Origin: a bacterium
GTDB taxonomy: Bacteria > Bacillota > Sulfobacillia > UBA995
Assembly: GCA_031082145.1 (NCBI GenBank)
Contig: JAVHLP010000005.1
Location: forward strand, 1-34,675
Reading direction: 5' to 3'
Length of the DNA: 34,675 nucleotides
Part shown: one piece after another, positions 1 to 34,675 of the stretch
How the letters are laid out: the number at the start of each line of letters is the position of its first letter
How positions within the stretch are numbered: the stretch's first letter is position 1
Program-made: the position numbers and the translations under genes
Notes under the pieces: generated by a model
Told to the model about the DNA's origin: nothing
Databases searched by the model: none
Seen by the model: only the letters and a program-made list of their open reading frames with translations

Positions 1-6
1 TTCGGG

Positions 7-45
7 AAGGGCCGCTGGCATTCCTCTTGGGTTATCGCCCTTTTT
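7..45 (+). terminator. weak possible terminator of an upstream gene
   Basis: The six bases AAGGGC at 7-12 can pair with GCCCTT at 37-42, and the second arm runs into a T-rich stretch. The loop is long (24 bases) and the stem short, so this could be chance. It would fit the end of a gene lying left of the window, just before the valS promoter. Confidence 0.2.
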
Positions 46-90
46 CAACAGTCCCATATCGCTATCCGGCGCCAGCCGAACGGCGCCGGC

Positions 91-119
91 TTGACACCCC
101 GGCCGGCCGCCCTTATCAT
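91..119 (+). promoter_or_regulatory. sigma-A type promoter of valS
   Basis: TTGACA at 91-96 and TATCAT at 114-119 are separated by 17 bases. The -35 is perfect and the -10 matches 5 of 6. Transcription would start near 126, a little upstream of the T-box leader, so the geometry fits a regulated valS transcript with a leader of nearly 290 bases. Confidence 0.8.
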
Positions 120-149
120 TAGCTCAAACCCATGACCCCAAAGCGGCCA

Positions 150-387
150 TGACGGGGAGGAGTAGGGAAGAACCGGCCCCCAGAGAGGGAAAACCCGACC
201 GGCTGAGAGGTTTCCCGGGTCCCGGTCCTCCCGAAGTCGCTCCCGAGCCGCCGGCACGAACGGCCAAGGGCCCTAGTCCGGACGGGTTCGCCCGTTAGCG
301 CGAGAGCGAGCCGCCGTGCCGCGAGTGACGGCGGGAACTGAGGTGGTACCGCGGAAGTCCCCCTTCCGCCCTTGGGCGGAGGGGATT
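150..387 (+). ncRNA. T-box riboswitch leader (tRNA-Val responsive)
   Basis: This leader senses uncharged tRNA and controls premature termination before valS. Visible landmarks, in order: a GGAGGAGTAGG segment (the AGTA motif of stem I) near 157-167; AGAGAGG near 182-188; a specifier region in which CGAA precedes GTC (236-238), a valine codon, followed by GCTCCCGAG; and the T-box core AGGTGGTACCGCGG at 341-354. The TGGT bulge (344-347) would pair with a tRNA ending in A-CCA, as tRNA-Val does. GGCGGGAA (330-337) can pair with TTCCGCC (364-370) to form the antiterminator, and that same segment is the 5' arm of the terminator, so the two folds exclude each other. The specifier is assigned by position and codon, not by folding software. 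Confidence 0.88.
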
Positions 388-389
388 TT
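359..389 (+). terminator. T-box regulated intrinsic terminator
   Basis: CCCC (360-363) pairs with GGGG (381-384), and CCGCC (366-370) pairs with GGCGG (375-379), with a CTTG loop. ATTTTG follows. This is the terminator alternative to the antiterminator, about 20 bases upstream of the valS start. The U-run is short (four T), as in many high-GC terminators. Confidence 0.75.
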
Positions 390-411
390 GATTCTCCTGG
401 GAGGTGCCGCG

Positions 412-3060
412 TTGTCCGGCAAAGGGAAGGACTTGCCCGAGCTGGGCTCGGTGTATGACCCGTCCCGGGTGGAAGCACGGATCTACGATCTGTGGCTACG
501 GGAGAACAGTTTCCGGGCCGAGGTGGCCGGCGACAAGCCACCCTTCACCATAGTCATCCCGCCGCCCAACGTGACCGGTTCTCTGCACATGGGCCATGCC
601 CTGAACAACACCATCCAGGACGTCCTCATCCGCTGGCGCCGGATGGCCGGCGACGAGGCCCTGTGGTTGCCCGGCAGCGATCACGCCGGCATCGCCACCC
701 AGCACGTGGTGGAGGAGCGCCTGGCTGAAGAGGGCCTGACCCGACACGACCTGGGCCGGGCGGCCTTCCTGGACCGGGTGTGGGCGTGGAAAGAAGAATA
801 CGAAGAGGTCATCCTGGGGCAACTCCGCCGCCTGGGCGCCTCTTGTGACTGGTCGCGGCTCCGTTTCACCATGGACGAGGGCTGTTCGCGGGCGGTCCGG
901 GAAGTGTTCGTGAGCCTCTGGGAAAAGGGCCTGATCTACCGGGGTGACTACATCATCAACTGGTGCCCCGACTGTCACACCGCCCTGTCCGATATTGAGG
1001 TGGAGCACGAGGACACTTCTTCTCATCTCTGGACCGTGCGTTACGATCTGGAGGGAGGGGGCCACGTCAGCGTGGCCACCACCCGCCCGGAGACCATCCT
1101 GGGCGACACCGGTGTGGCGGTGAACCCGGGGGATGAGCGCTACCGGGATCTTGTGGGCCGGATGGCCTTCCACCCGCTGCTCGACCGGGGGCTGCCGATC
1201 GTGCCTGACCCCGTGGTGGACCCGGCTTTCGGTACCGGGGCGGTCAAGGTGACCCCGGCTCACGATCCCACCGACTTCGAGATCGCCGGGAGACACGGCC
1301 TGGCCGCCCCGGTAGTCATCGACGAGGCGGGGAAGATGACCGCCGAGGCCGGCCGCTACCAGGGCCTGGACCGGTTGGTCGCCCGCCGGGCGGTGCTGGA
1401 GGACCTCGAAGAGCAGGGACGCCTGGAAGGGACCGAGGACTACCGGCATGCCGTCGGGCACTGCTACCGCTGCCAGACGACGGTTGAGCCGCTGCTGTCA
1501 CGGCAGTGGTTTGTCCGCATGAAGCCGCTGGCCGCCCCGGCCATGGCGGCGGTGCGGGCCGGCGACCTCCAGTTCGTTCCCGAGCGCTTCGCCAAGGTCT
1601 ACCTGAACTGGCTGGAGGGCATCCGGGACTGGTGCATCTCCCGCCAACTCTGGTGGGGCCACCGCATACCCGCCTGGCACTGCTCCGAATGTGGCGAGAT
1701 CACCGTGCGGCGGGAGGATCCCAGCGCGTGCGCCGCCTGTGGGGGAAGGAGCCTGGAGCAGGACCCGGACGTGCTGGACACCTGGTTCAGCTCGGCCTTG
1801 TGGCCCTTCTCCACCCTGGGCTGGCCGGAGAGTACGCCCGACCTGGACCGCTTCTATCCCACGACGGTGCTGGTGACCGCCTACGACATCATCTTCTTCT
1901 GGGTGGCCCGGATGGTCTTCATGGGGCTGGAGTTCACCGGCCGCCTTCCCTTCCGCCAGGTCCTCATCCACGGCCTGGTGCGGAACGCGGACGGCCGCAA
2001 GATGTCCAAGTCTCTCGGCACCGGCGTGGATCCGCTGGAAGCCGTGGACCGTTACGGGGCGGATGCCCTGCGTCTCAGCCTGCTCATCGGCACGACGCCT
2101 GGCAACGACATGCGCTTTCAGTGGGAACGGGTGGAGGCGGCGCGGAACTTCGCCAACAAGCTATGGAACGCGGCCCGTTTCACATTGCCCAACCTGCGGG
2201 ACTTCGCCCCGGCCGGTCCCGCGGCCCCGGTGGAACTGGCCGATCGCTGGATCCTGGCCCGGCTCCGGCGCGTGGTGGAGGGCACGGACCGGCATCTCTC
2301 CCGGTTCGATCTGGGCGAAGCGGCCCGGCAGCTTCACGCCTTTACCTGGAGCGAACTGTGTGACTGGTACATCGAACTGGCCAAGCCCAGGCTCTACGGG
2401 GAGGCGGGTGAGTCGCGGCGCCAGGCCCAGTTCACCCTGTGGCGCACCCTGGAGACGACCTTGAGGCTGCTGCATCCCTTCATCCCTGCGGTGACCGAGG
2501 AGATCTGGGGGCATCTGCCCCATCTCAGAGGGACTGCCTGCCGGAGCCCTTGGCCTCGCCCGGAGGAATACCCCGCCGACCCGGTGGCGGAGGAGCTAAT
2601 GGGGCCGATCATGGAGGTCACCCGGGCCATCCGCACCATCCGCTCCGAATTCAACGTCCCGCCGTCGGTCCGGGCCAGTGTCCTTCTCCGGCCCCGGCCG
2701 GGGCCCGCCGAGCGGGCAGTCAGGGCCGGCGAGAGCTACATCGCCCACCTGGCAAGCGCCGACCTGCGGATCGTCGCCGAACTGCCGCATCGGCCAGAGG
2801 GAACGGCGGTGGCCGTGGTGGCCGGAGTAGACCTGCAGGTTCCCTTGAAAGACCTCATTGACCTGGAGCGCGAAGCGGATCGCCTGCGGCGAGGACTGGC
2901 GGCCGCACGCCAGGAGGAAGAGCGATCCCGCCGGAAGCTGGAGGATCGGGCCTTCTTGGACCGGGCGCCGGAGGATATTGTGGCCCGGGAGCGGGATCGC
3001 CGGCGCGAGGCGCGGGAGAAGGTGGAGAAGCTCGAGTCTTACTTGGAGGCCTTGCGATGA
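412..3060 (+). CDS. valS: valine--tRNA ligase
   Basis: Charges tRNA-Val with valine in the cytoplasm. The product is 882 residues, normal for the family. The HIGH motif appears as HMGH at residues 59-62 and KMSKS at 530-534. The editing (CP1) domain carries TTRPETILGDTGVAVNP. Several CxxC pairs (CPDC, CYRC, CSEC, CAAC) suggest structural zinc. The C-terminus is a charged coiled-coil arm (LEREADRLRRGL onward), typical of ValRS. I chose the TTG at 412 because GGGAGGT lies six bases upstream and because the frame further upstream, open from 316, crosses the T-box and terminator and so cannot be the natural start. The stop overlaps the next gene (ATGA). Expression is expected to rise when tRNA-Val is uncharged, through the T-box. 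Confidence 0.96.
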   Translation: MSGKGKDLPELGSVYDPSRVEARIYDLWLRENSFRAEVAGDKPPFTIVIPPPNVTGSLHMGHALNNTIQDVLIRWRRMAGDEALWLPGSDHAGIATQHVVEERLAEEGLTRHDLGRAAFLDRVWAWKEEYEEVILGQLRRLGASCDWSRLRFTMDEGCSRAVREVFVSLWEKGLIYRGDYIINWCPDCHTALSDIEVEHEDTSSHLWTVRYDLEGGGHVSVATTRPETILGDTGVAVNPGDERYRDLVGRMAFHPLLDRGLPIVPDPVVDPAFGTGAVKVTPAHDPTDFEIAGRHGLAAPVVIDEAGKMTAEAGRYQGLDRLVARRAVLEDLEEQGRLEGTEDYRHAVGHCYRCQTTVEPLLSRQWFVRMKPLAAPAMAAVRAGDLQFVPERFAKVYLNWLEGIRDWCISRQLWWGHRIPAWHCSECGEITVRREDPSACAACGGRSLEQDPDVLDTWFSSALWPFSTLGWPESTPDLDRFYPTTVLVTAYDIIFFWVARMVFMGLEFTGRLPFRQVLIHGLVRNADGRKMSKSLGTGVDPLEAVDRYGADALRLSLLIGTTPGNDMRFQWERVEAARNFANKLWNAARFTLPNLRDFAPAGPAAPVELADRWILARLRRVVEGTDRHLSRFDLGEAARQLHAFTWSELCDWYIELAKPRLYGEAGESRRQAQFTLWRTLETTLRLLHPFIPAVTEEIWGHLPHLRGTACRSPWPRPEEYPADPVAEELMGPIMEVTRAIRTIRSEFNVPPSVRASVLLRPRPGPAERAVRAGESYIAHLASADLRIVAELPHRPEGTAVAVVAGVDLQVPLKDLIDLEREADRLRRGLAAARQEEERSRRKLEDRAFLDRAPEDIVARERDRRREAREKVEKLESYLEALR

Positions 3061-3815
3061 GCGAGCCGTGGTACGTGGAGCTGTTCAGCTCTGGGCTATA
3101 CCAGGATATCGTCCGGGGACAGACCGCTGCGGCCAATCGCTTGCAGGCGGGGTTCGTGGCCCGGGTCCTGGACCTCCCGCCAGGGGCCGACATTCTCGAC
3201 CTCTGCTGTGGTGACGGGCGCATCGCGGTGGAACTGGCCCGCTTGGGCTACCGGGTTACCGGCTACGACCTGGCGGTTCCCCTGCTGGACGCCGCTCGAA
3301 GCCGGGCGACGGAGGCGGGCGTGGAGCTCGAACTGGTGCATGGGGACATGCGGGACTTGCCGTTCACCAGGACCTTCGCCGGCGCCGTCAACTTCTTCAC
3401 GTCTTTCGGCTACTTTGACGACGGGGAGAACGAAGCAGTCATCCAGGGAGTGGCCCGGGTGCTGGCCCCCGGGGGACGCTTCCTGATCGACGTGATCAAC
3501 CGCGACTACCTGGTAGCCCGGGGCAGTCCGCGGGAGTGGCATGAGAATGACCGAGTTCTCTTCGTGGGCACCCGGGAACTGGATCTGCCGACCTCGCGCA
3601 GCCGTGCCACCTGGACGATCCTGGACAAGCGGGAGGCCTGGGCCCGGCGAGAGTACCGGGTGGACGTCAGGGTCTACTCTGCTCACGAACTGGGCTCCAT
3701 CTTGGTCCGGGCCGGTCTTGAGCCGCTGGCCTGGTACGGAAACTACGAGGGAGCTCCGCTGGCCGTGGACCTGCCTCGGTTGGTGACGGTTGCCGAAAAG
3801 GCTCCTGCGAGGTAG
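3057..3815 (+). CDS. class I SAM-dependent methyltransferase
   Basis: A 252-residue protein with a Rossmann-type methyltransferase core. Motif I is ILDLCCGDGRIAVELARLG (residues about 46-64), followed by an acidic post-I residue in VTGYDLAVPLLDAAR, then GDMRDLPF and a motif IV region (AVNFFTSFGYFD). The SAM site is therefore clear, but the substrate is not. The family is broad (Methyltransf_25/11-like), and the C-terminal half contains beta-rich segments seen in small-molecule methyltransferases. Its ATG overlaps the valS stop by four bases, so it is translationally coupled and probably co-transcribed under the T-box. Co-transcription with valS need not mean related function. Confidence 0.85.
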   Translation: MSEPWYVELFSSGLYQDIVRGQTAAANRLQAGFVARVLDLPPGADILDLCCGDGRIAVELARLGYRVTGYDLAVPLLDAARSRATEAGVELELVHGDMRDLPFTRTFAGAVNFFTSFGYFDDGENEAVIQGVARVLAPGGRFLIDVINRDYLVARGSPREWHENDRVLFVGTRELDLPTSRSRATWTILDKREAWARREYRVDVRVYSAHELGSILVRAGLEPLAWYGNYEGAPLAVDLPRLVTVAEKAPAR

Positions 3816-3895
3816 TGCTCCAGCACGGGTCGGGCCTCCCCCCGGGGAACCTCCCGTAACCGGGCATCGTCTGTACGGGTTGGGGAGGTTGGCCC

Positions 3896-4609
3896 GTGCT
3901 CTCACTCCGAGGCATACACCGGGTATACCGGACGGGTCGGGTGGAAGTCCACGCCCTGCGGGGGATTGACCTGGAGATCGGCGCCGGCGAGTTCGTGACC
4001 ATCATGGGACCTTCCGGCTCGGGCAAGTCCACCTTGCTCAATGTGATCGGCTGCCTCGATCGTCCCTCTCGGGGTGGCTACTCCCTGGCCGGCCGCGAGG
4101 TGGACGGTCTGGGGGATCGTGACCTGGCCTGTCTCCGCAACGAGACCCTTGGGTTCGTGTTCCAGACCTTCAACCTCCTGCCCCGGCTCACCGCCGGTGA
4201 GAACGTTGAACTGCCTCTTGTCTACCGGGGCATTGGGGGCTCTGAGCGGCGAGGCCGGGCCCGGGCCGCCCTGGAGCGGGTGGGCTTGGGCGCCCGGGGT
4301 CATCACCGGCCCACCGAACTCTCCGGTGGCGAACAGCAGCGGGTGGCCATTGCGCGGGCCCTGGTAGGAGAGCCCCGGGTGGTCCTGGCCGACGAACCCA
4401 CGGGTAACCTGGACAGCGGCACCAGTGAGGAGATCATGGGTATCTTCCGGCGGCTGAACGAAGAGGAGGGGCTGACCCTGGTGCAGGTCAGTCACGATCC
4501 CGTGATGGCCCGGCATGGAAAGCGCATAGTTTACCTGCGGGATGGCGTTGTCACCGGCGACGAGCAGATCGCCGCCGCCCTACGGTCACCGCTGGCCACC
4601 GCGGGTTAG
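3896..4609 (+). CDS. ABC transporter ATPase, MacB/LolD type
   Basis: ATP-hydrolysing subunit (237 residues) of an FtsX-type (type VII) ABC system. Walker A is GPSGSGKST, the Q-loop region is [13 protein letters not shown], the signature is [15 protein letters not shown], Walker B is [12 protein letters not shown], and the H-loop lies in [25 protein letters not shown] and DEPTGNLD are typical of the MacB/LolD/YknY branch. Start is GTG at 3896 with GGGGAGGT six bases upstream. It is followed at close spacing by an adaptor and a permease gene, so the three most likely form one exporter or mechanotransmission complex. The 80-base gap from the methyltransferase gene has no clear terminator or promoter. 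Substrate cannot be read from sequence. Confidence 0.93.
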
Positions 4610-4643
4610 CCGGTCCCGCAGACCGGCCGAGGAGGGCGATCAG

Positions 4644-6263
4644 GTGCAGGTTGTCGGCGTCCTGAAGCGGTTTCTCATCCCCGTGCTCATAGCCGGCATG
4701 CTCCTCTACGGCGGCCAGTGGGCATTGGGGCAACTACTGCCGCCACCACCGGGGCAGGGGGCCCCGGTCTACGCCACGGCGGAGGTCGTCCGGGGAGTCA
4801 TGCGGGTCGCGGTGGAGGGTGTGGGCAACCTCCAACCCATCTTCCTCAGCAGCCTGGAAGCGCCGGTGGAGGGCTTCGTGGAGACGGTGCTGATCGAGCG
4901 GGGACAGAGGGTGGAGCCGGGCCAGGTGGTCATGACCCTCAAGAGCGACGAGATCGGCTACGAGGTGGCCGATCTCCAGTTCAAGATCGAGCGCATGCGG
5001 CTGGAACTGGCGCAGCTCCTGGGCGTGGCGCCGACCAGGACCACCGAGGTCGATCCCAGCCTGGGGATCGGCATCACCGCCCCCATCGGCGGCAGGGTCT
5101 CCGAGCTCCTGGTCGGCCGGGGTGACGCCGTGGGCCAGGGCAGTGCGGTGGCCCGGATCGTCGACGATTCCCGGGTCGTCATCGTGGCCGAGCTGGTGAC
5201 CTACGAGATTGAACGGGTGGCCGTTGACCAGGAGGTCGAGATACGGTCCCCCCTGTTCGACGGCAGCATGCGGGGCAAGGTCACGCTGGTCGACCGGACT
5301 CCCATACCCAGCGGCACTCATTTCGTCTACCGGGCCCAGGTTGAGGCGGACAACCCGGGCCTCCTGCAACCCGGCATGGAAGTGTTCCTGACCTTCGCGA
5401 CCGCCCAGGGCCGGCTGTCGGTCCCGCGGGAACAGAGGATTGACCGCTACTGGCAGGAGGCCCTGGTCCGGAGCTTGGCCCAGGGAACAGTCGACCATAC
5501 CGCGGTGAAAGAGTGGGCCCGGGTGAAGGCCGGGGACACCCTGTTGACACTGGGGGGTGAGGCAACGACCCAGTTCATCCAGGGGCGGCAACTGGACATC
5601 CGTCAGAAGGAACTGGAACTGGCCAGAAAGCAGGGCGTCCGGGAGCAACTGGTCGTCCGGTCACCTATTGCCGGCGTGGTGGAGTGGGTGCACGTGCGGC
5701 CGGGGACCAAGGTTATGCCGGGCTGGGGCCTGGCCGCCATCTTCGACCAGAGCCGGATGAACCTTCACATCATGGTGGACGAACTGGACGTTGTTCACCT
5801 CCAGGAAGGCCAGATCGCCCGGATCGCCGTGGACGCCCTTCCCGGCCGCAGCTGGGAGGCCAAAGTGCTCCGGGTGGACATGCAGGGACGTAGCCAGGAT
5901 GGTATCGCCCAGTACGGAGTGTCCCTGGAAGTCGGAGAGACTGCCGAGCTTAAGCCGGGCATGACCGCCCATGTAAGTATCCACATCGCCGAGAAGCCGG
6001 ACGCCTTGTTGGTGCCCATTGAGGCCGTGTTCGAGCAGGACCGCCGGGCGATGGTCGAGGTCCTGGGCCCCCGGGGCCCGGAGGCGGTGGCCATCGTCCT
6101 GGGGCTGGTCAACGACCGCTTTGCGGAAGTGCTGGAGGGCTTGGAGGCCGGACAGCACGTGGTAACCGGTAGCTCGCTGGACCGGCTGGACCGGGATGGG
6201 CGGGACGGGGGGGCGCCACCTCAACAGGAGCCCATCCCGGTCTTCCCGAAAACCGGGGGCTAG
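4644..6263 (+). CDS. membrane-fusion (HlyD/YknX-type) adaptor with two tandem units
   Basis: A 539-residue extracytoplasmic adaptor anchored by one N-terminal membrane segment (about residues 10-30, FLIPVLIAGMLLYGG). Two separate barrel-sandwich/beta-barrel units can be traced. Unit 1 runs from about residue 41 (PVYATAEVVRGVM), with half-motifs around EAPVEGFVETVLIERGQ and APIGGRVSELLVGRGD (residue 146 on), and ends near LSVPREQ. Unit 2 begins after a short linker, with a helical segment (QLDIRQKELELARKQ) and SPIAGVVEWVHVRPGTKV at residue 340 on, and ends with LKPGMTAHVSIHI and a YknX-like tail. Usual adaptors have one unit and about 350-420 residues. I use the GTG at 4644 with GGAGGG seven bases upstream. 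The longer frame from 4542 overlaps the ATPase gene and codes an unlikely Arg/Pro-rich start. Confidence 0.88.
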   Translation: MQVVGVLKRFLIPVLIAGMLLYGGQWALGQLLPPPPGQGAPVYATAEVVRGVMRVAVEGVGNLQPIFLSSLEAPVEGFVETVLIERGQRVEPGQVVMTLKSDEIGYEVADLQFKIERMRLELAQLLGVAPTRTTEVDPSLGIGITAPIGGRVSELLVGRGDAVGQGSAVARIVDDSRVVIVAELVTYEIERVAVDQEVEIRSPLFDGSMRGKVTLVDRTPIPSGTHFVYRAQVEADNPGLLQPGMEVFLTFATAQGRLSVPREQRIDRYWQEALVRSLAQGTVDHTAVKEWARVKAGDTLLTLGGEATTQFIQGRQLDIRQKELELARKQGVREQLVVRSPIAGVVEWVHVRPGTKVMPGWGLAAIFDQSRMNLHIMVDELDVVHLQEGQIARIAVDALPGRSWEAKVLRVDMQGRSQDGIAQYGVSLEVGETAELKPGMTAHVSIHIAEKPDALLVPIEAVFEQDRRAMVEVLGPRGPEAVAIVLGLVNDRFAEVLEGLEAGQHVVTGSSLDRLDRDGRDGGAPPQQEPIPVFPKTGG

Positions 6264-6281
6264 TAGGCAGGAGGGGCTGGG

Positions 6282-7583
6282 GTGAAGGGTCTAAGTCGAC
6301 TGGCCGTCAGAGCAGCCTTCGGCCTGCATCAGGCGATGGTGGGTGTCTGGACCAACCGCCTGCGGTCGGTCATCACCGTGCTGGGAGTGACTATCGGCGT
6401 CGCCTCGGTCGTCAGCCTGGTTGCCATTGGCGAGGGGGCCCGGGTGGCTATTGTCCGCCAGTTCGAGAGTCTGGGCACCAACGTCATCAAGATCGAGAGC
6501 CACCACTGGCTGGTCGGGTTGACTCCCGAGGACGCCAGAGACCTGGAGCTCAGGGTGCCCACGGTGAGCGTAGCCATGCCCGTGGTGCGCGCCGACGCCC
6601 GGGTGAAATGGCGCCGCACGACGCAGGAAATCGGTATCCTGGGGGTGACCGAGGCTTTTCCCGTTGTGCGGGACCATCCCATGGCCGGCGGCAGGTTCTT
6701 CTCGCACCTGCATGTGCGCGAGCGCCTGCGGGTGGCCGTCGTCGGAGCGGCCCTGGTTGACAGCTTGTTCGCCGGTCGCAACCCCATAGGCCAGCCGCTG
6801 TACGTGGGGAACCAGCGCTTCACCGTCATCGGAGTGCTGGCCCCGAAGGGCGTGGGCATGGCCGACGATGTTGACCGGAAGCTGATCGTACCGGTGACTG
6901 CGGCCCAGCGTCTCACCTTGTCCTTCCGGGTCAACGAGATCTGGGCCAAGGCGGCGAGCCGGGAAGCGGTGGAGCCGGCCGTAGTCCAGATCAGCCGCAT
7001 CCTCCGCCTCCAGTTCAAGCTGGATGGGTTGGCCCAGCCGGCTGCCGATCCCTGGATGGATGGCTACCGCGGAGGTTACGGGGATCCCTACTACGGTTTC
7101 GGTTCTGAGGTCAAGCTGGCCCTGCCCTCGGGTCAGGGGTCGGCGGTCACCGTGACCAGCCTGAACGAACTGGTGCAGGAGGCCAACGAGGCCAACCGGG
7201 TGATGACCCTCATGCTGGGCGGCATTGCCGGCGTCTCGCTGCTGGTGGGGGGTCTTGGCATCATGAACGTGATGCTCGTCTCGGTGACCGAGCGCACAAC
7301 CGAGATCGGCCTGCGGAAGAGCCTCGGCGCCACCCGGGCCAACCTGCTCTATCAGTTCCTCATGGAAGCGTTTTTGCTGAGTGCGAGTGGGGGTGTGGTG
7401 GGGCTGGGACTGGGTTATGCCGCCACCGGCATCCTCGGGCGGTACGGCATGGACGCGGTGGCGTCACCGGGGGGATCCCTGGCGGCCCTGGGCGCGGCCT
7501 TGGCCGTAGGATTGATCTTCGGGGGTTACCCCGCCTACCTCGCCTCGGGTCTGGCACCGGCGGAGGCCTTGCGCCGGCAGTAG
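6282..7583 (+). CDS. FtsX/MacB-type ABC transporter permease
   Basis: A 433-residue membrane subunit that pairs with the preceding ATPase and adaptor. The first membrane helix lies near residues 28-50 (RSVITVLGVTIGVASVVSLVA), followed by an extracytoplasmic MacB core domain (roughly 55-300) and three C-terminal helices: one about 305-335 including GGLGIMNVMLVSVTERTTEIGLRK, the conserved cytoplasmic-loop motif, then about 360-385 and 395-420. Start is GTG with AGGAGGGG just upstream, 18 bases after the adaptor stop. A Gly/Tyr-rich stretch (MDGYRGGYGDPYYGFG, about residues 257-272) sits in the extracytoplasmic domain and looks like an inserted loop. The transported substrate is unknown. A peptide, antibiotic or lipid are all possible. 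Confidence 0.92.
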   Translation: MKGLSRLAVRAAFGLHQAMVGVWTNRLRSVITVLGVTIGVASVVSLVAIGEGARVAIVRQFESLGTNVIKIESHHWLVGLTPEDARDLELRVPTVSVAMPVVRADARVKWRRTTQEIGILGVTEAFPVVRDHPMAGGRFFSHLHVRERLRVAVVGAALVDSLFAGRNPIGQPLYVGNQRFTVIGVLAPKGVGMADDVDRKLIVPVTAAQRLTLSFRVNEIWAKAASREAVEPAVVQISRILRLQFKLDGLAQPAADPWMDGYRGGYGDPYYGFGSEVKLALPSGQGSAVTVTSLNELVQEANEANRVMTLMLGGIAGVSLLVGGLGIMNVMLVSVTERTTEIGLRKSLGATRANLLYQFLMEAFLLSASGGVVGLGLGYAATGILGRYGMDAVASPGGSLAALGAALAVGLIFGGYPAYLASGLAPAEALRRQ

Positions 7584-7595
7584 GCCGGCAGGACT

Positions 7596-7637
7596 CCCTC
7601 CCCCCCCGGCGAACGTCCTTCGGGCGGGGAAGGAGGG
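7596..7637 (+). promoter_or_regulatory. inverted repeat covering the folC ribosome binding site
   Basis: CCCTCC at 7596-7601 is the exact complement of GGAGGG at 7632-7637, which is the folC Shine-Dalgarno. The next four bases CCCC (7602-7605) can pair with GGGG (7626-7629) across two unpaired A. The hairpin would hide the ribosome binding site. There is no T-run, so it is not a normal terminator. Complementarity can arise by chance in a C-rich gap with an eight-C run. Confidence 0.35.
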
Positions 7638-7643
7638 CCTGCT

Positions 7644-8963
7644 TTGAACTACCGAGAAGCCCTGTCCTGGATTCACTCCCTCGGACGCTTCGGTAGCCGC
7701 CTGGGTCTGGAACGGATCCGGCGGCTGCTCGACCTCCTGGGCAACCCCCACTCGAGGGTACCCATCATCCACGTGGGCGGTACCAACGGCAAGGGGTCGG
7801 TGACGGCCCTGACCGCCTCCGTGCTCGAGTCGGCAGGCTACCGAACGGGTCGCTATACCTCCCCCTACCTGGAGGACTTTCGGGAGAGGATCGTTCTTGG
7901 CGGCCAAATGATAGGCCGCCGTCGGATGGCCTCGCTGACCGCGAAGGTACGGCAGGCGGCGGAACGTATGGTCCTGGCCGGCGAGGACTCGCCGACCGAG
8001 TTCGAGGTGGTCACCGCCCTGGGATTCCTCTACTTCGCGGAGGAGGCGGCCGACTTCGTATGCCTGGAGGTAGGCCTGGGAGGGCGGGCGGACGCCACCA
8101 ATGTGGTGGAGACGCCCCGGGTCGTGGCCATCACCACGATAGGCCTTGACCACACCCGCGAACTCGGTGACACCCCGGAGAGCATAGCCGGGGAGAAGGC
8201 GGGTATTATCAAGGCCGGGTGTCCCGTCGTGACCGGGGTGACCGCTCCCGGTCCCCTCGCCGTCCTGGAGGACATTGCCCGGCTGCGGGGAGCACCGCTA
8301 TACCGGGCCGGGCGGGACTTCCGCTGGGAGGCGGGTGAATCCAGGCCGGGGGGCCAGACTTTCAGCCTGTGGGCGTCCCGGGAGTATGCCGGCCTCGGCC
8401 TGGCCCTGGCCGGCCCCCACCAGTTGGCCAATGCTGCCGTGGCCGTGGTCTGCGCCGAGATCTTGGAAGGGCAGGGAGTGGTGGTGGGCGAGGCGGCCAT
8501 CCGGGAGGGGCTGGCCGCGGTTCGCTGGCCCGGCCGGCTGGAGCTAATCGAGGGAAGCCCCGGCATAGTGCTTGACGCGGCACACAACCGGGAGGGGGCC
8601 GCCGCCCTGGGTGAGGCCTTGAACAGACTCTGGCCCGGCCGGCGGAAGGTCCTGGTGATGGGGGTGCTGGCCGACAAGGATGCCCCGGGGATGCTGGCCG
8701 AACTCGTGCCCCGGGTAGAGGCCCTGATCTGCTGCCGTCCGCTCAGCCCACGGGCCCTGGCTCCGTCCACGCTGGCCGGCATGGCCAGCTCGATGGCTGG
8801 ACAGACGGTCCCCATCCTGGTTGAAGAAGCGATTCCGGCCGCCCTGCGCCGGGCCTTGCGGGTGGCCGGCCGGGAGGATCTGGTGGTGGTAGCGGGTTCC
8901 TTGTACCTGGTCGGCGCCGCCCGCCACGCTGTCCGGAGGCTTGGCTACCCGGTGGACGGATAG
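7644..8963 (+). CDS. folC: folylpolyglutamate synthase / dihydrofolate synthase
   Basis: Adds glutamate to folates, and in many bacteria also to dihydropteroate, using ATP in the cytoplasm. 439 residues, the usual size. The P-loop is GGTNGKGSV (residues about 47-55), followed by TSPYLEDFRERI. The metal and substrate regions are EVGLGGRADATNVV and TTIGLDHTRELGDTPESIAGEKAGI, and the C-terminal ligase domain begins near LDAAHNREGAAAL. The Mur-ligase-like fold is clear. Start is TTG at 7644 with AAGGAGGG upstream. folC downstream of valS is a common arrangement in Bacillota. Here the ABC cassette separates the two. Confidence 0.95.
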   Translation: MNYREALSWIHSLGRFGSRLGLERIRRLLDLLGNPHSRVPIIHVGGTNGKGSVTALTASVLESAGYRTGRYTSPYLEDFRERIVLGGQMIGRRRMASLTAKVRQAAERMVLAGEDSPTEFEVVTALGFLYFAEEAADFVCLEVGLGGRADATNVVETPRVVAITTIGLDHTRELGDTPESIAGEKAGIIKAGCPVVTGVTAPGPLAVLEDIARLRGAPLYRAGRDFRWEAGESRPGGQTFSLWASREYAGLGLALAGPHQLANAAVAVVCAEILEGQGVVVGEAAIREGLAAVRWPGRLELIEGSPGIVLDAAHNREGAAALGEALNRLWPGRRKVLVMGVLADKDAPGMLAELVPRVEALICCRPLSPRALAPSTLAGMASSMAGQTVPILVEEAIPAALRRALRVAGREDLVVVAGSLYLVGAARHAVRRLGYPVDG

Positions 8964-9004
8964 ACCGGGCATCCCGGGCATAGGCATGGGAAGGGGGGAC
9001 CACC

Positions 9005-9418
9005 GTGCGCTTCACCCGAGTGAGCCTGGTCACTCCGGAGCCGATCGGGGAGCCGGAGGCCGCCGGTTGCCAGGTGCTGACCAGCCGGGAGGAGTTACTC
9101 ACTTTGTACAAGGTTAGCGACTGTCAGCCCGCCCTTGACTTCGACCGCTGCTTCCTGTTGGCGGTCCATCGGGGCTGTTGCCCCACCGGTGGCTATGGCG
9201 TGCGGGTCGCCGGTCTGGAGCAGCAGGGTGACCAGGTGACGGTGCGGCTGGTCTACCAGAACCCCCGCCCCGGCGATTTCGTGACCCTGGCCATCACCTA
9301 CCCGCGGGAACTGGTGCAAGTCGAGCGCTCGGAGCTGAGGTTCCGGGGGCGGCTCCGTTTCCGGTTCGTCGATGAACGGTCGGCAACCCTGGCCGAGGTC
9401 ACCGCCGACATCTCTTAG
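9005..9418 (+). CDS. PrcB-like C-terminal domain protein
   Basis: A 137-residue protein with no signal peptide. Residues about 45-115 (CFLLAVHRGCCPTGGYGVRVAGLEQ, read as two overlapping parts, then PRPGDFVTLAITYPRELVQV) resemble the PrcB C-terminal domain: a beta-rich module with the pattern ...G..PTGGY.V.V... and a following P.PGD segment. PrcB was first described as a partner of the PrtP protease in Treponema. In Bacillota such small proteins are uncharacterised. Start is GTG with a G-rich RBS (AAGGGGGGA). The gene lies between folC and an M20 amidohydrolase whose RBS overlaps its stop codon, so the two are probably co-translated. Assignment is by pattern only. Confidence 0.65.
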   Translation: MRFTRVSLVTPEPIGEPEAAGCQVLTSREELLTLYKVSDCQPALDFDRCFLLAVHRGCCPTGGYGVRVAGLEQQGDQVTVRLVYQNPRPGDFVTLAITYPRELVQVERSELRFRGRLRFRFVDERSATLAEVTADIS

Positions 9419-9428
9419 GAGGGCGGAT

Positions 9429-10775
9429 ATGGACCGGGCCCGACTGAAGCAGGAGATACGGGAGGCCATAGCCGCCGCCGCCGGGCACATCACCGGCCTG
9501 GCGGCCGACCTCCTAACCTGTCCCGAGCTCGGGTTCAAGGAGCAGGCTACCGCCGGGCGGGTGGCGCGCGAACTCAGGGCCCTGGGGCTGGAGGTGAGAG
9601 AGGGACTGGCCCTTACCGGGATCAAGGCGCGCCTGCCCGGCCGGCGCCGTGGCCCGACGGTGGCCGTTCTGGGTGAACTGGACGCCGTGATCTGCCCGGA
9701 GCACCCGGAGGCCGACCCGCAGACCGGGGCCGCCCATGCCTGCGGTCACCACGCCCAACTGGCGAACCTGGTTGGCGCGGCCATCGGGCTGGTCCGGGCA
9801 GGAGCCGCCGGCTGGCTCGACGGCGACATCGTCTTCATCGCAACGCCCGCCGAGGAGTTCGCGGAGATCGAATATCGCCTGGCCCTGAACGAGCGGGGGC
9901 TGGTGGAGTTCATGGCCGGCAAGCCGGAACTGATCCGGCTGGGTGAGTTCACCGACGTTGACCTGTCCATGATGGTCCACGCGGCCGGCGGGCCGGCCGA
10001 CGGCTTCGCGGTGGGTGGATCCAGCAACGGGTTCATGGCTAAGATGCTGCGCTTTGAGGGTCGCGAAGCCCACGCCGGGGCCGAGCCCCACCTCGGCGTC
10101 AACGCCCTCAACGCGGCCCTGGTCGCCCTCAGTGCCGTTCACGCTCAGCGGGACACCTTTCGTGACGAGGACTCGGTCCGGGTGCACCCCATCATCACCC
10201 GAGGCGGGGACATCGTCAACGTGGTTCCCGCCTCCGTCCACCTGGAGACTTACGTCCGGGCCCGGTCGCTGGAGGCCATCCAGTCCGCCGCCGGGAAGGT
10301 GGATCGGGCGGCCGCCGCGGGAGCGTTGGCGATGGGAGCCAGCGTCACTATCGAGGACATCCCGGGATTTCTCCCCATGCTCAACGACCCCTTGCTCACC
10401 TCGGTCTTCCAGGCCAACCTGGCGGCGTTGGTAGGTCCGGGCCGGGTGAGGGAGACAGGGCACATGGCCGGCTCCACCGACATGGGCGACCTCTCGCACT
10501 TGATGCCCGCCATTCACGCCTACGGGGCGGGGGTCACCGGCCACGCCCACTCGCGCTCCTACCGGATCCAGGATCCCTTTCTGGCCTACGTGGTGCCCGC
10601 ACAGGCCCTGGCCATGACGGTGGTAGATCTCCTGAGCGACGGTGCGGTGGTGGCCGGAGACATCGTGACCCGGAGCCGGCCACGGCTGACCCGAGAGCAG
10701 TACCTTGACCGACTCCGGGGCTTCAGGGGCAGGAGAGTGTATCATGGCCTGGACGCCGAGCTTTCCGGGCTTTAG
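9429..10775 (+). CDS. M20-family amidohydrolase/peptidase
   Basis: A 448-residue metal-dependent hydrolase of the M20 (AbgB/HipO-like) group, cytoplasmic. GELDAV at residues 82-87 and HACGHHAQ around 103-110 supply metal ligands (Cys/His type), TPAEEFAE holds the catalytic glutamate pair, and HAGAEPHLGVNAL marks the dimerisation (lid) domain. AGVTGHAHSRSY near the C-terminus carries the last histidine. Family members remove acyl or aminobenzoyl groups from amino acids or cut dipeptides. The exact substrate is unknown. Start is the ATG at 9429, with AGGAGGG (9417-9423) overlapping the previous stop. A frame opening at 9372 lies inside that gene and lacks an RBS. Confidence 0.9.
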   Translation: MDRARLKQEIREAIAAAAGHITGLAADLLTCPELGFKEQATAGRVARELRALGLEVREGLALTGIKARLPGRRRGPTVAVLGELDAVICPEHPEADPQTGAAHACGHHAQLANLVGAAIGLVRAGAAGWLDGDIVFIATPAEEFAEIEYRLALNERGLVEFMAGKPELIRLGEFTDVDLSMMVHAAGGPADGFAVGGSSNGFMAKMLRFEGREAHAGAEPHLGVNALNAALVALSAVHAQRDTFRDEDSVRVHPIITRGGDIVNVVPASVHLETYVRARSLEAIQSAAGKVDRAAAAGALAMGASVTIEDIPGFLPMLNDPLLTSVFQANLAALVGPGRVRETGHMAGSTDMGDLSHLMPAIHAYGAGVTGHAHSRSYRIQDPFLAYVVPAQALAMTVVDLLSDGAVVAGDIVTRSRPRLTREQYLDRLRGFRGRRVYHGLDAELSGL

Positions 10776-10788
10776 GGAGGGGATAGCC

Positions 10789-11625
10789 TTGGACAGACCG
10801 CGTGCCTGGCGCCGCAGGCAGTCTCACCGGGGTTTCCGGTCCCCCGTAGCGGCCCTCCTGGTGGCCCTGGTCTGCCTGGGAGCTGTGACGGCGGGTGTCT
10901 GGCTTGGCAAGTCCGTCTACGATGCCTTGCTGGTAGGACGGCCGCGGGAGACCGGGGGGGGTCAGGCGGTCGAGACTTGGTCCGTGCTGCCGCCTGGAGC
11001 CGAGTTATGGTGGGTACAGGTTGGAGCCTTCCTCGATCTCGCCCGGGCCCGGACGGTGGAGGCTTCTCTCGAGAAGCTGGGGTATCCGGTCTATGTGTCC
11101 TCCCGGGGGCCGAGTCCGGTCCTGCACCGCGTCAGGGCAGGGGTGTTCGCCACCAAGGGAAGGGCCACGGCCCTGGAGAGAGAGTTGAAAGCCGCCGGTT
11201 TCGAGGATGTCTACCTGTCGGCCTTGCCCATGAACGCCCACCCGGTGACCATCGCGGCGGGTGACCCAGCCTACCTGGAAGAGCTGGCCGGAGGCCTTGA
11301 GCTGCTGGGTGGATTCCTGGCCGACCAGGCGGGCTGGTGGGGGACGGTTGGAAGTTGGGAGCTCGATCGCGCGGCGGCACAGGCGGCTCTGGCCAGTCTT
11401 GCCGCTCCCATCCGCCAGTTTCAGTCCCTGCTGGCTGCCGGGTCTGCTCCCGCGACGGGCGCGGAAATCCACCAGCAGGCCACCGTGCTGGCCGGCTTGG
11501 CGGTGGGCAACCTGAGCGAACTGGAGGCCTACGCCGAGAAGGGCGAGCGGGCACGGATGCGGGGCGCCATGGTGGAGTTCATGCGCCTGGTAGACGCGTA
11601 CGACAGCTTCTGGTCTTCGGAGTGA
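10789..11625 (+). CDS. SPOR-domain membrane protein
   Basis: A 278-residue protein with a basic N-terminus (RPRAWRRRQSHRG), one membrane helix at about residues 21-41 (VAALLVALVCLGAVTAGVW), then an extracytoplasmic SPOR domain at about 72-150 (LWWVQVGAF, VYVSSRGPSPVLHRVRAGVF). The remaining C-terminal helical region has no family I recognise. SPOR domains bind glycan strands lacking stem peptides, at septa or during sporulation. I place the start at TTG 10789, five bases after AGGGAGGGG and just past the previous stop. An ATG at 10744 with AGGAG is the alternative and would overlap the M20 gene by 32 bases. A strong terminator follows. Confidence 0.82.
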   Translation: MDRPRAWRRRQSHRGFRSPVAALLVALVCLGAVTAGVWLGKSVYDALLVGRPRETGGGQAVETWSVLPPGAELWWVQVGAFLDLARARTVEASLEKLGYPVYVSSRGPSPVLHRVRAGVFATKGRATALERELKAAGFEDVYLSALPMNAHPVTIAAGDPAYLEELAGGLELLGGFLADQAGWWGTVGSWELDRAAAQAALASLAAPIRQFQSLLAAGSAPATGAEIHQQATVLAGLAVGNLSELEAYAEKGERARMRGAMVEFMRLVDAYDSFWSSE

Positions 11626-11645
11626 CACTTCCTGGTATCGCTTCC

Positions 11646-11683
11646 CTGGGCCGGTGCACACAATAGCATCGGCCCAGTTCTTA
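11646..11683 (+). terminator. intrinsic terminator
   Basis: CTGGGCCGGTGC (11646-11657) pairs with GCATCGGCCCAG (11666-11677) through 12 base pairs including one G-T pair, with the eight-base loop ACACAATA, followed by TTCTT. It closes the folC-to-SPOR gene group and separates it from the maf-mre-min cluster. Confidence 0.85.
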
Positions 11684-11799
11684 TCCACTTCGACAAGAGT
11701 TTTCCGGCGCGTGGACTTCCCGGGAACAAGGAATTCGACCCGGGGCAGGGAATTACCGGACAGGGAAAGCGCCTGGAACGGCGGCGGAGTGATCTGCGG

Positions 11800-12045
11800 G
11801 TGCGACGTAGGAGAAACATCTGGCTCCTGGTGTTCCTGGTGATAGGGTTGGGCTCACTGGGCAACCTGGCCGGTGAGTTGCTTGCCCAGTACGCTCCCGT
11901 CCTTGGCCAAGCCGTGGGGTTCAGCTTGGGGCCTTTCACCGTGGACCTGTATGTGCTCGGCTTCACCCTGGGAGCCTCGGCAGTCCTGAACCTGGGCGGC
12001 CTCCTCGGCGTGCTGATGGGTGTTCTCCTGTATCGGCGGTTCTAG
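11800..12045 (+). CDS. small DUF4321-like membrane protein
   Basis: An 81-residue protein with an RRRR start and two hydrophobic segments: about residues 8-30 (WLLVFLVIGLGSLGNLAGEL) and about 48-78 (LYVLGFTLGASAVLNLGGLL onward). The G-x-L-G-N-L-x-G-E-L pattern and the position directly before maf match DUF4321 proteins, which are common in this place in Clostridia-like genomes and whose role is unknown. Start is GTG, with a modest GGAG ten bases upstream. The 116 bases between the preceding terminator and this gene should contain its promoter, but I see no convincing -35/-10 pair. The stop and the maf RBS (AGGAG) are adjacent. Confidence 0.75.
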   Translation: MRRRRNIWLLVFLVIGLGSLGNLAGELLAQYAPVLGQAVGFSLGPFTVDLYVLGFTLGASAVLNLGGLLGVLMGVLLYRRF

Positions 12046-12054
12046 GAGCGACGC

Positions 12055-12693
12055 ATGGGTAGCCCACCTATAGTCCTGGCCTCCGGATCCCCGCGGCGCA
12101 GGGCTCTCCTCGAGGGGTTGGGGCTCTCCTTTGAGGTGGCTCCCAGCGGGGTCGAGGAGGACGGGGGCTTGGTCTTGGAGGGGCGGGATCCGGTCAGCCA
12201 TGCCTTGACCTCCGCCCTGGCCAAAGCCCAAGACGTGGGCCGCGGGTTTCCCGGCAGGCTGGTCGTGGCCGCGGACACGATAGTGGTCCTGGACGGCGAG
12301 GTGCTGGGCAAGCCACGCGATCCCGAGACGGCCCGCAGTATGCTGTCCCGCCTTGCCGGGCGGGAACACCTGGTGATCACCGGCATCGCGGTGGGAAGGC
12401 CGGAAGTCCACCGATGGCGGACGGGGCATGAGACAACCCGGGTGTGGATGCGAGCGTTAGACCCCGGCGACATAGCTGCTTACGTGAGAACCGGCGAGCC
12501 GATGGACAAGGCCGGGGCTTATGCTATCCAGGGCAAGGGGTCGGTACTGATCGAGCGCATTGAGGGCTGCTATTTTAACGTCGTGGGCCTCCCCCTGGCC
12601 CGCCTGGCCCGGATGCTCAGCGAGTTCGGGATAGCGGTACTGGAGGCCGGAGGGGATCGGGTTGGACCGGGTTCAGTACGGCCTGACCATTAA
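12055..12693 (+). CDS. maf: Maf-family nucleotide pyrophosphatase
   Basis: A 212-residue cytoplasmic house-cleaning enzyme that hydrolyses non-canonical or modified (d)NTPs such as dTTP/UTP or m7GTP analogues. The N-terminal signature is LASGSPRRRALLEGLGL (residues about 7-23), with AADTIVVLDGEVLGKP and GEPMDKAGAYAIQGKG for the catalytic acidic and lysine residues. Start is ATG with AGGAG eight bases upstream. The end overlaps the radC start by 32 bases. The position before radC-mreB is the classic one. In Bacillus, Maf overproduction affects septation, but its activity is nucleotide hydrolysis. Confidence 0.94.
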   Translation: MGSPPIVLASGSPRRRALLEGLGLSFEVAPSGVEEDGGLVLEGRDPVSHALTSALAKAQDVGRGFPGRLVVAADTIVVLDGEVLGKPRDPETARSMLSRLAGREHLVITGIAVGRPEVHRWRTGHETTRVWMRALDPGDIAAYVRTGEPMDKAGAYAIQGKGSVLIERIEGCYFNVVGLPLARLARMLSEFGIAVLEAGGDRVGPGSVRPDH

Positions 12694-13363
12694 GGAACTC
12701 CCGCCCGAGGAACGGCCCCGCGAACGGCTGGCCTTGTGCGGAGCCCAAGCTCTGGCTACCACCGAATTGGTGGCCATCCTGCTGGAAACCGGCAGCGCCC
12801 GGCGGTCGGCCCTGGATCTGGCCCGGGGGCTTCTGGCTGAGGCGGGCGGGCTACGCTGCCTGGCGGAGCAGGGCTATCACGAACTCCAGCGCCTCCCGGG
12901 AATCGGGCCCGCCAAGGCAGCCAAGCTCAAAGCAGCCCTGGAACTGGGGCGGCGGCTGGCCGGGAGTTCGGCGAGCCGGGCGCGGATCAGCTGCCCTTCT
13001 GATGCCGGGCAGCTTCTAATGGAGGAGATGCGCTACCTCGACCGCGAGCATTTCCGGGTCATCCTCCTCAACACCAAGAACCATGTCATTGGGGTGGAAC
13101 AGGTGTCGGTGGGAAGCCTCGCCTCGTCGGTGGTGCACCCCCGGGAGGTCTTCAAGGGGGCCCTGGCGCGCAGCGCCGCCGCCGTCATCCTGGTGCACAA
13201 CCACCCGAGCGGGGACCCTGCCCCCAGCCGGGAAGACCTTGATGTGACGGGGCGGCTGGTGGAAGCGGGAAGATTGCTGGGAGTGGAAGTGCTGGATCAC
13301 ATTGTCATCGGGGATAATGCGTTTGTGAGCCTGCGGGAGAAGGGCCACGGCTGGGGAGCCTAG
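12662..13363 (+). CDS. radC: RadC-family JAMM protein
   Basis: A 233-residue protein with an N-terminal helix-hairpin-helix segment (LPGIGPAKAAKLKAALELGRR, in two parts, about residues 79-100) and a C-terminal JAMM metalloprotease-like domain with E in REHFRVILLNTKNHVIG and HNHPSGDPAPSRED (first His at residue 179), the H-x-H-x(n)-D zinc set. The family was once linked to DNA repair, but its real role is unclear. Start is TTG at 12662 with GGAGGGG six bases upstream, inside maf, so expression is coupled to maf. Confidence 0.93.
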   Translation: MDRVQYGLTIKELPPEERPRERLALCGAQALATTELVAILLETGSARRSALDLARGLLAEAGGLRCLAEQGYHELQRLPGIGPAKAAKLKAALELGRRLAGSSASRARISCPSDAGQLLMEEMRYLDREHFRVILLNTKNHVIGVEQVSVGSLASSVVHPREVFKGALARSAAAVILVHNHPSGDPAPSREDLDVTGRLVEAGRLLGVEVLDHIVIGDNAFVSLREKGHGWGA

Positions 13364-13393
13364 CGCAGGGGAAAGGGCGGACGCGACACGGCG

Positions 13394-14440
13394 ATGTTCG
13401 AATTCGTGTACGGCTGGTTGTCACGGGATATGGGAGTGGACCTGGGAACCGCCAATACCCTAGTTTACGTCAGGGGTCAGGGGATAGTCCTTCAGGAGCC
13501 ATCAGTAGTTGCCTTGCAGCGGGAGAGCGGGGGAATCCTGGCCGTGGGCGAAGAGGCCCGCCAGATGATCGGGCGTACGCCAGGGAATATCGTCGCTATC
13601 CGCCCCATGAAGGACGGGGTCATAGCCGACTATGAGGTCACCCAGACCATGCTCCGGCACTTCATTGCCAAGGCCGCCAGCCGCCGGGGTGTCCTCCGGC
13701 CGCGGGTAGTCGTGGCCGTGCCTTCGGGCTGCACCGAGGTGGAGAAACGGGCCGTGATCGACGCCACCTTGCAGGCCGGGGCCAGGGAAGCCTACACGGT
13801 GGAAGAGCCGATGGCCGCCGCCATCGGGGCCGGGCTACCGGTCCAGGAGCCTACCGGCAACATGGTCGTGGATGTAGGTGGTGGCACTACCGAGGTGGCC
13901 ATCATCTCCCTGGGCGGTATCGTCGCCGCCCGCTCGATCCGGGTGGCCGGTGACGAACTGGACGAAGCCATTGTCGCCTATGTCAAACGTACCTACAACC
14001 TTCTAATAGGCGAGCGGACGGCCGAGGACGTCAAGATCCGTATCGGTTCGGCCTACCTGCCGGACAAGAAACGGGGGCAGCCGGTCTACGAGGTCCGGGG
14101 AAGAGATCTGGTCAGCGGCCTGCCGAAGACGCTCACCGTGACGGCGGTGGAGATCCACGACGCCCTGGCCGAGCCGGTCACCGCTATCATCGAGGCCATC
14201 AAGGTGACCCTGGAAAGGACCCCCCCCGAACTGGCTTCGGACATCATGGATCGGGGGATAGTGCTGACGGGAGGCTCGGCACAGCTCAAGGGGCTTGACA
14301 CCAGGATCGCCGAGGAGACGGGAATGCCGGTTCACGTCGCCGACGACCCTCTGCTCTGCGTCGTCCGCGGCGCCGGCAAGGTACTGGAGGAGCTGGAGGC
14401 CCTGCGCCGGATAGTCTCCAGTCACAGGCGATCGAACTAG
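13394..14440 (+). CDS. mreB: rod shape-determining protein MreB
   Basis: Actin-like ATPase of 348 residues that forms membrane-associated filaments and directs lateral wall synthesis. Phosphate-1 is [18 protein letters not shown] (about residues 15-32), the phosphate-2 region is [19 protein letters not shown], and the adenosine region is [15 protein letters not shown]. The N-terminus ([12 protein letters not shown]) looks like the hydrophobic/amphipathic membrane-binding end. It is followed by mreC, mreD and mrdA in one operon. The RBS is weak (AAAGGGCGG, distant), which is notable beside the strong sites of the neighbours. Confidence 0.97.
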
Positions 14441-14461
14441 ATCCCCAGGAAGGTCAGGCGT

Positions 14462-15316
14462 ATGGGCAGGTACCGCAAACCGATCCTCTCCCTCCTGTTG
14501 GTGCTGGCGACGGTTACCCTCGTCAGCCTGACCGCGCGGGAGCGAGAACGGGTCAGCTGGCTGGAACAGCAGGCCGTGGAACTGCTGGCTCCGGTGCAGG
14601 CCGCCTTCAGCCAGACCGCCCAGCGGGTGCGGGAGGCGGCGGCCGGGCTGTCCGAGCTGGCGGAAGTCCGGGTGGAAAACGTCGCCCTCCGGGATCAACT
14701 GCAGCGGCTGCCTTGGCTGGAGCAGGAGTTGCTCGAGTTACGGGCCGAGAACGAGCGGCTGCGGCAGCTGGTGGGATTCAGCCAGGCCCAGCCTTTCAGC
14801 TTCACAGCCGCCCGCCTGATAGCCCGCAATCCCGACAACTGGTTCAGCTACGCCGTCATGGACAAGGGTTCTCGGGACGGGATCGCCCGCGACATGCCGG
14901 TGGTCACCCATGGCGGGCTGGTGGGGCGGGTGGTCCGGGTCAGCCCGCGTACTTCAACCGTGCTCTTCCTGGTGGATCGGGACAGCGGGGTGGCCGCGCG
15001 AGTGTACCGCCCTGGCGACCAGAAGACCTTGCCCGAGACGGAGAGCTACGGCGTGGTACTGGGGCAGGGGGCCCAGCAGCCTGTTCTCCACCTGCGGATC
15101 TTCTCTCACGAGGCGCGGGTTGAGCCAGGTGACCGGGTGGTGACCTCGGGGCTGGGAGGCGTCTTCCCGCCGGGTCTTGCGGTAGGCGAGGTGCTGGCCG
15201 TCACCGGGGACGAACTGGGACTGTCCAAGACCGCGACGGTCGCCCCCGCGGTGGATTTCCACCGCCTCCTCGAGGTGCTCATCATCACCGATCCGCGCCC
15301 GGAGGAGATCCCATGA
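14462..15316 (+). CDS. mreC: rod shape-determining protein MreC
   Basis: A 284-residue bitopic membrane protein linking MreB to the extracytoplasmic wall machinery. One N-terminal membrane helix (about residues 6-24, PILSLLLVLATVTLVSLTA), a coiled coil (about 60-108, ending in AENERLRQLVGF), then the beta-barrel domain with MDKGSRDGIARDMPVV and TSGLGGVFPPGLAVGEV, both MreC hallmarks. ATG start with AGGAAGGT upstream. Its end overlaps mreD (ATGA), so the pair is translationally coupled. Confidence 0.96.
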   Translation: MGRYRKPILSLLLVLATVTLVSLTARERERVSWLEQQAVELLAPVQAAFSQTAQRVREAAAGLSELAEVRVENVALRDQLQRLPWLEQELLELRAENERLRQLVGFSQAQPFSFTAARLIARNPDNWFSYAVMDKGSRDGIARDMPVVTHGGLVGRVVRVSPRTSTVLFLVDRDSGVAARVYRPGDQKTLPETESYGVVLGQGAQQPVLHLRIFSHEARVEPGDRVVTSGLGGVFPPGLAVGEVLAVTGDELGLSKTATVAPAVDFHRLLEVLIITDPRPEEIP

Positions 15317-15819
15317 GGCCGTGGGTCTTCCTGAGCGTGGCCGCGGGAGCGCTTGTTCTGCAGGGTGCCGTTGTTCCTCACCTGGCCGTAGGCCAGGTGA
15401 GGCCGGATCTGGTCCTGCTGGTGGCCCTGGCCTACGGCCTGTTGTATGGGCCGGAGGCAGGAGGTCGTTTCGGGTTTGTCAGTGGGCTGCTGCAAGATAT
15501 CCTGCTGGGGAAGTACGTGGGGGTCTTCGCCCTGACCCGTGCGTGCGCCGGCTACCTGGCCGGTCTGGCCGAACGCCGTTTCTACAAGGAGCAACTGCTG
15601 ATCCTGGTCGGTGTCACCGCTCTGGCTTCGGTGCTAACCGACCTCCTGTTTATGGGGCTGATGGGGGCCTTCGGGTACCCCCTGCGGTTCACCTTTAGCC
15701 TGCGGACGGTGGTCTTGCCCGCCGGCCTCTACAACGGACTGCTCTCCCCGCTGGTATACCGGGGGATGACCTCCCTGCGGGACTTCGAGCGAGCCCGTCA
15801 CAAGGCAACCGGGGCTTGA
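15313..15819 (+). CDS. mreD: rod shape-determining protein MreD
   Basis: A 168-residue, highly hydrophobic membrane protein of the elongasome with about five membrane segments, beginning with WVFLSVAAGALVLQGAVVP and including RPDLVLLVALAYGLLYGPEAG and GLLQDILLG, a characteristic MreD motif region. ATG start overlaps the mreC stop and GGAGGAG lies within the end of mreC. mrdA follows after 13 bases. Confidence 0.94.
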   Translation: MRPWVFLSVAAGALVLQGAVVPHLAVGQVRPDLVLLVALAYGLLYGPEAGGRFGFVSGLLQDILLGKYVGVFALTRACAGYLAGLAERRFYKEQLLILVGVTALASVLTDLLFMGLMGAFGYPLRFTFSLRTVVLPAGLYNGLLSPLVYRGMTSLRDFERARHKATGA

Positions 15820-15832
15820 GAGGAGGAGGGGT

Positions 15833-17704
15833 TTGAGGCAGCAAGACCGTCGCAAGGAAGAAACCCATCGTCGCCTGGGTCTCTTCCAGGCCTTGCTGCT
15901 CCTCACGTTCCTGCTCCTGATGTCCCGGGCAGCCTACCTTCAAGTTGTCCGGGGACCTCACTATGAGGCTCTGGCCCGCAGCAACGCCCTGCGCCTGGTC
16001 ACCCTGCCCGCTCCCCGGGGCCGCATTCTCGACCGGAACGGCGAACTCCTGGCCGGCAACCGTCCCGCCTACCACGTGTCTCTGGTCCATCCCGGCACCG
16101 GCAAGGTGGACGCCGTCGTGGAGGCCGTCGCCCCGCTGCTGGACATGACTCCCGCCGAGATCCACGAGCTCATTCGCCGCCGGGGTGATCGCCTGTTCGA
16201 ACCGGTTCGACTGAAGATGGACGTGGATCCCATCGCTCACAGCCGGGTGGAGGAGAACCGGGGCAACCTGCCGGGGGTCGTCATTGAGGTGGGGCCGGTA
16301 CGGGATTACCCGGGAGGGAGCCTGGCCGCCCACGTCCTGGGATATGTGGGTGAGATCGACGGCGGCGAGTTGGCCCGCTTGGAGGGCTACCGCCTTGGGG
16401 ACATCCTGGGGAAGACAGGTCTCGAAGCTTACTATGACCTGGAACTCCGCGGCCGGGACGGCGGGCGCCAGGTTGAGACCGATGCCATGCACCGGCCGAT
16501 CCGGGTCTTGGGGCAGATAGACCCCGTGCCTGGTAATAGCCTGGTGCTCACCATCGATGCCGGGCTTCAACGAGTGGCCGAGGAAGCCCTGGTGGCCACC
16601 ATGGAAATGGTGCGCGCTCACCCCCGCAACCCCTATCGTGCCACCTCAGGCGCGGTAGTGGTCCTCGGCGTGGGGACCGGAGAGGTGCTGGCCTTGGCAA
16701 GCCACCCTTCTTTTGACCCTAACCTCTTTGCCAGCCGGACCCCCAGGGACTACCTGGAAGCTCTTCGAACCGACCCTCTGAGTCCTTTTCTTAGCCGCGC
16801 CACCTCGGGAGTCTACGCCCCCGGCTCGGCCTTCAAGATGATCACCGCGATGGCCGCCCTCGAGTCGGCTCGGGTCACTCCCACCGAGAGAATCACCTGC
16901 ACGGGAGTCTACCGGGTTACGGCTGACCACTCCAAGCGCTGCTGGTCGGCACACGGTCCGGTCAACATCTACGAAGCGATCGCCAAGTCCTGCAACGTGT
17001 TCTTTTACGAGATGGCCAGGCGCGTAGGCGTCGATCTCCTAGCCCTCCACGCCCGGTCTTTCGGCTTGGGCCAGGCCATCGGTCTCGACCTCCGACCCGC
17101 TGACAAGGCGGGAACGGTACCCGATCGGGAGTGGAAGCGGGCCCGGTTCTCCGGTGACCCGACATTCTGGCTGGCCGAGGAGCTTGACGCCGCCATCGGT
17201 CAGGGGTTTCACGAGTATACGCCCCTGCAGATGGCTCAGTACGTTGCCACCATCGCCAGTGGGGGAGTCAGGTATCAGCCTTACCTGGTCAGCCAGGTAC
17301 TGGACCCCTCGGGACGAATCCTCAGTAACACTACCCCGCGGGTTGTGGCCGAGGCGGCCGTCTCGCCCGAGACCCTCGCCATTGTGAAGGAGGGCATGCG
17401 CCAGACGACGCTCTACGGCACGGCCTCCTGGCTCTTCGGTCCCGGTTTTGGCCAGCGCTATGGGTTTGAGCTGGCGGGAAAGACGGGAACGGCCGAAGCC
17501 CTCAAGGGGTCGGGCAAGGACCACAATGCCTGGTTCGTGGCTTTCGCCCCTTTCGAAAACCCCCGGATCGCCATCGCCGTCCTTGTTGAGGAGGGAGGCA
17601 GCGGTAGTCTCGCCGCGGCCCCTGTAGCCAGGGCTATTATCGAATATTACTTCGACCTGGTCTCCCGACCACCTGCCCAACTGCCGACGGAGCCCGGCGA
17701 CTGA
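15833..17704 (+). CDS. mrdA: penicillin-binding protein 2 (transpeptidase)
   Basis: Class B PBP of 623 residues that cross-links peptidoglycan during elongation, partner of RodA. One membrane helix at about residues 16-38 (FQALLLLTFLLLMSRAAYLQ), a PBP dimerisation domain (RGRILDRNGELLAGNRPAYH and the following 200 residues), then the transpeptidase domain with SAFK (active Ser332), SCN at 386-388 and KTGTAEA starting at residue 550. All three catalytic motifs are intact. Start is TTG at 15833, directly behind a strong AGGAGGAGGGG, close spacing. An SPOVD-like role is less likely because no PASTA domain is present and the gene follows mreD. Confidence 0.95.
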   Translation: MRQQDRRKEETHRRLGLFQALLLLTFLLLMSRAAYLQVVRGPHYEALARSNALRLVTLPAPRGRILDRNGELLAGNRPAYHVSLVHPGTGKVDAVVEAVAPLLDMTPAEIHELIRRRGDRLFEPVRLKMDVDPIAHSRVEENRGNLPGVVIEVGPVRDYPGGSLAAHVLGYVGEIDGGELARLEGYRLGDILGKTGLEAYYDLELRGRDGGRQVETDAMHRPIRVLGQIDPVPGNSLVLTIDAGLQRVAEEALVATMEMVRAHPRNPYRATSGAVVVLGVGTGEVLALASHPSFDPNLFASRTPRDYLEALRTDPLSPFLSRATSGVYAPGSAFKMITAMAALESARVTPTERITCTGVYRVTADHSKRCWSAHGPVNIYEAIAKSCNVFFYEMARRVGVDLLALHARSFGLGQAIGLDLRPADKAGTVPDREWKRARFSGDPTFWLAEELDAAIGQGFHEYTPLQMAQYVATIASGGVRYQPYLVSQVLDPSGRILSNTTPRVVAEAAVSPETLAIVKEGMRQTTLYGTASWLFGPGFGQRYGFELAGKTGTAEALKGSGKDHNAWFVAFAPFENPRIAIAVLVEEGGSGSLAAAPVARAIIEYYFDLVSRPPAQLPTEPGD

Positions 17705-17842
17705 GTTCCCCTTGCCGTCGAAGCTACCCCCTCCTTGTCCTGATTCCACGGATAATCCCCCACGAAAGTCAATTCCAATGGTAGGAACCTGGAAAATGAT
17801 CCTAGAACCTCTCTCGAGCCTCGAACGGAGGGGTGAAGAAGG
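17705..17842. other. 138-base gap before minC, no clear signal
   Basis: The gap between mrdA and minC is noticeably richer in A and T than its surroundings. It contains GATAAT (17751-17756) but no -35 at the right distance, and TTCCA...TGGAA (17773-17777 and 17789-17793) as a weak inverted repeat. No open frame of interest and no terminator. A promoter for minCDE is plausible but not demonstrated. Confidence 0.35.
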
Positions 17843-18451
17843 TTGAAGTCGAGGAGATCCAAAGGTTCGCAGGCTTCCCCCCCGGCAGGCCGGCGCCAGG
17901 CCAAGAGCGGACCCGCTGCCACAACTCCCATCGACGAAGCGCCTGGGCCCCTCGCTGATGCCTGTGAACCCCTTGTGGAAGTAGACGAGTTCGCCACCGA
18001 CGCCACCCCCCTCGCGACCGGGGAGCAACCCGTTTCCCTGGCCGTGAAGGGTGAACCGCTCCGTTCCGAACTCATCCTCTCCGGCGAGCGGGGCGATGGT
18101 GATACCCTGCTGGTCAGGAAGACCCTTCGCTCGGGGCAGCACGTGGGCCATCGGGGCAACGTGGTTGTTCTAGGGGATGTCAACCCCGGGGCGGAGGTGG
18201 TGGCCGGCGGAGACATCGTGGTCCTGGGGGCCCTTCGCGGGGTGGCCCATGCCGGCGCCCGCGGCGATGAAGCGGCGGTGGTGGCGGGCTTCCGGCTTCG
18301 CCCCACCCAGTTGAGAATCGGCAACTATATCGCCCGGGCTCCCGACGGGGACATCACAGGACCCGAGTTGCCCGAGGTGGCGCAGGTGAAGGAGGGCCGG
18401 GTGATCATCCGTCCCTACCATTCCGCCGGTAGACCGCGACCCCGGCTGTAG
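17843..18451 (+). CDS. minC: MinC-like septum inhibitor lacking the N-terminal domain
   Basis: A 202-residue protein. Residues about 86-185 match the MinC C-terminal beta-helix, which binds MinD and dimerises: LLVRKTLRSGQHVGHRGNVV, LGDVNPGAEVVAGGDIVVLG, ALRGVAHAGARGDEAAVVAG and LRPTQLRIGNYIARAPDG. The first 85 residues are low-complexity, basic then acidic, rich in Ala, Pro, Ser and Glu (SQASPPAGRRQAKSGPAATT), and do not resemble MinC_N, the FtsZ-depolymerising domain. An in-frame TGA at 17834 blocks any upstream extension. Start is TTG at 17843 with GGAGGGG nine bases upstream. minD and minE follow, so it is very likely expressed with its partner. A linker may tether the MinD-binding domain to something else. 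Confidence 0.85.
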   Translation: MKSRRSKGSQASPPAGRRQAKSGPAATTPIDEAPGPLADACEPLVEVDEFATDATPLATGEQPVSLAVKGEPLRSELILSGERGDGDTLLVRKTLRSGQHVGHRGNVVVLGDVNPGAEVVAGGDIVVLGALRGVAHAGARGDEAAVVAGFRLRPTQLRIGNYIARAPDGDITGPELPEVAQVKEGRVIIRPYHSAGRPRPRL

Positions 18452-18480
18452 AGGGCTTTCATTGAGGGGGGAATCGATGG

Positions 18481-19281
18481 ATGGGCGAAGTCATCGTGGT
18501 TACCTCCGGCAAGGGGGGGGTCGGCAAGACGACCACCACGGCGAACCTCGGGATGTCACTGGCGCTCCTCGGGCACCGGATAGCCCTGGTGGACGCGGAC
18601 ATCGGCTTGAGGAACCTGGACATCGTGCTGGGTCTGGAGAACCGGATCGTCTACGACGTGGTGGACGTGGTCGAGGGGTTCTGCCGCCTCAAGCAGGCAC
18701 TGATCAAGGACAAACGCCTCGACGGTCTCTGCCTTCTTCCGGCGGCCCAGACCAGGGACAAGAGCGCCGTCAGCCCCGACCAAATGCGAGGCGTCTGCGC
18801 CGACCTGGCCCGAGACCATGACTATGTGTTGGTGGACTCGCCGGCAGGCATCGAGCAGGGCTTCCGCTCGGCGGCCGCCGGTGCCCGGCGGGCGGTGATC
18901 GTCACCACTCCCGAGGTGATGGCAGTGCGGGACGCCGATCGCATCATCGGCCTCCTGGAAGCCATGGGGATCCGCGAGCCCGAACTCGTCGTCAACCGCA
19001 TCCGCCCGGCCATGGTCCGGCGAGGAGACATGATGGACATCGAGGACATCATAGACATACTCGCCATCGAGCTCCTGGGTGTGGTTCCTGAAGACGACGT
19101 CATGCTCGTATCCGGTAACCGGGGTGAACCCGCCGCCTTGAACGGGTCTTCCCGGGCCGGGGAAGCCTTCCGCAATATCGCCCGCCGGCTCCGGGGCGAG
19201 AGTGTCCCTCTATACGAACTGGAGCGGACCCGGGGCGTGCTTGGGCGGATCAGGAGGCTGGTCGGCGTTGAACGCAGCTAA
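18481..19281 (+). CDS. minD: septum site-determining ATPase MinD
   Basis: ParA/MinD-family ATPase of 266 residues that binds the membrane as an ATP dimer and recruits MinC. Deviant Walker A SGKGGVGKTT at residues 9-18, VDADIGLRNLDIVLGLENRI (switch region), and VLVDSPAGIEQGF (Walker B). The last residues GRIRRLVGVERS form a short basic amphipathic tail, the expected membrane-targeting sequence. ATG at 18481 with a G-rich RBS. An ATG four bases earlier is out of frame. Confidence 0.97.
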   Translation: MGEVIVVTSGKGGVGKTTTTANLGMSLALLGHRIALVDADIGLRNLDIVLGLENRIVYDVVDVVEGFCRLKQALIKDKRLDGLCLLPAAQTRDKSAVSPDQMRGVCADLARDHDYVLVDSPAGIEQGFRSAAAGARRAVIVTTPEVMAVRDADRIIGLLEAMGIREPELVVNRIRPAMVRRGDMMDIEDIIDILAIELLGVVPEDDVMLVSGNRGEPAALNGSSRAGEAFRNIARRLRGESVPLYELERTRGVLGRIRRLVGVERS

Positions 19282-19570
19282 GGAAATGGTGTCGGGGTTG
19301 TTGGGCTGGCTCCGCAGGGATCCCGTGCGCCGCCAGAGCGGGCGCCTGGCCCGCGAACGCCTGCGACTAGTGTTGGTGCATGATCGAACCCACACCTCTC
19401 CCGGCATCCTCGAGATGCTGCGAGAGGATCTGGTCGACGTCATCTCATCCTACATGGACATCGACAGGGGCGCCATGGAGGTGAGCCTGTCCAGGGCCGG
19501 CGACTCGGTCATGGTGGTGGCCAGCATCCCGGTGATCGGGGTGCGCCGCCAGCTTCCCGGGGCGGGCTGA
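19268..19570 (+). CDS. minE: cell division topological factor MinE
   Basis: About 100 residues. Stimulates MinD ATPase and drives its release from the membrane. The N-terminal amphipathic helix is GLLGWLRRD, the anti-MinCD region is ARERLRLVLVHDRTHTSPG, and the topological domain includes LREDLVDVISSYMDIDRGAM. Start choice: TTG at 19268 has AGGAGG ten bases upstream and overlaps minD by 14 bases. ATG 19286 or GTG 19289 are alternatives with only AAGGAA too close. Presence of MinE rather than DivIVA suggests an oscillating or gradient-forming Min system. Confidence 0.9.
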   Translation: MNAAKEMVSGLLGWLRRDPVRRQSGRLARERLRLVLVHDRTHTSPGILEMLREDLVDVISSYMDIDRGAMEVSLSRAGDSVMVVASIPVIGVRRQLPGAG

Positions 19571-19605
19571 CCCGGCACTGGCAGCACTTGGCGACGGGCG
19601 GCGGG

Positions 19606-19635
19606 TGGACACGCCTCCGGCCTCGGTCTTATAAT
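19606..19635 (+). promoter_or_regulatory. sigma-A type promoter of rodA
   Basis: TGGACA (19606-19611) and a perfect TATAAT (19630-19635) are 18 bases apart, in the 102-base gap between minE and rodA. Transcription would start near 19642, giving a leader of about 30 bases. rodA can therefore be transcribed apart from mrdA and minCDE. Confidence 0.75.
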
Positions 19636-19672
19636 TCTGCTAGGGGCAGGAGAACCCGGAGCGGGTGACCAC

Positions 19673-20812
19673 ATGCGCCACTGGGGCCGTCGCGTGTTCC
19701 GCAATCTGGACTACGTGCTGCTGGTAACGGTCTTGCTGCTGGTGATCTTCAGCGTGATGATGGTGACCAGCGCCACGCTCCACCGACCGGTCGGCGGAGA
19801 TCCCTACTTCTACACGAAGAAGCAAGCCACTTGGGCGATCCTGGGGTTCGCGCTGATGGTCCTCATGGTGCTGGTTGACTACATCAACTTCCAGCGCTGG
19901 GCTCCCTACCTGTACGCCGGCATGCTGGCCCTGCTCGGGCTGGTGCTCTTCCTGGGGCGGGCCAGCCACGGCTCGCAGCGGTGGCTGCCATTGGGTGGGC
20001 TTGACCTGCAGCCCTCGGAAACTGGTAAGCTGCTGATCATCTTGTGCCTGGCCGCGCTGCTGAGTCGCCGGACCACCCCCATCCGGGGCTGGGCGGAGTT
20101 CGTACCGGTGCTGGCCTTTGTGGGACTGCCCATGCTGCTGGTGATCCGGCAGCCGGACCTGGGGACATCTCTCGTGTTCGCAGGTATAATGCTGGGTGTC
20201 CTCTTCATCTCCGGTGCCTGCTGGCAGAAACTCGCCCTGCTCACCGGCGGAGGCCTGGGAGCGGTCGTGGCCGCTTTCTTCCTGCACCTCAGGCACGGGT
20301 TGCGGCTCCCCCTGTTGCCCCACCAGATCAGTCGGCTCGTAGTGTTCCTCGATCCGCAGGTCGACCCCCTCGGCACCGGCTACCATCTGCGCCAGTCCCT
20401 CATCGCTGTAGGGGCGGGGAACATATGGGGACAGGGCCTCTTCTCCGGTAGCCAGAACCAACTCAAGTTCCTGCCCGAACAGCACACCGACTTCATCTTC
20501 GCGGTCATCGGCGAGGAACTCGGACTGGTGGGCGTGGGGGTTCTCCTTCTCCTGTACCTGATCCTGCTCGTACGGGCGGTCCGGATCGCCGGTGAAGCCC
20601 GGGAGACGTACGGCACCCTGGTGGCGGGCGGGGTGGCGGCCATGATCGCTTTCCACGTTCTTGTAAACGTGGGGATGGCCATGGGCGTCATGCCCATCAC
20701 CGGCCTCCCGCTCCCGTTCATGAGCTACGGTGGCAACAACCTCATCCTCAACTTCGCCGCGGTGGGCTTGCTCGAGAGCATCCGCCTGCGGCGCCACGGG
20801 ATCTTCTTCTGA
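19673..20812 (+). CDS. rodA: SEDS glycosyltransferase RodA/FtsW family
   Basis: A 379-residue polytopic membrane enzyme (about ten helices) that polymerises lipid II into glycan strands, working with PBP2. SEDS features: DYVLLVTVLLLVIFSVMMV helix 1, KATWAILGFALMV, DLQPSETGKLL, RQPDLGTSLVF, GSQNQLKFLPEQHTDFIFAV with the catalytic Asp, and GLPLPFMSYGGNNLILN near the end. It is called RodA because it lies with mreBCD-mrdA. SpoVE/FtsW cannot be excluded by sequence. ATG start, GGAG nine bases upstream. Confidence 0.92.
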   Translation: MRHWGRRVFRNLDYVLLVTVLLLVIFSVMMVTSATLHRPVGGDPYFYTKKQATWAILGFALMVLMVLVDYINFQRWAPYLYAGMLALLGLVLFLGRASHGSQRWLPLGGLDLQPSETGKLLIILCLAALLSRRTTPIRGWAEFVPVLAFVGLPMLLVIRQPDLGTSLVFAGIMLGVLFISGACWQKLALLTGGGLGAVVAAFFLHLRHGLRLPLLPHQISRLVVFLDPQVDPLGTGYHLRQSLIAVGAGNIWGQGLFSGSQNQLKFLPEQHTDFIFAVIGEELGLVGVGVLLLLYLILLVRAVRIAGEARETYGTLVAGGVAAMIAFHVLVNVGMAMGVMPITGLPLPFMSYGGNNLILNFAAVGLLESIRLRRHGIFF

Positions 20813-20883
20813 TTTCCAGCAGGAGGATGCTCCGGGCCGCCGAAGTCGCCTGAGCTGGGGGGGGACGGCCCATAAGGCGGAGC

Positions 20884-22281
20884 ATGCTGTCGGTGGCGGT
20901 GCTTCTGGTCTTCCTGGCCGGGTGTCTGCCCCCGGCAACCCCCCGGCCGGGTGGCACCCTCGTCGTGGGCACTCCAGACTTGCCGGGCTTGGAGGCCCGC
21001 CTGCTCCACGCCGGCCTGGTGAGTCGCGACCCGTGGACCCAGCTTCTGGCCGATGGCGTGGCGGAGTCCTGGGAGATATCCGGGGATGGCTTGACCTGGA
21101 CCTTCTTCCTGAAGCCGGGCGTGGCGCTGGCGGATGGAACGCCCCTTACCTCTTCGATAGCGGCCGAACACTTCCTGACCCTTGCGGACACGTCGGTCGA
21201 TTGGCTCTGGCTCGACCGGGTGGAGACTCCGGATGAACGCACGGTGGTGTTCAGTTTCATCCAGGCTTCACCCGGGACTCTAGAGCGTCACGCCGACCCT
21301 CCCGGCGGCATAGACGGGGCCGGTCCCTTCATCTTGGCTGAGCGGCACGAAGACAGAGCGGTCTACCGCCGGTCGGAGGAGTACCGATGGGGGCCATCCT
21401 GGTCTGGAAACCAGGGGCCGGCCTGGCTGGACGGGATCGTTGCCGTGTCCATCCAAGATCCGGTCCAAGGCGTTGAGGCGCTGGCTGCCGGCGAACTGCA
21501 CGTCCTGGAGAATCTGCCTGCCGGTCTTCATGGCCTGGCACGTGAGCTGCCGGAGGTCGAGATCCTCGCCGGGCCGGAGCTGGGCCTGGCCTACCTTGCC
21601 TTCCGGGCCGACCGGTCGCCATTCGACGACGTTCGGGTGCGCCGGGCGGTTAACCTGGCCATCGACCGCGAACGGCTGGCCGAACTGGTTGGGGACGGGA
21701 CCCACCGGCCGGCCTATGGCCTCTTGCCGCCGGCAGTAGCCGCGGCCTTGGAGGACCGCGACGCTCACCGCCACGATCTCGCCACCGCCCACCTGCTGCT
21801 GTCGGAGGCGGGTTGCCAGGGGGAGAGCGAGTACACTCTGGCCGTGACCGACGGCAGGCTCATGGAAGCGGCCGGCATTGTGGCGGAGATGCTGGAGCTG
21901 GCCGGCCTGCGGGTACGGGTTGAGCGGGTCGATCCAGAGGCGCTGGCAGCTGCGGACTGGCAACTGGCCTTGCTTGAGTACCGCTGGCGGGACCCCGACA
22001 TCCTGGAGTGGTTGTTGGTGGGCAGCCAGAGTCCCCATCCAAACGTCTCCCGCTGGGCGGACCCGGTGCTCGACCTGATGTTGCGGGAAGCAGCGGCCGC
22101 CCCCCGCCCGGGTGAGCGAAACGACGGCTACCGGGATGTACAGCGTTACCTCATCGACCTGTGCGTGTGGGCACCGCTCTGGCATCCCGTCGCGCTGACG
22201 GCGGTGAGGGCCGACCTGGTCCGCGGGTATGCACCCGGCCACTACCTGGATGTGTGGCTGTCGGGAGTTGAGACCCGATGA
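20884..22281 (+). CDS. orphan peptide/nickel-type ABC substrate-binding lipoprotein
   Basis: A 465-residue extracytoplasmic solute-binding protein of family 5 (OppA/DppA/NikA-like). Lipobox LAGC puts the lipid-modified Cys at residue 14. Family 5 features include GGTLVVGTPDLPGLE, GVAESWEISGDGLTWTFFLK, LADGTPLTSSIAAEHFL and VRRAVNLAIDRERLAELVG. No permease or ATPase gene adjoins it, so any transporter partner is elsewhere. The ATG at 20884 leaves no basic n-region. The in-frame codons just upstream (from 20872) would encode I-R-R-S, so the true start may be the non-standard ATA at 20872, seven bases behind an eight-G run. Its stop overlaps the start of the C45 remnant (ATGA). Confidence 0.88.
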   Translation: MLSVAVLLVFLAGCLPPATPRPGGTLVVGTPDLPGLEARLLHAGLVSRDPWTQLLADGVAESWEISGDGLTWTFFLKPGVALADGTPLTSSIAAEHFLTLADTSVDWLWLDRVETPDERTVVFSFIQASPGTLERHADPPGGIDGAGPFILAERHEDRAVYRRSEEYRWGPSWSGNQGPAWLDGIVAVSIQDPVQGVEALAAGELHVLENLPAGLHGLARELPEVEILAGPELGLAYLAFRADRSPFDDVRVRRAVNLAIDRERLAELVGDGTHRPAYGLLPPAVAAALEDRDAHRHDLATAHLLLSEAGCQGESEYTLAVTDGRLMEAAGIVAEMLELAGLRVRVERVDPEALAAADWQLALLEYRWRDPDILEWLLVGSQSPHPNVSRWADPVLDLMLREAAAAPRPGERNDGYRDVQRYLIDLCVWAPLWHPVALTAVRADLVRGYAPGHYLDVWLSGVETR

Positions 22282-22607
22282 TCGCCTTGGTGGAAGTGCG
22301 GGGGACGCCCCGCGAGATGGGCCGGGCTGCGGGTGAGCATTTCCGTGAGGCTGCCACTTGAGGTTGTCTTCGGGCTTAGCGCCGAGGGAGAACTGCGGCA
22401 CTATCGCCGGGCGTGCACCAGTCTCGCCGTGCCGCCGGAGGCGACAGCCGAGGGATCGGTGCTCCTGGCTCACAACGAGGACATGACTGCCGCCAGTATG
22501 GACGATCCCTACGTGGTCGTCGCGCGGCCGGGGAAGGGGCCCCCTTCGTGGCTTTCACCAATGGCCCGCTCGGAGTTCACCGCTTTCCGGCTTCCGGCGT
22601 GAAATGA
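22278..22607 (+). pseudogene. decayed C45-family peptidase/acyltransferase
   Basis: Three pieces of one family lie in two frames. The ATG at 22278, overlapping the previous stop, starts a 27-codon piece (LVEVRGTPREMGRAAGEHF) like the C45 N-terminus and stops at 22359. A second frame then reads VVFGLSAEGELRHYRRACTS, with Cys as the expected N-terminal nucleophile of the processed enzyme, then LAVPPEATAEGSVLLAHNED, to about 22540. The continuation PFVAFTNGPLGVHRF is back in the first frame and stops at 22607. An intact member is roughly 350 residues, so a central segment before the Cys and the whole C-terminal half are missing. At least two frame changes make it a pseudogene. Sequencing error alone cannot explain the missing parts. 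Confidence 0.8.
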
Positions 22608-22608
22608 G

Positions 22609-22633
22609 AGAGAGCAGCGGGGGGCTGCTCTCT
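22609..22633 (-). terminator. hairpin between converging genes
   Basis: AGAGAGCAGC (22609-22618) and GCTGCTCTCT (22624-22633) form a perfect ten-base-pair stem with a five-G loop. It lies 25 bases past the SASP stop on the minus strand, where a CTCTCATTT stretch follows the stem, and at the end of the C45 remnant on the plus strand. It probably terminates the SASP transcript and may work both ways. No full U-run. Confidence 0.7.
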
Positions 22634-22658
22634 AAGGCGAAGCTAGTTTGAGGCTCGG

Positions 22659-22952
22659 TTAAGGGCGACGCTGCACGCCGCCTCCGCCGGCTCCCGCCGG
22701 ACCAGCGGCGCCACCGCGGAACTGCGCGCCGGGACCACCGGCGGTACCGGCAAGACTCTGCTCGGCGATTTGGATCATCCGGCGGACCATGTGGCCGCCC
22801 ACCGCACCGTTCTGCCGGGACGGTATGTCACCCCAGTATCCGTCGGGAGGCGGTGATACGCCGAGGTCCCTCGCGACTTCGTACTTGAGGGCGTCCAGGG
22901 CGCGCTCGGCCCCGGGAACCAGGGCGCGGTTGGTCTGTTGACCTCTTGCCAT
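22659..22952 (-). CDS. alpha/beta-type small acid-soluble spore protein
   Basis: A 97-residue DNA-binding spore protein that coats and protects spore DNA and is degraded by the GPR protease at germination. Both conserved boxes are visible: ALDALKYEVARDLG (residues 19-32, with the GPR cleavage site at Glu25-Val26-Ala27) and GAVGGHMVRRMIQIAEQSL (49-67). The family is usually 60-75 residues. Here a 30-residue Gly/Ala-rich tail ending GGVQRRP is added. ATG start with an excellent AAGGAGGTGA six bases upstream. Expected to be made in the forespore under sigma-G. A hairpin follows. Confidence 0.92.
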   Translation of the reverse strand: MARGQQTNRALVPGAERALDALKYEVARDLGVSPPPDGYWGDIPSRQNGAVGGHMVRRMIQIAEQSLAGTAGGPGAQFRGGAAGPAGAGGGGVQRRP

Positions 22953-23010
22953 GGGTAGTCACCTCCTTCTGAGGGTAGATTTCCTCGACCCGGAGGCGCT
23001 ATCCGAGGTT

Positions 23011-23017
23011 TATTATG
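23011..23017 (-). promoter_or_regulatory. candidate forespore-type -10 element of the SASP gene
   Basis: On the minus strand this reads CATAATA, which fits the CATxxTA -10 pattern of sigma-F/sigma-G promoters known from Bacillus. It lies about 60 bases upstream of the SASP start. I cannot find a good -35 at the right distance, so this rests on the -10 and the gene's identity. Confidence 0.4.
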
Positions 23018-23044
23018 GCAGGCTCCCGTGCGGCAAAGCCGCAG

Positions 23045-25621
23045 TTAGAGGCACTGATCTTGGTGTCCGCAGGGGTCACCCCTGCCCGGACAGGAGTGGC
23101 CTTTGGCCCCATCTTCCGGCGGCTCACCGGGGCCGCCTTCGGGTCCCGGCGGCAGTTCTGGCTCGGCCGGCCGGCCGGGAGGACTGTCCGGCGACGGCTG
23201 CCGATCGCCCTCCGGCTGCCCGGCCGCCTCGCGGCCGAAGCTCACCATGCGCCGGGCCAGGTCAACGAGACCCTTCTCAACCAGGTGACAAACCGTACGC
23301 GGCGGGTAAGTGCCGTCTTCTCTCTCGTCGCCGAAGGGCAGGCCGCTAAGGAGCTCCATCACCTGGTCTATGGTATGAACGGCGTAGAGCGAGAACTCGC
23401 CCTTTCTGGCTGCCTCCACAACCTCCTTCTGGAGCATGAGATTCTCGACGTTGCGGGCGGGGATGATGACCCCCTGGCCTCCCGTCAGTCCCCTTGCCTT
23501 GCAGGCGCGGAAGAAGCCCTCCACTTTCTCGTTTATCCCGCCCACGGGCTGGATCTGACCGTGCTGGTTAACCGAGCCGGTGAGCGCCAGGTCCTGCCGC
23601 AGGGGGATCCGGCCCACGCTGGACAGGAGCGCGCACAACTCGGCGGCCGAGGCGGAGTCCCCCTCCACTTCCTCATAGACCTGCTCAAAGCCGATGGTTG
23701 CGGAGAGGGCCAGGGGATTGCGGCGGGCGAACTTGCCCAGGAGATAGCCCCCCAGGATGAGCACCCCCTTGCTGTGGATGCGCCCGGACAGCCGGGATTC
23801 GCGGTCGATGTTGACCACTCCGGCCCGGCCGAGGCCCACCGCTGCAGTGATCCGGGAGGGCTTGCCGAACCGGTAGTCGCCCACGTCCGCGACGGCGATG
23901 CCGTTGACCTGGCCGATCATCTCACCCAAGGTGTCCACCAGGATCACGTCCCGCGCGATCAGCTCCTGGACCTTCTGCTCAAGCCGGTCGGAGCGTTCGA
24001 TCTTCTCCCCGAGAGCACGCTCCACATGATGGTCGCCGACCGTCCTCGCTCCATCCAGTTCGGCCACCGCACTGGCCTCGTATACCAGTTCGGCTATCTC
24101 GTTGAAACGGGTTGACAGTTTCCGCCGGTCCTCGGCCAGCCGGCAACTGTACTCCACTACCCTGGCTACTGCGTCGCGCCCGAAGTGGAGGAGACCTCCT
24201 TGCCGGCAAACCGAACCTACGAAAGCGGCGTACTCGGCCACCCGTTCCGGGCTGTTTTCCGTCTCAAGGTCGAAATCCGCCTTGATCTTGAAGAGCTTGC
24301 GGAAGTCCTCGTCAAAGCGGTGCAGGAGCAGGTATATGAGCGGACTGCCGATCATCACGACCTTGACCTGCAAGGGCATTGGCCCGGGCTTCAGGGTGGC
24401 GGTCGGAACCACTCTGAGCTGTTGGCCGATGTTCTCTATGCGGACTTCTCCCGTCTGGAGCGCTCGCTTCAGTGCGGTCCAGGCCAAGGGGTTGGTCAGA
24501 ACATCTAACGCCTGGAGGATCAGGTAACCCCCGTTGGCCCGGTGCAGCGCGCCACCTTTTATCATGGTGAAGTCGGTTGTCATCATCCCGAACTCGCCCT
24601 TGTACTCTACACTGCCGAATAGATTGTAGTAGGTGGGATTGGTCTCCAAGACAACCGGGGCCCCCTGGCTCTCGCCGTTGGCCACCAGTACATTCACCCG
24701 GTAGCGGGACAGATCGGGCCCTGCCCCGGGGCGGCCGGCCAGTACTGTCATCACTGAGGGCTTCTCGTCTCCCGGGCGGAAGTCGGCCAGGTTCTCAATT
24801 ATGTCCCGCTGCACACTGTCCAGGTAGCGGAGCACGGGGTCGAAGTCGCGGTATTGCTCCCGGAGCTCGTCCACCAGAGGCCCGGCCACATAGAGAGCGA
24901 CGTCCTTCTCCAGCTGAGCCAGTCGTTCCCGGGCCGAACGCTCAACGACCCGCATCTGCCGGACGGTCTCCGTCACGACAGCCTGGAGATCCTGGCGGTT
25001 GACTTCTATCTCCCGTCTGGCCTCCTCGTCCAGGGCCTCGAAATCCTCGGCGGTTAGGGGGCGATCTCCCCTGACGGCCGCCGTGACAAATCCGGTGCTA
25101 GTGCTCTTGAGGGTGAATCCCCGCTCCGAAGCGGCTCGCTCCAGTTCCGCCAGTGCTCGCTGCTGGCTCTCGTGCACCGTCTTGGCGACCTCGTTCCGTT
25201 GCCGCTCGTAGTCCTCGCTGTCGAAGACGCGGGGGATCGCCGTCTTGAGATCGCCTACCATCTGGTCCAGGTCGCGGGCGAAGCGGGTCGCCCGCCCGGG
25301 CGGAAGGCGGAGGATTATGGGCTCGCCGGGATCCTCGAAGTTATGCACGTAGCACCAATCGTCGGGGGCAGGCTGCTCCTGTGCCACCTCCGCCACCAGT
25401 GACCGGGCGTAGGTGCTCTTGCCGGTACCGGGCACCCCGGCCATGAAGATGCTGTAGCCGGGACTCCTGATGCGCAGCCCGAACTCCATCGCCTTCACCG
25501 CTCGGTCCTGCCCGATTCTCCCCGCCACAGGGGGCAACTCCTCGGTGGTCTGGAACGGGAACACGGCCGGATCCACGGTCAGCCTCAGTGCTTCCGGCCG
25601 CAGGGGCTCAGGTCTGGTCAT
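23045..25621 (-). CDS. Lon-like AAA+ ATP-dependent protease
   Basis: A 858-residue protease of the Lon-related AAA_32 group, lacking the LonA N-terminal substrate domain. Walker A is GVPGTGKST at residues 62-70, followed by a long helical insertion, an AAA region with SVEYKGEFGMMTTDFTMIKG and GGYLILQALDVL, and the C-terminal Lon protease domain. The catalytic dyad is Ser656 (in EGDSASAAEL) and Lys699 (in GGINEKVEGF), 43 residues apart as in Lon. The tail is Pro/Glu/Gly-rich and ends CPGRGDPCGHQDQCL with three cysteines. ATG at 25621 has GGAGGT seven bases upstream. An earlier GTG at 25702 touches a -10-like sequence and lacks an RBS. Divergent from the spoIVFA-like gene. Confidence 0.93.
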   Translation of the reverse strand: MTRPEPLRPEALRLTVDPAVFPFQTTEELPPVAGRIGQDRAVKAMEFGLRIRSPGYSIFMAGVPGTGKSTYARSLVAEVAQEQPAPDDWCYVHNFEDPGEPIILRLPPGRATRFARDLDQMVGDLKTAIPRVFDSEDYERQRNEVAKTVHESQQRALAELERAASERGFTLKSTSTGFVTAAVRGDRPLTAEDFEALDEEARREIEVNRQDLQAVVTETVRQMRVVERSARERLAQLEKDVALYVAGPLVDELREQYRDFDPVLRYLDSVQRDIIENLADFRPGDEKPSVMTVLAGRPGAGPDLSRYRVNVLVANGESQGAPVVLETNPTYYNLFGSVEYKGEFGMMTTDFTMIKGGALHRANGGYLILQALDVLTNPLAWTALKRALQTGEVRIENIGQQLRVVPTATLKPGPMPLQVKVVMIGSPLIYLLLHRFDEDFRKLFKIKADFDLETENSPERVAEYAAFVGSVCRQGGLLHFGRDAVARVVEYSCRLAEDRRKLSTRFNEIAELVYEASAVAELDGARTVGDHHVERALGEKIERSDRLEQKVQELIARDVILVDTLGEMIGQVNGIAVADVGDYRFGKPSRITAAVGLGRAGVVNIDRESRLSGRIHSKGVLILGGYLLGKFARRNPLALSATIGFEQVYEEVEGDSASAAELCALLSSVGRIPLRQDLALTGSVNQHGQIQPVGGINEKVEGFFRACKARGLTGGQGVIIPARNVENLMLQKEVVEAARKGEFSLYAVHTIDQVMELLSGLPFGDEREDGTYPPRTVCHLVEKGLVDLARRMVSFGREAAGQPEGDRQPSPDSPPGRPAEPELPPGPEGGPGEPPEDGAKGHSCPGRGDPCGHQDQCL

Positions 25622-25703
25622 CGCCGACACCTCCGACTCCGTTGGCTTCGACGGGCATCGCTGCCACCCTCCCCCGGCAACGGAATAACCCGGGAAGAAC
25701 ACC

Positions 25704-25711
25704 AGTATACT
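25704..25711. promoter_or_regulatory. palindromic TATACT between divergent genes
   Basis: AGTATACT is its own reverse complement, so a TATACT -10 reads on both strands. It lies in the 127-base gap between the divergent Lon-like and M23 genes, about 83 bases before the Lon-like start and 38 before the M23 start. On the plus strand GAATAAC (25683-25689) is 16 bases upstream. No TTGACA-like -35 exists on either side, so an alternative sigma factor would be needed. Confidence 0.3.
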
Positions 25712-25748
25712 CTACCGGCCATATCTCCGGCCCTCGGGGAGGGACGAC

Positions 25749-26471
25749 ATGCGTCCAGGGTGGGGAGAGAGCCGCCACCGCCGGCCTTCCTGGCGGCGAA
25801 GCCGCCGCCCTTCCCGGCTTGCCGAAGGTGTCGGCCGGAGCACGCTCTTTCGGCAAGCGGTGGTTGCCGTTGCCCTGTTGGCGGTCGCCGCCCTCGTCCT
25901 GCCGGGGGAATTCCCGGCCGCCCTCCGGTTCAGGGAGGAACTCCACCGCTTGGTTCACGAGCGTCATGATCTCCAGGAGGTCATGGCCCGCCTCAACGCC
26001 TCGCCGGCGATCAGGAACAGCTTGGACCGGGGCTTCTGGCAAGCGCTCTTTGGCGCCCGCCGTTCCGACCGGCCCCGGCTGTTGCTGCCCGCCGAAGGCG
26101 AGATTACGGTGCCCTACGGGTGGCATATCCACCCGGTGCATCAGGATACCCGGTTTCATCCGGGGGTAGACATCGCTGCTCCCCTGGGCACGCCCGTCCA
26201 CGCGGCCGAGGCGGGGAAGGTGACCCGGATAGCCACCGACGGCGACTACGGCCTGATGGTAGAGATCGATCACGGCGAGAGCCTGGTTACCCGCTACGGC
26301 CACCTGGACGAGGCGAAGGTCGCCACCGGCCTGGAAGTGACCCGCGGCCAGGAGATCGGCTCGGTCGGCCAGTCCGGCCAGGCCGCCGGCCCCCACCTCC
26401 ACTTCGAGGTCCTGGTGAATGGAAAACCGGAGGATCCCGCCTCCTGGCTGGGCATAACTGGCGGATCGTGA
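25749..26471 (+). CDS. SpoIVFA-like M23 (LytM) membrane protein
   Basis: A 240-residue protein with a very basic N-terminal region, a membrane helix at about residues 35-51 (AVVAVALLAVAALVLPG) and an extracytoplasmic M23 domain from about 112. H137-x3-D141 (FHPGVDIAAPLGTP) and H216-x-H218 (GPHLHFEV) are all present, so zinc peptidase activity is possible. The next gene is an M50 protease, overlapping by four bases, which is the spoIVFA-spoIVFB arrangement. In Bacillus, SpoIVFA holds SpoIVFB inactive and anchors it in the outer forespore membrane. ATG start with GGGGAGGGA upstream. A SpoIIQ-like or wall hydrolase role is the alternative. Confidence 0.8.
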   Translation: MRPGWGESRHRRPSWRRSRRPSRLAEGVGRSTLFRQAVVAVALLAVAALVLPGEFPAALRFREELHRLVHERHDLQEVMARLNASPAIRNSLDRGFWQALFGARRSDRPRLLLPAEGEITVPYGWHIHPVHQDTRFHPGVDIAAPLGTPVHAAEAGKVTRIATDGDYGLMVEIDHGESLVTRYGHLDEAKVATGLEVTRGQEIGSVGQSGQAAGPHLHFEVLVNGKPEDPASWLGITGGS

Positions 26472-27457
26472 AGTCCGGCCATCTCCTGGGTATCCCCGTC
26501 CGGCTCAATCTCCTGTTCCTGCTCTCCCTTGCCCTCTACGCGGTTGGGGGCGCTGGGGATCGCGCGCTGCTGGTCCTGGCCGCCGTCTTCCTTCACGAAC
26601 TGGCCCATGCCGTGCTGGTCAGGGGTTACGGCACCGGCTTGGGCGAGGTGGAACTGCTGCCCTTCGGTGGCGTGGTCCGCGGCGAGGGCATACTCGAGCC
26701 CGAGGTTGAGGCGGTGGTGGCTTTGGCTGGGCCGGGGCACAACCTGTTGCTGGCTTCTATCTGCTGGTCGCTGGGGGCCGTCTTGCCGGGGGAGCCCCGC
26801 CTGCTGGTCGACTTCGCCCGGGCCAACCTCCTGATGGGCGCTTTCAACCTGATACCTGTCCTGCCACTGGATGGAGGGCGCCTGGCCCGGGCCGTGCTAG
26901 CCCGGCAACTCGGCTATCACCCGGCTACGGCCACTCTGGCCGCGGCCGGCAAGGTCCTCGCGGCGATGCTGGCCCTGGCCGGGTTGGCCGGGGCGCCCTT
27001 CCGACCGGAAGCGTCCAGTCTGGCGGTGATAGCCCTGTTCCTGTACCCGGCCGCCGATCAGGAGTGGACGGTCGCCCGTTATGCAGCCACTGCAGACTTG
27101 GTCAGGCGCCGCGAGAAGATGGTCCGGCAAGGGGTGCTCGCGGCCGGCGAGATAACGGCTCCCGGCGACACTCCCATCGGGGCGCTGCTCTCTCATCTCC
27201 GGTCGAGCAGCTATCACGTTGTTTTGGTCTTGGCCGTAGATGGGTCCCTGCGCGGGCGCCTGTCCGAGACGGAGCTCCTGAGCGGCCTGCTTAGATACGG
27301 GGTGCTGGTTTCCATAGGGCAGTTGATGCTCGGGAAGGAAGCGTCTCCGCTCCCGAGCCGGGTTGGTCCCACCCGGCCGCCAAACCCGGAAAGGGTGCCG
27401 GCCCTGGCTCGCCGCCGCGGTCCACCGGCTGGAAAATGCCTCCCCGGTGGGGTATAA
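26468..27457 (+). CDS. spoIVFB: M50 site-2 protease, SpoIVFB-like
   Basis: A 329-residue intramembrane metalloprotease that in Bacillus cuts pro-sigma-K in the mother cell. HELAH at residues 43-47 in a membrane helix gives the zinc site, and NLIPVLPLDGG with Asp135 is the third ligand motif. Several further helices follow. About residues 205-290 look like CBS-type modules (EITAPGDTPIGALLSHLRSS, VLAVDGSLRGRLSETELL), as in SpoIVFB, where they sense ATP. The GTG at 26468 overlaps the previous stop (GTGA). The frame is open back to 26120, but only because the upstream gene is GC-rich. The last 35 residues are Pro/Arg-rich. A promoter for the next gene overlaps the stop codon. Confidence 0.88.
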   Translation: MKSGHLLGIPVRLNLLFLLSLALYAVGGAGDRALLVLAAVFLHELAHAVLVRGYGTGLGEVELLPFGGVVRGEGILEPEVEAVVALAGPGHNLLLASICWSLGAVLPGEPRLLVDFARANLLMGAFNLIPVLPLDGGRLARAVLARQLGYHPATATLAAAGKVLAAMLALAGLAGAPFRPEASSLAVIALFLYPAADQEWTVARYAATADLVRRREKMVRQGVLAAGEITAPGDTPIGALLSHLRSSSYHVVLVLAVDGSLRGRLSETELLSGLLRYGVLVSIGQLMLGKEASPLPSRVGPTRPPNPERVPALARRRGPPAGKCLPGGV

Positions 27458-27458
27458 T
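27430..27458 (+). promoter_or_regulatory. sigma-A type promoter across the spoIVFB stop
   Basis: TGGAAA (27430-27435) and a perfect TATAAT (27453-27458) are 17 bases apart. The TAA stop of the M50 gene lies inside the TATAAT. Transcription would start near 27465, some 25 bases before the radical-SAM start. This gives the downstream genes vegetative expression independent of the sporulation pair. Confidence 0.7.
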
Positions 27459-27490
27459 GCTCATGGCGGCGGCATCTCAAAGGCTCACCG

Positions 27491-29428
27491 TTGACCGCCG
27501 ATTTTGTTTGGGGTTTGGTGTGGGACATGCCGTCCGGCGAAGGATGCCTGGCTCGCCGAATTGAAGGATTGCTGCCCCGGGTGGGCAAGCCTGCCCGCTA
27601 CGTAGGTGGCGAGTGGAACTCCGTGCGGAAGGACCCCGGCTCGGTAGAGGTCCTGTTCGCCTTGGCTTTCCCCGAGGTCTACGAGATCGGGATGTCCCAT
27701 CTCGGCAGCATCATCCTATACCACGAGCTGAACCGGCGCTCGGACGTGGCCTGTGAACGTGTCTACTCCCCCTGGGTGGACATGGAAGCTGAGATGCGGA
27801 GGGCCGGAGTCCCCCTCTTCACCCTGGAGTCCCGGCTACCGGTGGCCGGCTTCGACATCATCGGTATCTCCATGCAGTACGAGATGAACTTCACCAACGT
27901 TCTTAACCTCTTGGACTTGGCCGGCCTGCCCCTACGGTCGGCGGAGAGGGGCCCCGGACACCCCCTGGTCCTGGCGGGCGGCCCCTGTGCCTTCAACCCC
28001 GAGCCGCTGGCGGACTTCCTGGATGCGGTGGTGGTGGGAGAGGCCGAGGAAGCCATTCACGAGGTCATCGAAGTGTACGGCGCCTGGAAGCGCGAAGGCA
28101 CCGGTCGCGCAAGCCTGTTCCGGGCTCTGGCAGCGGTCCCCGGAGTGTACGTGCCATCCCTCTACCGGGTGGACTACAACCCCGACGGGACGGTTGCCCA
28201 GGTGCGGCCGTCGGTCTCCGGAGTACCCGAGCGGGTCGTTCGCCGGGCGGTGAAGGATCTGAACCACCTTGACTACCCCACGCGTCCCATTGTGCCACAC
28301 CTGGAGATAGTACACGACCGGGCCATGGTTGAGATCTTCAGGGGCTGCACCCGGGGCTGCCGCTTCTGCCAGGCAGGCACGATCTACCGGCCGGTCCGGG
28401 AGCGGTCCCCCGGGCGGGTCCAGGAACTGGCGCGGGCGTTGGTGGACAGGACGGGCCACCAGGAGCTCTCGCTCGCCTCGTTGAGCGCGACCGACTACTC
28501 GGCCATCGAGGACACGGCCCGGGCCCTCGTGGACGAGGGACTGGGAAGGGGTGTGGGGATCTCGCTACCCTCGCTCCGGATCGACGCGTTCTCGGTGGGC
28601 CTGGCTCGCCAGGTTCAGCGTGTCCGCAAGACCGGGCTTACCTTTGCCCCGGAAGCCGGGACGCAGCGCCTGAGGGACGTCATCAACAAAGGGGTCACCG
28701 CCGACGATCTGCGAGAAGCGGTTGTCAGCGCGTTCGCCAACGGCTGGCGTGCCCTCAAGCTCTACTTCATGGTCGGCCTACCCACTGAGGACTACTCCGA
28801 CCTGGACGGCATCGCCGAGTTGGTGCGGGGCGTCGAACGAGCCTACCGGGAGGCATGCTCCGGGGGACCCCCGCTCAGGCTCCTGGTCAGCCTGGCGCCC
28901 TTTGTGCCCAAGGCGCACACCCCTTTCCAGTGGGAACCCCAGCTCGCCCTGGAGGAACTGGAGGCCCGCCAGGCCTACTTGCGACAGCTGATACCCCGCC
29001 GGGTCCGGCTAAGCTGGCACGACGCCCGGCTGAGCCGGGTGGAGGCGACCTTCGCGCGAGGCGATCGCCGGCTGGGGGAGGTTCTACAGGGAGCCTGGGA
29101 GAGAGGAGCGAGGTTTGACAGCTGGTCGGAGCATTTCAGCTATGAGCGGTGGCTGGAGGCTTACGACCGGGCTGGGATCGACCCCGCCGCCTATGCGAAC
29201 CGCCGCCGGCCTCCGGAAGAGGTCTTCCCGTGGGATCACCTGGATCCCGGCGTGGAGAAGAGGTTCCTGTGGCGCGAGTGGGAGCGTGCCCGGGCCGGGG
29301 TCCCGACCCCCGACTGCCGCCTGGCCCGTTGCGCCGCCTGCGGGGTCTGCGGGCAACTCGGGATGGAGCCGGTAACCGGTCACCGGCCGCCCGGAGGGGG
29401 AGAGGCAGCATCCAGCGCATCAGGGTGA
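27491..29428 (+). CDS. B12-binding-type radical SAM protein (TIGR03960 family)
   Basis: A 645-residue protein with an N-terminal B12-binding-like region (LFALAFPEVYEIGMSHLGSI), then a radical SAM domain: FRGCTRGCRFCQAGTIYRP with the cluster cysteines C286, C290 and C293 (CxxxCxxC). A C-terminal cysteine group, LARCAACGVCG, might hold a second metal site. This is the TIGR03960 pattern. The biochemical role is not known to me. The GTG of the next gene overlaps its stop, and that DUF2344 protein is its constant partner in many Bacillota and other phyla. Start uncertain: TTG 27491 with AAAGG seven bases upstream is used. ATG 27527 is the alternative. Confidence 0.88.
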   Translation: MTADFVWGLVWDMPSGEGCLARRIEGLLPRVGKPARYVGGEWNSVRKDPGSVEVLFALAFPEVYEIGMSHLGSIILYHELNRRSDVACERVYSPWVDMEAEMRRAGVPLFTLESRLPVAGFDIIGISMQYEMNFTNVLNLLDLAGLPLRSAERGPGHPLVLAGGPCAFNPEPLADFLDAVVVGEAEEAIHEVIEVYGAWKREGTGRASLFRALAAVPGVYVPSLYRVDYNPDGTVAQVRPSVSGVPERVVRRAVKDLNHLDYPTRPIVPHLEIVHDRAMVEIFRGCTRGCRFCQAGTIYRPVRERSPGRVQELARALVDRTGHQELSLASLSATDYSAIEDTARALVDEGLGRGVGISLPSLRIDAFSVGLARQVQRVRKTGLTFAPEAGTQRLRDVINKGVTADDLREAVVSAFANGWRALKLYFMVGLPTEDYSDLDGIAELVRGVERAYREACSGGPPLRLLVSLAPFVPKAHTPFQWEPQLALEELEARQAYLRQLIPRRVRLSWHDARLSRVEATFARGDRRLGEVLQGAWERGARFDSWSEHFSYERWLEAYDRAGIDPAAYANRRRPPEEVFPWDHLDPGVEKRFLWREWERARAGVPTPDCRLARCAACGVCGQLGMEPVTGHRPPGGGEAASSASG

Positions 29429-30108
29429 GGATGGGGAAAGAGGGGACGGCCAGGTGGATATCACACCTGGACCTGGTCCGGGCGGTCGAACGGGCCCTGC
29501 GGCGGGCCCGGGTGCCCCTTGCCCTGAGCCAGGGCTACAACCCGTTGCCCAAGCTGTCTTTCGCCTCGGCCCTGAGCCTCGGCAACTCCAGCGAGGCGGA
29601 GTACTTCGACGTCGAGCTGACCCAGCGCATGGACCCCGCTGCCTTCCATGCCACCCTGTCTGCCCAGATGCCAGATGGGCTGGCGATCCGGGAGACGCGC
29701 GAGGTCCCCCCGAACGGGCCGGCTCTGGCCGCGCGGCTTAACCTGGCCTCCTATCGGGTGACGGTTTGCGTCCCCGACGAAGCCGCCCGGGACGCCCTGA
29801 AGGCCGCCGCCGGGAGGATTCTGGCCAGTCCCTCCCTGGTGATCCCCCGACGCCGCAAGGGAAAGACCCGATTCCTCGACGTGCGTCCGCTCATCCAGCG
29901 CCTCGAGGTCGCCGGCGACGGCGATACGGTCGAGATGGTGGTCGATCTCCGGTTGGATCCCCGGGGAACGGTGAAGCCGGAAGAGGTCGCCGGTCTCCTG
30001 GCCGGGCTGGCCTCGCTCGAACTGCCCTCTGAAGCAGTACGGGTCCATCGGACCGGATTGTACCGGCAGGACGGAGAGCGATTGCGCCTGCCTTGGGAGC
30101 TGTACTAG
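29425..30108 (+). CDS. DUF2344 / TIGR03936 protein
   Basis: A 227-residue (or slightly longer) cytoplasmic protein with the family pattern SHLDLVRAVERALRRARVPL, then LSQGYNPLPKLSFASALSLG and EAEYFDVEL. It is the usual neighbour, or in some species the fused C-terminal half, of the TIGR03960 radical SAM protein, and its function is unknown to me. I give GTG 29425 (GTGA overlap with the preceding stop). ATG 29431 is also possible. A strong GGAGGGGG (29393-29400) is too far for both, but would fit an ATC codon at 29410, and translation from there gives a family-like N-terminus (IQRIRVRMGKEG). rng follows. Confidence 0.82.
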   Translation: MRMGKEGTARWISHLDLVRAVERALRRARVPLALSQGYNPLPKLSFASALSLGNSSEAEYFDVELTQRMDPAAFHATLSAQMPDGLAIRETREVPPNGPALAARLNLASYRVTVCVPDEAARDALKAAAGRILASPSLVIPRRRKGKTRFLDVRPLIQRLEVAGDGDTVEMVVDLRLDPRGTVKPEEVAGLLAGLASLELPSEAVRVHRTGLYRQDGERLRLPWELY

Positions 30109-30130
30109 TGCCCCGAGGGGGTATTTTGCC

Positions 30131-30146
30131 GCGGGCTAAGGCCCGC
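30131..30146 (+). repeat. small hairpin ahead of rng
   Basis: GCGGGC (30131-30136) and GCCCGC (30141-30146) pair perfectly around a TAAG loop, between DUF2344 and rng. There is no T-run, so it is unlikely to terminate. It would sit in the rng 5' leader and could be an RNA processing or stability element. That reading is inference. Confidence 0.4.
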
Positions 30147-30164
30147 TTGTGAAAGGGATGGCTG

Positions 30165-31856
30165 ATGAGCAAGGAAATCGTGGTGAGCGTCGAGCCCTGG
30201 GAGACCAGGGTGGCACTGTTGGAGGAGGGGTACCTGGTTGAGATCCACCACGAACGCCCAGTCCAACAGCGAGCCGTGGGCAACATCTACAAGGGGAAAG
30301 TCGAGAACGTACTTCCCGGCATGCAGGCTTCCTTCGTCAACCTGGGGCTGGAACGGAACGCCTTCCTCTACGTCGCCGACGTGAGTCCCCGGGACGAGGA
30401 TGGTGAGGAGATACCCGTCAGCCCTCGCCGCGCCTCGATCAAGGATCTCCTGCGGCCCGGGCAGGAGGTGATGGTGCAGGTTACCAAGGACGCCATGGGT
30501 ACCAAGGGGGCCCGGGTGACCACGCACATCACCCTGCCTGGCCGGTACCTGGTGCTGATGCCCGGCGTGGACTACGTCGGGGTATCCCGCCGGATAGTGG
30601 ACGACAAGGAACGCGATCGCCTGCGCAAGTTGGCGGAGCGGCTCCGGCCCAAGAAGATGGGGGTCATCGTTCGCACCGTGGCCGAAGGCCATGAGGAGCC
30701 GGACCTGGCCGCCGACCTCCGCTTCCTCACCCGGTTGTGGGCCAAGATCCGTTCCCGCTACCGCTCTGGAGCGGCCCCCAGGGTCCTGCACAAGGACCTG
30801 GGGTTAATCTTCCGGGTCATCCGGGACACGTTCGGACCCGATGTCGAGCGCCTGGTCATCGACTCCCGGCAGGAGTACGACCGGGTACTAGACCTGTTGG
30901 ACGACATCTCTCCCGACCTCAAGAGCCGGGTGCACTTCGTCGAGAACCGGGAGCGGAGCCTGTTCGACCAGTACGGGCTGGAGGCGGAAGTGGAGCGGGC
31001 CCTCCGGCGCCGGGTCTGGCTCAAGAGCGGTGGTTATCTCGTTTTCGACCACGCCGAGGCGCTAACCGTTATCGACGTCAACACCGGCAAGTTCGTAGGC
31101 ACCACCAACCTGGCCGATACCGTGCTCCGCACTAACCTCGAAGCGGCCCGGGAGATCGCCCGTCAGATCCGGTTGCGGGACATCGGCGGGATCATCGTGG
31201 TGGACTTCATCGACATGGATGCCGAACGCGACCGGCTTAAGGTATTGCACGCTTTCACCGAGGCCGTGAAAAAGGACCGGACCAGATGGAACATCCTGGG
31301 CCTGACCCAGCTCGGGCTGGTGGAGATGACCCGCAAGAAAGCGGGCATGGCGTTGGAGGAGACCCTCCAGAAGCCCTGTCCGTACTGCGAGGGTCGGGGC
31401 AAGGTAGTCTCCGAGGACTCGGCTGCCGCCCGCTTCCGCCGTGAGATAAAGGCCATCTTGCGCCGCAGCGAGGCTGAGGCGCTGCTGGTGGAGGTGAATC
31501 CGGCAGTGGCCGCGGTGCTGATCGGCGCCGGCGGCGCTAGCCTCAAGGAACTCGAACGGGAGACAGGCCGGACCATCTTCGTGCGCGGCTCGGAGGACTG
31601 CCACCTGGAGGCCATGCGGGTGCTGCGCCACGGCTCCAAGCAGGAGGTCGAGGCCAGAGCTCTTCCCGTCCGGCCCGGGCAGGTCATCGAACTAACGGTT
31701 GAGGAACCGCACGTCTCCAACTTGTGGGACGGCATCGCCCGGGTGGAAGGCTATGTCGTAGACGTCGAGGGCGGGGGGAAGCTGGTTGGCCAGCGAGTCA
31801 AGGTGGAGATAACCAAGGCCCACCGGACCTATGCCAAGGCCAGGGTAGTGGGGTAA
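30165..31856 (+). CDS. rng: ribonuclease G / E family endonuclease
   Basis: A 563-residue endoribonuclease of RNase G size, cutting single-stranded AU-rich RNA and processing rRNA 5' ends. The N-terminal S1 domain is inserted in the RNase-H-like fold (GNIYKGKVENVLPGMQASFV, residues about 42-61). The catalytic Asp residues are D304 (IDVNTGKFVG) and D347 (VVDFIDMD). The Zn-link is CPYC, C405 and C408 (KPCPYCEGRG). These positions agree with E. coli RNase G numbering. The C-terminus has no long RNase E scaffold. ATG start with AAAGGGAT upstream. rng next to rplU-rpmA is a known arrangement. Here a PadR-ABC cassette lies between. Confidence 0.95.
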   Translation: MSKEIVVSVEPWETRVALLEEGYLVEIHHERPVQQRAVGNIYKGKVENVLPGMQASFVNLGLERNAFLYVADVSPRDEDGEEIPVSPRRASIKDLLRPGQEVMVQVTKDAMGTKGARVTTHITLPGRYLVLMPGVDYVGVSRRIVDDKERDRLRKLAERLRPKKMGVIVRTVAEGHEEPDLAADLRFLTRLWAKIRSRYRSGAAPRVLHKDLGLIFRVIRDTFGPDVERLVIDSRQEYDRVLDLLDDISPDLKSRVHFVENRERSLFDQYGLEAEVERALRRRVWLKSGGYLVFDHAEALTVIDVNTGKFVGTTNLADTVLRTNLEAAREIARQIRLRDIGGIIVVDFIDMDAERDRLKVLHAFTEAVKKDRTRWNILGLTQLGLVEMTRKKAGMALEETLQKPCPYCEGRGKVVSEDSAAARFRREIKAILRRSEAEALLVEVNPAVAAVLIGAGGASLKELERETGRTIFVRGSEDCHLEAMRVLRHGSKQEVEARALPVRPGQVIELTVEEPHVSNLWDGIARVEGYVVDVEGGGKLVGQRVKVEITKAHRTYAKARVVG

Positions 31857-31863
31857 GAGAGTG

Positions 31864-31887
31864 GGCGGGGGCGACCGGGTCCCCGCC
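31864..31887 (+). terminator. possible terminator after rng
   Basis: GGCGGGG (31864-31870) and CCCCGCC (31881-31887) form a seven-base-pair GC stem with a ten-base loop, seven bases after the rng stop. No U-run follows, so it is either a weak terminator or an end-protecting hairpin. Confidence 0.45.
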
Positions 31888-31970
31888 TGAACTCGACAAC
31901 GAACCGCTCCGCAGCGTGATCGGCCGGTAAGCCCGTCCTCCGCAGGGCCACGAGCTACTCCCGACCGCGA

Positions 31971-31999
31971 TTGACGCCGCTGTTCCACCATGGTAACAT
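31971..31999 (+). promoter_or_regulatory. sigma-A type promoter of the PadR-ABC operon
   Basis: TTGACG (31971-31976) and TAACAT (31994-31999) are 17 bases apart. The -10 partly overlaps a 12-base palindrome (31996-32007). A second TTGACC at 32010-32015 has no good -10 downstream. Confidence 0.65.
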
Positions 32000-32007
32000 A
32001 TATATGT
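31996..32007. promoter_or_regulatory. candidate PadR operator
   Basis: ACATATATATGT is a perfect 12-base palindrome in a very GC-rich region. It overlaps the end of the -10 element and the expected transcription start. Many PadR regulators bind ATGT...ACAT-type inverted repeats on their own promoters, so self-repression of this operon is a reasonable inference. Confidence 0.6.
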
Positions 32008-32044
32008 GATTGACCTATAGCTGAGGTAGGAGGTCGTATCCGGT

Positions 32045-32434
32045 TTGTGCTCTGGAGGCAGAGGATGCTGCGATGAGACCGGCCGCCGGTGTGGATGCGC
32101 CGGCATCCTGGGCCGTTGCCTAAAGCCATGCCTGCTGCTCCTCATCGCCGAAGGCGAGGGCAAGCACGGCTATGAGCTGAGCGGGGCCCTTAGGGAGCTG
32201 GGTCTTGACGTGAGCGCCGAGGGCGGGCGCCTGTACCGAGCGCTCCGCCGCCTGGAGGCAGAGGGGCTTGTTGACTCGGACTGGGACACCCGGTCAAGCG
32301 GGCCGGCCCGGCGTATCTACGCCGCAACCGAGGCCGGGAGGGAGTACCTGACCGGCATCGTGGGCTCGCTCGAAGCCGCCAGTAGCGCCCTCGCCGACCT
32401 CGCCCGGAGGGCAAGGCATCTACGCGACGGTTGA
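32045..32434 (+). CDS. PadR-family transcriptional regulator
   Basis: A 129-residue regulator. The winged-helix domain runs from about residue 28: LKPCLLLLIAEGEGKHGYEL, SAEGGRLYRALRRLEAEGLV, then DTRSSGPARRIYAATEAGRE, which fits the PadR core. A short C-terminal helical segment would mediate dimers. The first 32 residues are Cys-rich (CSGGRGCCDETGRRCGC and two more Cys). Such N-termini occur in some PadR proteins, and metal or redox sensing is possible but untested. Start is TTG at 32045, ten bases after AGGAGGT. It is followed after 49 bases by an ABC exporter it probably controls, perhaps in response to that exporter's substrate. Confidence 0.88.
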   Translation: MCSGGRGCCDETGRRCGCAGILGRCLKPCLLLLIAEGEGKHGYELSGALRELGLDVSAEGGRLYRALRRLEAEGLVDSDWDTRSSGPARRIYAATEAGREYLTGIVGSLEAASSALADLARRARHLRDG

Positions 32435-32483
32435 GGAGTCTCGACCGCGAAGGGGTCACCGTTGGCAGGGGAGATGATCAACC

Positions 32484-33440
32484 GTGATTGAGGTCCAGGG
32501 GCTCACGAAGCTCTATGGCAGTTTCCCGGCCGTACGCGGTATAGCCTTCCACGTTGCCAGAGGAGAGATCTTCGGGCTGCTGGGACCGAACGGAGCCGGC
32601 AAGACCTCCACCATCAGCATGCTGATCGGCCTCTCCCGGATATCGGCGGGAGCCGTCAGGATTGCGGGCTACGATGCCACCAGAGAGATGCCCCGAATCC
32701 AGCGAGACATCGGAGTGGTTCCCGACGAGAGCAACCTCTACGATGAACTCGAAGGCCTTGAGAACCTGTGCTTCTCCGGTGCCCTGTACGGCATGACCAG
32801 GAAGCGGCGGGAGCAGCGCGCCGCCGAATTGCTGGACCAGTTTGGCCTCCAGGCAGTCGGCTCCAAGCCGTTCAAGACCTACTCAAAGGGCATGAAGCGC
32901 AAGCTCACGATAGCGGCAGCTCTCATGCATGAACCTTCCATCCTCTTTCTGGACGAACCCACCTCCGGCATCGACGTGGCCAGTGCCCGGCAGATTCGCC
33001 AGAATCTGAAGGACATGAACGAGCGCGGGACGACCATCTTCCTGACAACTCACTACATCGAGGAGGCGGGCAGGCTCTGTGATCGAATCGCGCTCATGGT
33101 GGAGGGGCGGATCGTGAGGATCGGCACCCCGGACGAGCTGATGTCAGCCTGCCAGCGAGAGCACATCATAGAGATAACCACTGCGGGGCCGCTGGCCGGC
33201 GTCGCCGGCGAACTGGCGAAGGTTTTCAGTCACGTCCGGGTGCGGGTGACCGGCGAGAGCACGCTCAGGCTGCAGACGGATCACGCCTCGGGAGTGGGGC
33301 CGTTCGTCGTATGGCTTCACGAGAGAGGAGTTCCCGTCGTGGAGGCCACCCTCATCAGGCCAACCTTGGAGGATGCGTTCGTTGCTCTGACCAGCGTCGA
33401 CCTCGCCGAGATGAAGAGAGAGAGAGAGAGGAACAGCTGA
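32484..33440 (+). CDS. ABC exporter ATPase
   Basis: A 318-residue ATPase of the DrrA/CcmA-type ABC-2 export group. Walker A is GPNGAGKTS (residues about 35-43), the signature is YSKGMKRKLTIAAAL (SKGMK form, common in Nat/Drr-like exporters), Walker B is ILFLDEPTSGID, and the H-loop is in LTTHYIEEAG. The C-terminal 90 residues are a typical extension ending in a charged tail (EMKRERERNS) coded by an AG repeat. GTG at 32484 with AGGGGAG about ten bases upstream. Its stop overlaps the ATG of the permease by one base (TGATG). AGA/AGG arginine codons seem commoner here than in neighbouring genes. Confidence 0.93.
   Translation: MIEVQGLTKLYGSFPAVRGIAFHVARGEIFGLLGPNGAGKTSTISMLIGLSRISAGAVRIAGYDATREMPRIQRDIGVVPDESNLYDELEGLENLCFSGALYGMTRKRREQRAAELLDQFGLQAVGSKPFKTYSKGMKRKLTIAAALMHEPSILFLDEPTSGIDVASARQIRQNLKDMNERGTTIFLTTHYIEEAGRLCDRIALMVEGRIVRIGTPDELMSACQREHIIEITTAGPLAGVAGELAKVFSHVRVRVTGESTLRLQTDHASGVGPFVVWLHERGVPVVEATLIRPTLEDAFVALTSVDLAEMKRERERNS
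33417..33430 (+). repeat. (AG)7 dinucleotide tract
   Basis: Seven AG units lie in the last codons of the ATPase gene, eight bases before its stop and the start of the permease. The tract also serves as an RBS-like GA-rich region for the permease. Slippage would change the ATPase C-terminus and could alter translational coupling. Confidence 0.7.
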
Positions 33441-34174
33441 TGGGCAGCTGGATAGCATTCAGCAGTATTCTTGGGAAGGACATCCGGACTTACTATGCCA
33501 AGCCCCCCAATATCAGCTGGGGCATCGTGTTCCCCCTGGCCTGGTCGGTCATGTTCTTCGTCAAGTCATCGACCCCGGTAGACGTCAGGACGCTCTTGCC
33601 GGGCCTCGTCGTGTTGTCGGTGCTGTTCGGCACAACCTCCATGCTCGCCGTCACCATCACCTTCGAGCGGCGCAGACGCTCATTCGAGCGCCTGCTGCTG
33701 GCCCCCATGTCACTGACCAGCCTGATGTTGGCCAAGACCTCCGGGGCCATCCTCTTCGGGGTCTTCAACGCGTTCGTGCCCGTGGTGCTGGCCCGTCTTC
33801 TCATCGTCCTTCCCGGAGTCAACTGGATCATCTTCCTGCTGGGGGTCCTGCTGCTTGCGATGGCGTCGACCTTCCTGGGACTGCTCGTTGCCGTGTCGGT
33901 GAGCGAGGTCTTCGAGGCCCAGACGTTTTCCAACTTCTTTCGTTTCCCGATGATCTTCCTCTCCGGCATGTTCCTGCCCGTCCAAGATCTCCCGCATTGG
34001 CTCAGGCCGGTGTCCTCACTGCTGCCCCCTACCTACGGGGTAGACCTGATCCGGCAGGCCGTCACCGGCCAGTCGCGTCTCAACTGGATCCTGAACGCCA
34101 CTGTCCTGTCGCTGATGGTGGGCCTTCTCCTGGCGGTGTCAATCCGTCAGGTCAAGCGGCGCTGGATCATGTAG
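33440..34174 (+). CDS. ABC-2 type exporter permease
   Basis: A 244-residue membrane subunit of the exporter, with about six membrane helices (for example IVFPLAWSVMFFVKS, LLPGLVVLSVLFGTTSMLAV, FGVFNAFVPVVLARLLIVL, IIFLLGVLLLAMASTFLGLL) and the ABC-2 signature region FRFPMIFLSGMFLPVQDLP. The coding frame is open further upstream, but ATG 33440 overlaps the ATPase stop and gives the usual N-terminus. With the preceding ATPase it forms a DrrAB-like efflux pump, perhaps for a drug, lipid or ion. Substrate unknown. Confidence 0.92.
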   Translation: MGSWIAFSSILGKDIRTYYAKPPNISWGIVFPLAWSVMFFVKSSTPVDVRTLLPGLVVLSVLFGTTSMLAVTITFERRRRSFERLLLAPMSLTSLMLAKTSGAILFGVFNAFVPVVLARLLIVLPGVNWIIFLLGVLLLAMASTFLGLLVAVSVSEVFEAQTFSNFFRFPMIFLSGMFLPVQDLPHWLRPVSSLLPPTYGVDLIRQAVTGQSRLNWILNATVLSLMVGLLLAVSIRQVKRRWIM

Positions 34175-34240
34175 GTCGGCCGCCGGTTCACGGGCCGTCC
34201 CGGTCTGACCGGTCCCTGTTTCATGCCCGAATGCCGCGCG

Positions 34241-34270
34241 TTGACAGTCGATCGCAGCCCATGCTAGAAT
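34241..34270 (+). promoter_or_regulatory. sigma-A type promoter of rplU-rpmA
   Basis: A perfect TTGACA (34241-34246) and TAGAAT (34265-34270) are separated by 18 bases. The expected start near 34277 leaves a short leader of about 42 bases before rplU. It lies in the 144-base gap after the permease gene. Confidence 0.82.
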
Positions 34271-34281
34271 AAGGCGTCGTT

Positions 34282-34299
34282 GCCGGGAGGGAACCCGGC
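34282..34299 (+). promoter_or_regulatory. hairpin in the rplU leader
   Basis: GCCGGG (34282-34287) and CCCGGC (34294-34299) pair around AGGGAA, ending five bases before the GGAGGT site. L21 leaders in Bacillota are known autoregulatory structures, but this leader is short and I cannot show it matches that family. Confidence 0.4.
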
Positions 34300-34318
34300 T
34301 CATGGAGGTCAAGGCACA

Positions 34319-34630
34319 GTGTACGCGATCGTGGAGACCGGCGGCAAGCAGTACCGCATAAGCCCGGGCCAGCGGATCAAGGTGGAGAGAATGAACGCCG
34401 AAGTCGGCTCCACCGTCGAGCTTGATCGAGTCCTGGCCGTGAGTTCGGAGAACGGGCTCGAGATCGGCGCGCCTCACGTCACCGGGGCCCGGGCCGTCGC
34501 CCGGGTGGTGGATCAGGGCCGCTCGAAGAAAGTCATCGTGTTCAAGTATAAGCCCAAGGTCAACTACCGGGTCAAGCGGGGCCACCGCCAAGCGTACACC
34601 GAGCTCTTGATCGAGGCGATCCAGACCTAG
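34319..34630 (+). CDS. rplU: 50S ribosomal protein L21
   Basis: A 103-residue ribosomal protein. YAIVETGGKQYRISPGQRIK at the start and KKVIVFKYKPKVNYRVKRGH (the conserved L21 region) near the end identify it. GTG at 34319 has GGAGGT nine bases upstream. An apparent start at 34280 would begin before this RBS. It is followed after 19 bases by rpmA, with no gene between. Confidence 0.96.
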   Translation: MYAIVETGGKQYRISPGQRIKVERMNAEVGSTVELDRVLAVSSENGLEIGAPHVTGARAVARVVDQGRSKKVIVFKYKPKVNYRVKRGHRQAYTELLIEAIQT

Positions 34631-34649
34631 CTACAGAGGAGGTGCGGTG

Positions 34650-34675
34650 ATGGCCCACAAGAAGGGTGTCGGCAG
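34650..34675 (+). CDS. rpmA: 50S ribosomal protein L27, 5' end only
   Basis: Only eight full codons are in the window, reading MAHKKGVG with a partial Ser codon, the normal mature-type L27 N-terminus. ATG at 34650 lies five bases after AGAGGAGGTG. The gene runs off the right edge. The start has no N-terminal extension of the kind that Prp protease removes in many Bacillota. Confidence 0.9.

Follow-up and report, generated by a model that had tools for sequence, protein, structure and literature searches.

What can MinC do in a Min system when it lacks the domain that elsewhere shortens FtsZ filaments? The shares of the N-terminal domain (MinC_N), in the attack on filaments, and of the C-terminal domain with MinD (MinC_C/MinD), at the FtsZ tail, have been studied largely with domain constructs of E. 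coli. The question is raised here by a chromosomal gene in a stretch of 34,675 nucleotides (the window) from a bacterium of the class Sulfobacillia (UBA995). Its minC adjoins minD and minE in the gene order mreB-mreC-mreD-PBP2-minC-minD-minE-rodA. A first-pass annotation, made from the letters of the window, read it as MinC without MinC_N: a conserved C-terminal domain preceded by some 85 low-complexity residues. The features of the locus are:

13394-14440, + strand: mreB (PF06723)
14462-15316, + strand: mreC (PF04085)
15313-15819, + strand: mreD (PF04093)
15833-17704, + strand: penicillin-binding protein 2, mrdA-like (PF00905, PF03717)
17827-17833, + strand: putative ribosome-binding site GGAGGGG, preceding the minC start (sequence reading)
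17834-17836, + strand: in-frame TGA closing the minC frame upstream (sequence reading)
17843-18451, + strand: N-less minC, TTG start, 202 aa (ORF, PF03775, TIGR01222)
17843-18112, + strand: N-terminal tail of about 90 aa, predicted disordered, without MinC_N (hhalign, AF2, dN/dS)
18113-18409, + strand: MinC_C beta-helix domain with the RSGQ motif (Pfam, AF2, Foldseek)
18481-19281, + strand: minD, intact (TIGR01968, 388.5 bits, cut-off 212.9)
19286-19570, + strand: minE (PF03776, 1.5e-20; TIGR01215, 66.9, cut-off 49.3), with a probable start at ATG 19286 in a frame open from 19202
19673-20812, + strand: rodA/ftsW-type SEDS protein (PF01098)

A minC gene reduced to its C-terminal domain

The protein passes the family cut-offs for MinC and has the motif and gene context of one, but it fails the two-domain definition. 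MinC_C (PF03775) is matched by residues 91-189 with 113.3 bits (E = 6.1e-33; cut-off 33.2), and the NCBIfam equivalog for minC (TIGR01222) is narrowly passed, with 96.0 bits against a cut-off of 95.25, over profile positions 120-224 of 226 only. The motif RSGQ, which mediates MinD binding in E. coli (excerpts of PMC6803595), is present. In the AF2 model, pLDDT is 96-98 over residues 91-160 and 80-96 over residues 161-190; residues 1-85 are without secondary structure, and blocks within residues 1-80 have pLDDT of 45-58. The best Foldseek match of the predicted structure is the Aquifex MinC:MinD complex 4v02 (1.2e-12), with other MinC structures also among the best, and the predicted MinC_C fold also resembles the MinCD filament 6riq. 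A FapA-type beta-solenoid (PF03961, 20.3 bits, below the cut-off of 31) and a bactofilin-like protein (Foldseek match to BacA at E 1.2 only) were rejected as identities. MinD, with the conserved stretch PEVMAVRDADR, and MinE both pass their NCBIfam cut-offs (TIGR01968 and TIGR01215) and are intact, as the first-pass annotation had stated.

For MinC_N, the Pfam model PF05209 matches neither the protein (E <= 1) nor any part of the organism's whole genome (E <= 10; 2.34 Mb in 34 contigs, 98.3% complete). MinC_C occurs once in this genome, and no second MinC was found there. Because PF05209 is weak, exceeding its own cut-off in just 2 of the 14 genomes used as controls, a class-specific profile, A1, was built from MinC_N domains of the class (32 rows). 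Against the PDB, A1 recovers four MinC entries (2m4i, 1.1e-6; 1hf2, 1.6e-5; 3ghf, 3.2e-4; 4l1c, 1.2e-3), which are outscored by the designed protein 4hhu (1.4e-7). Iterated on a first set of 59 class MinC proteins, it finds MinC_N in 44 and none in 15, a count that includes one protein truncated at a contig edge among the 15 (L022) and one half match among the 44 (L023, of genome G024). A six-frame search of the window's genome at E <= 10 gives two partial A1 matches (14.8 and 11.8 bits), neither on the contig that carries minC and both, by eye, inside ribosomal protein S13-like and RuvB-like frames. With hhalign, N-less tails align to MinC_N at probabilities of 0.0-0.2; positive controls kept out of the template, four MinC_N families in turn, reach 96.9-99.8, and MinC2 reaches 92.6. 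The AF2 model has no MinC_N. With Pfam, the six-frame A1 scan, hhalign and AF2 in agreement, the loss of the MinC_N domain, first proposed from the sequence, is near certain. The TGA at 17834 does end the frame upstream, and since the six-frame scan is without a match near minC, no frameshift near 17705-18110 conceals MinC_N, including the interval 17705-17843 in which the first-pass annotation had allowed for one.

The loss is common to six order-mates (G001, G003-G007). Within the window's family (f1), the N-termini of G001 and G003 are likewise short and preceded by stops, and a third member, G002, has no MinC_C match. Among the window's genome (G000), G001 and G003, which represent three genera, MinC_C is identical at 84-88 of 98 residues (86-90%), without gaps, at dN/dS of 0.05-0.06, and the tail is identical at 22-36 of 82-89 residues (27-40%), at dN/dS of 0.32-0.46; all these ratios are rough, dS being >1. 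Judged from these alignments, MinC_C is under strong purifying selection, and because of this selection and the likeness of the six order-mates, a frameshift error is excluded. The C-terminal domain is as well conserved as had been claimed. For the first 85 residues the term low-complexity does not stand; disordered and weakly conserved describes them better, given their pLDDT and the low identity of the tail.

In the sister family f2 (L018, L021, L031 and L032, from four genera), divergent tails contain an N-terminal motif around EPEILEGLARDIVSRLAATLFGEDDVP, and RSGQ is replaced by RSGR (three proteins) or RSGK (one). The f2 motif EILEGLARDIVSRLAATLFGE resembled helix 1 of MinC_N by eye, and the tail was considered as a MinC_N relic; the idea was rejected, since by hhalign the motif is not MinC_N (0.1-0.2, no better than reversed tails). 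In Sulfobacillus-like short MinC proteins (L014, L015, L053, L056, L062, L064, L093), a conserved stretch near DWEDEARRHPTLLIRR stands directly before the C domain.

N-less MinC in the class and in other Bacillota

N-less MinC is common both in the class and among other Bacillota, usually together with an unlinked MinC that bears MinC_N. What is unusual in the window's genome is that this second MinC is missing as well. The class survey covered 154 genomes, searched with PF03775 and A1, and found MinC_C at E <= 0.001 in 141. The listed MinC_C matches and nine further ones were paired with those N-domain matches that reached E <= 1e-4, and N matches left without a partner were counted as second copies. 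Among the matches listed, 139 genomes could be placed: 75 with one N-bearing MinC, 4 with two, 48 with both an N-less and an N-bearing MinC, and 12 with N-less MinC only. Removal of G050, whose gene is broken by a contig end, reduces the 48 to 47 (G024, with a half-lost N domain, was kept), and a second, MinC_N-bearing MinC is therefore present in 47 of the 59 N-less class genomes among the matches listed. Two of the twelve were set aside (G119, 83% complete, and G133, 59%), the rest of their family having both MinC genes. The ten N-less-only genomes that are left among the matches listed represent five families: G000, G001 and G003-G007 of the window's order, G008, G009 and G076.

Two further observations concern single genomes or families. 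The minD-linked minC of G024 (L023) matches MinC_N profile positions 3-47 only, and the second MinC of that genome keeps MinC_N; the former is possibly a half-decayed intermediate. Three near-complete genomes of family f9 (G014, G039, G088) have FtsZ and no MinC_C match.

Among named loci retrieved with an N-less query, 36 of 80 are without MinC_N, which is no measure of prevalence because the query itself is N-less. Following 29 of the 36 into their genomes, near relatives left out, a second MinC with MinC_N (E <= 1e-4) was found in 28, the exception being a 1.4-Mb assembly (G180); four of the genomes share coordinates with class genomes (G044, G113, G124, G139), which leaves 24 of 25 as independent cases. 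Desulforamulus putei, Pelotomaculum and Carboxydocella are examples with a short MinC and a MinC_N-bearing second MinC. Each of the 61 N-less minC loci examined also carries MinD, and in the 30 MinC2 loci (5-8 kb each) no MinD-like frame was found. By eye, the neighbours of MinC2 give no consistent functional hint: at L185, L188 and L194 it adjoins a Nudix-like gene, with a glycogen-synthase-like gene nearby, and at L133 and L136 it adjoins FliK-like genes.

A MinC_C+MinD tree was built with 141 rows, taken from 148 loci (left out were two loci without MinD beside MinC and five duplicates or contig-edge copies; the half-matching copy of G024 was scored as N-bearing). On it the N-domain state changes 11 times, against a shuffled mean of about 45. 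The deep nodes of this tree are weak, and its strongly supported branches alone are compatible with one origin. The MinC2 clade test tree has 5 changes, on long branches. The MinC_C+MinD tree, read with its weak deep nodes, implies that the N-less state arose repeatedly in the class and in other Bacillota.

The FtsZ tail and its tethers

According to excerpts of PMC4117426, the FtsZ tail is the first binding site of MinC/MinD, through the C-terminal domain, and the E. coli tail mutants D373E, I374V, A376P, L378V and K380M are insensitive to MinC-C/MinD. The tail in the window's genome is DELDLPAWLRGAPDPKFLR, most genomes reading DLDIPAFLRR-like; relative to the E. coli tail of PMC4117426, I374 is replaced by L, F377 by W and K380 by G. 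In a first sample, I374 was changed in 5 of 8 N-less-only genomes versus 0 of 17 N-bearing ones. In a wider sample of 107 FtsZ tails, 5 of the 9 readable N-less-only genomes have L or V at position 374, and 10 of the 83 readable N-bearing genomes have V (Fisher p 0.005, taking no account of relatedness), and the valines of the N-bearing group led to the rejection of an I374 change as a mark of lost MinC contact. W or Y occurs at position 377 in 4 of the 9 N-less-only genomes, in 0 of the 83 N-bearing and in 0 of 7 without MinC; for the first two groups the Fisher p is 4.5e-5, with relatedness ignored and the comparison chosen after the data had been seen. The readable N-less-only tails include that of G119 (83% complete, from a family otherwise with both MinC genes). 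Tails were unreadable in 1 of 10 N-less-only (G004), 3 of 86 N-bearing (G091, G092, G144) and 3 of 10 no-MinC genomes, and G028, whose MinC is a contig-edge fragment, was left out of the N-bearing group.

FtsA (PF02491) was found neither in the window's genome nor in G001, and SepF is found where FtsA is missing, in the window's family and in G076. Of the four genomes in which F377 is changed, three (G000, G001, G076) are without FtsA, so that its loss is a competing cause of the change; against this, F is retained in G030 and G055, which also lack FtsA. The FtsZ tail was rejected as proof of lost MinC contact or of a mechanism, the comparison being post hoc and FtsA loss competing as its cause. 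Only one of the two tethers FtsA and SepF is present in 7 of 9 N-less-only genomes versus 3 of 11 others (Fisher p 0.07); counted by family (3 of 5 versus 3 of 9, p 0.58), the absence of FtsA or SepF as a companion of N loss is not supported.

In the window's genome, by eye, ftsZ directly follows a ftsQ/divIB-like gene, with no ftsA between them (L300, G000:C29:146500-156000; ftsQ-like 3690-4457, ftsZ 4567-5634). Downstream of ftsZ at this locus are, again by eye, spoIIGA-sigE-sigG-like genes, which suggest that the organism is a spore former.

What a C-domain-only MinC may do

The first-pass annotation had left two roles for the protein, delivery of a different activity and inhibition of FtsZ through the C-terminal domain only, and the latter is most likely the best reading of its function. 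We give slightly better than an even chance to the fuller explanation, namely, a selected C-only MinC with a disordered tail, patterned by MinD and MinE, that antagonizes FtsZ at its tail. The C domain would dimerize and bind MinD, MinD would recruit the MinC_C dimer to the membrane, and MinE would displace it and so create a pattern. MinC_C/MinD would bind the FtsZ C-terminal tail and block tail-dependent tethering or bundling, keeping the poles free of Z-rings; the filament-shortening step, done elsewhere by MinC_N, would be absent. According to excerpts of PMC6803595, both MinC domains inhibit FtsZ and MinC-N shortens the filaments, while isolated MinC-C binds stabilized FtsZ filaments, blocks their lateral association, and needs MinD or MinDE to cause filamentation. 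As to origin, MinC_N would have been dropped from the minD-linked gene more than once in the class and in other Bacillota, an unlinked paralogue usually retaining it; none was found in the window's order. In favor of the explanation are the kept RSGQ, the minC-minD-minE linkage, the 4v02/6riq-like fold and the dN/dS of MinC_C (0.05-0.06). Against it are the FtsZ tail of f1, altered at positions that include I374 and K380, which are critical for MinC-C in E. coli, and the RSGR or RSGK of f2. Excerpts of the literature also state that both MinC domains are necessary for Z-ring placement (PMC9051478) and that MinC-C alone is unable to prevent FtsZ sedimentation (PMC6803595).

The altered f1 tail and the W or Y at position 377 (4 of 9 versus 0 of 83) could instead mean that N-less MinC is no longer an FtsZ regulator and has become a MinD partner with another activity, exerted through its tail or surface, for example on the elongation machinery or other cargo. 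The conserved N-terminal motif of four f2 genera, which is not MinC_N, and the neighbors of minC (mreBCD, PBP2 and rodA) would suit such a role. However, FtsA loss in G000, G001 and G076 may explain the F377 change (G030 and G055 keeping F), I374V occurs also in 10 of 83 N-bearing genomes, and the tail of the window's MinC is hardly conserved; we consider this role unlikely.

The unlinked MinC_N-bearing MinC in 47 class genomes among the matches listed and in 24 of 25 further genomes raises the idea that an undetected or unassembled gene supplies MinC_N function in trans, and the window's genome is an assembly of 34 contigs, 98.3% complete. This is quite improbable, since the seven MinC-holding genomes of the order, five of them 92-98% complete, have no second MinC_C and no convincing MinC_N among the matches listed, where the order's best A1 match (G006, E 0.0087) is, by eye, a SpoIIIAH-like protein. 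Still less probable is a degenerating minC heading for loss: although the tail evolves fast and near-complete genomes such as G014, G039 and G088 are without a MinC_C match, MinC_C is gap-free across three genera at dN/dS of about 0.06, and minD and minE are intact. An assembly frameshift or wrong start hiding a normal MinC_N, for which only the stop just upstream at 17834 speaks, is scarcely credible in view of the six-frame scan around minC, the equally short G001 and G003 with their upstream stops, and the negative AF2 and hhalign results.

The C-only FtsZ-tail antagonist that we favor has partial counterparts in known systems. Two-domain MinC (Thermotoga maritima 1hf2; E. coli, B. subtilis) has the same MinC_C fold and RSGQ (for E. 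coli, excerpts of PMC6803595), but the window protein has a disordered tail in place of MinC_N. The predicted C domain matches that of the MinC_C:MinD complex or filament (Aquifex 4v02, Pseudomonas 6riq), and in the window's MinC it is the entire folded part. The source proteins of 4v02 and 6riq presumably also carry MinC_N. Isolated E. coli MinC-C (Shiomi and Margolin 2007, as cited in excerpts of PMC6803595 and PMC9051478) is likewise C-domain-only and would share the dependence on MinD, whereas the window's MinC is natural, chromosomal and the only MinC detected. The short MinC proteins of Desulforamulus putei, Pelotomaculum, Carboxydocella and Sulfobacillus are also N-less, with MinD on the same locus, but their genomes hold an unlinked MinC_N-bearing MinC and the window's genome does not. 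In the open-licence literature, no report was found of a natural N-less MinC or of a two-gene MinC split.

A wider reading is tentative, and we regard it as rather doubtful. Min would be rewired in the window's order, with no MinC_N left, a drifted FtsZ tail, and MinC_C/MinD acting by tail competition alone or on a non-FtsZ target, and Bacillota would have repeatedly divided the MinC activities over two genes, one C-only and MinD-linked, the other an orphan with both domains. If so, the repeated split would imply that the C-only protein is under selection for a function that can be separated from FtsZ depolymerization. Routine annotation masks N-less MinC, as the NCBI MinC model (TIGR01222) is still passed. 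The N-less lineages are natural experiments, in which MinD is retained and MinC_N has been dropped from the minD-linked gene, survives on a second gene, or was not detected at all, and they make a separate function of MinC_C directly testable, including in Desulforamulus putei DSM 12395 and Carboxydocella thermautotrophica strain 41.
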